Assembly (NCBI RefSeq): GCF_019711355.1 | Contig: NZ_CP081297.1 | Location: 1,054,001-1,118,000, forward strand | Direction of reading: 5' to 3' | Source: Qipengyuania psychrotolerans | Lineage (GTDB): Bacteria > Pseudomonadota > Alphaproteobacteria > Sphingomonadales > Sphingomonadaceae | Length of the DNA: 64,000 bases | Part shown: in pieces, positions 1 to 64,000 of the stretch | How the letters are laid out: each line of letters starts with the position of its first letter | How positions within the stretch are numbered: position 1 is the first letter of the stretch | Notes under the pieces: generated by a model | Database searches by the model: none | What the model was told of the DNA's origin: nothing | Seen by the model: only the letters and a program-made list of their open reading frames with translations | Made by a program: the position numbers and the translations under genes

Positions 1-203
1 TGTCCGTCATAGTGGGTATGAATGTCCACAAAGCCCGGTGCCACCAGCATTCCCGCTGCATCAATTTCTTCTGCGCTGTCACCGGTCACCTTACCCACTT
101 GGGCGATCAGGCCGTCCTTGACTGCGATGTCTCCAATGAAGCGCTCAGCGCCGGTTCCATCTACGATGGTTCCGTTGCGAATGATCAGGTCGAATGCGGG
201 CAT
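1..203 (-). CDS. N-acyl-D-amino-acid deacylase-type amidohydrolase, N-terminal part
   Basis: Only the first 67 codons are inside the window; the gene runs off the left edge. The start ATG is at 203-201. The protein begins with the usual amidohydrolase beta-strand pattern (IIRNGTIVDGTG) and reaches the first metal-binding motif HTH (residues 62-64, in VDIHTHYDGQ). This motif context is typical of D-aminoacylase and N-acyl-D-amino-acid deacylases, zinc enzymes that release D-amino acids from N-acyl forms. The start lies 67 bases after the MFS gene on the same strand, so it may be the last gene of that transcript. The exact substrate cannot be judged from this fragment. Confidence 0.8.
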   Translation of the reverse strand, partial: MPAFDLIIRNGTIVDGTGAERFIGDIAVKDGLIAQVGKVTGDSAEEIDAAGMLVAPGFVDIHTHYDG

Positions 204-270
204 GTCTGTGGATTCCTCTCTTCCGTTAAAGAAGGTTCCACATTGCAACCGATGAGTCCAATTTTTTGCG

Positions 271-1752
271 TTATCGTGCCTCGGCAGGCATTCGGACGGA
301 TAAGAGGAAGCCGAATCCGATCGCGAACAGGATTGTGATCGAAGCCATCCCGATCCGCTGGTCATTGAACCACAGGGTGAAATACTGGACCAGTAGCGGC
401 CCCATCCAGACCGTGATCGTTCCGGCAATGGCAAACAGACCAAAGAACTCGCCGCTGCGCCCCGGCGGTGCGAGGGTGACCAGCATGGTTCTGCTGGAGG
501 ATATGCTTGCCGTCACAGTGACGGCCACGACGCTGATCAGGCCAAGGTAAGTCAGGTCCGACAAGGTCTGGAACACCAGTCCGTCCCACACTTGAAAGTT
601 ATCTATCATGCCGAAGAACAGGCTTTCCTGTGTCAGGCTCCATTGCACGAGCATGGCGGCTACCATGCCGACAATTTCAATGATCAGGGCGTTTTTCACG
701 CCGACCTTGTGATCGAGCCAGCCGCCGAAAATACCGCCCAGAAACGCCCATGCGCTGGCAAATATCGCGTAGCAGAGCATTTCTAGGAAACCCCACTCGA
801 GGAACAGCGCGACATAGACTGCGCCCAGTGCGAGTAGGGCTGCCATCCCGTCGGCATAGAACATTCGGGCGAGCAGATATTTCATGAGTTCGCGGTATTG
901 AGCCGCCTCGCGCAGGGTCTTTACGACACTTCGCGCACCGTCAACTACAGCCCGTCTCCAACTGGCGCCTGGTATGCCAGGATCGTTGGCGTGCAGGAAA
1001 AACGGAATGGAGAATGCCGCCAGCCATACCGCGCAGATCGGACCAGCTATCCTGACATGCTCAAACTCGGAGGTGTCGATGCCAAATTGAGGTTCGGCAA
1101 ATGGCCAACCGATCATCTCAGGCAAAACGAACAACAACACCAGCGCGAGGAAGATCAGCGTGGCAGCCAGATTGCCAAGGCCCAGCCCGAGGCCTGAAAT
1201 CATGGAGAGGCGGTCTTTGGTGCCGGCCACGCTCAACATCGAGTTATGTGTGACCTCGGAATAGGTAAAACTGACATAGGCAATCACCAGCAGCGCCATG
1301 ACGGCGCTCGCCGGCAAGCCTTGGCCCCCGGGCTGGGCAAACCAAAGAAGCGCCGAGCAAGTAGTGATCGACACCAGGAAAATAGCCAGTAGCGGTTTAA
1401 GCCGTCCGCCCCGGTCGAGTGCGGCCCCGAGAAAGGGTGCGGTCAGTGCCGCGATAATCCCGGCCCACTTCGTGACCGATGCGATTGTCGCCTGCCCTTG
1501 GGCGTTTGCGGCGTTGCGCGCTTCGTCCTGACCAAGATGGCCAAGTTCACCGCTTGCAATGAGATCCGCCCCGATGATGTCGCGCGCGAAATAGGGCGCG
1601 AAAATGTAGATGACGATCAACAGGTAATAGGGATTACGAGCCCACTCGAAGACAGCCCATGCAAAGCCGGTTTTGCCCAACGCACCGCCTTCACCCGAGT
1701 GGGGTCGGGCGGCGAGAGGGCGGAAATTCGGGTCGGCTTGAGCGGTTTCCAT
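271..1752 (-). CDS. MFS transporter of the UMF1/Atg22-like family
   Basis: A 493-residue polytopic inner-membrane protein with about 12 hydrophobic segments. The N-terminal segment FAWAVFEWARNPYYLLIVIYIF has the layout of UMF1 (Atg22-like) major facilitators, which place a conserved W-x-D/E-W-A-x-x-P motif at this point. A second conserved patch, LGAALDRGGRLKP around residue 110, is the MFS loop 2-3 signature. Atg22 itself effluxes amino acids from the yeast vacuole; the substrate of the bacterial members is unknown. The gene starts 39 bases after phaZ and is probably co-transcribed with it, but a link to PHA metabolism is only inferred from position. Confidence 0.8.
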   Translation of the reverse strand: METAQADPNFRPLAARPHSGEGGALGKTGFAWAVFEWARNPYYLLIVIYIFAPYFARDIIGADLIASGELGHLGQDEARNAANAQGQATIASVTKWAGIIAALTAPFLGAALDRGGRLKPLLAIFLVSITTCSALLWFAQPGGQGLPASAVMALLVIAYVSFTYSEVTHNSMLSVAGTKDRLSMISGLGLGLGNLAATLIFLALVLLFVLPEMIGWPFAEPQFGIDTSEFEHVRIAGPICAVWLAAFSIPFFLHANDPGIPGASWRRAVVDGARSVVKTLREAAQYRELMKYLLARMFYADGMAALLALGAVYVALFLEWGFLEMLCYAIFASAWAFLGGIFGGWLDHKVGVKNALIIEIVGMVAAMLVQWSLTQESLFFGMIDNFQVWDGLVFQTLSDLTYLGLISVVAVTVTASISSSRTMLVTLAPPGRSGEFFGLFAIAGTITVWMGPLLVQYFTLWFNDQRIGMASITILFAIGFGFLLSVRMPAEAR

Positions 1753-1791
1753 CGGTCGTTATCTCCTGTCCGATGGCCCGCAGACAACGCG

Positions 1792-2634
1792 TCAGGCGGC
1801 CCGTCGCGTTTCGCTTTCTGTGTCTGGTCCATCCAAGAACGTGCGGAGGGCGTCTACGCTCTCGTCGGCATGGGTGAGGAGAAACAGATGGCCTCCGCCT
1901 TTCATGACTTCGAGACGCGCGTTGCGAATGACCGAAGCCAGGATACGGCCGTTGATGAGCGGTACGATCTGGTCATCGTCTCCCATCATGATCAGCACTT
2001 CCTTATTCAGGAATGGCAACGCAGGCAGGCTGGTCCAACCGAGCATCGCGAGGAGCTGGTAGACATAACCGCGAGGGGAAGGGGGTTTGAGGCGGCCGAT
2101 ATGGCTGTCTTTTTGGTGTGCTGAACCATCCTGATCGACGCCGCCATAGAGCGTGGCGAAATGCTCGTTCATGAATTTCGCATCGATATAGCGGCGCGGG
2201 TCAGCCATTTTCGAAAGGGCAGCCGGATTTCCTGGGACCATCAACATGCCTGCAGTGGTCGCGGCGAGCACCACGCGGCGGGTACGCCTTGGATGCTGCA
2301 AGGCGAAATGCTGCGCCATCGCGCCGCCCCAGCTCACTCCCATGACGTCGACAGTGCCGACGCCCAGCTGGTCGAGAATTTGCGTAGCAGTCCAGCACAT
2401 CGTGAACGGATTGTACGGCATCACCGGATCCGGGCTTTCACCTGTGCCCGGCATATCGAACATCACGAACGCCCGCTCCGTCAGCATTTCTGCCAGCGGT
2501 GCGACGGCTTCTATGTTCGCTCCGATCCCGTTGAAAAACAGGATCGGCGGGTAATCGCTTTTCTCACCCAGCCGCCAGTGTGCAACACGCAGCGTGCGAC
2601 CGCCAGCCTCGATCAATTCGACCGTGGCGGTCAT
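1792..2634 (-). CDS. phaZ: Intracellular polyhydroxyalkanoate depolymerase (PhaZ, alpha/beta hydrolase)
   Basis: A 280-residue alpha/beta hydrolase that closely follows the pseudomonad medium-chain-length PHA depolymerase pattern: FNGIGANIE near residue 34 (oxyanion region), nucleophile S101 in GVSWGGAMAQ, the YGG element, LGWTSLP, acid residue around D221 in GDDDQIVPLIN, and H249 in GGGHLFLLT. It would release 3-hydroxy acids from stored PHA granules in the cytoplasm. The ATG at 2634 was chosen because the domain starts there; an open frame extends to 2889 but overlaps phaC. It lies 55 bases after phaC, separated by a strong hairpin. A general hydrolase is the alternative, but position beside phaC argues against it. 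Confidence 0.88.
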   Translation of the reverse strand: MTATVELIEAGGRTLRVAHWRLGEKSDYPPILFFNGIGANIEAVAPLAEMLTERAFVMFDMPGTGESPDPVMPYNPFTMCWTATQILDQLGVGTVDVMGVSWGGAMAQHFALQHPRRTRRVVLAATTAGMLMVPGNPAALSKMADPRRYIDAKFMNEHFATLYGGVDQDGSAHQKDSHIGRLKPPSPRGYVYQLLAMLGWTSLPALPFLNKEVLIMMGDDDQIVPLINGRILASVIRNARLEVMKGGGHLFLLTHADESVDALRTFLDGPDTESETRRAA

Positions 2635-2675
2635 TGGTTCGTTCTTCGATGCGGTCACACGATTATCCTGCTGCT

Positions 2676-2695
2676 TGCTGACAAGTGTGTCAGCA
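2676..2695 (-). other. Intercistronic hairpin between phaC and phaZ
   Basis: A perfect 8-base-pair stem (TGCTGACA / TGTCAGCA) with a 4-base loop. It contains the phaC stop codon (2692-2690). No T-run follows on the minus strand, so it is not a standard intrinsic terminator. It could protect or process the phaC message and set different amounts of synthase and depolymerase. Confidence 0.6.
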
Positions 2696-4378
2696 CTCCT
2701 CCATAACGTAGAGACCGGGGGCGGGGTCCAGCGGTTTATAGTCTTTGTTCCCCAGTTTTGCGGGAGCTTTCTTCTTCTTGCCGCCGCGCGCCTGCACCCA
2801 TTCCATCCAATATGGCCACCAAGAGCCTGAAACTTCTTCAGTTCCCTTGAGCCACTCGTCAGCGGTTTCCGGCAGCTTCTTTTTGTCATCTTTCTGGATG
2901 TAATACCGGGCTTTTGGGTTGCCCGGGGGGTTCAAAATGGCCTGCATGTGGCCCGAATGTGACAAAACGTAGGTCACATTCTTGGAGCCAAACAGGCGGG
3001 TAGAGCGATATGTCGCCTTCCATGGAGTGATGTGATCGGTGACGCCGCCAAGGATAAACAGGTCGCTGGTGACCTTTGAAAGGTCGATCTTGTGGTCGAC
3101 CATCTCGACCTCACCCTTCTTGGTGAAGGCAAGCGTTTCGAAAACGGTCAGGAAATCGCCCATCAGCGAAGCTGACAGGTTGGTCGCATCGGCATTCCAG
3201 AACAGGACGTCAAAAGCGGGCGGATCCTGACCAAGCAGGTAGTTATTGATGACGTAGTTCCAGATCAGATCATTCGGACGCAGCCAGGCGAAGCCGCGCG
3301 CCAGGTCATCGCCCTTGATGACACCTTTTTTCGCAGCCCTGCGCTTGGCGAGCGAAAGTCCGTTTTCGCTCACCAGCGAACCGGCTTCGATATCATTCTG
3401 CTTCGGGTGCAGCACACAAACCATCAAGGTCAACGCGCCGAGCAGATCGTCCTTGTCCGACGCCATTTTGCTGGCGAGCATGGATGCGGTCTGCCCGCCC
3501 GAGCAACCGGCCGATACATTGACCTTTTTGGAACCGGTGATCTTGCTGACCGCCTCCATGGCCTCGCGGCAGGAATGCACATAGTCGGCCATATCCCAGT
3601 GGCCCTGTTCCTTGGTCGGGTTCTTCCAGCTGATCACGAAAGTCTGGATTCCGTTATCCAGCTGGTACTTCACCACCGATTTTTCAGGCGTGAGGTCATT
3701 GATATACATCTTGTTGATCTGCGGGGGGATGGTGAGCTGCGGGATCTCGTACACTTCGTCAGTCGTCGGGGCGTATTGCACCAATTCCATCATTTCGGTC
3801 CGCAAAACGACCGAGCCCTTCGACGTGGCGATATTCTCGCCGAGTTTGAATGGCTTCTTGTCGACCTGACTCACCATGCCCTTGTTATGGACCATGTCTT
3901 CATAGGCGTTCTTGAGGCCCTTGATCAGGCTCAGGCCGCCGGAATCGATTGCCATCTTCTGCGCGGTGGGATTGCCAATCAGCGTATTTGTTGGCGCCAA
4001 ACCATCGATGATGATGTTGGAGATGAACCGCGCGCGATCCTTCTCAAGCTCGTCCAGCTCCAGGTCTTCCAGCCAGCGCGAAGCGCCTTTCTGGACCGCA
4101 AGATAGTACTGCATCCCGGCGCGCATGAACGGATTGTACTGCCATGCCGGATCCTTGAACCGTTTGTCCTTGGGATCGGGAGTGATATCGCTCTTGCCGG
4201 TCATGATCTTGATCATGTCCTGACCCACTGCTTGGCTATGCTGCATCAGTCGCTTGGGGTCTGATGCCGTCTCGCGCAGCATGACGGCAACCGCACCGAA
4301 AATATCCTCGCGCGTGAGACCAATGAGCGGGCCGAGTGCGCTGGTGGATTGTGCGGCTTCGTCTTCGAGCTGTGCCAT
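2690..4378 (-). CDS. phaC: Polyhydroxyalkanoate synthase, class II-like (PhaC)
   Basis: A 562-residue PHA synthase, which polymerises (R)-3-hydroxyacyl-CoA at the granule surface. The catalytic cysteine lies in the lipase-like box AGCSGGQ near residue 292; the acid is in GGVTDHITPW and the histidine in SHSGHMQAILNPP. Length and cysteine position resemble the class II (pseudomonad, medium-chain) enzymes, and the phaC-phaZ order does too. The ATG at 4378 was preferred over the open frame to 4465 because an AGAGGA ribosome site lies 12 bases upstream and the longer form would overlap the reductase gene. Substrate chain length cannot be read from sequence alone. Confidence 0.92.
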   Translation of the reverse strand: MAQLEDEAAQSTSALGPLIGLTREDIFGAVAVMLRETASDPKRLMQHSQAVGQDMIKIMTGKSDITPDPKDKRFKDPAWQYNPFMRAGMQYYLAVQKGASRWLEDLELDELEKDRARFISNIIIDGLAPTNTLIGNPTAQKMAIDSGGLSLIKGLKNAYEDMVHNKGMVSQVDKKPFKLGENIATSKGSVVLRTEMMELVQYAPTTDEVYEIPQLTIPPQINKMYINDLTPEKSVVKYQLDNGIQTFVISWKNPTKEQGHWDMADYVHSCREAMEAVSKITGSKKVNVSAGCSGGQTASMLASKMASDKDDLLGALTLMVCVLHPKQNDIEAGSLVSENGLSLAKRRAAKKGVIKGDDLARGFAWLRPNDLIWNYVINNYLLGQDPPAFDVLFWNADATNLSASLMGDFLTVFETLAFTKKGEVEMVDHKIDLSKVTSDLFILGGVTDHITPWKATYRSTRLFGSKNVTYVLSHSGHMQAILNPPGNPKARYYIQKDDKKKLPETADEWLKGTEEVSGSWWPYWMEWVQARGGKKKKAPAKLGNKDYKPLDPAPGLYVMEEC

Positions 4379-4448
4379 ATTGTTCGGATCCTCTTGGTTC
4401 TTAACTTTTTTCAGTATTTCAACGCAGGGAAGGGCGCCAGTGTTCCGT

Positions 4449-5756
4449 CTATTGTCGGGCCGCAATCATGCTTGCAATATCGACGAATTTTTCTCGCGGT
4501 GCGCCCTCTCTTGCCGCTGCCGCCTCGGCTTCATCAATCTTTTGCCAGTCGCGGAAAGTCACGATGTCGAGATGGCGTTTCGCGGCAAGCTCATCAAAGC
4601 CGTCGCGGCCTTTCTTGCGTGACCCTTGTCCAATGTCTTGCGCGACCTTTTCGATAACGCCGTATCCATCGGGGCGATTGGTGCCAATGGTGCCAGTCGG
4701 GCCACGCTTGGCCCAGCCGACACAGTACAGTCCGGGGAGAATGCGTCCATCGTCATTGGCGAAGCGGCCTTGGCGTTCGTCAAAAGGGACGCCTTCGACC
4801 GGTGAGGAGCGGTATCCGATGCAGGTGACCACGAGGGTCGCTGGAATCTCGTAGGTCTCGCCAGTGCCGATGGCGCGGCCTTTTTCGATTTTGGTTCGTT
4901 CGACTTCGACGGCGCGCAATTTTCCATCTTCCTCGATGAACCGCGTGGGGTTGGCGAAAAAATCGATCTCGATCCCGATGGCTTTCTCGCCGTGGATATT
5001 CTCGGGAATGGCAGCAAAGTCACGCAGGAGACCGACCGATTTTCGCTGGCCGGGCTCGAGGATCGCATCATCATCGACCGGCGGCAGATCGGATTTGTCT
5101 ACCCGGGGGCTTGCCCGTTCCAGATGCATGAGCTCGCCCAGTTCCTTGGGCGTCATCATGATCTGGTGCGGTCCACGCCGGCCCACGATCGTGATCGTGT
5201 CGAGCTTGGAGCCTCGCAAGGCAGACAATGCGTGTTCGACGATGTCGGACCCGGCGAGCTCATCCTCTGTTTTCGAAAGAATGCGGGCGACATCGAGTGC
5301 AACATTGCCCATTCCGATAACAACCGCGTTGCGTCCCTGGAGGTCGGGATCGATATTCGCGAACTCGGGGTGGCCATTGTACCAACCCACGAATGCGGCG
5401 CTGCCCAGAACATTGGGCAGGTTCTCACCCTCGATACCCAGCGTCCGGTCCTCCGGGGCACCGGTGGCGAAAATGACAGCGTCGTAGAGCTCCTGCAATT
5501 CCGCGACTGTCACGTCTTTGCCAACATCGACATTGCCGACAAACCGAACGTTGTCGCTAAGCGCAGTCTTCTCATATCGTCGGGCGACACCTTTGATAGA
5601 CTGATGATCCGGTGCGACACCTGTTCTGATCAGGCCATATGGAACGGGAAGCTTGTCGAACACGTCAACACGGGCATCCTCGCCCCATTGTTTTCCGGCC
5701 GCTTCGGCAGTGTAATAGCCTGCAGGTCCAGACCCGATAATCGCGATATGACGCAT
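4449..5756 (-). CDS. Ferredoxin-NADP+ reductase, adrenodoxin-reductase type
   Basis: A 435-residue FAD/NADPH flavoprotein. The FAD site is IIGSGPAGYYTAE at the N-terminus, the NADP site is VIGMGNVALDVAR near residue 150, and the C-terminal FAD motif GWAKRGPTGTIGTNRPDG is diagnostic for the adrenodoxin reductase/FprA family. It moves electrons between NADPH and ferredoxin, for example for P450s, Fe-S assembly or the ferredoxin used by KorAB (50.7 kb). It lies 70 bases upstream of phaC on the same strand, so co-transcription is possible but not shown. Confidence 0.92.
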   Translation of the reverse strand: MRHIAIIGSGPAGYYTAEAAGKQWGEDARVDVFDKLPVPYGLIRTGVAPDHQSIKGVARRYEKTALSDNVRFVGNVDVGKDVTVAELQELYDAVIFATGAPEDRTLGIEGENLPNVLGSAAFVGWYNGHPEFANIDPDLQGRNAVVIGMGNVALDVARILSKTEDELAGSDIVEHALSALRGSKLDTITIVGRRGPHQIMMTPKELGELMHLERASPRVDKSDLPPVDDDAILEPGQRKSVGLLRDFAAIPENIHGEKAIGIEIDFFANPTRFIEEDGKLRAVEVERTKIEKGRAIGTGETYEIPATLVVTCIGYRSSPVEGVPFDERQGRFANDDGRILPGLYCVGWAKRGPTGTIGTNRPDGYGVIEKVAQDIGQGSRKKGRDGFDELAAKRHLDIVTFRDWQKIDEAEAAAAREGAPREKFVDIASMIAARQ

Positions 5757-5938
5757 ATGCGGTATTCTCCCCCGCCTCTCCGAGGGATGACCATGCCTCC
5801 CCTCTCGCCGCGAGGCAAGCTCCCGCTACCGGCGCGCCTGTGCGGCTTGCTATGGTTATGCATTGAGTAACGATTTCCGGCTAGAGACGCGTGCTCGCTG
5901 ATTTGGCGAATATGACTGACAATTATTCGGAAACAGGC

Positions 5939-8167
5939 ATGAGTGGATTCTTCACCAAGCGGTCAAAAGGCAAATCTGGAGCCCGGAAGAGGGGCTCACC
6001 GCCGAAATCGGCGAATGATGTCGCTACGCCGCGGTCTGTTTCGCGCCTTGAATTGCTCGACAGCTTCGAGAACGCCGGTCTGGGTTGGTTTTGGGCGAGC
6101 GACGAAGCAAACCGTATTATCTACCTGTCTCCTGCTGCTTTGGAAAAGCTGGGTCTCACCGAAGCCGAAGTCTTCGGACAGCAGCTCGCGGATTTTTTCC
6201 TGCAAGACGAAGAGCATATTCGCGAGGGGCGTCCGCTCAAATTTGTCCTGAGTGCGCGCAACTCGATCACCCATCATCCCGTGAGTATCGCCAATGGCGG
6301 CAATGATCCGCAGTTCTACTGGGAACTGACGGGCATTCCGCAGTATGATGAAGAGAGAAATTTCACAGGTTATCGCGGCAGCGCGAAGGACATAACGTCC
6401 ACGCGCGCATCCCAGCTAGATGCGGAACGGATGGCCCAGTACGATTCGCTGACCGGGTTGGCAAACCGTCACCGGATGTCCAAGCGGCTGGCATCTACGC
6501 TCAAAGCCTTTCACGCATCGCAGAGAAGCTGTGCGTTGTTCATGCTGGATCTGGATCGCTTCAAGCAGGTGAACGACACGCACGGTCACCCTGCCGGCGA
6601 CGACTTGCTGAAGCAGGTTGCAAACCGGATCGAACGCATTGTCGGCAACAAGGGCGAAATCGGCCGCTTGGGCGGCGATGAATTCCAGATCATGCTGCAG
6701 GATATCGACGACCGCGCCGAACTGGGCGAACTCGCTGATCGCCTTATCAAGATGATTTCGCAGCCATATCAGGTGAACGATGCCCGGGTAACCATCGGAA
6801 CGTCGGTAGGTATTGCGGTCTCGCCCTTTGACGGGGTCGAACCTGAAGAACTGATCAAGGCTGCTGACCTTGCGCTGTATGGGGCGAAGAACAAGGGCAA
6901 GGGCTGCTACCGCTTCTACAACGTGGACATGCGTGACGGGGCACAAACCCGCAATCAGATCGAGACGGATCTGCGCAGGGCGATGGAAGAGGGCGAATTG
7001 CGCATGTACTATCAGCCGATAGTCAGCGCCAAGGATCATAATCTCAAATGCCTCGAGGCATTGATCCGGTGGGAACACCCGGAGCGAGGCTTCATTCCCC
7101 CGTCGCAGTTCATACCGGTCGCCGAAGAGATCGGCATGATTATCGAACTAGGTGATTGGGCGCTGCGCGAGGTTTGCCGCGAAGCATCGACCTGGCCCTT
7201 TGAACTCCGCGTGGCTGTCAACGTTTCGGCCATCCAGTTCGCGCACGACGACTTTCCGCGGAGGGTCAAGGAAGCGCTGCAGGATACTGGCATGCCAGCG
7301 GCCCGGCTCGAGCTCGAGATTACCGAAAGCGTTTTCGTCGGCGATGCAGCGCGAACCCAGCAGATATTCGAAGAACTCAAACGGATTGGCGTCCGGCTGG
7401 CACTGGACGATTTCGGTACCGGATACTCTTCGCTGAGCTACCTCCAGAAAGCGCCGTTCGACAAGATCAAGATCGACCGTGCATTCGTCCAGGGCGCGAC
7501 TGAAAAGGGCAACAACAACCCTGCGATTATGTCGGCAATCGTCAGCCTCGCGGAATCGCTGAAGATGGAAACGGTCGCTGAAGGTGTCGAAACGAAAGAC
7601 GAATTGAACCTGGTGAAGGAGCGGGGCGCGAGCCACATCCAGGGGTTCATATTCTCGCCGGCAATTCCTCACGATGAGCTGCTCGAACGGCTTGAGACCA
7701 AGCAGTTGACTTATGAAGCTCGCGGACCCGAGCGCTTCCGTGCCGAACGCAAGAGCGTTTATCGCCGGGTGGGTATGATCCATGAAGATCATCGCTACCA
7801 TGTAGTGATGCGCGACCTTTCCAAGACGGGCGCACGGGTGGAAGGCCTCCTCAATGTGCCGATCGGAACCAACGTGGTATTAGATCTCGGTGGCGGTCAG
7901 CTCGCTGTTGCGACTGTGAGGCGTTCCGACGAGTTCACCCAGGGGCTCGAATTCGAAATGCCGCTGATAAGTGACGGCTCCGATGGCCTGTGCACCAGGC
8001 ACCGCGTGTCCCCGTACGAAATTGCGTCAGCGTCTAACGCGCCTCTCGCGAGCCTTCCCGAAGATCCGTACGCAATCCTGATGGCAGAAAACGCGGCCAA
8101 CGGCACGCGGAAGCAGTTCATGGAAGTCGATATCAGCAAAAATTCGCATCGCAGAAAAGCTGGATAA
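5939..8167 (+). CDS. PAS-GGDEF-EAL-PilZ cyclic-di-GMP protein with intact EAL site
   Basis: About 742 residues in four parts: PAS sensor (roughly 30-165), diguanylate cyclase GGDEF (170-330, RLGGDEFQ), phosphodiesterase EAL (340-600) and PilZ (from about 610). All catalytic EAL elements are present: LEALIRW, ELEITESV, ALDDFGTGYSSL, IKIDRAF, AEGVET and the QGF motif. The inhibitory RxxD site before GGDEF is absent (NKGE at that position). PilZ shows KxxxR followed by DxSxxG. There is no membrane segment, so the protein is cytoplasmic. Start ATG 5939 has a GGAA site 7 bases upstream; ATG 5912 or GTG 5891 are alternatives. A close paralogue follows directly. Confidence 0.93.
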   Translation: MSGFFTKRSKGKSGARKRGSPPKSANDVATPRSVSRLELLDSFENAGLGWFWASDEANRIIYLSPAALEKLGLTEAEVFGQQLADFFLQDEEHIREGRPLKFVLSARNSITHHPVSIANGGNDPQFYWELTGIPQYDEERNFTGYRGSAKDITSTRASQLDAERMAQYDSLTGLANRHRMSKRLASTLKAFHASQRSCALFMLDLDRFKQVNDTHGHPAGDDLLKQVANRIERIVGNKGEIGRLGGDEFQIMLQDIDDRAELGELADRLIKMISQPYQVNDARVTIGTSVGIAVSPFDGVEPEELIKAADLALYGAKNKGKGCYRFYNVDMRDGAQTRNQIETDLRRAMEEGELRMYYQPIVSAKDHNLKCLEALIRWEHPERGFIPPSQFIPVAEEIGMIIELGDWALREVCREASTWPFELRVAVNVSAIQFAHDDFPRRVKEALQDTGMPAARLELEITESVFVGDAARTQQIFEELKRIGVRLALDDFGTGYSSLSYLQKAPFDKIKIDRAFVQGATEKGNNNPAIMSAIVSLAESLKMETVAEGVETKDELNLVKERGASHIQGFIFSPAIPHDELLERLETKQLTYEARGPERFRAERKSVYRRVGMIHEDHRYHVVMRDLSKTGARVEGLLNVPIGTNVVLDLGGGQLAVATVRRSDEFTQGLEFEMPLISDGSDGLCTRHRVSPYEIASASNAPLASLPEDPYAILMAENAANGTRKQFMEVDISKNSHRRKAG

Positions 8168-8188
8168 GGCGCAGCACCCTGATGGCGT

Positions 8189-8227
8189 TAGGCTAAAAAT
8201 AACCATTTTATCCTAGATATCAGCCTA
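8189..8227. repeat. Spaced inverted repeat between the two GGDEF-EAL genes
   Basis: TAGGCT at 8189-8194 is repeated in inverted form (AGCCTA) at 8222-8227, with an AT-rich centre. It lies in the 90-base gap ahead of the second GGDEF-EAL gene and could be a regulator site or part of its promoter. The arms are short, so the significance is low. Confidence 0.35.
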
Positions 8228-8257
8228 CCAATTCAATCTTGTTGAGGTCTACCCGCC

Positions 8258-10441
8258 ATGGGGGCCATGCCCTTTTCGAACCTGTTTTCATCGCGCAAGG
8301 ACGCTGGCGGTCTCTCGGGACTGACCAATTTCGGCGCTGAAGACAAGCTGCGCATCGTCGACGAGATCGAGCAGAGCGGAGCGCTGGGTTTCTGGGCGAC
8401 CGATAAACAGGGCAATATCGCTTACCTGTCGCCTCCGATCGCACTTCGGTTGGGCATTGCGATGGACGAGGTAATAGGCACCGCTTTTCAAAAAATACTG
8501 ATCCCGATAGAGGGCGAAGCAGACGGGCGCTCGCTCGGCCTGAAGCTGAACACTCGCAAATCTTTTTCGAATCTGTCGGTTCAGGCAAAAGACCCGCGTA
8601 ACGATGCCGTGCTCAGCCTGTCGGGCAGGGCGCTCTATGACGAGCAGACCGAGTTCACTGGCTTTCGTGGCAGTGTTGTCGATATCACCGACGACTTCCG
8701 CGCAGAGGAAGAAGCAAACCGGCTCGCCAAGTTCGATTCCTTGACAGGCCTCGCCAATCGCCACCGCATGGAACAGCGCATCGATTCCACGCTCCATACG
8801 TTCTGCGCTGCAAAGCGCTCTGCTGCATTGATGATGCTCGACCTCGACCGCTTCAAGCAGGTGAACGATACCTTGGGCCACGCCGCCGGTGACCAGCTGC
8901 TGCAGCAGGTTGCGGACCGTCTTGGTAGCGCGGTCGCGGGACGCGGTGAAATCGGCCGGCTAGGCGGCGACGAATTCCAGGTCCTCATTCCCGACCTCGA
9001 CGATCGCGGCGAACTCGGCGAGATTGCCAAGAAGATCATCCAGATGTTGTCGCAGCCCTACTCGGTTGAAGAAGGTCGCTGCACGATCGGTTGTTCTGTC
9101 GGCATTGCAATCGCACCTTATGATGGCGTGCAGCGTGACGAACTGACCCGTGCCGCCGACCTTGCGCTTTATGCATCGAAGAATGGTGGCCGCGGCCAGT
9201 TTCGTTTCTACGGCGCTGATCTCGAACACGAAGCGAACCTGCGCAAGCGGATGGAAGAAGATCTCGCCGCTGCCATCGAGGCGGGCGACTTCGCTCTTGA
9301 ATACCAGCCAATCGTAGAACTTGGCAGCAACAAGGTGGTTGGCCTGGAAGCAAAGTATTCCTGGCAAGATGAAGATCGTGGCCGCGTGTCGCCCGATACC
9401 TTCCTGCCCATTGCTGAAGGCAGCCGCTTGATCATTCCCATCGGCGAATGGGCTTTGCGCAAAGCATGTGAAGACGCGGTTCAATGGCACGATTCGCTGC
9501 GGCTTTCGCTCAACATTTCTCCGGTCCAATTCGAAGCCAACGGGTTTTCCGAGATGGTGGAGAAAATTCTCGGAGAGACCGGTCTGGACCCATCCCGGCT
9601 CGAGATAGAACTCAATGAATCCGTTCTCTTGGGCGACGCGTCCAAGGTGGATGTAACGCTGAGCCACCTGTTCAAGCTGGGCGTCCGACTGACTCTGGAT
9701 CAATTCGGAACAGGAAAATCTTCGCTCGCGTATTTGCGCCGAGCGCCGTTCAACACCCTCAAAATTGGCGCGAATTTCTTTGAGCCGGTCATGGGCAACG
9801 ACCTCGGCGACATGGAACTGGTCCGCGCGGTAGTCGCGCTCGCCCATGCTCTTGGCATGGAAACAGCGGCTTCTGGCGTGCACGCCATGCCGCTGATGGA
9901 AGAGCTGCGTCATCTCAAGGTGAACCAGGTACAGGGCTTCGTTTTCTCGGATGCGATGCCGCAGGAAAGGGTCCTGGAGGAAATCGCCAATGGTGACTGG
10001 ATCCTCGAGCCTACCGATCAGGGCAATCAGCGCGCCAACCGCCGCACGGTATTCCGCCGCATCGGATTGATCCACGAAGATCACTACTACGATGTCACGC
10101 TTCGCAACCTGTCCCGTTCGGGGGCGATGATCGAGGGCATCGAGGACGTGCCGGTCGGAACAATGTTCGTCCTCGATTTTGGCGGCGGACAATTGGCGGT
10201 TTGCACGGTTCGCCGCACGATGGGCGACACCCAAGGCCTTGAATTCGAACAGGAGCTTGTGGACGATGGGGCAGGGGGCCTTTGCACCCGCCACCGCGTC
10301 AGCCCCTACGAACTCGCAGCTGCCGGTGCGCCGCTGGAAGCCTTGCCGGCGGGCAAACATGCGATGGCAAATGCACAGTCCGGAGCGCCTGCAAGCTACG
10401 CCAAGTTCAAGCTTTCCAAGAACGCGCCGGGGCAGAACTAA
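8258..10441 (+). CDS. PAS-GGDEF-degenerate EAL-PilZ protein, paralogue of the preceding gene
   Basis: A 727-residue protein with the same domain order as its upstream neighbour: PAS, GGDEF (RLGGDEFQ intact), EAL, PilZ. The EAL domain has lost key residues. EAL is EAK (GLEAKYSW), the catalytic DD is DQ (TLDQFGTGKSSL), the metal aspartate of KID is G (LKIGANFF), and the glutamate of AEGVET is S (ASGVHA). Phosphodiesterase activity is therefore unlikely; it is probably a cyclase or a ligand sensor. There is no RxxD inhibition site (GRGE). PilZ retains RTVFR and NLSRSG. The ATG at 8258 follows a GAGG site by 10 bases. Confidence 0.92.
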   Translation: MGAMPFSNLFSSRKDAGGLSGLTNFGAEDKLRIVDEIEQSGALGFWATDKQGNIAYLSPPIALRLGIAMDEVIGTAFQKILIPIEGEADGRSLGLKLNTRKSFSNLSVQAKDPRNDAVLSLSGRALYDEQTEFTGFRGSVVDITDDFRAEEEANRLAKFDSLTGLANRHRMEQRIDSTLHTFCAAKRSAALMMLDLDRFKQVNDTLGHAAGDQLLQQVADRLGSAVAGRGEIGRLGGDEFQVLIPDLDDRGELGEIAKKIIQMLSQPYSVEEGRCTIGCSVGIAIAPYDGVQRDELTRAADLALYASKNGGRGQFRFYGADLEHEANLRKRMEEDLAAAIEAGDFALEYQPIVELGSNKVVGLEAKYSWQDEDRGRVSPDTFLPIAEGSRLIIPIGEWALRKACEDAVQWHDSLRLSLNISPVQFEANGFSEMVEKILGETGLDPSRLEIELNESVLLGDASKVDVTLSHLFKLGVRLTLDQFGTGKSSLAYLRRAPFNTLKIGANFFEPVMGNDLGDMELVRAVVALAHALGMETAASGVHAMPLMEELRHLKVNQVQGFVFSDAMPQERVLEEIANGDWILEPTDQGNQRANRRTVFRRIGLIHEDHYYDVTLRNLSRSGAMIEGIEDVPVGTMFVLDFGGGQLAVCTVRRTMGDTQGLEFEQELVDDGAGGLCTRHRVSPYELAAAGAPLEALPAGKHAMANAQSGAPASYAKFKLSKNAPGQN

Positions 10442-10509
10442 TCCCGCGTTTCGGCGGAGACGCGATTACGGCTGACACGGCAGTTTTGCGGCGCTAAAGG
10501 CGCTTTGCA

Positions 10510-12327
10510 ATGACTGACCTTTCCAAGATCCGCAACTTTTCCATTATCGCGCATATTGACCACGGCAAGTCCACGCTTGCTGACCGGCTGATCCAGCAAT
10601 GCGGCGGGCTGACCGAGCGTGAGATGTCCGAGCAAGTCCTTGATAACATGGACATCGAGAAAGAGCGCGGCATCACCATCAAGGCGCAGACCGTGCGCCT
10701 CAATTACACCGCCAAGGACGGCGAAACCTATGAGCTTAACCTCATGGACACGCCTGGCCATGTCGACTTCGCCTACGAAGTCAGCCGCAGCCTCGCCGCG
10801 TGCGAAGGCGCGCTGCTGGTCGTTGACGCTGCCCAGGGCGTAGAGGCGCAGACCCTCGCCAATGTCTACCAGTCGATCGAGCACGATCACGAAATCGTCC
10901 CTGTCATCAACAAGATCGACCTTCCCGCCGCAGAACCCGACATGGTCCGCAAGGAGATCGAGGATATCATCGGCCTCGATGCGTCGGACGCCGTCCTCAC
11001 CTCCGCCAAATCCGGCATCGGCATTGAAGACACGCTCGAAGCGCTGGTCAAACGCATCCCACCGCCCAAGGGTGAGCGCGACGCGCCGCTGAAAGCCATG
11101 CTGGTCGACAGCTGGTACGATCCCTACCTCGGCGTGGTCATCCTCGTCCGGGTGATCGACGGGGTCATCAAGAAGGGCCTCAACGTCAAATTCATGCAGG
11201 GCGGCACCCAGCATTTGATCGACCGCGTGGGCTGTTTCACGCCGAAGCGTGTCGAGCTGCCGGAACTCGGCCCGGGCGAGATCGGCTTCATCACCGCGCA
11301 GATCAAGGAAGTCGAACAGGCCAAGGTCGGCGACACAATCACCACGCTCAAGGGCGGGGCGGAAAAGGCGCTGCCGGGCTACAAGGAAGTCCAGCCGGTG
11401 GTCTTCTGCGGCCTGTTCCCGGTCGACGCGGCAGACTTCGAAAAACTGCGCGACAGCATCGGCAAGCTGCGCCTAAATGACGCCAGCTTTACCTTCGAAA
11501 CGGAAAGCAGCGCCGCGCTCGGCTTCGGCTTTCGCGCAGGCTTCCTCGGCCTGCTGCACCTCGAGATCATCCAGGAACGCCTGACCCGCGAATATGATCT
11601 GGACCTGATCACCACCGCACCGTCGGTGGTCTACCGCATCCAGCTCAACAAATCGCGGACCGATCCGGCGCAGGAAATGATGCTGCACAACCCCGCCGAT
11701 TATCCCGATCCCAGCCGGATCGAACAGATCGACGAACCGTGGATCAAGGCAGTCATCTACACGCCCGACGAATACCTCGGCTCCATCCTGAAACTGTGCC
11801 AGGACCGGCGCGGTATCCAGGTGGACCTGACCTATGTCGGCGGCCGCGCACAGGTGACTTACGAGCTGCCGCTGAACGAAGTGGTGTTCGATTTCTACGA
11901 CCGCCTCAAATCCATCAGCCGCGGCTATGCCAGCTTCGACTACGAACAGATCGGGCTGCGTCAGGGCGATCTGGTGAAGATGAGCATCCTGGTGAACAAC
12001 GAACCGGTCGATGCGCTGTCCATGATCGTCCACCGTGATGTGGCCGAGGCGCGTGGACGCGGCATGTGCGAACGGCTGAAGGACCTGATCCCGCGCCATC
12101 TGTTCAAGGTGCCGATCCAAGCGGCCATCGGGGGCAAGGTTATCGCCCGCGAAACCATCGCCGCCATGCGCAAGGATGTGACCGCCAAATGTTACGGCGG
12201 CGACATCAGCCGCAAGAAAAAGCTGCTGGAAAAGCAGAAAAAGGGTAAGGCCAAAATGCGCGAGTACGGCAACGTCAGCATTCCGCAGGAAGCGTTCATC
12301 GCTGCACTGCGGATGGGCGACGAATAA
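10510..12327 (+). CDS. lepA: Elongation factor 4 (LepA GTPase)
   Basis: A 605-residue translational GTPase. G1 is in [15 protein letters not shown]3 is DTPGHVDF and G4 is NKID. The C-terminus has the LepA-specific arginine/lysine-rich end ([20 protein letters not shown]), which separates it from EF-G. LepA acts on ribosomes at initiation or during stalled translocation. The length matches the family exactly. It starts 68 bases after the second GGDEF-EAL gene on the same strand. Confidence 0.98.
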
Positions 12328-12352
12328 ACCGCCTGCTTCCGCTTGCTATTTT

Positions 12353-12401
12353 CGGGGCGCCCGCCGCCCCGCCATACCATTCCAGCCGGACCGGATCCGG
12401 C
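12353..12401 (+). other. Tandem hairpins between lepA and the DUF6481 gene
   Basis: Two GC-rich stem-loops follow each other: CGGGGCG/CGCCCCG (12353-12371, loop of 5) and GCCGGA/TCCGGC (12385-12401, loop of 5). Neither is followed by a T-run, so they are more likely RNA-stability or Rho-associated structures than strong intrinsic terminators. Confidence 0.4.
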
Positions 12402-12425
12402 CAACCAGAAACGAATTGAGTAAAC

Positions 12426-12758
12426 ATGGCTTCTTTCAAGCAACCCACATTTCAGGAACGCACCGCACTTGCCGAAAAGGCCCGCGAGAAAGCCCTGAAG
12501 AAAATGGCCGCCAAGGCCAAGGCACCCGTCGATCCGGAACTGGCCGAGAAGCGCAAGGCCGCACTGGCCGCCAAGGAAGCCGCCGCCGCCGAAAAGAGCG
12601 CCGCGCGCCGCGAAGCCATCGCCAAGGCGAAGGAAGAGAAACTGGCCGCCGCCAAGGCGAAAGCCGAAGCCGACGCCATTCCGGAGCCGACCGAAGCAGA
12701 ACTCAAGGCTGCGCGCGATGCGAAGTATGCTGCGCGGAAGAAGCGGAAGAAGGGCTGA
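12426..12758 (+). CDS. DUF6481 family protein, small lysine/alanine-rich
   Basis: A 110-residue, highly charged protein made mostly of Ala, Lys and Glu. It is probably one long helix from about residue 10 to 100, ending in RKKRKKG. The N-terminus MASFKQPTFQERTALAEKA matches the sphingomonad DUF6481 family as I know it. Its function is unknown; the composition suggests RNA or DNA contact. It follows lepA by 98 bases and ends 2 bases before the stop of the convergent restriction gene. Low-complexity composition makes homology beyond close relatives hard to judge. Confidence 0.8.
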   Translation: MASFKQPTFQERTALAEKAREKALKKMAAKAKAPVDPELAEKRKAALAAKEAAAAEKSAARREAIAKAKEEKLAAAKAKAEADAIPEPTEAELKAARDAKYAARKKRKKG

Positions 12759-12760
12759 AC

Positions 12761-15556
12761 CTAGCCCTTTCTGCTAGCGCGCTTGCGCGCAGTGCGCTTG
12801 TTTTGCTTTGGCGCGTCGGAGAGAGGGTTCACCAATTTCTCGTAGAGGCCGAACAGGTGCTCCACCCGGTCGCGGTCGCTTTCGAAGGGTGCGCGGCGAT
12901 AGAGCCGGTCGACCGCTGTATCGAGCGCGGCATGCGCCTTACGCAGATTGGCGGGCATGGTGTCGGGATCGTAGAGATCGGCAAGGCTGGAGGTTGGATG
13001 CTCCTCGCGCGCGTCGAGTACGGCTTGGGCAAGCTCTTCGATTCTTTCGCGCTGGGCAGGCGAGGCTTCGGGCCAGGGGAAGGTGTTGTAAACGAGGCCG
13101 ATTGAGTAGCGGTATCGGCTTTCGAGGCGGCCTCCCACATGACTGAGCCAAGCCATATTGGTCCGGCTGGTAAGAATAGCGAAATCGTAGAGTGTCGCGT
13201 CTTCGAAAGTTTGCACGAGGTTGGAAGGAAGTGTGGGAGCATCGAGCCAACCAATCGGAACGTAATCCCTTCGCTCGGAGCTGACCTCTGGAAATACTAG
13301 AAACTTGTCCTTCGGAATCGTAGAAACTTCGAACTCCGTTGGAAATTTTGCCAACTTTTTTGTAGCTGCTTTTTTACTCGTTGCCCTAAATTCGCTGACG
13401 CGACGCAACCGCTCGACTACGGATGACATCCTGCGAATTTCGGCAGGGGAAGCCGAAGACAACGACAAAATCCAGCGATTTGAATTATGTATATATTCGC
13501 GAGACCCGACCAAGGGGACTAAGTATGTTGCCGCTGCTGGCTCATTGGCGAGAAAATCGGCTTTCTCATTGTTGTTAAAAATGAGGTGTCCACCATCGAC
13601 AATCTTGCTTCCCATTCTCATAGCTTTTGGGGCCGACAGCGGCTTACGCGTATCTTTGACTACAAGATGTCGATCCGACGCACCCTTCGCATCAAACAAA
13701 TACGTCGTCAGCGCCGAATGCCGACTTTCGACAGGGTCGGCCTTGATATCCGGATAACTGAAGAGCCGTTTTTCCTTTGGCTCGAAATTTCTGTGCGTTA
13801 GGCCAACGATCACCACATGCACATGCGCTTTACCGCGCGCCTCGCTGAACCAGTTGAAGGTCCGGTGCGCGAACGCGATTTCCAACCCATAGCGGTCGAA
13901 CAGGACCGGCCATAGCTGTGCTACCTGTTCGCCCTGCGTTATAGAGTTGGTGGAAACGAAAGAAATGCGGATGCGGTTATTCTCTTGAAGGTACGCGCCC
14001 GCTTTCAAGAACCAAGCCGCCACATAGTCCAGCGATCCGGCTCGCCCATTGGGCGCATCAATGATGCGCGCCATTTGTGCGCGCTGCGCCTTGGACTGAT
14101 AGCTTTGTCCCACAAAAGGCGGGTTCCCCATCACGAAGCTGCATTTCTCTGCCGGAAGCACATCGTTCCAGTCCAACTCAAGCGCGTCGCCATGGCAGAT
14201 CGTCGCGCCGCCGGACAGCGGGATGCGGGCGTAGTTGAGGCGGAAAGCTTCGTTGATTTCGTTATTCGCGATATGGTCGGCCATCCACATGGCGACCTCG
14301 GCGATCATCGCCGGAAATTCCTCGTATTCGATGCCGAAGAACTGGTCGACCGTGACGCGGGTCATCAGCTCCGCATCTATTCGCTGATTGCCATAGAGTT
14401 CCTGGAGACATTCCAGTTCCAGCCGCCGCACCTCGCGATAGGCGATGACGAGGAAGTTGCCGCAGCCGCAAGCCGGATCGAGGAAGCGCATACGAGACAG
14501 CCGCGCCTGAAATTCCAGCAGCAGCTTTTCCTTGGCCGTCTTGCGTGCCTTCAGCGCTTCCAGTTCCTCGCGAAGATCGTCGAGGAACAGCGGGCCGATG
14601 ACCTTCAGGATATTCTCTTCGCTGGTGTAGTGCGCGCCTTTCGCCCGGCGTTCCTTCGCGTCCATGACGCTCTGGAAAAGACTGCCGAAAATGGCCGGGC
14701 TGACCGCTGACCAGTCGTGACGGCAGGCATCGAGCAAATCCTCGCGCATCTTGGCATCGAAAATCGGGGTGCGCAGGTTCTCCCGGAAGAGCCGCCCATT
14801 GACATAGGGAAAGGCCGAAAGCTCGCCCGAGAGATTAGCTTGCCGCTGGTCTTCGGGAGTGTCGAGCACTTCGAACAATTCGTTGATGACGCGCCCGACA
14901 TTGCTGCCGTCAGGTAGCGTGTCGTTCTCGATCAGTTGGAGGAAGATGTCCTTCGGCTGGAAGATGCCGGTGTCGTCGGCGAACATGCAGAACAGCAGCC
15001 GCACGAGGAAGCGTTCCAGATCGTGGCCGGTGTAATTATTGTCTTCTAGCGCATCGTGGATGCGGCCCATGAGTTCGGCCGCCTTAATGGTGACCGTTTC
15101 CTGACGCTCAAAACTGACCTTCCTGCCGAGCATGAAATCGAAGGCGGTAACGTGCTTATGCAGGTCGGCCAGCCGGAACCTAAGCTCCTTGCCGCTTTCC
15201 AGATCGAGGAGGTTCCAACGCTGGAAATCGCAGGTCAGTATCCAACGGGGTTGTTCGGTTGGGTGGACACCGTTCAGGTAATCGAGCGCTTGGCCTTGTG
15301 CTCGATCCAGTCTCAGTCCGGCGCTTTTCTGTTCAATCAGAAGTGTGCGGGGCCAGAACAGGTCGATGAAGCCCTGTTTGTTTTCGATCAGCTTTACGCG
15401 CTGTTCGTAGACCGCAACCTGACGTCGTTTGATGCCGAAGACTTCGAAAAAGTCATTGTAAAAGCTCTGAGTCTCGCCCTTTTCGTAGTGGGCGTCATCC
15501 CATTCTTCGCTGAAGGCTTTGGCGCGCCGCGCGATTTCGTCCCATCCCAGTCTCAT
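12761..15556 (-). CDS. MmeI-family (type IIL) restriction-modification enzyme
   Basis: A 931-residue single-chain enzyme. At the N-terminus, D65 is followed after nine residues by E75-Q-K77 (D-X9-ExK), the nuclease signature and spacing of MmeI. A helical spacer follows, then an N6-adenine methyltransferase with motif I FLDPACGCGNFL near residue 358 and motif IV GNPPF near 477. Residues about 585-765 should be the target-recognition domain. The C-terminus is basic (RKRASRKG). One polypeptide would both cut and methylate, defending against foreign DNA. No separate methylase or specificity gene is nearby. The recognition-domain DNA (about 13.26-13.8 kb) is visibly more AT-rich than its surroundings, suggesting transfer or domain exchange. 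Confidence 0.88.
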   Translation of the reverse strand: MRLGWDEIARRAKAFSEEWDDAHYEKGETQSFYNDFFEVFGIKRRQVAVYEQRVKLIENKQGFIDLFWPRTLLIEQKSAGLRLDRAQGQALDYLNGVHPTEQPRWILTCDFQRWNLLDLESGKELRFRLADLHKHVTAFDFMLGRKVSFERQETVTIKAAELMGRIHDALEDNNYTGHDLERFLVRLLFCMFADDTGIFQPKDIFLQLIENDTLPDGSNVGRVINELFEVLDTPEDQRQANLSGELSAFPYVNGRLFRENLRTPIFDAKMREDLLDACRHDWSAVSPAIFGSLFQSVMDAKERRAKGAHYTSEENILKVIGPLFLDDLREELEALKARKTAKEKLLLEFQARLSRMRFLDPACGCGNFLVIAYREVRRLELECLQELYGNQRIDAELMTRVTVDQFFGIEYEEFPAMIAEVAMWMADHIANNEINEAFRLNYARIPLSGGATICHGDALELDWNDVLPAEKCSFVMGNPPFVGQSYQSKAQRAQMARIIDAPNGRAGSLDYVAAWFLKAGAYLQENNRIRISFVSTNSITQGEQVAQLWPVLFDRYGLEIAFAHRTFNWFSEARGKAHVHVVIVGLTHRNFEPKEKRLFSYPDIKADPVESRHSALTTYLFDAKGASDRHLVVKDTRKPLSAPKAMRMGSKIVDGGHLIFNNNEKADFLANEPAAATYLVPLVGSREYIHNSNRWILSLSSASPAEIRRMSSVVERLRRVSEFRATSKKAATKKLAKFPTEFEVSTIPKDKFLVFPEVSSERRDYVPIGWLDAPTLPSNLVQTFEDATLYDFAILTSRTNMAWLSHVGGRLESRYRYSIGLVYNTFPWPEASPAQRERIEELAQAVLDAREEHPTSSLADLYDPDTMPANLRKAHAALDTAVDRLYRRAPFESDRDRVEHLFGLYEKLVNPLSDAPKQNKRTARKRASRKG

Positions 15557-15611
15557 GCTCGATCTATCGAATTAAGTGCGAGGAATAACAAGACGTTTTC
15601 AAACCTTATAC

Positions 15612-16460
15612 CTAATCCCACCCCTCATCCTTGAGGTCCCGCCACTTCGGGTTCTCCTGCGGCTCATCCAGTTTCGGCAGCGGGCCCTTGCGCCAGCCGG
15701 GCGGGGGTAGGAGCCTGGACTCGTCCTCCTCCTCCTGCGCGCGGGGCGAGGACTTGGCGTTCAGCGGGTGGGCCGGGTCTTCCCACCATTTGTATTCCTC
15801 CTCCCTGTCCAGATCGGCGAGGCGGCGGTATTCGGCGTAGGCGGCGCGGGTGCGGGGGCTCATGTGGTCCAGCTGGCGTTTGCGCATCGCGGTCAGCTTG
15901 GCGTCGATGGAGGCATAGGTGGCATCCTCACGCTCGCCGGCGGTGGCGCGGCGTTCGGCCTCCCATTCCTTGCGCGCTTCTTCCAGCCAGCCTTTCTTCA
16001 GCCGCTCGACCTCCATCTTGCCGATCGCGTTCATGCACTTGGCCCGCCCTTCGGCAAAGCGATCGGAGGCGCGGTTTCTCAGCATGAACATGAGCAGGCG
16101 GTCGTTATAGGAGGTGCGCGTGCCGACCAGCTGGCCATAGGAATACACGGGCACCTCCACCCCGTTCAGCGCGCGGTCCATCGCCACGTCCTCGACCCGC
16201 TGCATGCCGAGATCGAGCGCGGCTTCCCATGCCTTGCGGAAGCTGTCCGCCCCGGGCTGGCGGCGCAGGAGATAGGCGCCGTGCGTGCTGCGGCGGACCA
16301 TGCGGCAGGCAGAAGTCACGCTGCCGGTATCCGCCAGCGCCTCGATAAAGGCGCGCTGGACATGGGGTTTCCAGCCGTTGCTACGATCCTTGAGCCGGGG
16401 AACCGGGGTAAAGGCGGGCAGGGTGGTGCGGGGCGAAGGTGTGCGGGGTGTGTCGTCCAT
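15612..16460 (-). CDS. Uncharacterised protein with terminase-small-subunit-like N-terminus
   Basis: 282 residues. Residues 28-90 (GWKPHVQRAFIEALADTGSV, then SACRMV, YLLRR, and FRKAWEAAL) read like the helix-turn-helix of phage terminase small subunits and related sphingomonad proteins. The middle (130-215) is highly charged and helical, and the C-terminus is proline-rich and acidic. No large terminase or other phage gene is near, so it is probably a chromosomal protein that has kept this DNA-binding fold. It lies 55 bases upstream of the restriction gene on the same strand. The function is unknown. Confidence 0.6.
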   Translation of the reverse strand: MDDTPRTPSPRTTLPAFTPVPRLKDRSNGWKPHVQRAFIEALADTGSVTSACRMVRRSTHGAYLLRRQPGADSFRKAWEAALDLGMQRVEDVAMDRALNGVEVPVYSYGQLVGTRTSYNDRLLMFMLRNRASDRFAEGRAKCMNAIGKMEVERLKKGWLEEARKEWEAERRATAGEREDATYASIDAKLTAMRKRQLDHMSPRTRAAYAEYRRLADLDREEEYKWWEDPAHPLNAKSSPRAQEEEDESRLLPPPGWRKGPLPKLDEPQENPKWRDLKDEGWD

Positions 16461-16530
16461 CAGCGAGGATGGAGCAGAAACGGGCGGAGTAGGAAACCGG
16501 GGCGGGTCGGCAGGAGCCCGGGCGGGAGGC

Positions 16531-17874
16531 CTAGGCTGCGATGTCCTTGAGGAAATCGTTCACCGCTGCATCGAGCTTCAGCAGCTGCTCGTTCACGCTC
16601 GAGAAGGCGTCTTCGACGTTGTTGGCCTGACTGTCGACCTGCTCGGCCGAACTGCGGATCGAGGACACGGTGTCTGCCATGGCGCGGGCAGTCATCGCGG
16701 TTTCGTCGATCATGCTGGCAATAGTGGTCACCTGGCCCGACTGATCTTCCATCGTGATTTCGAAATTGGCGGTGGAAGATGACACTTGGCCGATGCTCTG
16801 CGCGATCGCGATGTTGGCATCGACGGTGCGACTGCCCGATGACTGGATACCGGCAACCTGGCGCACGATTTCGTCGGTAGCTTTCTCGGTCTGGCGGGCG
16901 AGCGCTTTAACCTCCTCGGCGACAACCGCGAACCCGCGCCCTGCAGCGCCTGCGTGAGCCGCCTCGATCGTGGCGTTAAGGGCGAGCATGCGGGTGAGGT
17001 CCGCCAGATCGCGGATCATTTTCACAACTGTCTCAATCTCGGAGGTGTGCTGGCTGAGGGCGGCAATGACTGCGCTGGCGCTGTCCGCTTCGCGCGCGGC
17101 GTCGGTCGAGACACGGCTGATCTCGCTGACCGACTGGCGGGTGGTGTCGATGCTGTGCACCAGCGTAGCGGATTCCTTCGCGGCGTTGTTCATGACCTGC
17201 GCGGATTGTTCAGCTGCCGAGGCGATTTCTGCTGCATCTACTACCAGCTGGCGAGTAGAATCCTTGGCCCGGCCGGCCATCAGGCTGATTGCGCTACTGC
17301 GCTTCGTGGTTTCGGATACGAGCTCCGCGATTGTGGAGCGGAATTGTTGCGCGATCTTCTCGCGCCGTTCGGCTTCGCGGTGCATCGAGATGCGGTTGAC
17401 CCGTGCGACAGCCAGCTCACAAGCCATGTGATTGACGGCACCAAGTATCGCGAGGCGACTGGCGCGCTCTGCGCTGTCTGCAGCTTTCTCGCTCGCAATG
17501 CCGGCTGCGCGTGCGAAGCAATCCTGCATCATTGCAATTACGACATATGGCTGAGCATCGTTTTCGGTGATCCAGCTGCCGACACTTGCAGCAACGCGCA
17601 TCCAGTTGTTGTCAATTGGCCTGCCAAGGTGAACGATCATGCACTCATGAAATGCACTAACCGTGGCTGCCACATCGCAACCTGCAGATACCTGTCCAGC
17701 GACGATGGCTTTCAGCAGCCGCGGCTCGACGACCTCCATCACCCAATCGAGGCGGGGTTCGACCTCGGTCCAGATCTGTTCGAGCAGGCGCAGCGCATCA
17801 GGGGTGCAGCCGAAGACTTCAAGCCGCTCCTCAACGTGGATTGACGCGCTCTTTCCCCTGGCCTGATCAGACAT
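16531..17874 (-). CDS. Soluble methyl-accepting chemotaxis-type protein with globin-like sensor
   Basis: 447 residues with no membrane segment. Residues about 15-165 resemble the globin-coupled sensor of HemAT (…RPIDNNWMR… and QPYVVIAM at the expected spacing). The signalling half (200-447) has the canonical hairpin [20 protein letters not shown] and [18 protein letters not shown], which contacts CheA/CheW. Aligned from memory with HemAT, the proximal heme histidine is replaced by isoleucine, so the sensor may not bind heme. There is no C-terminal CheR-tethering pentapeptide. The ATG at 17874 has a GGAG site 5 bases upstream; a GTG at 17886 is less likely. No other che genes are in the window. 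Confidence 0.85.
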
Positions 17875-17951
17875 TCGCACTCCCACTCAAAGCTGTAATG
17901 AGCGGGATACGCTAGGGAATTTACATTGTGGTTAACGCCTCGTAGCGGCCT

Positions 17952-19217
17952 CTACGGCCGGATTTGGCCATCCCCGTGAACCAGGTATTTGAAGCTGCAC
18001 AACTGCTCCAGCCCGACCGGACCGCGGGCGTGCATCTTGCCTGTTGCGATGCCGATTTCCGCACCCATGCCGAACTCGCCGCCGTCGGAGAACTGGGTGG
18101 ACGCATTGTGCATTACGACCGCGCTGTCGACTGCGAGCAGGAATTTGCGAGCGGCGGTATCATCTTCCGTCAGGATGGCGTCTGTGTGATGGCTGGAATG
18201 CTTCTCGACCCAGGCGATCCCGTCATCGAGACCATCGACAATCTTGATGCTGGCGATGGGACCGAGATATTCAGTGTTCCAGTCGTCTTCGTTGGCAAGC
18301 TTGATCCGGTTATCGAGAGCCACGGCTTCGGCATCGCCGCGCAGTTCGCAATCGGCACCCATCGCGTCAGCAATTTTTGGCACGAACTGGTCCGCAACGG
18401 CCCGGTCGATCACAATACTTTCGGTTGCGCCGCAGACACCGGTCCGGCGCAGCTTGGCATTGTGAATGACCTCGACCGCCTTGTCGATGTCGGCAGCCTC
18501 ATGGACATAGCTGTGGCAATTGCCGTCGAGGTGCAGCAGCGTTGGCACGCTTGCCTGATCGCGCACCAGTTCAACCAGGCCGCGTCCGCCGCGCGGGATG
18601 ACCAGGTCGACGAACTCGTCCGCCTTGAGCAAGGCTGCAACAGCGGCACGATCAGTCGTTTGCACTGTTTGAACTGCGTCCCTGGGCAGGCCTGCTGCAA
18701 CGAGGCCGCTCTGCATCGCTTCCACGATGACCCGGGTTGAATGGCGGCTCTCGCTGCCGCCCCGCAGGATAATCGCATTCCCGCTTTTGAGGCAGAGGGC
18801 CGATGCATCGGCGCCAACATTTGGCCTGCTTTCGTAAATCATCCCGACCACGCCGATGGGCACGGCAACGCGTTCGATCTTCAGGCCATTCGGACGGTCG
18901 AAAGTCGCCAGATTACGGCCCACGGGATCGGGCAGTTCGGCAATTTCTTCAAGTGCGCAGGCCATGGCTTCGATGCGGTCATTGGTCAGGCGCAGGCGGT
19001 CGATGAAGCTCTCGGGCTTCTTGCCCGCAACGCTGGCCACGTCCCTGTCATTCGCTTCAAGCAGGGCTGGGGCTGCTTCACGAAGCGCCCTCGCTGCTTC
19101 GCGCAGGGCAGTGTTCTTGGCGTCGGTGCTGGCGGAAACCAGTCCGCGTGCGGCCTTGCGGGCGCGTTCGCCAAGTTCGTGGATATGGATCTGCGGGTCG
19201 AGTGTCTGGTCGGTCAT
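17952..19217 (-). CDS. proA: Glutamate-5-semialdehyde dehydrogenase (gamma-glutamyl phosphate reductase)
   Basis: 421 residues, full family length. It catalyses the second step of proline synthesis, reducing gamma-glutamyl phosphate with NADPH. The catalytic cysteine sits in [11 protein letters not shown], and [19 protein letters not shown] and [19 protein letters not shown] are typical ProA blocks. It follows proC by 47 bases on the same strand, forming a proC-proA unit. The partner kinase gene proB is divergent just beyond proC. Confidence 0.97.
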
Positions 19218-19264
19218 AGTATCTCTTTATCAGTTCAATGTGGCGGGCGGGAGGCGCTGTTCAA

Positions 19265-20083
19265 TCAGCGAAGCTCGACCGCCCGGTCGAAACAGGCTTG
19301 CAAGGTCGCGCGCAGCCGTTCGGTCAGTCCGCCGTCGCCGTTCAGCGCATCGAGACCTGCCGCTGTCGTGCCACCCTTGCTGGTGACGGAGTTGCGCAGT
19401 TCTTCAAGCGGAGGTGCGCCTTGCGCGCTTGCCATCTCGATTGCACCGCCCATCGTGCCAAGCACCATTTCCCGCGCTTGCTCTTCCGAAAACCCATGCT
19501 CCATGGCGACTTCGACATAGGCACGGGCGATCTCGAAGACATAACCCGGGCCGGATCCGGCCACTGCGGTCACATGGTCCAGCTCTTCTTCGGTTTGCAC
19601 TGTTACTGTGGTCCCGGCACGCGCCATGAAGTCCTGAGCGTGCTGGAGATGAGCGCTGCTTACGTCCGGCGCCGGACAGATCCCGCTTACACCGCGTCCG
19701 ATGGCGGCGGGCAGGTTCGGCATCACGCGGATAACCGGTGCGCCATGGAGGACCTGCGCCAATCGCGCCGAGGTGTAACCAGCTGCAATCGAAATGACAT
19801 AGCCGTCATCGCTCAGGTGCTGTTTGTAAGCGGGCATGACATCGTCGATCATTTGCGGCTTCACCGCGACTATGATGCAATCGAAGCGCTCTTCACCCAG
19901 TGCCCCGCGATCAGCGAGGAGGCTGGCACCGCCAGGAACGCTGTTCTGACCCGGATCGATAACGGTGATCGCCTCCGGCCCCTTGGACCATTGTTCCAAT
20001 AGAGCGGAGCCCATTTTTCCGCATCCGACAATAAGAACAGAATTAATAATAGTCTTTTGCCATTTCCGCACGTCTCGGTGCAT
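19265..20083 (-). CDS. proC: Pyrroline-5-carboxylate reductase
   Basis: 272 residues. The N-terminal Rossmann site is VLIVGCGKMGSALLEQW and the C-terminal family signature region is AGSGPGYVFEIARAY followed by VTSKGGTTAAGLDAL. It reduces pyrroline-5-carboxylate to proline, the last step of the pathway. The ATG at 20083 has no clear ribosome site; GTG at 20071 is an alternative. First gene of proC-proA, reading away from proB. Confidence 0.95.
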   Translation of the reverse strand: MHRDVRKWQKTIINSVLIVGCGKMGSALLEQWSKGPEAITVIDPGQNSVPGGASLLADRGALGEERFDCIIVAVKPQMIDDVMPAYKQHLSDDGYVISIAAGYTSARLAQVLHGAPVIRVMPNLPAAIGRGVSGICPAPDVSSAHLQHAQDFMARAGTTVTVQTEEELDHVTAVAGSGPGYVFEIARAYVEVAMEHGFSEEQAREMVLGTMGGAIEMASAQGAPPLEELRNSVTSKGGTTAAGLDALNGDGGLTERLRATLQACFDRAVELR

Positions 20084-20261
20084 TTAATAAGTAAACAGTT
20101 CTTGTAACAACTAGTTGTAGTTAATCATCCGCAATGGATGATAGCCGTGAGTTGGTATATTTTAGGAGCTATACGATAAATTTCGTATTCCCTATTGTGC
20201 AGTGCACCATTACCATCTATATGTCTTTCTGAAAATTTCAAGGCTGAATAATATTTCGACT
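20084..20261. promoter_or_regulatory. AT-rich divergent control region between proC and proB
   Basis: This 178-base gap is much richer in A/T than its surroundings. It holds a perfect 12-base palindrome ACAACTAGTTGT (20107-20118), a hairpin ATCATCC/GGATGAT (20124-20142), and a dyad GTGCA-G-TGCAC (20197-20207). The dyad overlaps the -35 of a candidate proB promoter: TTGTGC (20195-20200), 17-base spacer, TATATG (20218-20223). Such density of dyads suggests a regulator controlling both arms, perhaps for osmotic or proline response. Confidence 0.55.
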
Positions 20262-21410
20262 ATGACCAAACCAAAGACCATTGTTGTTAAAATCGGGTCC
20301 GCGCTGCTCGCAAATCAGGATTTGCTAACACCGCGCTACGGCTTCCTCCAGCGTCTTATGGAGGACATCGCCCATCTGCGATCGCAAGACTGGAACGTAA
20401 TCGTCTGTTCCTCCGGCTCGGTGGCACTGGGCCTGCGTATAATCGGTGAAACTCCCCAGAGCGCAGGCGTATCCGACAAGCAGGCGGCTGCTGCATGCGG
20501 AATGCCCTTGCTCCTCAATGCATACAAGCAGGTCGGACATGAATTCGGGTTCGATATCGCCCAAGTGTTGCTCACTTTGGGGGATTTCGAAGATCATCGC
20601 CGTTTCCTCAACACGCGCAACACTGTCCACCGGCTGCTGAGTTCTGGCATCATGCCGATCGTCAATGAAAACGATACCATCACGACGGAAGAAATCCGGG
20701 TCGGCGATAACGACCGTCTGGCTGCCAAGGTTGCTCAGATGGTCGGCGCAAGCGACTTCATCATTCTTACCGGTGTAGACGGCCTTTATGATCGCAATCC
20801 GGATGATCCCGAGGCCAAGTTTGTCCCCGAGGTGCATGATGTGAATGATTACATGGATGCAACCAAGGGCAAGAGCACTCTTGGGACGGGCGGAATGGAA
20901 ACCAAGCTTCAGGCTGCCAATATGGCCCAGGAGGCGGGGGTCACCACGTGGATTGCGCAAGGTGAGGCGGACAGGCCGCTTTCGCGCGTCCTCGAAGGCA
21001 CCGGCCGAGCGACCAAATTCTTTCCGAATCCGGAACCGATGTCAGGTTGGGACAGCTGGATCACCAATCGCCTGCAAATGGCTGGCAGCCTGGTTGTTTC
21101 GGAAACCGTGGCCACTGAATTGGCCGAGGTTAATCGGCCGATCCGCCGTGTTGATGTCATTTCTGCCGATGGCGACTTCACCCGGGGCGACGTGCTGCAC
21201 ATTTACGATAGCAACGGGGTCGAGCGCGCGCGCGGACTTTCCGATTTTACATCTGAAGAACTGCGCGTGATGATCAACAATCCGGAGACCGAAGCCGAGC
21301 AATTGCTGGGTTATCGCACCAAGGGCGAAATCATACGCCACAACAATCTTGTAATGCTCGATACCCGGCATGTCCTTTGGGATGCCCCTTCGTCGATGAG
21401 CGAAGGGTAA
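20262..21410 (+). CDS. proB: Glutamate 5-kinase
   Basis: 382 residues: an N-terminal amino-acid kinase domain (VVKIGSALLAN, SSGSVALG, VNENDTITTEEIRVGDNDRL, TGGMETKLQAA) and a C-terminal PUA domain from about residue 285. It phosphorylates glutamate, the committed and normally proline-inhibited step. The ATG at 20262 begins the conserved domain; the frame is open to 20202. No strong ribosome site precedes it. Unlike many proteobacterial proB genes it is not next to obgE but faces proC-proA. Confidence 0.95.
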   Translation: MTKPKTIVVKIGSALLANQDLLTPRYGFLQRLMEDIAHLRSQDWNVIVCSSGSVALGLRIIGETPQSAGVSDKQAAAACGMPLLLNAYKQVGHEFGFDIAQVLLTLGDFEDHRRFLNTRNTVHRLLSSGIMPIVNENDTITTEEIRVGDNDRLAAKVAQMVGASDFIILTGVDGLYDRNPDDPEAKFVPEVHDVNDYMDATKGKSTLGTGGMETKLQAANMAQEAGVTTWIAQGEADRPLSRVLEGTGRATKFFPNPEPMSGWDSWITNRLQMAGSLVVSETVATELAEVNRPIRRVDVISADGDFTRGDVLHIYDSNGVERARGLSDFTSEELRVMINNPETEAEQLLGYRTKGEIIRHNNLVMLDTRHVLWDAPSSMSEG

Positions 21411-21421
21411 GGCCGGACAGT

Positions 21422-21601
21422 TCAGACCGCGGCGTTGCCGCTCGCCATCGCGGTATCTACCGTGTTGAAAGTAGTCGACAATTCCGGACCCAGCGACTGC
21501 AATGCTGTAATGGCGGCCACAGCGATCAGAGCGGTGATCAGACCGTATTCGATCGCAGTCGCTCCCGCCTGGTCTTTCACGATGCTTCTTATAACGCGCA
21601 T
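21422..21601 (-). CDS. Flp-family type IVb pilin
   Basis: A 59-residue protein too short for most gene tracks. After a basic leader (MRVIRSIVKDQ) comes the Flp processing motif AGATAIEYGLI and a hydrophobic helix ALIAVAAITALQSLG. The prepilin peptidase TadV/CpaA would cut near the motif and the pilus would be used for surface attachment. A GGAG site lies 9 bases before the ATG. No tad/cpa assembly genes are in the window, so this is an orphan copy, convergent with proB (11-base gap). Confidence 0.9.
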   Translation of the reverse strand: MRVIRSIVKDQAGATAIEYGLITALIAVAAITALQSLGPELSTTFNTVDTAMASGNAAV

Positions 21602-21774
21602 TGAGCAACGCTCCCGTGTGATGGTGGCTTTCAGTCGCTAACCTCGGCCCGGTTCGGTTTATATTCCGGAAAAAAGGCGGGTTAATCCGCGTACACCATC
21701 GCGGCGTTAATCTCGTGGATGCCTTGAGAACTTCACTTGGCGTTCAGCGGGGGGGTGGTTATAGGCTCGTCGCC

Positions 21775-22578
21775 ATGACGACCAACTCGCGTTTCTCTCG
21801 CAAACTCGCCCTCGGTGCCCTTTTGGGTGCGACCCTCCTGACTGCTGGCTGTGCAAGCCGCGGCGGGGGCGGCCCGGAAGATACAGCTTACGTCGCGCGC
21901 GACGTGGAAACGCTTTACGCTGAAGCGCGCTCGCGGCTCGATCGCGGCCAGCCTCAGTTGGCGGCTGCGCTGTTTGACGAGGTTGAACGTCAGCATCCCT
22001 ATTCGCCGTGGGCCCGCCGTGCCCAGCTGATGTCTGCATTCAGCTATTACGTCGCCAGCGATTACAACAAGTCGGTATCTTCGGCGCAGCGTTTCCTGTC
22101 GATCCATCCGGGTAACAAGGATGCGCCTTACGCCTATTACCTGATCGCCCTCAGCTATTACGAACAGATCAGTGACGTTCAGCGCGATCAGAAGGTAACC
22201 GAGCAGGCACTGACTGCCCTGCGCGAAGTGGACCGCCGTTTTCCGCAGACTTCCTATGCGGCAGATGCTCGTTTGAAAATTGACCTTGTGCGCGATCACC
22301 TCGCTGGCAAGGAGATGGAAATCGGCCGATATTACCAGCGTTCCGGCAAGTGGATCGCGGCGCAAATCCGGTTCCAGAACGTGGTCGAAACATATCAGAC
22401 AACCAGCCACGCACCGGAAGCTCTCTACCGCCTCACAGAATCCAGCCTCGCTCTTGGTGTTCGTCCCGAAGCTGTGAAATATGCAGCCGTCCTCGGTGCC
22501 AATTATCCGGGCAGCGAATGGTACGAGAAGGCTTTCGAACTGATCGAGGATCACGCGGCAGGCGTCAGCGCCAGCTGA
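21775..22578 (+). CDS. bamD: Outer-membrane assembly lipoprotein BamD
   Basis: 267 residues with a lipoprotein signal (lipobox LTAGC, cysteine at about residue 26) and tetratricopeptide repeats over the rest: YAEARSRLDRGQPQLAAALF, then FSYYVASDYNKSV and ALTALREVDRRFP. BamD is the essential scaffold of the BAM complex that inserts beta-barrels. The ATG at 21775 gives a proper signal peptide; the frame is open from 21715. A terminator-like hairpin follows at 22620. Confidence 0.95.
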   Translation: MTTNSRFSRKLALGALLGATLLTAGCASRGGGGPEDTAYVARDVETLYAEARSRLDRGQPQLAAALFDEVERQHPYSPWARRAQLMSAFSYYVASDYNKSVSSAQRFLSIHPGNKDAPYAYYLIALSYYEQISDVQRDQKVTEQALTALREVDRRFPQTSYAADARLKIDLVRDHLAGKEMEIGRYYQRSGKWIAAQIRFQNVVETYQTTSHAPEALYRLTESSLALGVRPEAVKYAAVLGANYPGSEWYEKAFELIEDHAAGVSAS

Positions 22579-22619
22579 TCCGCGATCACGATTAACGAAA
22601 TTTAGGCATATCCTACGCT

Positions 22620-22648
22620 AAGGCGCTCCCATGATGGGGGCGCTTTTT
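22620..22648 (+). terminator. Intrinsic terminator of bamD that contains the capA start codon
   Basis: An 8-base-pair GC stem (22623-22630 with 22636-22643), extended by A/T pairs, is followed by TTTTT (22644-22648). The five-base loop is ATGAT, so the predicted capA start ATG (22631) lies exactly in the loop and its AAGG ribosome site (22620-22623) is within the base of the stem. Confidence 0.75.
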
Positions 22649-24691
22649 CGTTGGGTGGTGTGCGTAATTGCGCTGGCGACATTTACGGTGGCCGAGGATG
22701 CACACGCGCACCCGGAACATTCCCTCGTTGGCGGAGAGGATATCCGGCCGGGGGAAATCCTTGTAGAGGGGATGCTCGACGGCAGGCGCGACCGGATCGA
22801 TCTCTCCTCGGTCGATGTGAGCATCAACGGTAAAATTGCGAAAACCGATGCACAGGGACACTTCGCCGCGAGCGTTCCCCGGTCTGCCTACTACTTCGTC
22901 CAGATTAGCGGCGAACGAATTTTTCGCAGCATGCAGACTTTCGGGAATGCCGAGATAGCGGACGATTCGTGCCACTGTCTGGCGATCCCGGCGATCGAAT
23001 TGGTCGCGCGTAAAAAGGGCAGGGTGGAGCTGTTCTTCGGCGGCGATTCAATGGCTGGCCGCCGCTATTTTTCTGCCCGTCGCGGCGAGAAAGCGGTGCT
23101 CGACCGGGTCACGTTGGACCAGGATCTCGACCAGCTGTTCACTGCGATCAAACCCTATTTCGCGCACAGCGACCTTGCATCAATTAATCTGGAATCGGTG
23201 GTTGCAGCCGAGCAGCCGGGACCGCCTGCGCCCAAGAAATACCTGTTTTTCTCGCCCCCTGAATTGCCGCAGGCATTGGCGAGGGCGGGTATCGATCATG
23301 TCTCGCTGGGCAACAACCACACCGCCGACTACCGCGATGCCGGGCTGCGTACGACCTTTGACGCGCTCGACGCGGCCGATGTCGCGTGGTCCGGAGCCGG
23401 CATGGACGTGACGGAGGCCGAGCGCGCATCGCGGTTCAAAATCGCTGCCGAGAAGCTCTCGATCTACGGCTTTGTTGGCTGGCGCGGGACATGGACGCCC
23501 AACCAGACCGCCACCGAGACCAAGGGCGGGGCTGCATGGGGGCTCCGCAGCGTGGTCGAAAAAGTCACCCGGCGCGAACGCAAGGCGGGTTACACGCCGA
23601 TCATGCAATTCCATGGGAACATGGAATATGCCGACCGTCCCAGCGAGATGTCACTTCCCCGGTTCCGTGCGGCTATCGAGAAAGGCGCGCCGCTGGTAAT
23701 CGGACACCATCCGCATGTCACTCATGGGCTCGAGATTTACCGGGGCGGTCTGATCGCCCATTCTCTCGGCAATTTCCTGTTCGACCAGGAGCATCCACAT
23801 ACCCATGTGACCTATGGCCTCAAGGTATGGCTGGAGAACGGGAAATTCCTGCGCGCCGAGGTGCTGCCGATCCAGATGCTCGACTATCGCCCGGTACCTG
23901 CCACCGGAACCATGCGCGAGGCGGTTCTGCGGCGGCTCTATTGGCTTTCAGCAGAGATGGGTACGAAGCTCGATCGCTCTGGCGGACATGCGGTGGTCTG
24001 GCACAAGCGACCTCGCGAAAGCGAGCCAGAGTGCAAAGCGCCGGGCCCGTGGCATCTTGCCAGTTTTGCGCCCGCCTGCGTCGATCCGGAAATCGAATAC
24101 GGGCGCAATCTGGTGCCGCGCGGCGACTTCGAGAATACGCGCGTGTCAGAAGCCACAGATCGCTTTTGGGTCAGCCGTAACGCAGGGGTAGATTTCCGGC
24201 GGCGAGAATCCGAGAGCGATGGCTATATGGCTCTGCTGCCTGAGGGCGCTTCGAAAGCCTCCTACCTTTATTCCAACAGCTATATCCGCGATGTTTCAGC
24301 ACGTGATTTCACGCTGGAAACACGGATCAGGGTGCCGCGCGATGTCGAGATCGAGCTGATCGCCAAAGCCCGTCCGCACGAAACCGACAAGCCAACGTCG
24401 TCAGTCAAAGGCGAGGTGGTCGCCGCTGCACGCCTGTCGGCATCGGACGACTGGCAAGATCTTCGCCTCCCGTTCACTCGGCCTGAAGAAACGCTGGGCA
24501 AGGCACGGGCTTTCCGGTTTATTCTGAAATTCCGGTTTTCCGACGCTAGCGATGGGGGCGAGAAGACGATCGACATTGACGATTTCGCATTGATCGAATG
24601 GCCCGGCGCAGACGACCAGTCGGATCCAACGCAAGCCTGGCGCTGGACGCATTCCCGCGCCAAAGCGGGCGAAAAACTGGCCGCCCGCTAA
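22631..24691 (+). CDS. CapA-family (poly-gamma-glutamate synthesis type) metallophosphatase-like protein
   Basis: 686 residues, exported by an N-terminal signal peptide (hydrophobic core CVIALATFTVA, likely cleavage after AHA). Residues about 30-110 look like a small beta-sandwich; the CapA domain follows with FFGGDSMAGR, LGNNHTADY, QFHGNMEY and GHHPHVTHGLEIY plus HSLGNFLF. The last 200 residues resemble a carbohydrate-binding jelly roll. CapA proteins anchor or modify envelope polymers; the role here is unknown. The start overlaps the bamD terminator; GTG at 22655 or 22658 is possible but would lose the basic signal-peptide end. Confidence 0.82.
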   Translation: MMGALFRWVVCVIALATFTVAEDAHAHPEHSLVGGEDIRPGEILVEGMLDGRRDRIDLSSVDVSINGKIAKTDAQGHFAASVPRSAYYFVQISGERIFRSMQTFGNAEIADDSCHCLAIPAIELVARKKGRVELFFGGDSMAGRRYFSARRGEKAVLDRVTLDQDLDQLFTAIKPYFAHSDLASINLESVVAAEQPGPPAPKKYLFFSPPELPQALARAGIDHVSLGNNHTADYRDAGLRTTFDALDAADVAWSGAGMDVTEAERASRFKIAAEKLSIYGFVGWRGTWTPNQTATETKGGAAWGLRSVVEKVTRRERKAGYTPIMQFHGNMEYADRPSEMSLPRFRAAIEKGAPLVIGHHPHVTHGLEIYRGGLIAHSLGNFLFDQEHPHTHVTYGLKVWLENGKFLRAEVLPIQMLDYRPVPATGTMREAVLRRLYWLSAEMGTKLDRSGGHAVVWHKRPRESEPECKAPGPWHLASFAPACVDPEIEYGRNLVPRGDFENTRVSEATDRFWVSRNAGVDFRRRESESDGYMALLPEGASKASYLYSNSYIRDVSARDFTLETRIRVPRDVEIELIAKARPHETDKPTSSVKGEVVAAARLSASDDWQDLRLPFTRPEETLGKARAFRFILKFRFSDASDGGEKTIDIDDFALIEWPGADDQSDPTQAWRWTHSRAKAGEKLAAR

Positions 24692-24702
24692 AAACTTTTT
24701 TT
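24664..24702 (+). terminator. Intrinsic terminator at the end of the capA-like gene
   Basis: Stem AGCGGGCG/CGCCCGCT (8 base pairs, 10-base loop) followed by AAAAAC and seven T. It overlaps the last codons of the gene (stop TAA 24689-24691). It separates capA from nhaA transcription. Confidence 0.75.
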
Positions 24703-24709
24703 CGATCAC

Positions 24710-24738
24710 TTGAAACCGGATCGATTTTGTCGCATTTA
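24710..24738 (+). promoter_or_regulatory. Candidate nhaA promoter
   Basis: TTGAAA (24710-24715), a 17-base spacer, and CATTTA (24733-24738). It lies just after the capA terminator. Transcription from here would give a leader of about 150 bases ahead of nhaA. The -10 element is a weak match. Confidence 0.45.
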
Positions 24739-24794
24739 AACACTGCGGACCGGGCCCCTCTGGCGTGTGCATACTTGCCCACGTGATGTCGGAC

Positions 24795-24898
24795 CGCATC
24801 GGACAACCGATGCGCACTGGTAGGCTCTTTCCCCCTCCCTCCCAGCTTACCGGTGCCATCGGGCGTCCGATCGATCCAAATCGATTACGGAGCCGTCA
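24795..24898 (+). promoter_or_regulatory. Structured leader RNA of nhaA, candidate translational riboswitch
   Basis: Three hairpins lie in a row. Hairpin 1: CGCATCGG-ACAA-CCGATGCG (24795-24814). Hairpin 2: a 12-pair helix, 24815-24826 with 24844-24855, including two G-U pairs, closing a pyrimidine-rich 17-base loop. Hairpin 3: TCCG ATCGAT / ATCGAT CGGA with a two-base bulge (24866-24891). The GGAG ribosome site (24889-24892) is partly inside hairpin 3, six bases before the ATG. Known nhaA-linked RNA classes (nhaA-I, nhaA-II) sense Li+/Na+; whether this is one of them I cannot tell. Confidence 0.6.
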
Positions 24899-26086
24899 AT
24901 GGTCAAAGCTATCGCCCCTACGCTGCGCGACTTCCTGCAGAAGGAATCCGCTGGCGGCATATTGCTGATGGTGGCCGCTGCGCTTGCCGTAGTCGTTGCA
25001 AATTCCCCCTTGGCTGAGCTGTATCGCGGGTGGCTGGATCTGCCGGTGGTGGCCGGCATCGGCGGCGCAGTTATCGATAAGCCCCTGTTGCTGTGGATCA
25101 ACGACGGCTTGATGGCTGTATTCTTCTTCCTCGTCGGTCTTGAAGTTAAGCGCGAGATCATGACCGGCCAGCTATCGAGCTGGCGTCAGGCCTCGCTCCC
25201 GCTGATCATGGCAATCGGCGGTATGGGCATTCCGGCAATCATCTATGCCACACTCAATTGGGGTGATCCGACCACGATCAGCGGATGGGCCATTCCCGCA
25301 GCCACCGACATAGCGTTCGCGCTAGGCGTTCTCGCGCTGCTGGGTAGCCGGGTGCCCGTCGCATTGAAGGCGCTGCTGCTTGCGGTTGCCGTCATCGACG
25401 ACATTGGCGCCATCACCGTGATTGCACTGTTCTATACCGAGAGCGTCCAGACAGACATGCTGATCGGCGGAGCGATTACGCTTGCGGCCATGATCGGCCT
25501 CAACCGCGCGAAGGTGGCTGACAGCTGGCCCTATGTTATCCTGACCGTCGTGCTGTGGGTCTTCGTTCTCAAATCGGGCGTCCATGCCACGCTGGCAGGT
25601 GTTGCTGCGGCGATGACGATCCCGCTAACCGCGCGAGGGCAGGAACCGCTTATCCGGATGGAACATGCGCTGCACTATTATGTAGCGTTCCTGATCATCC
25701 CGATTTTCGGTTTCGCCAATGCGGGTGTCTCATTGAGCGGAATTTCGTTCTCCGATCTGATCGCGCCGCTCCCACTGGGTATCGCGCTGGGACTGCTGAT
25801 CGGCAAACAGCTCGGGATTTTCGGCTTCGGCTGGCTCGCCATCAAAACCGGCATTGCCGAAATGCCGGAAGACGTGAACTGGCGCCAGCTTCACGCGATG
25901 AGCCTGCTTGCTGCAATCGGCTTCACGATGAGCCTGTTTATAGGCAATCTTGCCTTCGCTGACCCGGCATTAATGAACCAGGTGAAGATCGGGGTGCTGT
26001 CCGGTTCGGTCATCGCGGCGATCGCAGGCTACCTCCTCCTCAGCAGGGCTCTGCCGAAAGAAGCACTCAAGGAAAGCCTCGCTTGA
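24899..26086 (+). CDS. nhaA: Na+/H+ antiporter NhaA
   Basis: 395 residues, 12 membrane segments. The ion-binding aspartate pair is D167-D168 in AVIDDIGAIT, and a further conserved aspartate is in ATDIAFALG (about residue 137). KREIMTGQLSSW is the conserved cytoplasmic loop. It exports Na+ or Li+ in exchange for protons, giving salt and alkali tolerance, fitting a marine-type organism. It sits between capA and recN with its own promoter and a folded leader. Confidence 0.96.
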   Translation: MVKAIAPTLRDFLQKESAGGILLMVAAALAVVVANSPLAELYRGWLDLPVVAGIGGAVIDKPLLLWINDGLMAVFFFLVGLEVKREIMTGQLSSWRQASLPLIMAIGGMGIPAIIYATLNWGDPTTISGWAIPAATDIAFALGVLALLGSRVPVALKALLLAVAVIDDIGAITVIALFYTESVQTDMLIGGAITLAAMIGLNRAKVADSWPYVILTVVLWVFVLKSGVHATLAGVAAAMTIPLTARGQEPLIRMEHALHYYVAFLIIPIFGFANAGVSLSGISFSDLIAPLPLGIALGLLIGKQLGIFGFGWLAIKTGIAEMPEDVNWRQLHAMSLLAAIGFTMSLFIGNLAFADPALMNQVKIGVLSGSVIAAIAGYLLLSRALPKEALKESLA

Positions 26087-26104
26087 CCGGCTGAGCATCA
26101 AGGC

Positions 26105-26119
26105 TGTTCGAAAAGAACA
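26105..26119. promoter_or_regulatory. Dyad upstream of recN
   Basis: TGTTC-GAAAA-GAACA, a 5-base-pair inverted repeat 45 bases before recN. RecN is an SOS gene in many bacteria. The half-site GTTC is that of alphaproteobacterial LexA boxes, but the usual form is a direct repeat GTTC-N7-GTTC, so this is not a standard match. Confidence 0.3.
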
Positions 26120-26164
26120 AAGGGAGGATGACGTAGCCTTGCACGTCGTCTAGACCGTGCAGCG

Positions 26165-27829
26165 ATGCTCACCAGGCTGGCCATCCGCAATATCGTGCTC
26201 ATCGAAGCGCTCGACCTTGATTTTGGGCGCGGGCTCGGTGTGCTTACCGGAGAGACGGGGGCGGGCAAGTCGATCCTGCTTGATTCGCTAGGCCTGGTGC
26301 TGGGCAACCGTGCCGACAGTGGTCTTGTTCGCGGTGGTGAAGGCAAGGCCAGCGCCACGGCCAGTTTTGAATTCGCGGCTCTGCCTGACTTGCTTGCCGA
26401 ACTGCTCGACGACGCAGATATCGACGTAGAGGAAGGCGAACCGCTGATCGTCCGGCGACAGCTCAAGGCCGATGGCAAGAGCAAGGCCTTCGTCAATGAT
26501 CAGCCTGTCAGCGTGGGCTTGCTGCGCGAGATGGCGGGCCACCTCGTCGAACTGCATGGACAGCACGATGATCGCGGATTGGTGAACCCTCGCGGCCACC
26601 GCGCGCTGCTCGATCGCTTTGCCGGTGCTGACGCTGTGCGGGTCAGCAAGGCATGGACCACATGGCGCGCCGCCGAACAGCAGCTGGCCGAGGCGAAGAA
26701 TGCGCTGGAGCAGGCAAAGCTGGACCAGGACCTGCTGCTTGCCCATCTTTCGGAACTCACAACGCTGGAACCGCAAGCGGGAGAAGAAGCACGCCTCGCA
26801 GAAACCCGGGCCTCCATGCAAAAGGGCGAGAAGCTTGCGGGCGATCTGGAAGAGCTGCGGCATATCTGGGAAGGTTCGGATTCTCCCCTGGCATCCCTGC
26901 GCGTCGCCGCGAGAAGGCTTGACCGGATTGCCGAAGAACATCCTTTGTTGGCCGAAGCACTTCAGGCCCTCGACCGGGCGGTAATCGAAGCGGGCGAAGC
27001 GGAGGACAAGCTCCAGTCCGCGGCAGAAGCGATGGAGCATGATCCGCAGGCACTCGATGCAGCGGAAACGCGGCTGTTCGAATTGCGCGCTCTGGCCCGC
27101 AAGCACCGCTGCGAAGTGGACGAATTGCCCGACAAGATGCGCGAGATGCGCAGCGAACTCGATTCCATCGAAGGCGGCGAAGCCGAGCTTGATGCGCTTG
27201 AACAGGCGGCGAAGACATCCGGCGATCGTTACAAGGCCGAGGCCGAGGCGCTCCATGCCAGCCGTGTTGCGGCAGCGCTGCGACTGGATGAAGCGGTCGC
27301 ACGCGAGCTTGCTCCGCTCAAACTCGACGCGGCGCGGTTCAAGACGGACATTGTAACGCTTCCGGAAGAGCGCTGGGGCGCGCACGGGATGGACAGCGTG
27401 GAATTCCTCATCGCCACCAATCCGGGCGCCGCTTTTGCCCCGCTCAACAAGATTGCCAGCGGCGGCGAATTGTCGCGCTTTATCCTCGCGCTCAAGGTCG
27501 CCTTGGCCGAGCAGGGCGGGGCGGCCACGATCATTTTCGACGAGATTGATCGCGGTGTCGGCGGCGCGGTCGCCAGCGCGATCGGCGAACGCCTCGCTCG
27601 GTTGGCGAGCAATGGACAGTTGCTGGCTGTCACGCATAGCCCGCAAGTCGCGGCGCGCGGGGACACGCATTACATGATTGCCAAATCGTCCGAAGGCACG
27701 GTTACCAAGACAAGTGTGTCCTTGCTCGACGATGGCGGTCGTCAGGAAGAAATCGCCCGGATGCTCAGCGGCGCCGAGGTGACTCCCGAAGCGCGCGCGC
27801 AGGCGGACAGGTTGCTGGAAAAAGCCTGA
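26165..27829 (+). CDS. recN: DNA repair protein RecN (SMC-like ATPase)
   Basis: 554 residues. Walker A is TGETGAGKSILLDSLGLVLG near residue 30; a long coiled coil occupies about 160-360; the ABC signature is ASGGELSRFILALK and Walker B is TIIFDEIDRGVGG, followed by VTHSPQVAA. RecN holds broken DNA ends together for RecA repair. It is a normal member of the bamD-recN-ligA region of sphingomonads. Confidence 0.97.
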   Translation: MLTRLAIRNIVLIEALDLDFGRGLGVLTGETGAGKSILLDSLGLVLGNRADSGLVRGGEGKASATASFEFAALPDLLAELLDDADIDVEEGEPLIVRRQLKADGKSKAFVNDQPVSVGLLREMAGHLVELHGQHDDRGLVNPRGHRALLDRFAGADAVRVSKAWTTWRAAEQQLAEAKNALEQAKLDQDLLLAHLSELTTLEPQAGEEARLAETRASMQKGEKLAGDLEELRHIWEGSDSPLASLRVAARRLDRIAEEHPLLAEALQALDRAVIEAGEAEDKLQSAAEAMEHDPQALDAAETRLFELRALARKHRCEVDELPDKMREMRSELDSIEGGEAELDALEQAAKTSGDRYKAEAEALHASRVAAALRLDEAVARELAPLKLDAARFKTDIVTLPEERWGAHGMDSVEFLIATNPGAAFAPLNKIASGGELSRFILALKVALAEQGGAATIIFDEIDRGVGGAVASAIGERLARLASNGQLLAVTHSPQVAARGDTHYMIAKSSEGTVTKTSVSLLDDGGRQEEIARMLSGAEVTPEARAQADRLLEKA

Positions 27830-27867
27830 TCGCAGGCACTTGTCGGCAGGTTGCGCGTTTTGCCCGC

Positions 27868-28416
27868 ATGACGACGATCCGGACAATATTCGCAATCGCG
27901 AGCGCCGGGCTTCTGGCGGCCTGCTCGCAATATCTGCCTCGTTACTCCGCACCTCTGCCATCGGCGGAGACCGGCTATTACGAGAATATCCAGAGGCCGC
28001 GCCTTGCCTTGCTTGAATACCGGCTGGGCAAATATTTCGCACAGAAAAAGCGGCCATATCCCGTTGTCTGCGCTGCGGCGGGCTATGTGCATCCGCATTT
28101 TTCGGACTCGCTGCCGCGCCCACTCGATCCGGACGTCGAGCGGGCCCTGATCGCGCGCTTTCCCGAGCTGTCACCTTTATCGCGGTGCAAGCGTGACGGT
28201 CTCGACATTGTCGCTACCGATACAGGGCAGGCGGCTGCCATTTTTGACGTACACGAATTCGTTTGCGACAGCCCCGCAGAGTGCCTTGGATGGGGCGGCT
28301 ATTACGCCAATGGCCCGCACGGCTGGAGCTATTACCGCATGAACTTCGATCGCGGCGAATGGCAGATCAAGCCAGAGCCGCTTAATATCGTGCTTACCGG
28401 CAGCGAAGCGCGTTAA
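27868..28416 (+). CDS. Uncharacterised lipoprotein
   Basis: 182 residues. The signal peptide ends in the lipobox LLAAC, so the protein should be anchored in the envelope. The mature part has several cysteines (VVCAAAGYV, SRCKRDG, EFVCDSPAECLGWGGYY) that may form disulfides. I recognise no domain. It starts 38 bases after recN, and its stop shares the TTAA tetramer with the stop of the convergent DUF2165 gene. Confidence 0.75.
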   Translation: MTTIRTIFAIASAGLLAACSQYLPRYSAPLPSAETGYYENIQRPRLALLEYRLGKYFAQKKRPYPVVCAAAGYVHPHFSDSLPRPLDPDVERALIARFPELSPLSRCKRDGLDIVATDTGQAAAIFDVHEFVCDSPAECLGWGGYYANGPHGWSYYRMNFDRGEWQIKPEPLNIVLTGSEAR

Positions 28417-28910
28417 CTTGCCGGGTCAGGCTCTCTCATGCTGACGTAAATGAGCGTCATCATGGCCATCGCGCCGTAAACCCAGGACCCATCGAAGGGC
28501 CCTTGGCCAAGCGGCATCTGCCAGAGTTGATATCCTGCAATCGCGACGCCCTGGAACAGGCCCCACCAGTTCAGCACAGCAAGGCCCATTGCTATCTTGG
28601 CCCATTTTTTCGCAGCTTCGAACGTGGCGACGTCGGCATTGCGCAAGCTCAGTAACTTCCAACCCCCGTAGAGGCCAAGCAGTCCGGCCGCACCCTCCAG
28701 GGCGAATACGATAACCATCGCGATGACAATGAGGAAACCCGGCGGAACTGGCAGAAGGGTAACCGGGTAAGCCTCCTGATCGGCGTGGCTGGTCGTGTAG
28801 ACGAAGAAATCATGGGCCTGCTGCAGGTTCGCGATATTATGCGCAACATAAAGCAGGGCCATGAGGCCGACGCTCGCAGTAATGCCTGCTTTCAAGATAC
28901 GATCGATCAT
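28413..28910 (-). CDS. Small integral membrane protein, probable DUF2165 family
   Basis: 165 residues with four membrane segments. The N-terminus MIDRILKAGITASVGLMALL followed by a loop and YTTSHADQEAY has the length and layout of the DUF2165 family, whose function is unknown. The ATG at 28910 has a GGGGGA site upstream. Convergent with the lipoprotein gene, overlapping by 4 bases. Confidence 0.65.
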   Translation of the reverse strand: MIDRILKAGITASVGLMALLYVAHNIANLQQAHDFFVYTTSHADQEAYPVTLLPVPPGFLIVIAMVIVFALEGAAGLLGLYGGWKLLSLRNADVATFEAAKKWAKIAMGLAVLNWWGLFQGVAIAGYQLWQMPLGQGPFDGSWVYGAMAMMTLIYVSMREPDPAS

Positions 28911-28969
28911 CAAATTTCCCCCAATTTGGCGATGCGACCGCGTGGCACTTTTCCCCGTGCCTCCGCTGA

Positions 28970-31066
<2,097 letters not shown>

Positions 31067-31106
31067 TCCAGACTTTTCGGAAACTTGCACGCTGGCCAGT
31101 GTTCCC

Positions 31107-32213
31107 TTGAATGTGACCCGCCCCTTCGTAACGATCACCCTGCTGCTGGTTTGCGGCTTCTTCCTGCTCGCGACGTGCGTTCAGCAGCCGGCCGAACGTG
31201 CGTCGCAGGTTGAACAGAGCGTTCCTGCACTTGAAACCGTCGAGGTCGCCCCGCCACTAAGCGCAGAGCAGAAAGCGCTCGAGGCACGGTTATCCGAGAT
31301 CGGGGAGGGCTTCGCTGGCGAATTTGGGATAGGTGTAGTCGAGTTAGCTAGCGGTGCGGAAATGGCATTCAATGGCGAAACTCTGTTCCCCCAGCAGAGC
31401 GTGACGAAACTGTGGGTCGCACTCGCGGCGCTGGACCGTGTCGATAGGGGGAAACTGGACCTTTCCGAGCCAGTCACCATCCGGCGCGAAGACCTGACAG
31501 TGTTCTACCAGCCTGTGCGCAACATCGTGACGGTGCAGGGGCAATACGCCACCGACTACCGCGACCTGTTCGAGCGCGCCCTCACACAGAGTGACAATAC
31601 GGCGAATGACCGCTTGCTCCGCCGGATCGGCGGCCCGCAATCCGTCGAGGCATTTTTCCAGCGCAAGCAGATCGGCGGTGTACGGTTCGGCGTCGATGAA
31701 CGTGCGAAACAGAGCGCCATTGCCGGGCTAGAATGGGATCAGCGTTACTCGGTCGGCAATACCTTCTTCGATGTGAGGGACGATGTTCCGGATGCGGTCA
31801 GGCAGAGCGCTTTTGAAGGCTATCTGGCTGACCCGGTCGATGGTGCCAGCGCGGTTGGTATAGCCACGGCCCTGGCGCGGTTGGCACGGGGCGAATTGCT
31901 GAAGGAAGGATCGACACGGCTTATCTTGTCGACGCTCGAAAAGACCAGAAGCGGCCCGCAGAGGCTGAAGGGCGGGGTCCCGAGCGGCTGGACGATTGCT
32001 CACAAGACAGGGACCGGGCAAGTCTATGCCGGTGACCATTCGGGCTACAACGATGTGGGCGTACTGACGGCACCTGATGGCAAACGGTATGCCCTCGCGG
32101 TATTGATCGGCCGTACACGCACGTCTTACCAGGCTCGTTTCGAGATGATGCAATCTGTGACGAGGGCGGTGGTCGACTACCACGAACGCGTTACTGCCCA
32201 GAGCGGCGTCTAA
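31107..32213 (+). CDS. Class A serine beta-lactamase-like protein
   Basis: 368 residues with an exported N-terminus (TITLLLVCGFFLLATC; the lipobox is imperfect because T precedes C). The active site has SxxK as S-V-T-K (QQSVTKLW), SDN in TQSDNTANDRLL, and KTG in AHKTGTG. Counting from S130 of SDN, a glutamate falls at the class A position 166 (VDERAKQ), where N170 is replaced by Q. It should hydrolyse beta-lactams in the periplasm, though the altered omega loop makes the spectrum uncertain. The start is TTG 31107 or GTG 31113. Its stop overlaps that of the opposing DUF2459 gene. Confidence 0.82.
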   Translation: MNVTRPFVTITLLLVCGFFLLATCVQQPAERASQVEQSVPALETVEVAPPLSAEQKALEARLSEIGEGFAGEFGIGVVELASGAEMAFNGETLFPQQSVTKLWVALAALDRVDRGKLDLSEPVTIRREDLTVFYQPVRNIVTVQGQYATDYRDLFERALTQSDNTANDRLLRRIGGPQSVEAFFQRKQIGGVRFGVDERAKQSAIAGLEWDQRYSVGNTFFDVRDDVPDAVRQSAFEGYLADPVDGASAVGIATALARLARGELLKEGSTRLILSTLEKTRSGPQRLKGGVPSGWTIAHKTGTGQVYAGDHSGYNDVGVLTAPDGKRYALAVLIGRTRTSYQARFEMMQSVTRAVVDYHERVTAQSGV

Positions 32214-32905
32214 CGGGTCTCTGGCTTCGGAACCCACTTCATCACGCCGCCGGCAAGCGGAGTCCAGTAGCCGATCTTCATGCCCGCTTTTGCCAGAGTA
32301 TCGCCGACCCACTGATTGCAGGTATTGGACAAGGTATAGCGGCCGAGCGCATCGTAATTTCGCGCGCCTGTCTCGAAGCTGGTGTGACTAAACCTAGTTT
32401 GGCCCGCAGCCAGAGGAGGCAGGGCCGCTTCTATTTCCGATACGAGGATTCGGTACTCAGTAGGACGCAGCACCATCGGCCGGTGATATTCAGAAGGCTG
32501 CGGCCAGACGTAGTGGCCAACGCGCATCAGGCCTTCCCCGCCGCGAAAGGCAATCCGCAATGCTGTGGATGCCTTCAGATCACCCCAAGTGGGGGTGTTG
32601 AGGAACACTTCTTTCTCGCCCCAACCGATGGCGATGTGAGTGGGGATTCTCCCGTCTTCACGCGGCATTCCGGCCGAAGGAAAAGTCTCACGCCAATCTT
32701 TGACTTCGCTGACGACCGGCATGACGATACCTGTGTGGACACCGTTCGTTTCGATCATGATGACGATGCCGTCTTCGGCCTGCGTCCAGTCTGCATTGCG
32801 AGGAACTGAGCTGCCGATCCAGGCAGTCACGAAAAAGAGCGCGGCCAGTGCGAAGGGCGCGGCCAACAGGGCGCCCGCAATCCTGACCGCACCGCGCCGC
32901 TTCAC
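32210..32905 (-). CDS. DUF2459/TIGR02117 family protein
   Basis: 231 residues with one N-terminal membrane helix (AGALLAAPFALAALFFVTAW). The conserved blocks IETNGVHTGIVMP, HIAIGWGEKEVFLNTPTW and TLSNTCNQWVGDTLAKAG belong to the TIGR02117 family, which has a conserved His and Cys that suggest a cysteine-hydrolase or transglutaminase-like fold. The role is unknown. The GTG start overlaps the prmA stop (GTGA), so it is translationally coupled as the last gene of the SDR-bla-prmA operon. Confidence 0.8.
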   Translation of the reverse strand: MKRRGAVRIAGALLAAPFALAALFFVTAWIGSSVPRNADWTQAEDGIVIMIETNGVHTGIVMPVVSEVKDWRETFPSAGMPREDGRIPTHIAIGWGEKEVFLNTPTWGDLKASTALRIAFRGGEGLMRVGHYVWPQPSEYHRPMVLRPTEYRILVSEIEAALPPLAAGQTRFSHTSFETGARNYDALGRYTLSNTCNQWVGDTLAKAGMKIGYWTPLAGGVMKWVPKPETR

Positions 32906-33804
32906 CGAACACGGCTCTTGCGGAGCCAGAGTATCGACCAGTCGCCATTGGTGACGCGGCGCGCAAGCCGAAGCCCCTGAGCGCGATAGGCGCGGCGTAC
33001 TTCTGCCTCTTGTGTTTGCAGCAACCCTGCCAGGAGCAAGCTGCCACCTGGCGTGATCGACTGTGCAAAGTCCGGTGCCAGCTCAACCAGCGGCCCGGCA
33101 AGGATGTTGGCGATCAACAGGTCATACGGCGCGCGCGCCCTTAGCAAGGGGTGATCCATGCCGGGTGCAATGATCATGGTGAGCTCGCCGCCCCCTCCGC
33201 CCAGGGGCACCCCATTGGCCATGGCATTTTCCTCGACCACTTCGGCGCAGACTTCGTCGATGTCGGATGCGGTCGCCAGTGCCGCGGGCCAAAGGTGCAT
33301 GGCGGCAAACGCCAGCAGGCCTGTCCCGGTCCCGATATCGGCATGGTTGCGAACGGACAGCCCTTCGCGCTTCATCAGGTCGAGCATGGCCAGGCAGGCG
33401 GCCGTGGTTTCGTGCTGGCCAGTCCCGAAGGCCTGGCTGGCGGGAATGGCAAAATCGACCATCTGGGGATCGGGATCGTGGTCCGGAGTGCGAACGTGGA
33501 ATCGCCCAGCGCGTATCGGCTCCACCCCTTGCTGGCTTAGTGTTACCCAGTCCTGATCCGGCAGTTGCTCAGTCTGGAACTTGCAGGATCGCCCCTCGAA
33601 CAGCGCCGTGACCGCGCGCTTGTCCGCCGCCGTCGGTTTGCGCTCCAGCCAGACTTCAAGGATCCAGTCATCAGGTTTGTCCTCCTGGATTTCCCGGCCA
33701 GAGACCACCAGCTCTTCGGGGAAGTCCCAAGCCTCGTCATGCGCGAGCAGAGCTGCCTGCACCACAGGCTTTGGCGCTTCGGTCGATAGCTTCCAGGCGC
33801 TCAT
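32902..33804 (-). CDS. prmA: Ribosomal protein L11 methyltransferase
   Basis: 300 residues. The SAM site is HADIGTGTGLLAFAA; AFGTGQHETT before it and ANILAGPLVELAP after it (NxxPF-like) are PrmA hallmarks. It methylates L11 at several lysines. The start overlaps the stop of the metallo-beta-lactamase gene as ATGA and its own stop overlaps the next start, so three genes are translated in series. Confidence 0.95.
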   Translation of the reverse strand: MSAWKLSTEAPKPVVQAALLAHDEAWDFPEELVVSGREIQEDKPDDWILEVWLERKPTAADKRAVTALFEGRSCKFQTEQLPDQDWVTLSQQGVEPIRAGRFHVRTPDHDPDPQMVDFAIPASQAFGTGQHETTAACLAMLDLMKREGLSVRNHADIGTGTGLLAFAAMHLWPAALATASDIDEVCAEVVEENAMANGVPLGGGGGELTMIIAPGMDHPLLRARAPYDLLIANILAGPLVELAPDFAQSITPGGSLLLAGLLQTQEAEVRRAYRAQGLRLARRVTNGDWSILWLRKSRVR

Positions 33805-34754
33805 TTCGCGGTTTCCTTTGCAAGGCGCTCATCGAGGCGCTGGCTCAACCTTTCTCCATAAAAGCCGCAACCCTTGTGCAGAAACAGGCCGTACTCTCCG
33901 CTCATCAGATCAAGCATCGAGCCGGCCGATGGATGGGGTGTCACCAAGTAATCGCATTGCAATAACCGGACCTTGTCGATGCTGGTTCGAAACGCTCGCA
34001 CCATCTCGGGGTGATCGGTAAAGCGGTAATCGTCGGCTGAGACGGCGGAGAGGCTGTCAATGTAGGCGAAGCGATTGCACACTGGCGGTTCGCTGGGCAG
34101 CGAGCAGGACCACCATGTCCAGCTAAGCGCTCCGGGTGAATGGCCGGGCGTGGCATGGGCTGTGACCTGCAATTGGCCGAGGCTCAGGACTTCGCCGTCC
34201 TCGACCACAAGATCGACCTTCACGGGGGTCATGTCCGGGTGTCCCGCATCGGCCTGTGGGTCGTCAGCGGCGATCACACCGGTTTCCAGCACCGGCTTGG
34301 CCTTTTGCGATGCCACGATCTGCGCGCCTGTCGCCTCCTTCAAGGCTGCGTGCGCGCCGACGTGATCGAAATGCTCATGGCTCATCAGGATGTAGCGAAT
34401 GTCCTTGGCGTCAAAGCCGAGCGCGGCGATGTTGGCGAGCACGAGCGGGGCGGCTTCGGGAACGCCGCTGTCGATAAGGATATGCCCGTCTTCACCTGTT
34501 ATGAGGACTGACGATATGCCGCAGGTGCCGACATACCAGCTGTTGCCCATCAACTGGAACGGCGGGGCCGGTTTGGCCCATTCATCCCAGCGTTCGCACG
34601 CACCGAGAAACGCCATCTGCATTTCGTGACCTTTTACGACCGCAGGGGGCGAGGGCTCGGCAAGAGGGCCCGCGCTTTCTGGTTCCGACAAGGGCACCGC
34701 AGTGCAGGCAGCGAGGCACAGGGAAAACGCGGCGGCGAAAGCCTTAACGAACAT
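33801..34754 (-). CDS. Subclass B3 metallo-beta-lactamase
   Basis: 317 residues with lipobox LCLAAC, so probably a periplasm-facing lipoprotein. The zinc motif HEHFDH (near residue 124) is intact as HxHxDH; the other ligands are in HATPGHSPGALSW and VTPHPS. A hydrolysed-tip loop and the C-x-x PVCNRFAYIDSL region fit B3 enzymes such as L1 or FEZ. Predicted to hydrolyse carbapenems and cephalosporins. ATG 34754 has a GGAG site six bases upstream and overlaps the SDR gene by 11 bases; longer open frame upstream (to 35111) is not used. Confidence 0.9.
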   Translation of the reverse strand: MFVKAFAAAFSLCLAACTAVPLSEPESAGPLAEPSPPAVVKGHEMQMAFLGACERWDEWAKPAPPFQLMGNSWYVGTCGISSVLITGEDGHILIDSGVPEAAPLVLANIAALGFDAKDIRYILMSHEHFDHVGAHAALKEATGAQIVASQKAKPVLETGVIAADDPQADAGHPDMTPVKVDLVVEDGEVLSLGQLQVTAHATPGHSPGALSWTWWSCSLPSEPPVCNRFAYIDSLSAVSADDYRFTDHPEMVRAFRTSIDKVRLLQCDYLVTPHPSAGSMLDLMSGEYGLFLHKGCGFYGERLSQRLDERLAKETAK

Positions 34755-35454
34755 AACTGGCTCCATTCGCGTCGAGCGTCGCGCCAGTAAGCGATGGCGG
34801 GGCGTCCAGCGAGAGGAATTCAACGATGCGTGCGATTTCTTCCGGCTCAGCCACGCGGCCCAGCGGTATGTCAGCCAGCAGGCCTTCGCCCCCGCGGCTG
34901 TCCAAGTAGTCTCCCGCCATCGCGGTATCGGTGAACCCAGGCGTAATGGCGAAGCTGAGGATGCCGTTCGCCGCATATTGCCGCGCGATGGTCTTGTGCA
35001 TCGCCAGCATCCCGCCCTTGCTGGCCGCATAATGCCAGTGCGCGGGCGAATCGCCGCGATGTCCGGCGCGGCTGGCCACGTGGACGATCCTGCCTGTCGT
35101 CCCCCGTTCAATCCAGTGCCGCACTGCCAGCCTGCTCAATTGGGCGGAGGCGGTCAGGTTGATCCGCATGGTCTGCTCCCAGCCTTGCAGCCAGTCTTCG
35201 TCGGATTGATCTATGGGATTGGGATCGAACAGGCCCGCATTGTTGACGAGAACATCGATTTCACCTCCAGCTTGCCGGAGTGCAGCGTCCCACAATTGAT
35301 GCGGAGCATCGGGATCGCGAAAATCCGCAGCAAGAGTTCCGAAACCCTCGCCCGAGGTCGATTGTCCGATCACTTTCGCGCCGCGCGCTTCGAGTGCCGT
35401 ACGGGCAGCAGCCCCTATGCCGCGGGACGAGCCGGTGAGTAAGATGCATGTCAT
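34744..35454 (-). CDS. SDR family NAD(P)-dependent oxidoreductase
   Basis: 236 residues. The cofactor motif is TGSSRGIGAAA, followed by NNAG (VLVNNAGLFDP) and the catalytic YxxxK as YAASK. The substrate is not evident; 3-oxoacyl-ACP reductases are the closest pattern. First gene of the minus-strand operon SDR, metallo-beta-lactamase, prmA, DUF2459, divergent from sdhC across a 108-base gap. Confidence 0.88.
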   Translation of the reverse strand: MTCILLTGSSRGIGAAARTALEARGAKVIGQSTSGEGFGTLAADFRDPDAPHQLWDAALRQAGGEIDVLVNNAGLFDPNPIDQSDEDWLQGWEQTMRINLTASAQLSRLAVRHWIERGTTGRIVHVASRAGHRGDSPAHWHYAASKGGMLAMHKTIARQYAANGILSFAITPGFTDTAMAGDYLDSRGGEGLLADIPLGRVAEPEEIARIVEFLSLDAPPSLTGATLDANGASYVR

Positions 35455-35562
35455 GCATCACGCTATTCGAAAATTTGCGCCTTTTGTCGAGGCTGCACGC
35501 CTTGCCTTGCACTGCTGTTACGCTAAGGAGGCGGCTCAAATTCATGGTTATGGAAGTGTCGC

Positions 35563-35943
35563 ATGGCAAATCGCCCGCTCTCACCGCATCTGCAAATCTG
35601 GAAATGGGGACCGCACATGGCGGTATCCATCCTGCACCGCGTTACCGGTGATGGGCTGGCAGTGGTCGGCCTCGGTGTCCTGCTCTGGTGGCTGGGCGCG
35701 ATGGCAGGCGGCGCGGAAAGTTATGCGACCTTCGCTGATCTGATGGGTTCGCCCATCGGCATGATCGTGCTGGTTGGCCTTAGCTGGGCCTTCTTCACCC
35801 ACATGATGAGCGGCTTGCGCCATTTCGTGCTGGATATCGGCGCGGGTTACGAACTGGACACGAACAAATTCTGGTCCGTGCTCTCGCCGATCCTCGCAAT
35901 TTTCTTCACGGCCCTGTTCTGGGCCTTCATCCTTTTCAAGTGA
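35563..35943 (+). CDS. sdhC: Succinate dehydrogenase cytochrome b556 subunit
   Basis: 126 residues, three membrane helices. SPHLQIWKWGPHMAVSILHR at the N-terminus and the heme-ligand region HMMSGLRHFVLDIG match SdhC. It anchors complex II and binds ubiquinone and heme b. A GGAAG site precedes the ATG. First gene of sdhCDA. Confidence 0.95.
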   Translation: MANRPLSPHLQIWKWGPHMAVSILHRVTGDGLAVVGLGVLLWWLGAMAGGAESYATFADLMGSPIGMIVLVGLSWAFFTHMMSGLRHFVLDIGAGYELDTNKFWSVLSPILAIFFTALFWAFILFK

Positions 35944-35952
35944 GCCTGACCC

Positions 35953-36339
35953 ATGGGTAACGGAACTTCCATCGGACGCGTGCGCGGGCTGGGCCCGTCG
36001 CATGAAGGCGCGCATCATTGGCTGGTGCAGCGCTTCACCGCCATCGGCAATCTCGTGCTGATGCTCTTCCTGCTTGTCAGCCTCGCGCTGCTGCCGTCCT
36101 ACGATTATGCGACGATGACCGGATGGGCATCGCAGACACTGCCAGCCACGGCGCTGGCGCTGCTGATTGTCAGCGTATTCTGGCACGCGCGGCTGGGGCT
36201 TCAGGTCCTGATCGAGGATTATGTCCATAACGCCGGCACCAAGTTCGGCGTGCTTACACTTCTCAACCTTGTAACAATTGGCGGCGCAGCTTTCGGTCTC
36301 GTATCGATCGCGCGCTTCGCTTTCGGAGGAGCCGCCTGA
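35953..36339 (+). CDS. sdhD: Succinate dehydrogenase membrane anchor subunit
   Basis: 128 residues, three membrane helices. The N-terminus [19 protein letters not shown] and the heme/quinone region [17 protein letters not shown] are typical of SdhD. It starts 9 bases after sdhC, and its TGA overlaps the sdhA ATG. Confidence 0.95.
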
Positions 36340-38180
36340 TGGCCCGCACCGACACGTTTGAAATTGGCGGCCGTAGCTATCCGATTATCGACCATACCTA
36401 TGACACTGTCGTCGTAGGTGCTGGCGGATCTGGACTTCGCGCCACGATGGGCAGCGCCGAAAGCGGCCTGCGCACCGCCTGCATCACCAAGGTCTTCCCG
36501 ACCCGTTCGCACACCGTTGCGGCGCAGGGCGGCATTGCTGCCAGCCTCGGCAACAACACCCCCGATCACTGGTCGTGGCATATGTACGACACGGTCAAGG
36601 GTTCCGACTGGCTCGGTGATCAGGACGCGATCGAATACATGGTCCGCGAAGCACCTCAGGCAGTTTACGAGCTTGAACACGCAGGCGTGCCCTTTAGCCG
36701 CAATGACGACGGCACGATCTACCAGCGCCCCTTCGGCGGCCACATGCAGAACATGGGCGAAGGCCCACCGGTTCAGCGCACCTGCGCTGCTGCCGACCGC
36801 ACCGGTCATGCCATGCTCCACGCGCTCTACCAGCAGAGCCTGAAGTACGACGCGGACTTCTTCATCGAATATTTCGCGCTCGACCTGATCATGGAAGACG
36901 GTCCGGGCGGCAAGGTTTGCCGCGGCGTCATCGCCATGTGTCTCGACGACGGGACTATCCACCGGTTCCGCAGCCATGCTGTCGTGCTGGCCACGGGCGG
37001 CTATGGACGCTGCTATTTCACCGCGACTTCTGCCCATACCTGCACCGGTGACGGCGGCGGCATGGTGCTGCGTGCTGGCCTGCCTCTGCAGGACATGGAA
37101 TTCGTGCAATTCCACCCCACCGGCATTTACGGTGCAGGTGTACTCATCACCGAAGGTGCGCGCGGCGAGGGCGGTTACCTGACCAACTCCGAAGGTGAGC
37201 GGTTCATGGAACGCTATGCTCCCTCGGCGAAAGACCTCGCATCACGCGACGTTGTGTCGCGCTCGATGGCACTTGAAATGCGGGAAGGCCGCGGCGTCGG
37301 CCCCGATGGCGATCACATTTACCTGCACCTCGACCATATCGACCCCAAGGTGCTTGGCGAACGGCTTCCGGGAATTACCGAAAGCGGCAAAATCTTTGCC
37401 GGCGTCGACCTGACCAAGCAGCCGCTGCCGGTTACGCCGACGGTGCATTACAACATGGGCGGCATTCCCTGTAACTATCACGGCGAGGTGATGGCAGGCG
37501 ATCCCAAGGATCCGGAAAAGATCGTCCCTGGCCTGTTCGCTGTTGGCGAGGCGGCCTGTGTGTCGGTCCATGGCGCGAACCGCCTTGGCTCGAACTCGCT
37601 GATCGACCTCGTGGTATTTGGCCGCGCGACCGGCCATCGCTTGAAGGAAATCGTCAAGCCTGGCGTCAGCCATGATGAACTGCCCAAGGACAGCGCCGAT
37701 CTTGCGCTGACGCGTCTTGACCATTTCCGTTATGCTGACGGCGATATACCCACCGCAACGCTGCGCTCCGACATGCAGAAGAGCATGCAGAAGCACGCTG
37801 CCGTATTCCGCGACAGCAAGCTGCTGAGCGAAGGCGTCAAGCAGCTACAGGACGTCAACAAGCGGATGGAAGACGTGAAAGTCTACGACCGCTCGCTGAT
37901 CTGGAACAGCGACCTCATCGAGACGCTCGAGCTCGACAACCTCATGGCGCAGGCCAATGTTACCATCGCTTCGGCTGAAAACCGCAAGGAAAGCCGCGGC
38001 GCCCACGCGCATGAGGACTTCCCTGATCGCAACGACAGCGAATGGATGAAGCACACCATCGCATGGTTCGATGGCTGGGGCGGAAACGGCGGCGGTGTGA
38101 AGATCGACTATCGTCCGGTGCACGAATACACGCTCACCGACGACGTCGACTATATCGAACCCAAGAAGCGGGTCTACTAG
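36339..38180 (+). CDS. sdhA: Succinate dehydrogenase flavoprotein subunit
   Basis: 613 residues. The FAD-binding [10 protein letters not shown] region, the histidine that carries covalent FAD ([14 protein letters not shown]), the substrate site [15 protein letters not shown] and the [18 protein letters not shown] block are all present. It oxidises succinate to fumarate. The iron-sulphur subunit gene sdhB does not follow, unlike the common sdhCDAB order. Confidence 0.97.
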
Positions 38181-38207
38181 AGTAGGGCGAGCGAAGGGCG
38201 TCGGCGT

Positions 38208-38741
38208 ATGGGGAAAACAACTTCCCGCGAAAAGCTGCGCAGACGCCTCTCGCAATACTGGAAGCTCGAGCTGGCGAATGTCGTGTTCGTGCCAGCGGCC
38301 GTTACGTATTTGGCTTATGCGACCGGCGGTGGGCTGGGCCCACTGACCTGGCTTGTATTTCTGCCCATGTGCGGGCTCTTGCTGGTGGGCGGCCTCTACT
38401 GGCGCGGAAAACTTCACGCTCTCGAGGGGCGGCCCGGCAACTTGCAGTCCAGCCTTGCGCTGGCTGACAAGCTCGACAAGCCTCTGCTGGCTGGCAGCAT
38501 TTTGGCTGTCGGCTTCGCTGCCGCCAGCTGGATATATCCTTCAATTTCCGCATCCTTTGCCGACCGCTTGGCAGCAAGCGTTTGTGCTGCTCTCGCCGGT
38601 CTCGAATACGTAAATTACTATCGACGCCAGTTGCAGCATTTCGATCATGCGGCGGACTTCAAGCGGCTGCTCGCAGGAAAGGGTTTCCGCGCAGCACAGA
38701 TGGCAGTGGATTTGGCAAGGTATCGGGCGAAGGGGGTGTGA
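38208..38741 (+). CDS. Uncharacterised membrane protein after sdhA
   Basis: 177 residues with a basic N-terminus (TTSREKLRRRLSQYW) and about four hydrophobic segments (for example VVFVPAAVTYLAYA and WLVFLPMCGLLLVGGLYW). The C-terminus is cytoplasmic and charged. I do not recognise a family. It begins 27 bases after sdhA and its stop overlaps the GTG start of the next gene, so it is part of the same transcript. Confidence 0.75.
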   Translation: MGKTTSREKLRRRLSQYWKLELANVVFVPAAVTYLAYATGGGLGPLTWLVFLPMCGLLLVGGLYWRGKLHALEGRPGNLQSSLALADKLDKPLLAGSILAVGFAAASWIYPSISASFADRLAASVCAALAGLEYVNYYRRQLQHFDHAADFKRLLAGKGFRAAQMAVDLARYRAKGV

Positions 38742-39619
38742 CGATACTGCGCCAGTTGGGATCGAAGTTGATCGTGATCGGTGCCGCCGCGGGCCTGACA
38801 TCGTGCGCCACCGTAGCTCCCCCGCCGCAATCGGTAGGGGCAGAGCAGTTCTATACCCAGTACCTTTCGGCGCGCGGCATCCCGGTGCTTTCCTCAAGCA
38901 AGGTGGAACCGAAGGCGCTGATCGCCGCACGCGATATGGCGCGGGGAATGCTTTCCCATCGACCTGAATTCGCCGCGTGGCTCGCCGGCAACGACTACCG
39001 CGTCGCAATTATTGCTGAAGACGAGGCGCTACTCGACCTCCCGGACAAGGCGCATTGGACCAGGCCAGCCCGTGACGACCCCCGCCTCACACGGTGCGAG
39101 CTGAAACACTATGATGTGCGTATCGGGGCCAAAACAGACAGGCAATATTGGGACGAACGCGCACGCGGCATCGGGGGTGAACGCACTGCCGGATCGGAAG
39201 AGGACGTGCTGGGCCTCCCCTCATCGCGCTACTATGGCGAGACGATCTTCGTGCATGAGATGGCGCACAACGTCTTGTTCGCGATCCAGGCGGTCGACGC
39301 AGGGTTATTTGCCCGGATCGAGGCGGCGTATGCCAACGCGCTGTCGACCGATCTGTGGCTCAACGAATATGCGACCACGACTATTCAGGAATATTGGGCC
39401 GAGGGCACCCAGATCTGGTTCAATTCGAACAGGCTGGTGGTGGTGGATGGCACGCGCATTCTCAACCACGGTGACTTGGCGGCGTATGACCCCGCGCTTT
39501 ACGCTGCTCTGGGCGAAGCGTATGGCGACGGGCACAAGCTCAGGTCCGATCCGTTTTACATGAGCGCTGCCCGCATTCCGCCCGGACCCATACCGGATAA
39601 TACTGCCGAGGAATGCTAG
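38738..39619 (+). CDS. Lipoprotein with an anthrax-lethal-factor-like zinc metallopeptidase domain
   Basis: 293 residues. The GTG start overlaps the upstream stop (GTGA). The lipobox is GLTSC. The zinc site is HEMAH (near 172, in ETIFVHEMAHNVLF) and the downstream EYWAEGTQIWF (near 217) supplies the third glutamate, as in gluzincins related to the lethal-factor fold. It is probably an envelope protease of unknown target. The last gene of the sdhCDA-led run; its stop overlaps that of the opposing cyclophilin gene (CTAG). Confidence 0.75.
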   Translation: MTILRQLGSKLIVIGAAAGLTSCATVAPPPQSVGAEQFYTQYLSARGIPVLSSSKVEPKALIAARDMARGMLSHRPEFAAWLAGNDYRVAIIAEDEALLDLPDKAHWTRPARDDPRLTRCELKHYDVRIGAKTDRQYWDERARGIGGERTAGSEEDVLGLPSSRYYGETIFVHEMAHNVLFAIQAVDAGLFARIEAAYANALSTDLWLNEYATTTIQEYWAEGTQIWFNSNRLVVVDGTRILNHGDLAAYDPALYAALGEAYGDGHKLRSDPFYMSAARIPPGPIPDNTAEEC

Positions 39620-40248
39620 TCCGCTGAAATGGCTTCTACCCGCCGCGCGTCAACGATGGTGACGGGTTCAGCAAGCATCTGGCCCTTCATCCACCCTTCG
39701 CCCGCTTCGGGGTCGGTCGGCATCGCATGGATCGCGAGCACCACATCCCATCCATCTACGACCCTGCCGAAAGCGGAGTAGCCTGCCTGGCGTTCGGGAT
39801 CCTGATTGTCAGGATCGGCATCCATGAAGGGCTGTTCCCGCAATATGATGGAGAAATCTCCGTTCGCACTGCCCGGAGCGTTTCGCGCCATCGAGAGCGC
39901 CCCCTCGGTGTGCAGGACGCCGGTTAGGCTGGTCGGCTCGTGCGCGATGGCGGGGAGCACCCGGTCAGGATCATGTTGTGCACCGGCCTGGATGAGACCA
40001 TTCGGCGCATCCCAGTCCAGCGTCATGGCGCGGTAAAACACGGTACCGTCAAACCGGTCCTCATCGACGTAGCGCAGGAAATTGTTCGCGGTTATCGGCG
40101 CTCTTTGTGTTTCAAGCTCCACAGTAATGTCCCCCGCCGTCGTCTCCAGAATGACCAGCGTTGTTTCATATTGAGGAGGCTCGGCAGCGTCCTGAGCGGA
40201 GATTTGAGCGGAAATCAGGGCGAGCGGTGCGATGAGAAGCTTGAGCAT
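39616..40248 (-). CDS. Periplasmic cyclophilin-type peptidyl-prolyl isomerase
   Basis: 210 residues. After a signal peptide (LLIAPLALISAQISAQ) comes a cyclophilin domain: NNFLRYVDEDRFDGTVFYRA, LIQAGAQHD, TEGALSMARNAPGSANGDFSI and the C-terminal FGRVVDGWDVV. It speeds prolyl cis-trans folding of exported proteins. The ATG at 40248 gives the cleanest signal peptide; no strong ribosome site is seen. Divergent from blaI. Confidence 0.92.
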   Translation of the reverse strand: MLKLLIAPLALISAQISAQDAAEPPQYETTLVILETTAGDITVELETQRAPITANNFLRYVDEDRFDGTVFYRAMTLDWDAPNGLIQAGAQHDPDRVLPAIAHEPTSLTGVLHTEGALSMARNAPGSANGDFSIILREQPFMDADPDNQDPERQAGYSAFGRVVDGWDVVLAIHAMPTDPEAGEGWMKGQMLAEPVTIVDARRVEAISAD

Positions 40249-40394
40249 GGGTGAGGGGATAACGCACATCGCCGCAATATGAAATTGCCCAGTGGGTCGC
40301 TGTTGGTCGATTTTCTGGCGGCCTGCACAGATGAACGATTGCGCGAATTTTTCGGGCGCTGTTTGGTGGATATAACCGGGATTTAGCCCGACTG

Positions 40395-40429
40395 TTTACA
40401 ACCGTAGTCTTTACGTCTACAAACGTAGT
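40395..40429 (+). promoter_or_regulatory. blaI promoter with two BlaI-type operators
   Basis: Two near-identical sites, TTTACAACCGTAGT (40395-40408) and TCTACAAACGTAGT (40416-40429), each with a TAC-N4-GTA dyad, start exactly 21 bases apart (two helical turns). They cover a good promoter: -35 TTTACA (40395-40400), 17-base spacer, -10 TACAAA (40418-40423). This is the layout expected for self-repression by BlaI dimers. Confidence 0.75.
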
Positions 40430-40462
40430 CGGAATCGAAATTCGAGTCTGGGAGATGGGAAA

Positions 40463-40852
40463 TTGACGAAGCGCAAGCAGGCATTGGGCGACCGGATCAG
40501 CGAAGCCGAACACGCAGTCATGGAAGCGCTCTGGACGCAAAGTCCGCTGTCGGCTTCCGAAGTCTGCGACCGTGTCTGCGCTGCAAATGACTGGTCGATC
40601 CCAACTGTGAAGACCCTGCTGGGCCGGCTTGTTTCGAAGCGCGTGATCGGCACAGAGCCGCAGGGGCGCAAATTTCTCTATCATCCCCTGATCGAACGGT
40701 CCGATTACGTCGGCGGCGAATCTCGCCGTTTGGTCGATCGCCTGTTCGGCGGCCGCGCGGCCCCGCTGTTTGCCCAACTTGCCGAGAATGAAGCTCTCAC
40801 GGATGCCGATCTGGAAGAGATCGAGGCATTGTTGAAGGAGATGCGGAAATGA
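40463..40852 (+). CDS. blaI: BlaI/MecI/CopY-family transcriptional repressor
   Basis: 129 residues with the BlaI winged-helix: ISEAEHAVMEALWTQSPLSA, then VCAANDWSIPTVKTLLGRLV and FLYHPLIERSDYV. The start is TTG, eight bases after a GGAG site; the only nearby ATG meets a stop at once. It should repress its own operon until the membrane protease encoded next is activated. The next gene overlaps by 4 bases (ATGA). Confidence 0.92.
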   Translation: MTKRKQALGDRISEAEHAVMEALWTQSPLSASEVCDRVCAANDWSIPTVKTLLGRLVSKRVIGTEPQGRKFLYHPLIERSDYVGGESRRLVDRLFGGRAAPLFAQLAENEALTDADLEEIEALLKEMRK

Positions 40853-42504
40853 TCGATCTCTTGCGCGAATATTGGGACTGGTTCCTGTTCGATACGCTGG
40901 TCTGGACTGGTGTGCTGATCGCCTTGGTAATGATCTTGCGGCGGCCCGTCTCGCGGCATTTCGGCGCCGGGGCGGCTTATGCCCTGTGGTTCCTGCCGCT
41001 CGCCCGGCTGCTGATACCGCCGTTCACGCTACCCAGCTGGATGCGTCCGCTGGCGCCGGAAGTAGAAGGTGTGGGTTCGAGCTTTGCCTTGCAGCCTGAC
41101 ACCATCGCCATGCCTCTAGCAGACACCAGTGCAACTGCGCCCGTGGTTCTCGCAAGCACGCCGCAGCCCGCTGACTTTCTCACGCCGCTGCTATTGCTAT
41201 GGCTTGGCGGCGCGGCCGTTATGCTGGTTCGCCGGTTCTGGCTCTATTTCGAGCTGCGCCGCGAACTGCTCGAAGATGCCGTTCCTGTTGGCGAAGTCGG
41301 CTCGATCCGCTTGATCGAAACCCCGGCAATTTCCGGCCCTATGGCATTTGGCGTGATTGACCGCGTTATTGCGCTTCCCGAGGGCTTCATGGCAAGCCGG
41401 GCGCGGAAAGTTCGCGATCTCGCCATCGAGCATGAACTTTCGCACCACCGCGGTGGAGACCTCGTGGTCAATATGGCCGTGCAGCCTTTATTTGCCATTC
41501 ACTGGTTCAATCCGCTGGGTTGGCTCGGTTGGAGTGCACTGCGCCGCGACCAGGAGGCCTATTGTGACGCCCGTGTCGTCTCGGCCCGTTCGCCCGATGA
41601 GCGCGCCGCTTATGCGGGCGTAATCGCAGATTTTGCTCGCCGTCCGGCAATAGCGCCGCGCCCTGCGCTCGCTGCGCCGATGGCCTGCCCAGTTCTAGGG
41701 GACAAATCGATAATCCATCGTCTCAGGAGTTTATCCATGTCCGATATTTCGCCGCGTCGCCGCCTTACGGGCCGTGCCGCTGTGGCCTCTGCATTTCTGG
41801 CTGTCCCGCTGACCGCTTCGTTCTGCTTTGCCGAAGCCACGGCCGCGCCTGCCCCTCCGTCTGCTCCCGAGGCGCCGCCGGAGTGGGTCATGCCGGTATC
41901 TGCGGCTCCGCTCGCCCCGCCGCCGCCTGAAGCACCGCCCGCGCCGGATGTGGACCAGGACCTCGATGCGGTCATCGACATCGACCGAGATGTTCGCGTG
42001 GAGCAACAGGTCATTGTCGACAAGGACGGCGAACGCCGGGTTGTGCGCCGCTATCGCCGGGACATGACAGCCGAGGAACGTGCCGAGCTCGAAGCCGACC
42101 TTGCTGAAATGCAGGCTGATCTCGCCGAGTCGGCGATGAGCAGGGCCAATATGCAGCGCGAGATCTCGATCTCCATTGCCGAGGCACATGCCGATGCCGC
42201 CGAAGCCCGGGCCGAAGCGATGGAAGCGGTCACCGAAGCGCGCGCAGAAGCGGCCTTGGCTCATGAGTCCGCGCCGAAGGTAGTCCTGCGCTGCAAGGAC
42301 AAGACGAATATCGTTGCGACTGAAGTCGATGCAAAGGGGCGGACGACCATGTTCGTCTGCGAGGCCAACGCTAACCGGATTGCGCTTTCAGCAGTGAAAT
42401 CGGCGCGCAAGGCAGTGGCTGCCGATCGCAACCTAACCGCCAGCGAGCGCGCCGAAGCGCTGCGAGCTATTGACGAGGAAATTTCCGACCTGAAGCGCCA
42501 GTAG
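40849..42504 (+). CDS. BlaR1/MecR1-like M56 metallopeptidase antirepressor
   Basis: 551 residues. Four N-terminal membrane helices surround the zinc site HELSHH (near residue 195, in IEHELSHHRGGD) with the downstream RRDQEAYCDA. After a fifth hydrophobic segment (AVASAFLAVPLTASFCFA) comes a proline-rich stretch and a long charged coiled coil (about 400-480) instead of the penicillin-binding sensor of true BlaR1. It probably cleaves BlaI upon an envelope signal, but the signal may not be a beta-lactam. Co-transcribed with blaI. Confidence 0.88.
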   Translation: MIDLLREYWDWFLFDTLVWTGVLIALVMILRRPVSRHFGAGAAYALWFLPLARLLIPPFTLPSWMRPLAPEVEGVGSSFALQPDTIAMPLADTSATAPVVLASTPQPADFLTPLLLLWLGGAAVMLVRRFWLYFELRRELLEDAVPVGEVGSIRLIETPAISGPMAFGVIDRVIALPEGFMASRARKVRDLAIEHELSHHRGGDLVVNMAVQPLFAIHWFNPLGWLGWSALRRDQEAYCDARVVSARSPDERAAYAGVIADFARRPAIAPRPALAAPMACPVLGDKSIIHRLRSLSMSDISPRRRLTGRAAVASAFLAVPLTASFCFAEATAAPAPPSAPEAPPEWVMPVSAAPLAPPPPEAPPAPDVDQDLDAVIDIDRDVRVEQQVIVDKDGERRVVRRYRRDMTAEERAELEADLAEMQADLAESAMSRANMQREISISIAEAHADAAEARAEAMEAVTEARAEAALAHESAPKVVLRCKDKTNIVATEVDAKGRTTMFVCEANANRIALSAVKSARKAVAADRNLTASERAEALRAIDEEISDLKRQ

Positions 42505-42525
42505 CCCTGCGCACATGGACAGAGG

Positions 42526-42557
42526 GGGGCGCCCGGCACGAAAGTTCCGGGCGCCCC
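42526..42557 (+). terminator. Strong hairpin after blaR1
   Basis: A perfect 11-base-pair GC stem (42526-42536 with 42547-42557) and a 10-base loop. The following bases are not a T-run, so termination may need Rho or the hairpin may instead protect the 3' end of the blaI-blaR1 message. Confidence 0.6.
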
Positions 42558-42606
42558 TGTCTATGCCAAACGTTCACCCGAAATTCAATTCACCGCTCAC
42601 AATGCA

Positions 42607-42636
42607 CGTTTCGTCGTACGAAAAGGAGACGAAACG
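42607..42636 (+). promoter_or_regulatory. Inverted repeat over the creD ribosome site
   Basis: CGTTTCGTC (42607-42615) and GACGAAACG (42628-42636) form a perfect 9-base-pair stem whose 12-base loop carries most of the AAGGAG ribosome site (42623-42628). The start ATG follows directly at 42637. It could act as an RNA switch or as a regulator site. Confidence 0.5.
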
Positions 42637-44004
42637 ATGCGGGACAAATCCCCCACAGTGAAATTGGTCATCGCGGGCCTAGTCGGCCTTGTGCTGCTCA
42701 TTCCGATGCTGATGGTCTACGGGCTGGTCACAGATCGCCAGCATCAGGCGCGGGTAGCACAGGAGGCTATAACGGCAGGTGCAGGCAGCCCTCAGGTTGT
42801 TGCAAACCCCGTGCTCGCGGTGCCTTACCTGAGCACAAAGCAAACGCCTGTTCTCGTCGACGGTGTGACCGAGATGCGAACCCAGGAAGTGCGCTCCGAA
42901 CTGGTAATTGAGCCTGTTCAGCACTCACTTTCGACCGTTCTCGATACCGAGCGTAAGCGCAAGGCAATCTACGAAACTGTCGTATTTCAGGCCGGCATGG
43001 ACGGTGAGGCGCGTTTCGAATTGCCCGATGATCTCTCCAGCTTCGGGGTAAGCCGCGACCAATTGATCCTGTCTGAAGCGGTGATCCGGTTTGGCATTTC
43101 CGATCCGCGCGGTCTTCGCGGTGATGCCAGCGTCAAGATTGGCGGCAAGCGTATCAACCTCGATCCGGGTAGCGACTTAGCCAATCGCCGTGGCGGTTTT
43201 CATGGTATGATCGATTGGTCAGACGCTGAAGAGCTTGATCTCGAATATTCGTACGACTTGTGCGGTAGCCGCGCACTCTCTCTCAATCCGAATGGGGGTG
43301 ACACCAACTGGAAGGTCACTTCTGCATGGCAGCATCCGGGTTTCGCGGGCCGCTTCCTGCCTGATTCCAGCGAGATCGGCGACGAGGGCTTCTCAGCAAA
43401 CTGGTCGATTGGCAACCTTGCACTGGGCCAGCAGTCCAACGACCCTGACGTACGCGAAGCGGAAGCCTACGCGCCGGAGAGCCTAGCTGCCGAGCAATCG
43501 GAAAGTGCATTTGCAACAATCAACCTGGTCGAACCTGCCGATATCTATGCGCAGGTGGATCGCAGCGTAAAATACGGTTTCCTGTTTATCGGTTTCACCT
43601 TCCTCGCCTTCCTGCTGTTCGATGTCGTAGGCGGCGCGCGCGTTGCGGCGGCGGAATACTTGCTGACCGGGGCGGGGCTGGTGCTGTTCTTCGTGTTGCT
43701 GCTGGCATTTGCCGAAATGACCGGATTTGCGCTGGCCTATGTCATCGCCAGCTTCGCGATCATCGGATTGCTCACGGCATATAGCGCGGCTGTACTGGGC
43801 GGATGGAAGCGAGCGGGCTTCATAGGCGGGCTGCTGTCGGCCCTGTATGCAGGCCTTTACGTGCTGCTCAGCCTTGAAGAAGCATCGTTGATCGTCGGAG
43901 CGACCGCGATGTTCTTTGCGCTGGCAGCGGTGATGTATGCGACCCGCAATCTCGATTGGTCGCAAGCGACTTCTCGCGCGGATCCCGAACCGTCCGCGGA
44001 GTGA
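42637..44004 (+). CDS. creD: CreD-family inner-membrane protein
   Basis: 455 residues. One N-terminal helix (VIAGLVGLVLLIPMLMVYG), a periplasmic domain of about 260 residues, then five or six helices from FLFIGFTFLAFLLFDVVGG onward, the CreD layout. CreD contributes to envelope and beta-lactam stress tolerance in gamma-proteobacteria, where it is under CreBC control; no creBC genes are seen here. Linked to blaI-blaR1, it fits a cell-wall stress cluster. Confidence 0.88.
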   Translation: MRDKSPTVKLVIAGLVGLVLLIPMLMVYGLVTDRQHQARVAQEAITAGAGSPQVVANPVLAVPYLSTKQTPVLVDGVTEMRTQEVRSELVIEPVQHSLSTVLDTERKRKAIYETVVFQAGMDGEARFELPDDLSSFGVSRDQLILSEAVIRFGISDPRGLRGDASVKIGGKRINLDPGSDLANRRGGFHGMIDWSDAEELDLEYSYDLCGSRALSLNPNGGDTNWKVTSAWQHPGFAGRFLPDSSEIGDEGFSANWSIGNLALGQQSNDPDVREAEAYAPESLAAEQSESAFATINLVEPADIYAQVDRSVKYGFLFIGFTFLAFLLFDVVGGARVAAAEYLLTGAGLVLFFVLLLAFAEMTGFALAYVIASFAIIGLLTAYSAAVLGGWKRAGFIGGLLSALYAGLYVLLSLEEASLIVGATAMFFALAAVMYATRNLDWSQATSRADPEPSAE

Positions 44005-44060
44005 TCCTGGCGTGAGTAATAGGGCGCGGGCCACTGTGGTCAGCGCCCTCTATTTTCAGA

Positions 44061-44906
44061 TCAGCCGACGTTGGTGATCGCGTCACATTTCCTATCGTCA
44101 CCCTGCAAGCCCAGGCGCAAAGCCTGGCTGCGCTGGGCGCTGGTCCCGTGAGTGAAGTTTTCCTTGGAAACGCGGCCTTGCGTCAGGGTATCGTCACCGA
44201 TGGCAGCAGCTGCCTGCATACCCTCTTCGATATCGCCGGGTTCGATCAGATTTCGGTTCTTGCCAGCCCAGACGCCGGCATAGCAATCCGCCTGTAGTTC
44301 CATCAGCACGCTGAGCTGGTTCGCCTGACCCGGACGCGACTGCTGAATTGACCGGATTTGAGAGGACACGCCGGTAAGCGTCTGGATGTGGTGGCCATAC
44401 TCATGAGCTAGGACGTAATAGCGGGCGAAGTCGCCGCGGTTTCCAGCCATCTTCGCAAGTTGATCGTAAAAGCTGGTGTCGATGTAAATTGTCTGGTCTG
44501 CCGGACAGTAGAATGGACCCATCGCCGAGCTTCCGCCGCCACAGGCGGTGCGCACATTGCCACTAAAAAGGTCAAGCTCCGGCTGTTTGAAGGTGTCCGA
44601 ATACCCTTGTTCGGCGAAGGTGCGGCTCCACGTCTGGTTGAGCGACTGGAGCCCGTTGCAGGCTTCCCGCGAATACTGGCTGGAATTGCAGACCTCCTCC
44701 TCATTCGTATTGGTCGTCCCCGAAACTTGGGTGTTTTGCTGCATCCCCTCGACGGTGGCGGCAGTTTGCATCGGGTCCAGGCCGAAAACGAAATATCCAA
44801 TTGCAGCGATAATGATCGTCCCGCAGCCGATGCCGCTCGCCTTGCCCGCGCCGCCGCTGCTCGAGCGTACTTTGATATTGTCAGTATTAAATGGATTGAG
44901 CCGCAT
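44061..44906 (-). CDS. YpfJ-type neutral zinc metallopeptidase
   Basis: 281 residues. A membrane anchor (GTIIIAAIGYFVFGLD) follows a short N-terminus MRLNPFNTDN; the zinc site is HEYGHH (near residue 168, in VLAHEYGHHIQTLTG) and ELQADCYAGVWA supplies the further ligand, both hallmarks of the neutral zinc metallopeptidase family. The start at 44906 has GGAGG six bases upstream; the frame is open to 45008. The substrate is unknown. Confidence 0.92.
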   Translation of the reverse strand: MRLNPFNTDNIKVRSSSGGAGKASGIGCGTIIIAAIGYFVFGLDPMQTAATVEGMQQNTQVSGTTNTNEEEVCNSSQYSREACNGLQSLNQTWSRTFAEQGYSDTFKQPELDLFSGNVRTACGGGSSAMGPFYCPADQTIYIDTSFYDQLAKMAGNRGDFARYYVLAHEYGHHIQTLTGVSSQIRSIQQSRPGQANQLSVLMELQADCYAGVWAGKNRNLIEPGDIEEGMQAAAAIGDDTLTQGRVSKENFTHGTSAQRSQALRLGLQGDDRKCDAITNVG

Positions 44907-44983
44907 TCCTGCCTCCCCGCAATTGACCGTGCCGCGCTGCTGCGCGATGGCACTCCTGCTAGTCACAACACTTGAGGCCCGAA

Positions 44984-45739
44984 ATGTTTCTCGAAGGAAA
45001 GCGCGCACTTATTACCGGATCTACTTCCGGCATCGGACTTGCAACGGCGAGGGCCCTCGCGGACGAGGGCGCGCAGATCGTCCTGAACGGCTTTGGCGAT
45101 GCGGACGAGATTGCCACACTGTGCGAAGAGTTAGGGGCGACCCACAGCGGGGCGGACCTCACCGATGTTTCCCAAATCGAAGACATGATGGCCGGGATTG
45201 GCCGGGTGGACATCCTGATCAACAACGCCGGCATGCAGCATGTCGCCCCGGTCGAGGAATTCCCGCTCGACAAGTGGGACACGATTATCGCGCTCAATCT
45301 GACCGCTGCATTCCACACGACGCGCCTTGCCGTGCCGCATATGAAGAAAGCGGGCTGGGGCCGGATAATCAACACCGCCAGCGCGCATTCAAAGGTCGCG
45401 AGCCCCTTCAAGAGCGCGTACAACGCGGCCAAGCATGGCCTCGACGGTTTTACCAAGACGATCGCGCTGGAACTGGCCGGAGACGGCATTACCGCCAATT
45501 GCATCAGTCCCGGCTATGTCTGGACCCCGTTGGTGGAAAACCAGATCCCCGATACGATGAAGGCGCGCGGAATGACCCGCGACGAGGTGATCAACGATGT
45601 TCTGCTCGTAAAACAGGCGACCAAGAAATTCGTCCAGCCTTCCGAAATTGGCGCGCTGGCCGTGTTCCTGTGCCGCGATGAGGCGCAGAATGTGAACGGG
45701 GCGAACTGGAGCGTAGATGGTGGCTGGACGGCGGAGTGA
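44984..45739 (+). CDS. bdhA: 3-hydroxybutyrate dehydrogenase (SDR)
   Basis: 251 residues. The NAD site is TGSTSGIGLATA; ILINNAGMQHVAPVEEFP and SPGYVWTPLVENQI are characteristic of D-3-hydroxybutyrate dehydrogenases, with catalytic YNAAK. It oxidises 3-hydroxybutyrate, the product of short-chain PHA breakdown, to acetoacetate, linking to phaC/phaZ at 1.8-4.4 kb. ATG 44984 has a GAGG site six bases upstream. Divergent from the metallopeptidase gene. Confidence 0.9.
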   Translation: MFLEGKRALITGSTSGIGLATARALADEGAQIVLNGFGDADEIATLCEELGATHSGADLTDVSQIEDMMAGIGRVDILINNAGMQHVAPVEEFPLDKWDTIIALNLTAAFHTTRLAVPHMKKAGWGRIINTASAHSKVASPFKSAYNAAKHGLDGFTKTIALELAGDGITANCISPGYVWTPLVENQIPDTMKARGMTRDEVINDVLLVKQATKKFVQPSEIGALAVFLCRDEAQNVNGANWSVDGGWTAE

Positions 45740-45802
45740 GCCCCCACTGTCTCCGATCCTTTCTCCTTGGAAGTGGGCGTGGTGACAAGCTGTCAGGCAA
45801 GT

Positions 45803-45820
45803 TAGAGGGTTCGCCCTCTA
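45803..45820 (+). other. UUCG-capped hairpin between bdhA and guaB
   Basis: Seven base pairs (TAGAGGG/CCCTCTA) closed by the extra-stable TTCG loop. No T-run follows. It may end the bdhA transcript or protect an end. Confidence 0.45.
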
Positions 45821-45825
45821 GCTAG

Positions 45826-47346
<1,521 letters not shown>

Positions 47347-47349
47347 ACC

Positions 47350-48528
47350 ATGACACCCGCTGCGCGTGTCCAGACTGCTATCGAACTGCTCGATCGGATC
47401 ATCCAGTCCGCCCAATCGAAAGGCGCACCTGCCGACCGCATCCTAGCCGAATGGTTTCGCAATAACCGCTTTGCCGGGTCCAAGGACCGGCGCGCGCTAC
47501 GCGAGCTTGTCTATGCGGCCATCCGCGCCTGCGGCCCCGTGCCGACAACAGGCCGTGCTGCAATGCTCCGCCTGGCCGAGCAGGATGAGCTTATACGGGC
47601 CGTGTTCGATGGATCGAAATACGGGCCAGATGTGCTGTCAGAAGACGAACCTGTGGCCGAAGACGGCATCGCTCCGAGATGGCTGGAAGAACGCCTCGCG
47701 AAATCGGAGATTGACGGCGTGGAAGCAGAAGCGCTGCTGGACCGTGCCCCGCTGGATATTCGTGTCAACACGCTCAAGGCCGAACGCGCGACCCTGAAGC
47801 TGCCGGTAGAAGCAGAGCCCACGCAAGCGCCACATGGCTTGAGGATCCCGACCGGCACCCAAGTCGATCAATGGCCCGAGTGGCGCGAAGGCAAGCTGGA
47901 AATCCAGGACACAGGCTCGCAATTCGCGTGCCTTGCTGTCGGTGCGCGGCCGGGTGAGACAATTATTGATCTATGCGCCGGAGGCGGAGGCAAAACGCTC
48001 GCCCTAGCAGCAGCGATGGACAATCTCGGCAAGCTGATCGCGACTGACACCGACCGGAACCGGCTTCAGGCGCTGGCTCCGAGGGCAGAGCGTGCGGGCG
48101 CGACCAACATCGAAACCCGGTTGCTCAACCCTGACCGCGAAATGGAAGTATTGTCAGACCTGATCGGCCGGGCCGATGCGGTGCTGATCGATGCACCATG
48201 CTCTGGCACCGGTACGTGGCGTCGCAATCCGGAGGCGCGCTGGAGGCTCGATAACAAGGAACTGGCGCGGCTGACCGAATTACAGTCCCGCCTGCTCAAT
48301 CTCGCGGCAGGTCTGGTTCGACCGGGCGGCCGCCTGATCTACGTCACCTGCTCTCTGCTGGACGAAGAAGGTGCTTCCCAATTCGATGCCTTCTTGTCGC
48401 GACACGAGGACTTTGCAGCCAGTAGGCCGGATCTGGCTGTCGGCGTATCGCGCGGGCAGGGCACACGCCTTACTCCGCACCATGACGGCACCGACGGATT
48501 TTTCATCGCCCGTGCAGAAAAGTCGTGA
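47350..48528 (+). CDS. RsmB-family RNA cytosine-C5 methyltransferase
   Basis: 392 residues. An N-terminal NusB-like helical part, then a Rossmann methyltransferase with DLCAGGGGKTLALAAAM and the catalytic DAPCSGTGTWRRNPE, and a second conserved cysteine in VTCSLL. This is the RsmB/NOP2 pattern for m5C in 16S rRNA. Immediately after guaB, likely co-transcribed. Confidence 0.93.
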   Translation: MTPAARVQTAIELLDRIIQSAQSKGAPADRILAEWFRNNRFAGSKDRRALRELVYAAIRACGPVPTTGRAAMLRLAEQDELIRAVFDGSKYGPDVLSEDEPVAEDGIAPRWLEERLAKSEIDGVEAEALLDRAPLDIRVNTLKAERATLKLPVEAEPTQAPHGLRIPTGTQVDQWPEWREGKLEIQDTGSQFACLAVGARPGETIIDLCAGGGGKTLALAAAMDNLGKLIATDTDRNRLQALAPRAERAGATNIETRLLNPDREMEVLSDLIGRADAVLIDAPCSGTGTWRRNPEARWRLDNKELARLTELQSRLLNLAAGLVRPGGRLIYVTCSLLDEEGASQFDAFLSRHEDFAASRPDLAVGVSRGQGTRLTPHHDGTDGFFIARAEKS

Positions 48529-48588
48529 TAGCCTGCGTAAATGGCCAGTCCGCGCCCTTCTGCGTCTAAGTCGTTTTCGGAGACAATC

Positions 48589-49095
48589 ATGCGTTTCGCT
48601 CCCGCCGCCGCCGCTCTTTCGCTTGCGCTTGCGCTTACGGCGAGCGTCAGCTGGGGCAATGAACGTGATCCGGCACCCCGTGCGGGTGTACTGATCGCCG
48701 AGGGGCAATCGGCACTTTCTTCGGGCGAAACGCAGGCGGCAATCGACGCATTCGAAGCCGCCCTTGCGCTGGATCCGGGGTACACCCCGATCCTTATCAT
48801 GCTTGCGGAAGCTGCGCGTGCAGACGACCTTCAGGGAAAGGCAATTCGCTACTACCGCGAAGCGCTGGTGCGCGATCCAAAGAACCTGGCAGCTCTTTCA
48901 GGCGAAGGTGCAGCGCTGGCAGAGAAGGGCGCACTTGTGAAAGCGCGCGAGAAACTGGCACAAGTGCAATCGCTGTGCGGTGACAGCTGCGTTGAAACGC
49001 GGCAGCTGGTGGCAGCCATAGATGCCGGGCCGCGCGCAGCCGTTATGACTGCCGAGGCGACCCTGCCAGAAGCACAGCCTGTCCAGGCCAACTGA
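48589..49095 (+). CDS. Exported TPR-repeat protein
   Basis: 168 residues with a signal peptide (AAAALSLALALTASVSWG). Two or three tetratricopeptide units follow (GQSALSSGETQAAIDAFEAA, ADDLQGKAIRYYREAL). It would be a periplasmic protein-protein adaptor; the partner is unknown. ATG 48589 has a GGAG site six bases upstream. Convergent with rppH across 4 bases. Confidence 0.85.
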   Translation: MRFAPAAAALSLALALTASVSWGNERDPAPRAGVLIAEGQSALSSGETQAAIDAFEAALALDPGYTPILIMLAEAARADDLQGKAIRYYREALVRDPKNLAALSGEGAALAEKGALVKAREKLAQVQSLCGDSCVETRQLVAAIDAGPRAAVMTAEATLPEAQPVQAN

Positions 49096-49099
49096 CGCC

Positions 49100-49573
49100 T
49101 CAGACGAGTTCCCGGAAAGCCTCCACGACAGCGCGGTAAACGCGTTTCTTGAACGGCACGATCAGTTGCGGAAGCTGTTCGGGGTCAGCCCATTTCCAAT
49201 CGCAAAATTCAGCCGGGTCGTGCGCTTCGAGGTCGATATCATCGTCTGCGCCGGAAAAGCGTGCCAGATACCAGACCTGTTCCTGTCCGCGATATTTGCC
49301 GCCCCAAAGCTTGCCAATGAGCTCTTCGGGAAGGTCATAGCGGATGGTGTCTGCCATGCGGTCGATGATGGTCACGTGCTCTGCGCGCGCGCCGGTCTCT
49401 TCTGCCAATTCGCGCAAGGCTGCGGCTTCAAGGTCTTCACCCTCGTCGACGCCGCCCTGGGGCATCTGCCACCAGTCGCCTTCCTTGTTGTCGATCCTGC
49501 GTCCGACGAAAACGCGCCCATCCTCGTTGACTAGCATCACACCCACGCAGGGACGGTAACCAAGTTCACTCAC
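49100..49573 (-). CDS. rppH: RNA 5'-pyrophosphohydrolase (Nudix)
   Basis: 157 residues. GYRPCVGVMLVN opens the protein as in RppH, and the Nudix box runs from GGVDEGEDLEAAALRELAEE to TG near residues 40-61. It removes pyrophosphate from mRNA 5' ends, starting decay. The GTG start overlaps the stop of the upstream esterase gene. Confidence 0.93.
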   Translation of the reverse strand: MSELGYRPCVGVMLVNEDGRVFVGRRIDNKEGDWWQMPQGGVDEGEDLEAAALRELAEETGARAEHVTIIDRMADTIRYDLPEELIGKLWGGKYRGQEQVWYLARFSGADDDIDLEAHDPAEFCDWKWADPEQLPQLIVPFKKRVYRAVVEAFRELV

Positions 49574-50520
49574 CGATATCGCTCCAGCATCAATTTGATC
49601 GCATCAATAAAGGCTTCCAAGTCCTTCTGTCCGCTTGGTATCGCCTTTCTAAGCGTGGTGAAGCCATGAATGATCCCGGGAAACTCGAGATACACTACTT
49701 CTGTGCCTTGCTGGATAAGGTGGGCAGCATATTCGCGGCCGGAATCGCGCAACGGGTCCAAGCCTGCGGTGCACACCACGGTTGGCGGCGTGTTTGAACA
49801 ATCGCCAACCATCGGAGTGTTGCGCGGGTCCTTCGGGTCGGCACCATATTGCTCGGTGAACCAGGCCATCGCGGCACCAGTGAGCAAGAAGCCTTCAGCA
49901 AAGTCTTTCAGGCTGCGGTGCTGGGATACATCGCTGGCCACGGGATAGATCGGGGCCTGTACGATTACCGGCACATCTGCAGGTTCGTTCACGAGCTGGT
50001 TCGTGGTGACGATCGTCAGGTTTCCACCGGCACTATCGCCGGTAATGATGAGACCGCTTACCTCGCGGCCGAGCGCTTCGGGGGACGACGCAATCCACCG
50101 CGCGGCTGCTTCACAGTCGTCGGGCGCTGCGGGAAAGGGGTGCTCCGGAGCGAGTCGGTATTCGACCGAAACAACCGGCAGGTCCAGTTGATGCGAGAAT
50201 TCGGTGCAGAGCGAATCGTAGACTTCGATATCGCCGATCACGAAACCGCCGCCGTGGATGAAGACCACACAGGGACCAGCTTCGCGGGTTTCCCTGGTGT
50301 CGTAAAGGCGCAGCGGAATATCGCCCGCCGGCCCGGGGCAGGACAGATCTTTCTTCACGGCAAGGTCGCGCGGAGGGGCTTCGGCAAGCTGCCCCATCGT
50401 CTTCATCTGCACACGGCCTTCTACGGCGCCGACTTCCTCGACCCCTTTGCCGCCAATCTGCTCGAGCATATCGAGAAACCCGCGGACATCATCGCGCACG
50501 AAATGTTCTGTGTCGGCCAT
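49570..50520 (-). CDS. Hormone-sensitive-lipase-type alpha/beta hydrolase
   Basis: 316 residues. The oxyanion motif HGGGF (FIHGGGFVIGD), the nucleophile in GDSAGGN, the acid in AGLDPLRDSG and a C-terminal histidine (IIHGFT) define the HSL/GDSAG esterase family. It would cleave short acyl esters; the substrate is unknown. The ATG has a GAGGAG site. First gene of a two-gene unit with rppH. Confidence 0.92.
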   Translation of the reverse strand: MADTEHFVRDDVRGFLDMLEQIGGKGVEEVGAVEGRVQMKTMGQLAEAPPRDLAVKKDLSCPGPAGDIPLRLYDTRETREAGPCVVFIHGGGFVIGDIEVYDSLCTEFSHQLDLPVVSVEYRLAPEHPFPAAPDDCEAAARWIASSPEALGREVSGLIITGDSAGGNLTIVTTNQLVNEPADVPVIVQAPIYPVASDVSQHRSLKDFAEGFLLTGAAMAWFTEQYGADPKDPRNTPMVGDCSNTPPTVVCTAGLDPLRDSGREYAAHLIQQGTEVVYLEFPGIIHGFTTLRKAIPSGQKDLEAFIDAIKLMLERYR

Positions 50521-50694
50521 CGCTCATCTCTCCTCTTCGTTTCAAAAAGAGACTTAGCGTGTCGGCTAAGCTTTTCCACTGCGCTTTTTGTCGCTAGCAG
50601 AGAAACTTCATTGCGAGAGGCGGGGGCGGCCCTTAGGTGGCGCTCCCGATGACAATGCACCGTGAAACTCGGTGCGCGACAAGGAATTGACTGG

Positions 50695-52632
50695 ATGGCC
50701 ACAGCCGCCACCGAGCCGCACAGCGGCCTCCCCGCGAACCCCGAAGCCATTGTTGTGCGCTTCGCCGGAGATTCCGGTGACGGGATGCAGTTGACCGGGG
50801 GGCAGTTTACCTTGTCCACGGCGCTTGCAGGCAACGATCTGGCGACCTTCCCGGATTTCCCCGCTGAAATTCGTGCGCCCCAGGGCACGCTGTTCGGCGT
50901 ATCGGCATTCCAGATCAATTTCGGTAGCCGCGAAATCAACACCGCAGGCGATGCGCCCGATGTGCTGGTGGCCATGAACCCGGCAGCCCTGAAGGTGAAC
51001 CTCGCCGCGCTTAAACCCGGCGGCCTGATCATTGCCGATACGGGCGCGTTCACCAAGCGCAACCTCGACAAGGCGCATTACGAGACCAATCCGCTCGAAG
51101 ACGGAAGTCTCGGCAAATTCGACGTGCTGGCGTTCGATATCAGCGAAAAGACGATTGAAGCCGTGAAGCCGTTCGGTCTGGGTAACAAGGACGCCCTGCG
51201 TTCCAAGAATATGTGGACGCTGGGCCTTGCGCTGTGGATGTTCGACCGTCCGCGCGATCCGATCCATGACTGGCTGAAGCAGAAATTCAAATCCAAGCCC
51301 GACATTGCGGATGCAAATATCGCGGCGCTCGATGCCGGTCATGCCTATGGTGAGACAGCGGAACTCGCGGGGCCGCTCAAGCAGGTCCATATCGCTGCCA
51401 CGCCAAGCACCCCGGGCCTCTATCGCACGGTAACGGGCGCGGAGGCTGTCAGCCTTGGCCTAGTCGCCGGTGCGCAGCTCGCCGAACTGCCGATGTTCTT
51501 CGGCGGCTACCCGATCACGCCCGCGTCCGCGATCCTGCATCACCTCGCACGGCTCAAGGAATTCGGTGTCACGACCTTCCAGGCAGAAGACGAGATCGCC
51601 GCGATCTGCGCCGCTATCGGCGCGAGCTATGCGGGCCAGCTGGGTGTAACCTCGTCTTCGGGTCCGGGCATTGCACTCAAGGGCGAGGCGATGGGCCTTG
51701 CCATCATGACCGAATTGCCACTGGTGATTGTGAACTCGCAGCGCGGCGGCCCATCGACCGGCCTGCCAACCAAAACCGAGCAGAGCGACCTCTACCAAGC
51801 CGTTTATGGCCGCAACGGCGACGCGCCGATGCCGGTCATTGCCGCATGTAGCCCGTCCGATGCCTTCGAGGTGGCTATCGAAGCGTGCCGTATCGCGGTG
51901 CAGTACATGACCCCGGTCATGCTGCTGACCGACGGCTACATCGCCAATGCTGCCGAACCGTGGATGGTGCCTGATCCGTCCACGTTCGAGCCGTTCCCGG
52001 CCCAGTTCCTTGATCAGCCGAATGATGGCGAGAACTTCCTGCCATACAAGCGCGACGAAAAGGGCGCGCGTCCCTGGGTGAAGCCCGGCACACCCGGCCT
52101 GATGCACCGCATCGGCGGCATCGAGAAGCATGAGCTGACCGGGAATATCGATTACTCGCCCGACAACCACCAGCGAATGACCGATGCGCGCAAGTCGAAG
52201 ATCGATAATATCGCGGTACCGGACCAGGTAGTCTCTCTCGGGGGTGCTTCGGGCAAGCTTGCCGTGGTGGGCTGGGGCTCGACTTTCGGGCCGATCCACC
52301 GCGCGGTCGACAACAGCCGCGCCAAGGGCATGGATGTGAGCCACATCCATGTGCGCCACATCTGGCCGCTGCCGAAGAACCTCGGCGACCTGCTGCGCGG
52401 TTTCGACCACGTGCTCGTGCCGGAAATGAACACCGGGCAGTTCAAGACCGTGCTGCGCGACCAGTTCCTTGTTGACGCTCAACCGCTCACCAAGACCAGT
52501 GGCCAGCCGTTCCAGATCGCCGAAATGGAAGCGGAGATTGCAAAGTTCTTCGATGGTATCGAAGGCAACGAAGGCGGGCAGGTGCCGGCTAACGACCAGC
52601 AGCTTCCGAGCACAGATGGAGGTGCGAAATGA
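50695..52632 (+). CDS. korA: 2-oxoglutarate:ferredoxin oxidoreductase, alpha (gamma-alpha fused) subunit
   Basis: 645 residues. The N-terminal gamma domain (VVRFAGDSGDGMQLTGGQFT) is fused to an alpha domain with GGYPITPASAIL, and TSSSGPGIALKGEAMG near residue 320. With KorB it makes succinyl-CoA, CO2 and reduced ferredoxin from 2-oxoglutarate. ATG 50695 follows an AAGGA site; the frame is open to 50662. The korB start overlaps its stop. Confidence 0.95.
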   Translation: MATAATEPHSGLPANPEAIVVRFAGDSGDGMQLTGGQFTLSTALAGNDLATFPDFPAEIRAPQGTLFGVSAFQINFGSREINTAGDAPDVLVAMNPAALKVNLAALKPGGLIIADTGAFTKRNLDKAHYETNPLEDGSLGKFDVLAFDISEKTIEAVKPFGLGNKDALRSKNMWTLGLALWMFDRPRDPIHDWLKQKFKSKPDIADANIAALDAGHAYGETAELAGPLKQVHIAATPSTPGLYRTVTGAEAVSLGLVAGAQLAELPMFFGGYPITPASAILHHLARLKEFGVTTFQAEDEIAAICAAIGASYAGQLGVTSSSGPGIALKGEAMGLAIMTELPLVIVNSQRGGPSTGLPTKTEQSDLYQAVYGRNGDAPMPVIAACSPSDAFEVAIEACRIAVQYMTPVMLLTDGYIANAAEPWMVPDPSTFEPFPAQFLDQPNDGENFLPYKRDEKGARPWVKPGTPGLMHRIGGIEKHELTGNIDYSPDNHQRMTDARKSKIDNIAVPDQVVSLGGASGKLAVVGWGSTFGPIHRAVDNSRAKGMDVSHIHVRHIWPLPKNLGDLLRGFDHVLVPEMNTGQFKTVLRDQFLVDAQPLTKTSGQPFQIAEMEAEIAKFFDGIEGNEGGQVPANDQQLPSTDGGAK

Positions 52633-53663
52633 ACGCTCCCGTTAAGATCGAAACGACGCTCAAGGATTGGGAAACCGACCAGGAAGTTCGCTGGTGTCCG
52701 GGGTGCGGCGATTACGCGATCCTGAAGGCCGTGCAGCGCACACTGCCGCAATTGGGCGCTGATCCTGCCAACACGGTATTCATTTCGGGCATCGGCTGTT
52801 CCAGCCGTTTCCCCTATTACATCGAAAGCTACGGCTTCCACACGATCCACGGCCGTGCGCCTGCATTTGCGACGGGCGCAAAGCTGGCCAATCCAGAACT
52901 CGATATCTGGCTGATCACCGGTGATGGCGATGGGCTTTCCATCGGCGGCAATCACATGATGCATGTCCTGCGACGCAACGTGAACATGCAGATCATGCTG
53001 TTCAACAACGAGATTTACGGCCTTACCAAGGGCCAGGCTTCGCCGACTAGCCGTGAAGGCACCAAGTCGCCTTCGACACCGATCGGCAGCTATGACCATC
53101 CGGCACGCCCTGCTGCATTTGCCCTGGGAAGCGGTGCCCGTTTCATCGGGCGCGGGTTCGACGTGTCCAAGAATCTGACCGATGTGCTCAAGGCTGCGCA
53201 CGCCCACAAAGGCGCCGCCTTCATCGAGATTTTCCAGAACTGCATCGTCTACAACAAGGATGTATTCGACGACTTCGCCGCGCCCAAGGGCGCCGAGGAC
53301 CGCCAGCTCTGGCTGGAAGACGGCAAGCCGATGACGTTCGCCAAGGACACCAAGGGCATCGCTCTCAACCGCGAGACGCTCAGCCTTGAAGTCGTCGATG
53401 TTACCGATGGCGACTGGGAAAGCGCAGGGGTAATCGTTCACGACGTCACCAATCGCTCGGTCGCGCATATGCTGATCGAAATGCCATTCGGACCGTTCCC
53501 CATGGCGCTTGGCGTGCTCTATGACGACCCGCGCCCGACATTTGAGGATGCGGTCATCGAAGAACGCAAGAAAGCGAGCGCCGGCAAGGAAGCCAATCTC
53601 GCCAAGTTGCTGGCACAGGGCCAGACTTGGACGGTCAGCGGTACGGGACAGGATCCTATCTGA
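52629..53663 (+). CDS. korB: 2-oxoglutarate:ferredoxin oxidoreductase, beta subunit
   Basis: 344 residues with the thiamine-diphosphate domain: RWCPGCGDYAIL near residue 22, SGIGCSSRFPYY, the metal site TGDGDGLSIGGNH and NNEIYGLTKGQ. It forms the catalytic core with KorA. GGAGG precedes the start; 4-base overlap with korA. No separate ferredoxin (gamma/delta) gene follows, so a free ferredoxin must be used. Confidence 0.96.
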   Translation: MNAPVKIETTLKDWETDQEVRWCPGCGDYAILKAVQRTLPQLGADPANTVFISGIGCSSRFPYYIESYGFHTIHGRAPAFATGAKLANPELDIWLITGDGDGLSIGGNHMMHVLRRNVNMQIMLFNNEIYGLTKGQASPTSREGTKSPSTPIGSYDHPARPAAFALGSGARFIGRGFDVSKNLTDVLKAAHAHKGAAFIEIFQNCIVYNKDVFDDFAAPKGAEDRQLWLEDGKPMTFAKDTKGIALNRETLSLEVVDVTDGDWESAGVIVHDVTNRSVAHMLIEMPFGPFPMALGVLYDDPRPTFEDAVIEERKKASAGKEANLAKLLAQGQTWTVSGTGQDPI

Positions 53664-54377
53664 TCAGGTTGGGACTTGACCCGGCTGTTCCATTTGTCGG
53701 TTCTGTTGGAGCTTGGAAGCGACAAGCCCCATTGTCAGTGCCCATGCCGCGCCGACGGTCCATCCGCCAAGCACGTCGCTGGGAAAGTGCACGCCTAAGT
53801 AGAGGCGACTGAAACTGATCGTCAGCACCAGCATGGCTGCCACGCCCAGCGTAAAGATACGCGCGCCGCGCTCTTCGAAGCTGCGCGAGATCATCACGGC
53901 GAGTGTGAGGTAAATGATTGCACTGTTCATCGAGTGTCCGCTGGGAAAGCTGAGCGATGTCACTTCGACGAGGTGAGGGACGACTTCGGGTCGGGCACGG
54001 GCAAAAAGGTCCTTGAGCAATTTGCCCATGACCGCACCGCCCCCGGTGGCAAGCGCAGTGAACGCCGCCTGATGCATGCGGCCACGTGCCAGCAGGAAAC
54101 CGACTGCCAGAAAAGAGATAAGCGTCAGTACGGTCACGCCGCCCAGAGCAGTAATGTCTTTCATCGCATCCAGCAGCCAGGTCGGACCAATCGGAGTGTC
54201 CAAGTCACCGGAAACCCGCAGGCTGCGCAGGAACCAGATATCGAAGGCCTTTGTATCCCCTTCACTGACTTCCCCGGCGAGTTTGATAAAACCGCCCGCC
54301 AGGGCCGTGCCGATAACCAATCCAATTAAAAGGCGTTGTTCGCGGTGGATATAAGTCTTGAGGATGGATATCGGCAT
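53664..54377 (-). CDS. PAP2-type membrane phosphatase
   Basis: 237 residues, about six membrane helices. The three PAP2 motifs are in place: KDLFARARP (K-x6-RP), FPSGHSMNS and SRLYLGVHFPSD (SR-x5-H-x3-D). Probable lipid phosphate or undecaprenyl-diphosphate phosphatase. ATG 54377 was chosen; the longer frame begins at TTG 54422. Its stop abuts the korB stop. Confidence 0.9.
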   Translation of the reverse strand: MPISILKTYIHREQRLLIGLVIGTALAGGFIKLAGEVSEGDTKAFDIWFLRSLRVSGDLDTPIGPTWLLDAMKDITALGGVTVLTLISFLAVGFLLARGRMHQAAFTALATGGGAVMGKLLKDLFARARPEVVPHLVEVTSLSFPSGHSMNSAIIYLTLAVMISRSFEERGARIFTLGVAAMLVLTISFSRLYLGVHFPSDVLGGWTVGAAWALTMGLVASKLQQNRQMEQPGQVPT

Positions 54378-54447
54378 GGTGCGGCCTTTGTGGTTTCGCA
54401 CGGGTAACGCACGGTAGCGCAATGCTATCCGGTCAGGAGTTCGAAAG

Positions 54448-55380
54448 CTGGATAATCTTACTCATAGCCTCGTCGGGGCGTTGATCGGGCAGGCTGGACT
54501 CAAGAAGAAGACCGGGCTGGCAATGCCCGCCCTGATCATCGGAGCGAATTTGCCCGATATCGACGCGGCGTGTCTGTTCTGGCTTGAAGGCGTGCAGCAC
54601 CTCGGTTTCCGGCGCGGCATTACCCACGGGCCGCCCGCGTTGGTCCTGTTGCCGCTGATTTTGGCCGGTTTGCTCTATGGGTTCGACCGGTGGCAGGCAA
54701 AGCGAGGAAAACGCCCCGCGCGACGTTTGCCGGTAAGCTTCAAATGGCTGTTCCTGCTGAGTTTTATCGGCTGTCTCACGCACCCGGCACTCGACTGGCT
54801 GAACGTCTATGGCATCCGCCTGCTCGAACCGTTTTCAGACAAGTGGTTCTACGGTGACACGCTGTTCATCATCGATATCTGGCTATGGGCGCTGATGGGT
54901 TTTGCAACCTGGTTCTCGCTACGGCGTGAGAAGCGGGGCGGGGAGTGGAGGAAGCCTGCGCGGATCGCGATGGCGGTGGCGCTCGGGTATATTGGCGTGA
55001 ATGGAATGGTCTCCAATCAGGCGGCACAATCTCTCACGAGCAGTCCGACGGGCACTGAAATTGTCATCGCCAGCCCTTCGCCTTTTCTTTCATTCAGGCG
55101 CGAACTGATCAGCGGCGGGAATGGTCTTTATACGGTCGATGACAAGACATTGCCCGGCGTGCCTCTGGACCGGTGTGATTTCCGGCGTGCAAGAGCAGAG
55201 GACGCATCGGTCGATGCCTTCCTGATATGGTCGCGCACGCCATTCGTCGAACCGCAGGAAGACGGGACATTGTGGCTCCGCGATGCGCGCTTCTATGATC
55301 CCCTCGCGCGGGACAGGTTCTCTGTCCAAATTCCCGCCAGCGCCTGTCCACAAGTTCGGACGGAACCGAGCCCGAGGTAG
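54448..55380 (+). CDS. YdjM-like membrane-bound metal-dependent hydrolase, probable CTG start
   Basis: About 310 residues with several membrane helices. The N-terminus D-N-L-T-H-S-L-V-G-A followed by LIGQAGL, then GANLPDID and RRGITHG, match the YdjM/LexA-regulated membrane hydrolase family, which begins MDNLTHSL. In this reading the start codon is CTG at 54448, eight bases after an AGGAG site; there is no ATG, GTG or TTG before it in frame, and a TAG lies at 54415. A TTG at 54481 would cut off this conserved end. The C-terminal 100 residues are soluble. Confidence 0.8.
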   Translation: MDNLTHSLVGALIGQAGLKKKTGLAMPALIIGANLPDIDAACLFWLEGVQHLGFRRGITHGPPALVLLPLILAGLLYGFDRWQAKRGKRPARRLPVSFKWLFLLSFIGCLTHPALDWLNVYGIRLLEPFSDKWFYGDTLFIIDIWLWALMGFATWFSLRREKRGGEWRKPARIAMAVALGYIGVNGMVSNQAAQSLTSSPTGTEIVIASPSPFLSFRRELISGGNGLYTVDDKTLPGVPLDRCDFRRARAEDASVDAFLIWSRTPFVEPQEDGTLWLRDARFYDPLARDRFSVQIPASACPQVRTEPSPR

Positions 55381-55408
55381 CGCCGTTTCTCTCTCAAAAG
55401 GGGACATT

Positions 55409-56803
55409 ATGACTTCACCACAGATCGTCTGGCTGCGTCGCGATTTGCGCATGGCGGATCAACCCGCCCTTCATGCCGCCGCGCAAGCTGGGCCTGTCAT
55501 TCCAGTCTATGTGCTGGATGACGAGCGTGCGGGCGATCATGCTTATGGCGAAGCATCGCTATGGTGGTTGCATCACTCACTGGAAAATCTGGGCAAGTCG
55601 CTCGGCAGCCGCCGCTCACAAATCGTGCTGCGCAGGGGCGATGCTCCCCAAGTGCTCGCAGCGATCGCTGACGAGGTCGGCGCTCAGTGCGTGCATGCCA
55701 TTCGCCACTACGAGCCATGGTGGAAAGAGGCGGAGGATGAACTGCGAGATGCTCTGGGTGAAGACCAGAAGCTGTGCCTTTACGACGGGAATTATCTGCT
55801 GCCCCCGGGCGCGGTGACGACCGGATCTGGCGATCCGTACAAAATATACACACCGTTTTCCAAGTCGATGCTCGAACGGATGCCCCCGCGCGACACGCTG
55901 GGAGAACCGCAAACGGTTTCGTCGCCCGATCATTGGCCGGAAAGCGACAATCTGGCAGACTGGAATCTGCTCCCCAGCAAGCCCGATTGGGCGGGCGGTT
56001 TTCGCGAGTTCTGGGAAGTCGGCGAAGCTGCCGCGCATGATCGCCTCGACTGGTGGACAGATCATGTCGCAGACTATGATGAGGGCCGAAACCTGCCTTC
56101 GGATGACATCACCTCGCGCCTCTCACCGCATTTGCATTGGGGCGAAATCAGTCCGGCCCAAGTCTGGCACAAGCTGAAAGACAAGCGCTCCGACGGGTGG
56201 AAGACCTATGCCAAGGAGATCATCTGGCGCGATTACGCGCAAAACGTAATCGACCAGTTCCCGGATTATCCGCGCGAAAGCTACCGTGACTATGACGAAC
56301 GCACCCTGTGGCGTAATCCCAATGCGGGGCATCTGATCCAGCAGGATCTCGAATGCTGGCAAAAAGGCATGACCGGCTATCCGATTGTCGACGCGGGCAT
56401 GAGGCAGCTCTGGAAGACGGGATGGATGCATAACCGCGTCCGCATGATCTGCGCCAGTTTCTTGGTTAAACACCTGCTGATCGACTGGCGCTTTGGTGAA
56501 CAGTGGTTCTGGGATTGCCTTGTTGATGCCGACTACGGAAGCAATGGCGTCAACTGGCAATGGGTGTCGGGAACCGGGGTGGACAGCAATATGTTTGTGC
56601 GGATCATGGCGCCGCTTACGCAGAGCGTGAAATTCGGTGCGGCGGATTATATCCGCGAATATGTCCCGGAGCTCGCGGATATGGACGACGATTGCATCCA
56701 TGACCCGCCAGATGACCTGCGCGGTGACTATCCGGTCAAGATGATCGAACACAAGGCTGCCCGCGAACGGGCTCTGGAAGCATACCGGGCAAGTAAAACT
56801 TAG
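55409..56803 (+). CDS. phrB: Deoxyribodipyrimidine photolyase
   Basis: 464 residues. The N-terminal antenna domain starts IVWLRRDLRMADQPAL; the FAD domain has SPHLHWGEISP, GYPIVDAGMRQLW, TGWMHNRVRM and the tryptophan-rich NWQWVSGTG. It repairs UV-induced pyrimidine dimers with light. ATG 55409 follows AAAGGGGA. It lies just upstream of a cyclopropane synthase gene. Confidence 0.96.
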   Translation: MTSPQIVWLRRDLRMADQPALHAAAQAGPVIPVYVLDDERAGDHAYGEASLWWLHHSLENLGKSLGSRRSQIVLRRGDAPQVLAAIADEVGAQCVHAIRHYEPWWKEAEDELRDALGEDQKLCLYDGNYLLPPGAVTTGSGDPYKIYTPFSKSMLERMPPRDTLGEPQTVSSPDHWPESDNLADWNLLPSKPDWAGGFREFWEVGEAAAHDRLDWWTDHVADYDEGRNLPSDDITSRLSPHLHWGEISPAQVWHKLKDKRSDGWKTYAKEIIWRDYAQNVIDQFPDYPRESYRDYDERTLWRNPNAGHLIQQDLECWQKGMTGYPIVDAGMRQLWKTGWMHNRVRMICASFLVKHLLIDWRFGEQWFWDCLVDADYGSNGVNWQWVSGTGVDSNMFVRIMAPLTQSVKFGAADYIREYVPELADMDDDCIHDPPDDLRGDYPVKMIEHKAARERALEAYRASKT

Positions 56804-56844
56804 TAGGCTTGTCGCACCCGCTACAGCGCGGCATAGCGCACCCT

Positions 56845-58089
56845 ATGGACATGCCAACCAGCCAGCGCGGACGCGATCTTCTCGACGCGGCAAAACCCTT
56901 TGCCCGCAAGCCAGGGTTTCTCGCGCGGATGATCGCTCCCGGCTTCGAGAAAATACTGGGCAAGATCGACGATGCGATGGTGACCGGCACCATTCATGGC
57001 ACCTTGCCCGATGGCACCCCGCGTGTGCTGGGCGGACGTGCGCCGGGGTTTGAATGCACCGTCGAACTGCGCAGCTTCAACGCCTTGGTGCGGCTTGCCA
57101 GCAATGGTTCGGTCGGGTGGTACCAGGCATGGGAAGCGGGCGAGTGGTGGAGCCCGGATCCGGTCCCCCTGTTTGCACTCTTCGTCCAGCATGCTGAATT
57201 GCTGGGCGATACGGCACGGGCCAAGGGGCCTTTTCGCCACGGCTTGAAGCTGGCGCATCTCGTCAACCGCAACACTCACAAGGGCGCGCAGAAGAACATC
57301 TCTGCGCATTACGACCTCGGCAACGATTTCTACGCCTCGTGGCTCGATCCGACGATGAGCTATTCCTCCGCCCTTGGCGTCGAGGGTGACGAGCTGGAAG
57401 CGGGACAGCGTAAGAAGTGGGACGCGTTGGCGTCACGACTTGGCGAGCCCGAAAGACTGCTCGAAATTGGCTGCGGCTGGGGCGCATTGGCTGATTTCTT
57501 TGCGACGCGAGGCAGTGACGTCACGGCGATCAGCCTTTCCGACGAGCAGTTGGAGTGGGCGAGGGCGCGCCACGATCCCGCGGTCGATTTCCGCAAGCAG
57601 GATTACCGCGATACCGCCGGACGATATGACGCCATCGTCAGCGTGGAGATGGTAGAGGCGCTCGGCCGCGAATACTGGCCTACATTCATGGACTGCATCG
57701 CGCGAAACCTGAAACCGGGCGGGCGCGCGGCGATCCAGTATATCTCGATGCGTGATGAGCTGTTCGACGAGTATGCCAAGAGCGCCGATTTCATTCAGGC
57801 ATACGTTTTTCCGGGCGGATTGCTGATCCGTACCAACGAATTCCGGCGTCTGGCAGAGGAGCGCGGCCTCGCGTGGCAAGATCAGGCCGATTTTGCTCTC
57901 GATTATGCGGAAACGCTTCGCATCTGGCGGGAGAGTTTCGATCACGCCGTAGCCGCTGGCGAGTTGCCAATTGGTTTTGACGCTCAGTTCAGCGATCTGT
58001 GGCGCTATTACCTGATGTATTGCGAAGGCGGCTTCCGTGGTGGCGGTATCGATGTGCACCAGGTCACGCTGGTGAAAGAGGGAGATTGA
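56845..58089 (+). CDS. Cyclopropane-fatty-acyl-phospholipid synthase family methyltransferase
   Basis: 414 residues. HYDLGNDFYASWLDPTMSYS and the SAM site LLEIGCGWGALADFF (near 207) are the classic family blocks. It modifies unsaturated phospholipid chains in the membrane. Start ATG 56845 (or 56851); no clear ribosome site, so translation may be coupled to phrB 42 bases upstream. Confidence 0.93.
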   Translation: MDMPTSQRGRDLLDAAKPFARKPGFLARMIAPGFEKILGKIDDAMVTGTIHGTLPDGTPRVLGGRAPGFECTVELRSFNALVRLASNGSVGWYQAWEAGEWWSPDPVPLFALFVQHAELLGDTARAKGPFRHGLKLAHLVNRNTHKGAQKNISAHYDLGNDFYASWLDPTMSYSSALGVEGDELEAGQRKKWDALASRLGEPERLLEIGCGWGALADFFATRGSDVTAISLSDEQLEWARARHDPAVDFRKQDYRDTAGRYDAIVSVEMVEALGREYWPTFMDCIARNLKPGGRAAIQYISMRDELFDEYAKSADFIQAYVFPGGLLIRTNEFRRLAEERGLAWQDQADFALDYAETLRIWRESFDHAVAAGELPIGFDAQFSDLWRYYLMYCEGGFRGGGIDVHQVTLVKEGD

Positions 58090-58091
58090 GA

Positions 58092-59291
58092 ATGCGAATG
58101 GTTCTTACTTCGATTGCCGCGCTGGCGCTTGCCGGTTGCGCAGGGGCATACTCAGGCCCGGTAGAAATCGCAGATGCACCGCCGCCAGCGGTAACCCAGA
58201 GCATGCCAGCGCAGATGGCCAGCCTCGATCCCAGCGATTCGATACTCTTCTGGAGCGATGACCGCAGGTCGGCTGCTTTCCGCGACATGGAATCGATGTT
58301 CGCGGGGCTGGAAGTAGCACCAGCGAATGCGGTGCGCGTTCTTGAGCCCGGCGCGCCGATGTCTGCTGCGACCGTGTCGGCCATTCGTGCATTCATGGAT
58401 GAAACGCAGGCAGCCGGCGTCATGGTTCTGCAGGATGGCAAGGTCAGGTTCGAGGATTACACTCTTGGCCTTGGCGCAGAAGATCGCTGGACCAGCTTCT
58501 CCGTTGCCAAGAGCTTTACGTCGACGCTGCTCGGCGCTGCCATTGAGGACGGCCACGTAGAAAGCATCGAAACACCTGTGACATCCATCATCCCGGCGCT
58601 TTCAGGTACCGCTTACGAAGGTGTGACCGTTGGCCAGATTGCCACGATGACGTCAGGGGTAGCCTGGAATGAAAATTATTCCGACCCGAACAGCGACGTT
58701 GCCAAGATGTTGGCGATTGCCCCGGTGGCTGGCGAATCTCAGGCGGTGACCTATGCCCGCACCTTGGAGCGAGAGGCTCCTGCGGGGGAAAAATGGGTCT
58801 ACAAGACACTCGAAACCAATTTGCTGGGACTGATCGTCGAGGAGGCGACCGGCAAATCGCTTGCTGCCTATGCTGCTGAAAAGATTGTGGAGCCAGCCGG
58901 GTTTGCTGGCGGCATGTTCTGGATGCAGGACCTTACCGGCGGGAATATCGGGGGCTGCTGCCTGTCGCTCCGCCTGTCCGACTACGCACGGTTTGGCCAG
59001 TTCGTAATGGAAGGCGGCGAGGGCGTCGTTCCGGCGGACTGGTTCGCAGAATCCGGCAAGGCACAGGTTTCATTCGGACCCAACGCTCCGGGGTTTGGCT
59101 ATGGGTACCAATGGTGGGCCTATCCGCAGGGTTCCTACGGCGCTCAGGGTATTTTTGGGCAATCGATTACACTGGTTCCGGAAAGTGACCTTGTTGTTGC
59201 CGTCGTCAGCAATTGGCCGACTGCAACCAGCAGTGAGAACAGGTCGAAGGCGCGGCAAATCGCCGCGATGATTGCGGCAGAGGTTCAGTAG
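58092..59291 (+). CDS. Class C beta-lactamase-fold serine hydrolase, NylB-like
   Basis: 399 residues with lipobox LALAGC. The nucleophile is in SFSVAKSFTSTLLG (SxxK, around residue 137), the second motif tyrosine in KWVYKTLETNLLG resembles the YRS of 6-aminohexanoate-dimer hydrolase, and GIFGQSI marks the third region. More likely an esterase or amidase than a true beta-lactamase. GGAG precedes the ATG, which lies 2 bases after the previous stop. Confidence 0.85.
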   Translation: MRMVLTSIAALALAGCAGAYSGPVEIADAPPPAVTQSMPAQMASLDPSDSILFWSDDRRSAAFRDMESMFAGLEVAPANAVRVLEPGAPMSAATVSAIRAFMDETQAAGVMVLQDGKVRFEDYTLGLGAEDRWTSFSVAKSFTSTLLGAAIEDGHVESIETPVTSIIPALSGTAYEGVTVGQIATMTSGVAWNENYSDPNSDVAKMLAIAPVAGESQAVTYARTLEREAPAGEKWVYKTLETNLLGLIVEEATGKSLAAYAAEKIVEPAGFAGGMFWMQDLTGGNIGGCCLSLRLSDYARFGQFVMEGGEGVVPADWFAESGKAQVSFGPNAPGFGYGYQWWAYPQGSYGAQGIFGQSITLVPESDLVVAVVSNWPTATSSENRSKARQIAAMIAAEVQ

Positions 59292-59420
59292 CAGTCCGAA
59301 CCAAGTGGTGGCGGAGGCCACAGGGGCGCACCGCCACCGACGACGAATACCGGACGAAGGTTCAGGCCAGCGCCCAGCGGTCGCCGCCAACACGTCGGCA
59401 CGGTCGCCTTTCCCTAGGGA

Positions 59421-59768
59421 TTAGTAAGGGCGGTAAGCCCCTTCGCCGCTGTAACGGGCGAGGATGTTGTCGTGGACGATCGGGCTGAGCAGCTCGCTGA
59501 ATGCACAGCCGACCATGCAGTTTTCCCACCAGACAACTTGCGCCTGAAGTGATTCAAGGCCTGGCAGAGTAAGCCAGCACATCTGGCCTTCGTGCATCCG
59601 GTTGATGGCTGCAGCGGAAAAGCCGGAAATCGACAGATCGTGGACCACCGTCTGGAAGGCGCGGCCACCGCTGGCGCGAAGCTGGCCAGGAATGGTGAGT
59701 TTGGTACGCGGTGCGCACCGGTCTTCTTGGGCAGCTACTGAGTAGCGATCCTGTGTCTGGTAGGTCAT
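59421..59768 (-). CDS. PilZ-domain protein
   Basis: 115 residues, a single PilZ domain. The c-di-GMP motif reads EDRCAPRTKL and, later, DLSISGFSAA (DxSxxG). Reads the same second messenger handled by the two GGDEF-EAL proteins at 6-10 kb. ATG 59768 has an AAGG site eight bases upstream; GTG 59777 is an alternative. Confidence 0.82.
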   Translation of the reverse strand: MTYQTQDRYSVAAQEDRCAPRTKLTIPGQLRASGGRAFQTVVHDLSISGFSAAAINRMHEGQMCWLTLPGLESLQAQVVWWENCMVGCAFSELLSPIVHDNILARYSGEGAYRPY

Positions 59769-59885
59769 GTCCGGCACCTTATCGAGTTGGATTTAGCGAC
59801 CCGCACACCCGGGTAAAAGGCGCGCGCGTTATTTAGTAGAGTGTCGCTCAACAGGATTACGGAATAATCGCGGAACTTGGTTAAC

Positions 59886-60596
59886 CTAACTTTCGATGCG
59901 CTCTCGGTGGCGAGTCGGGAAATCGTTAACGATTAGCTCGATCAGGCGGTTCGCAACCTCTTCGGGCGCTTTGACCGTTTGCGGGTCTTCCCCGGGATAA
60001 GCTTTTGCCCGCATTGATGTGCGAGTCGCACCTGGATCGATCGTTGCGACGCGGACACTGGAAATCTTCTCGACCTCTTGGGAATAGGCATCGAGCAGAT
60101 TGTCGAAGGCCGCCTTGGTGCTGCCATAGGCGGACCAATATGCGCGGGGGTTCTCTCCAACACTGCTGGTGAGGCCAATGACCCGGCCGGCATCAGCGCG
60201 CTTCAGGAGCGGATCGAAGTTGGCGAGCAGGGCCTGCGTAGCAAGGGCATTGACCGTCATCGCCTGACTGAATTGCTTGCCGTCGATCTGCGTAACGGGT
60301 GTTAAAGTCGGAAGATAAGCCGCTGATATAACGAGAATATCTAACTTGTCCCAGCGCCCGGCGATGGCCGATGCCAGCCGCGCTATCCCGTCGCTTTCAG
60401 CAAGGTCGACAGGAGCGATTGTGGATGACCCGCCTACTTCGTGAATACGGTCTTCGACCGCCTCCAGAGCGCGCACGTCGCGTCCGGTCAAAATCACATG
60501 CGCACCCGCTGCCGCCAGTGCAACGGCTGTTGCCGAACCGATACCCTTGCTCGCTCCCGTGACCAGGGCAAGCTTTCCATCGAGCGGCTTCGTCAT
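59886..60596 (-). CDS. SDR family oxidoreductase
   Basis: 236 residues. TGASKGIGSATA binds NAD(P) and YGSTK is the catalytic YxxxK. NNAG is replaced by ISAAY (VISAAYLPTL). The substrate is unknown. It begins one base after the purF stop, so it is probably translated from the purF message. Confidence 0.88.
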   Translation of the reverse strand: MTKPLDGKLALVTGASKGIGSATAVALAAAGAHVILTGRDVRALEAVEDRIHEVGGSSTIAPVDLAESDGIARLASAIAGRWDKLDILVISAAYLPTLTPVTQIDGKQFSQAMTVNALATQALLANFDPLLKRADAGRVIGLTSSVGENPRAYWSAYGSTKAAFDNLLDAYSQEVEKISSVRVATIDPGATRTSMRAKAYPGEDPQTVKAPEEVANRLIELIVNDFPTRHRERIES

Positions 60597-60597
60597 G

Positions 60598-62070
60598 TCA
60601 GGCGACCTTGTTTACCGGAAATGCGAGTTGTTTCTGCTTGTCTTCGCGGCGCGCGATATCGGTCAGGGACGTTGGGTAATCGCCCGTGAAACAGGCATCG
60701 CAAAACTGCGGACACTCCTTCACCCGAGGTTTTTCGCCCACCGCGCGATAGAGACCGTCGATCGAGACAAAGGCGAGACTGTCCGCCTTGATAAATTCAC
60801 GCATCGGTTCGACGTCCATCCGGGCGGCCAGCAGCTTTGAACGTTCCGGCGTGTCGACACCGTAGTAGCAGCTGTGTGCCGTCGGCGGACTGGCAACGCG
60901 GAAGTGCACCTCCTTGGCGCCTGCATCGCGCATCATTTCGACGATCTGCATCGATGTGGTGCCGCGGACGATGGAATCATCGATCAGGACGATGCGTTTG
61001 CCTTCCACCAGCATTCGGTTGGCGTTGTGCTTGCGCTTGACGCCTGCGTGGCGCGCGCCGTCCGAAGGCTGGATGAAGGTGCGACCGACATAGTGCGAGC
61101 GGATAATGCCCAGCTCGAACGGAATGCCAGATTCCTGCGCATATCCGATAGCTGCCGGAACCCCGCTGTCGGGGACTGGGACGACGAGGTCCGCTTCGAC
61201 CGGGCGTTCCTTGGCCAGTTCGGCGCCGATTGCCTTGCGCGCATCATACACGCTGCGTCCGGCAAAAAAGCTGTCGGGGCGGCTGAAATAGACGTGTTCG
61301 AAAATGCAGGGGCGGGGGCTGTGCTTGCCGAAGGGGTGGAGCGATTTGACGTTACCGTCGAAATCGACGCGGATAAGCTCGCCGGGCTCCACTTCGCGTA
61401 TCATTGCAGCACCAACAACGTCGAATGCGACGCTTTCGCTGGCGAAGGCGATGGCGTCTCCGATGCGGCCCATAACCAGCGGGCGAATGCCGAGCGGGTC
61501 TCGGCAGGCAATCATGCCTTCCGGGGTCATCACGATAAGGGCGTAGGCGCCTTCAAGCAGGCGAAGCGCATCGACAAGCCGGTCGACGATTGTCGGATAC
61601 CGGCTCGTGGCGACGAGATGGATGATGACCTCGGTGTCGGAGGTGGACTGGAAGATCGCACCGCGCTGGACCAGTTCCTCGCGCAGCTTGCCCGCGTTCG
61701 AGATGTTGCCGTTGTGCGCAACCGCAAATCCGCCGCTCGCCAAGTCTGCGTAGAGCGGTTGAACATTGCGCAGGCCTGCACCGCCGGTCGTTGAATATCG
61801 CACGTGACCGGCCGCCATGTTGCCAGGCAATTCCGCAATGGCGTCGGCTGATGAGAAGTTCTCCGCGACATGGCCCAATCCGCGGCGGGCGCGGAATTCT
61901 GCACCGTCAAAAGCGACGATGCCTGCGGCCTCTTGTCCGCGGTGCTGAAGGGCATGAAGACCGAGTGCGGTTGCCGCAGACGCGTCGGCTGCGTTGATGA
62001 CGCCGAAGACGCCGCACTCTTCGCGCAGCTTGTCGCCGTCCTCATCGAGGAATGGGTGAGTTAAATTCAT
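60598..62070 (-). CDS. purF: Amidophosphoribosyltransferase
   Basis: 490 residues. The glutaminase cysteine is in REECGVFGV (C15 before propeptide removal), and the phosphoribosyl site is VLIDDSIVRGTTS. It makes phosphoribosylamine, the first step of purine synthesis. ATG 62070 was chosen over GTG 62082. With guaB this window holds the entry to purines and the branch to GMP. Confidence 0.97.
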   Translation of the reverse strand: MNLTHPFLDEDGDKLREECGVFGVINAADASAATALGLHALQHRGQEAAGIVAFDGAEFRARRGLGHVAENFSSADAIAELPGNMAAGHVRYSTTGGAGLRNVQPLYADLASGGFAVAHNGNISNAGKLREELVQRGAIFQSTSDTEVIIHLVATSRYPTIVDRLVDALRLLEGAYALIVMTPEGMIACRDPLGIRPLVMGRIGDAIAFASESVAFDVVGAAMIREVEPGELIRVDFDGNVKSLHPFGKHSPRPCIFEHVYFSRPDSFFAGRSVYDARKAIGAELAKERPVEADLVVPVPDSGVPAAIGYAQESGIPFELGIIRSHYVGRTFIQPSDGARHAGVKRKHNANRMLVEGKRIVLIDDSIVRGTTSMQIVEMMRDAGAKEVHFRVASPPTAHSCYYGVDTPERSKLLAARMDVEPMREFIKADSLAFVSIDGLYRAVGEKPRVKECPQFCDACFTGDYPTSLTDIARREDKQKQLAFPVNKVA

Positions 62071-62246
62071 CTTGCCATCCACGCTGCCAACCGGTGCCGG
62101 TCCAATGGCGATGTTGCAGCCTTATTACAAGGGTGATGAGCGCTACAATCGTGGACCGACAGCGGCAATTCATTGCGTGGCCAGAATTGTGTGCCTAAAC
62201 GCGGGTCCGTGAAAACCGCACCGTACAACGATAAGCAAGGCCAGCC

Positions 62247-63488
62247 TTGATCCTCTCTCCATTCGAACGGACTATCGCCATGCGTTACCTGCTTCCGGGC
62301 AGGAGCGAGGCGTTCATCGCGCTGGTCGCAGGCATTTCGATTACGGTCGTCATGCTGTCGGTCGCCATGCTGGTGATTGTCATGAGCGTGATGAACGGTT
62401 TTCGCGCCGAATTGCTCGACAAAATCGTGGGTCTGAACGGCCATGCAATCGTGCAGGCCTATGGCGGCAAGCTCGATGACTGGGAAAACGTCTTGCAGGA
62501 AGTGCGCGAAACGCCTGGTGTCACTGAGGCTTCACCGCTCATAGAACAGCCGCTGCTAACCACCTTCAATGGCAGGGTGGAAGCGATCCTGCTTCGCGGA
62601 AACACTGTCCAGGATCTGCGCGAGCTGGGCGAAAAGACGGTCAGTGGTAACATGGACGCCTTGCAGCCCGGCGCGAGCAAGGTCGCGATTGGTGCTCGCC
62701 TTGCCGAGAATATCGGGGCGCGAGTGGGTGACACGATTACCATCATCAATCCGCAAGGCCGCTCGACACCATTCGGCACGGTCCCGCGCCAAGTTGGATA
62801 TGAAATTGGCGCGATCTTCGAGATAGGGATCTACGACTACGACGGTGCCTTCGTTGTCATGCCGATGCAGGATGCGCAGACCCTGCTGTTGATTGGCGAC
62901 ACCGTAGGCATGATCGAAGTCAAGGTGGAGGATCCGGATAAAGTCGGAGAAATCCTGGAGCCGGTCACGGCAAGCTTAACTGGTCGTGCAGTCGTCCAGG
63001 ACTGGAAGACCATCAACTCGACCTTGTTCGAGGCACTTCAGGTTGAACGCGTTGCTATGGCATTTGCACTTAGTTTCATGGTCTTGGTTGCCGCATTTAA
63101 TATACTTTCCAGCCTTGTTATGCTGGTCCGGGCAAAAACTCGCGACATCGCAATCATGCGCACCATGGGTGCGACCAAGCGAAGCCTGACCAAGATTTTT
63201 GTTACGACCGGCTTCACGGTCGGAGCGTTGGGGACAATCGCCGGGCTTTTGCTGGGTGCGCTGGTCCTCACTTTCCGAGAGCAGATCGTTACAGGCATCA
63301 GCTGGATGACCGGCGCGGATCTATGGGACCCGCAGGTGCGTTTCCTCAGCACTATTCCTGCCAAGGTCGACCCTGTAGAAATTGCGATGATCGTTGGTCT
63401 CGCGCTCGTCATGAGTTTCCTGGCTACTCTTTATCCTGCATTGAAGGCGGCCAGCACGGATCCGGTACAGGTGCTGCGCTATGAATAA
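62247..63488 (+). CDS. lolC: Lipoprotein-releasing ABC transporter permease LolC/E
   Basis: 413 residues. The N-terminus [16 protein letters not shown] and first helix, a large periplasmic domain (about 50-260) and three C-terminal helices with the coupling segment [16 protein letters not shown] give the LolC/E layout. It moves outer-membrane lipoproteins to LolA. Start is TTG with AAGG six bases upstream. Overlaps lolD by 8 bases. Confidence 0.93.
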
Positions 63489-64000
63489 TCCGGTCGTCGA
63501 ATTGAAAGGTCTGACCCGCAGTTTCGAGCAGGGAGGCGAGCGCATCGATGTCTTGCGCGGCGTCGACCTAAAGATCATGCCGGGCGAGATTGTCGCGCTG
63601 CTGGGCCCCTCGGGCTCGGGCAAGTCGACCTTGCTGCAGGCAGTCGGTCTGCTCGAAGGCGGTTTCGGCGGCGAGATTGTGATTGCCGGCCACTCGGCTG
63701 AGAAATCCAATGCGAATGCACGGACCGAACTGCGCCGTGATCATCTTGGATTCGTTTATCAATTCCACCACCTGCTGCCCGATTTCGATGCACGCGAGAA
63801 TGTAGTGCTGCCGCAATTGGTGGCGGGCAGGCCGCGCGAAGAATCAGAGGCGAGGGCAGACGAACTGCTTACCGCATTGGGACTTGGGCACCGATTGACC
63901 CACCGTCCGAACCAGCTTTCTGGCGGCGAGCAGCAACGCGTCGCCGTTGCACGCGGCTTGGCGAACAAGCCTGCACTCGTGCTCGCCGACGAGCCGACCG
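63481..64000 (+). CDS. lolD: Lipoprotein-releasing ABC transporter ATPase LolD, partial at the right edge
   Basis: 173 codons in the window. Walker A is [13 protein letters not shown], the Q-loop is [10 protein letters not shown], and the signature [16 protein letters not shown] and the start of Walker B (LVLADEPT) are just reached. It powers LolC/E. The ATG is inside the end of lolC (TATGAATAA). Confidence 0.95.

Follow-up and report, generated by a model that had tools for sequence, protein, structure and literature searches.

The stretch of DNA that we analysed (the window) comprises 64,000 nucleotides of the Qipengyuania psychrotolerans genome. At 24899-26086, on the plus strand, it encodes NhaA, a Na+/H+ antiporter of 395 amino acids (PF06965; 481.8 bits, E = 1.7e-144), and 6 bases before the ATG there is a ribosome binding site, GGAG (24889-24892, +), assigned by eye. 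The gene upstream of the nhaA leader (22631-24691) encodes a PGA_cap (capsule synthesis) family protein (PF09587). The leader itself, on the plus strand throughout, contains near its 5' end a full match to terC RNA (Rfam RF03067) at 24742-24801, found with cmscan, which covers model positions 1-59 of 59 and scores 60.3 bits against a cut-off of 39.9. terC RNA is the only Rfam family above its gathering threshold in the 64 kb window, and the only match at E-values up to 1 when positions 24650-24950 were scanned against all 4227 Rfam families. Aligned to RF03067, the leader shows the helices P1 and P2 of terC RNA and the conserved letters of its internal loop, and the RNA has the placement of a cis-regulatory element, with a candidate promoter of its own on the 5' side and the nhaA ATG 98 bases past the end of the model. 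The leader is a member of this known class. terC RNA was reportedly described by Weinberg et al. in 2017, and is a cis-regulatory class for which we know of no ligand.

A preliminary description of the region had seen the form of a translational riboswitch in the leader, had considered that it might belong to a known class or a new one, and had named nhaA-I and nhaA-II as candidates to be checked by an Rfam scan; a wholly new class can be set aside, and so can the two candidates. The sensor (aptamer) domain at 24742-24801, which lies 5' of hairpin 1 (see below) and overlaps it, was absent from that description. A position before nhaA is indeed what the Li+/Na+ riboswitches nhaA-I and nhaA-II have in common with this leader (PMC9646797), but neither nhaA-I (RF03057) nor nhaA-II (RF03038) matches at E-values up to 1 in the 301 bases scanned (24650-24950), and the same holds for the Mn2+ family yybP-ykoY (RF00080), such that the covariance models reject all three for the leader. 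Across the whole genome, nhaA-I has no match at E-values up to 0.001, with a match in one of 14 control genomes; RF00080 has none, with a match in five of the 14; and the search with nhaA-II at E-values up to 0.001 returned nothing here and in all control genomes alike, which makes this genome search uninformative. There is next to no chance that the leader is an nhaA-I or nhaA-II riboswitch.

The candidate promoter is of the sigma-70 type (24710-24738, +), with a -35 sequence TTGAAA at 24710-24715, a 17-base spacer, and a -10 sequence CATTTA at 24733-24738 that was placed by eye. TTGAAA begins 32 bases 5' of terC RNA, and this spacing recurs: of 197 distinct upstream regions, 97 have a TTGA-type -35 sequence whose first base lies 31 to 40 bases 5' of the RNA, and each of the other 10-base bins holds 0 to 5. 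The promoter proposed in the preliminary description therefore holds, and because its -35 position is conserved across loci, the transcript very probably starts at the first strand of P1, near 24744 as judged by eye, upstream of all hairpins.

Helix P1 of the aptamer is formed by 24747-24753 with 24789-24795 (whole feature 24744-24798, +). Its core has six pairs, with A24749 and A24793 facing each other unpaired, and it can be extended by pairing UGC (24744-24746) with GCA (24796-24798). In an alignment of 16 nhaA leaders (15 of them distinct) the pairs of P1 are kept and the A-facing-A position never pairs. Helix P2 (24763-24767 with 24780-24784, +) has 97.3% of cells paired and three pairs changed on both sides, and the loop strands beside it, GCCCCUCUG (24754-24762) and GAUG (24785-24788), are invariant in the 16 leaders. 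Downstream of the aptamer the leader can form three hairpins, which constitute the expression platform of terC RNA. Hairpin 1 (24796-24813, +) has 7 bp between strands a and b plus the pair C24795-G24814, and is kept in relatives; its foot contains the same GCA (24796-24798) that extends P1, and aptamer and hairpin 1 overlap in these three bases only. Hairpin 2 (24814-24825 with 24845-24856, +) has 12 bp in our pairing check. Hairpin 3 (24866-24875 with 24880-24891, +) has 10 bp, through which the ribosome-site region is paired with strand d (24865-24871, +) and CGGA of the GGAG site is occupied. Strands c (24857-24862, +) and d are also complementary to hairpin 1, and this alternative long-range helix, in which a pairs with d (AUCGGAC with GUCCGAU) and b with c (CCGAUG with CAUCGG), pairs at 13 of 15 positions. 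The three helices that the preliminary description had reported (8, 12 and 10 bp) can all form where it had placed them, and the last does tie up CGGA of the ribosome site. Their back-to-back arrangement is real, yet it is only one of two competing folds.

Hairpin 1 is either closed on itself or opened onto 24857-24871, and strand d otherwise provides the 5' side of hairpin 3. The outer 8 bp of hairpin 2 (24815-24822 with 24848-24855) are present in both folds. Folding of the whole leader (24739-24920) gave -76 kcal/mol, compared with a mean of -57.4 kcal/mol for 200 dinucleotide shuffles (z = -4.57), none of which was as good. This lowest-energy fold (-76.0 kcal/mol) differs from the three-hairpin fold; it contains the long-range helix, and GGAG is hidden in it by pairing near the 5' end. 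Hairpin 1 and the core of P1 can be present together as long as P1 is not extended, so the competition is confined to the GCA of the extension. When only the helices listed above are scored, this fold with hairpin 1 closed (OFF) is more stable, at -49.3 kcal/mol, than the fold with the long-range helix (ON), at -45.7 kcal/mol.

We assessed the two folds in the 16 nhaA leaders. In the ON fold, 87.6% of cells are paired and seven pairs are changed on both sides, amounting to 20 cells compared with 6.0 in shuffles; its covariation is 0.160 compared with 0.076 in shuffles, and neither value was reached in any of 500 shuffles. Twelve of the 20 changed cells lie in P2; the other eight fall on four of the 15 pairs of the long-range helix, in which 84.4% of cells are paired. 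P1 shows almost no variation in these leaders and is uninformative on covariation. In the OFF fold, 83.0% of cells are paired and four pairs (13 cells, 12 of them in P2) are changed on both sides. The preliminary description would have been refuted by a lack of conservation of the paired bases in relatives, or by a transcription start downstream of the hairpins. Neither case holds: hairpin 1 is 100% paired and nearly invariant, hairpin 3 is kept in part, with 62% of its cells paired, and the conserved promoter lies upstream of the hairpins. RNAalifold, applied to the nhaA-leader alignment, recovers P2 and hairpin 1 but neither P1 nor the long-range helix; in its fold the 5' strand of P1 is joined to strand d. 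We do not adopt this last pairing, which is energetically strong and may form, but is no better in own than in swapped leaders (4735 of 5000 permutations).

The same pairings were also assessed in the wider set of terC RNA loci. Of 192 loci, we took those with CCGCATCG and dropped two duplicates, leaving 84 distinct loci; at least six of the 7 bp of hairpin 1 are present in 71 of these, compared with 429 of 1680 shuffles. The last two positions of the hairpin co-vary, being AG with TC in 21 loci and GA with CT in 11, while 10 loci have GA with CG and hence one mismatch. For the long-range helix and hairpin 3, we compared pairing energies within a leader to those obtained when strands were swapped between leaders, starting from 67 leaders of the GCATCG type and 60 others and removing duplicates and short sequences, such that 63 or 66 of the former and 58 of the latter (56 in one control) were used. 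The a:d pairing is stronger in own leaders (-13.18 kcal/mol) than in swapped ones (-9.62 +/- 0.30 kcal/mol; 63 loci; none of 5000 permutations). An earlier cut of 80 loci, those left after four with fewer than five hairpin pairs had been dropped, gave -10.86 compared with -8.99 +/- 0.20 kcal/mol (none of 5000), and when a single locus was kept per distinct loop (33 types), none of 2000 permutations was as good in each of 20 draws. The b:c side behaves likewise (-10.45 compared with -8.84 kcal/mol; none of 5000), as does the ribosome-site hairpin over 66 loci (-8.62 compared with -7.16 kcal/mol; none of 5000). P2 strands, used as a control, show no such excess, pairing more weakly in own than in swapped leaders (-10.51 compared with -11.41 kcal/mol). 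Swapping leaders, the P2 comparison and drawing one locus per loop lessen the concern that shared descent causes these results but do not remove it. We also considered a pairing in which the 3' strand of P1 itself hides the ribosome site in leaders that are not of the GCATCG type, and rejected it as weak over the 58 loci (50 of 5000 permutations; controls 129 of 5000 and 1063 of 5000). That pairing is striking in some individual loci (L055, L170).

The long-range helix is thus conserved, with partial covariation, and the leader has what is generally looked for in a riboswitch: two mutually exclusive sets of pairings, tied to an aptamer and to the ribosome site, and kept by covariation. The form of a translational riboswitch, as the preliminary description had seen it, is supported, with ligand binding putative. 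An arrangement that works without a small ligand, in which the leader is a protein-binding site or an RNA thermometer whose hairpin 3 melts, would draw on the modest stability of hairpin 3 by itself (-9.1 kcal/mol) and on the fact that this hairpin hides the ribosome site. A thermometer, however, has no need of P1, of invariant loops such as GCCCCUCUG and GAUG, or of a conserved long-range competitor, and we consider a ligand-free leader very unlikely.

The relatives of the window differ from it in what lies between the RNA and nhaA. We searched for NhaA in 41 genomes, 25 of them from the genus of the window (its own genome and 24 congeners), and took the best match of most genomes as the locus. 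A match was found in 33 of the 41 genomes. The seven closest NhaA loci (L269-L275; 70-71% identity) all carry terC RNA, and none was found at the 22 more distant loci scanned (L276-L297). A separate set consisted of the best 80 of at least 586 nhaA loci, of which 40 were scanned with Rfam and all 80 with a letter pattern; the letter pattern flagged the same five loci as the Rfam scan. In L269-L275, L014, L024 and L188-L192 (the leaders of L192 and L014 being identical), the order is terC RNA, a DUF465-like ORF of approximately 57-65 codons (taking the start codon adjacent to the ribosome site as its first), and then nhaA. The ORF in L188 is a DUF465 match (PF04325; 32.1 bits, cut-off 25), and those of the other loci are alike by eye. 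Since the window lacks this ORF, with nhaA starting where the small ORF does in the relatives (+157, compared with about +153 to +163), its switch sits directly on nhaA. The letters of the window's ribosome site, TCGATTACGGAG, resemble those of the small-ORF site in L191, TCGATTTCGGAG, as judged by eye, and for this reason a deletion between two CGGAG-like sites is a likely history of the arrangement. Two further loci (L015, L020) have, by eye, a different short ORF between terC RNA and nhaA, overlapping the start of nhaA; they may represent an intermediate in the loss of the DUF465 gene. Among the four loci at which NhaA was scored as the first gene, only the window is truly free of an intervening short ORF. 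In another genome of the genus (G078), the single terC RNA match (L029) precedes a DUF465-like ORF and TerC rather than nhaA, so that the same leader module stands before another gene.

Folding under constraints bears on the direction of the switch. In the free fold of the window, the four bases of GGAG have unpaired probabilities of 0.01, 0.00, 0.03 and 0.01; with P1 and P2 enforced these rise to 0.90, 0.66, 0.73 and 0.34, and with hairpin 1 enforced they are 0.00-0.06. Enforcing a:d alone leaves GGAG paired (0.00, 0.00, 0.03 and 0.00), because it is hidden near the 5' end in the lowest-energy fold, which already contains the long-range helix; GGAG is freed only when P1 is enforced. Of 181 loci, 127 have a usable start and ribosome site, and over these the exposure of the ribosome site is 0.346 with P1 on and 0.239 with the 5' strand of P1 blocked, a gain of 0.107 compared with 0.049 for shuffled platforms (p = 7.6e-4); exposure is gained in 57 loci and lost in 17 when P1 is enforced. 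Twelve of the 16 nhaA-linked leaders were scored (L272-L275 were dropped): five gain more than 0.05, two lose more than 0.05 (L269, L190) and five hardly move, and two of the gaining leaders (L271, L191) are near-identical. Because the enforced aptamer exposes the ribosome site in the window's own leader, the window's switch is likely to be an ON switch, with the direction mixed in its relatives.

We propose that the leader is a terC RNA whose platform probably controls nhaA translation directly, by a relay between P1, hairpin 1 and strand d. Transcription would start near 24744. When the sensor is folded, P1 would extend to UGCGG/CCGCA at the expense of hairpin 1, whose foot gives up its GCA; the hairpin would then open and pair with 24857-24871 through a:d and b:c, drawing strand d away from the ribosome site and allowing nhaA to be translated. 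Without a held sensor, hairpin 1 would close and strand d would form hairpin 3 with CGGA of the ribosome site, turning translation off.

The genes that follow terC RNA elsewhere offer a guide to what the sensor may detect. terC RNA was found in 83 of the 149 family genomes searched, in 52 of 385 from the class and in 45 of 299 sampled from the phylum; the three samples overlap. For 187 loci from searches of the genome itself, the family and the class, we clustered the downstream ORFs and named each cluster by one representative tested against Pfam. TerC is the commonest family (80 loci, plus 15 with a second TerC type), followed by DUF465 (33), Zn_ribbon_TFIIB (20), alpha carbonic anhydrase (11), Bax1-I (9), DUF4112 (7), Na_Ca_ex (7), NhaA (5) and beta carbonic anhydrase (4). 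A first gene could be assigned at 170 of the 187 loci, with 17 lacking a gene, and was TerC in 61 and 10 (the second type), DUF465 in 31 (DUF465 counts are low since ORFs of fewer than 60 codons were unlisted), Zn-ribbon in 17, alpha carbonic anhydrase in 11, DUF4112 in 7, a lipoprotein-looking family with no Pfam match in 7, Bax1-I in 6, a small membrane-like protein with no Pfam match in 5, NhaA in 4, beta carbonic anhydrase in 4, and others in 7. The genome of the window has a second terC RNA (L002; G000:C1:951269-951326, minus strand; 53.9 bits), directly upstream of an ORF in the alpha carbonic anhydrase cluster. No terC RNA was found within the loci scanned around its two TerC-domain genes (L298, L299), the first of which is its TerC gene (G000:C1:943130-943936), though TerC is the commonest target elsewhere. 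By eye, terC RNA also precedes a DUF475-looking membrane protein of a TerC-like family at four loci (L304, L305, L306, L318) and lipid (diacylglycerol) kinase-like ORFs at five (L300, L301, L303, L307, L032), which is unexpected for a pH switch.

NhaA works at alkaline pH, and Bax1-I proteins can be pH-gated Ca2+ channels. The presence of two unrelated carbonic anhydrase families together with cation/proton transporters and TerC proteins among the targets (TerC, alpha and beta carbonic anhydrases, Ca2+ exchangers, Bax1-I and NhaA) suggests pH or bicarbonate as the signal, and on the strength of this gene list the signal may be alkaline pH or something tied to it, bicarbonate for example. The Zn-ribbon, DUF465, DUF4112 and lipid-kinase-like ORFs (the last by eye) are not obvious pH genes. 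Alternatively, a terC RNA with the same platform might bind a metal ion (Mn2+, Ca2+, Na+ or another), the pH theme being indirect. The prominence of TerC among the targets fits such a ligand, as do the zinc that carbonic anhydrases bind and the Ca2+ that Na_Ca_ex, going by its family name, moves. In addition, TerC-family proteins of Bacillus subtilis are described as acting in the metalation of exported manganese-requiring enzymes (PMC10550928; PMC12096827). Nonetheless, we infer that no single metal joins NhaA, Na_Ca_ex, TerC and the two carbonic anhydrase families, and the Mn2+ family RF00080, matched in some of the control genomes, is missing from this one; a metal ligand appears rather unlikely.

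Taking the alkaline-pH reading further, we tentatively suggest that terC RNA may be a riboswitch class that responds to alkaline pH (or bicarbonate) and is widespread, chiefly among Alphaproteobacteria. The genes under its control would then serve pH homeostasis and comprise TerC/Alx-like transporters, carbonic anhydrases, Ca2+ exchangers, Bax1-I channels and NhaA, and in leaders of the Sphingomonadales type hairpin 1 would be exchanged in its entirety, paired either with itself or with the strand that otherwise covers the ribosome site. The copy before nhaA, the second copy before an alpha carbonic anhydrase and the family-wide gene list make for a concrete and cheap test of the signal, and exact bases to test are given by the relay that links hairpin 1 to the ribosome-site strand. 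The RNA family was already known; what is worked out here is the relay, which lies past the Rfam model, and the placement of the RNA directly before nhaA. In the literature that we searched, mostly papers outside subscription, we found neither the signal of terC RNA nor this relay and placement; one paper citing the 2017 motif survey treats, in its accessible part, the TerC protein only (PMC10898510).

Compared with terC RNA as modelled in RF03067, the leader has the same full match over 59 positions, the same P1 and P2, the same conserved loop letters and a gene just downstream. The Rfam model ends at the GCAUCG tail, whereas the leader's relay of hairpin 1, long-range helix and ribosome site lies past it, and the gene in the window is nhaA, without the DUF465-like ORF of its closest relatives. 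The Li+-responsive nhaA-I and nhaA-II riboswitches are likewise associated with nhaA but differ in lacking any covariance match to the leader; their authors speculate that ribosome access is the step at which most of them act (PMC9646797). The yybP-ykoY family (RF00080), which includes the E. coli alx riboswitch, shares with terC RNA the control of genes for TerC-family proteins, but its covariance model does not match the leader, and that model has 177 positions against the 59 of terC RNA. The nearest experimental parallel to a pH reading of terC RNA is provided by E. coli alx and mntP: the alx riboswitch responds to alkaline pH and Mn2+, and at both alx and mntP the two signals are described as acting together (PMC9603457).
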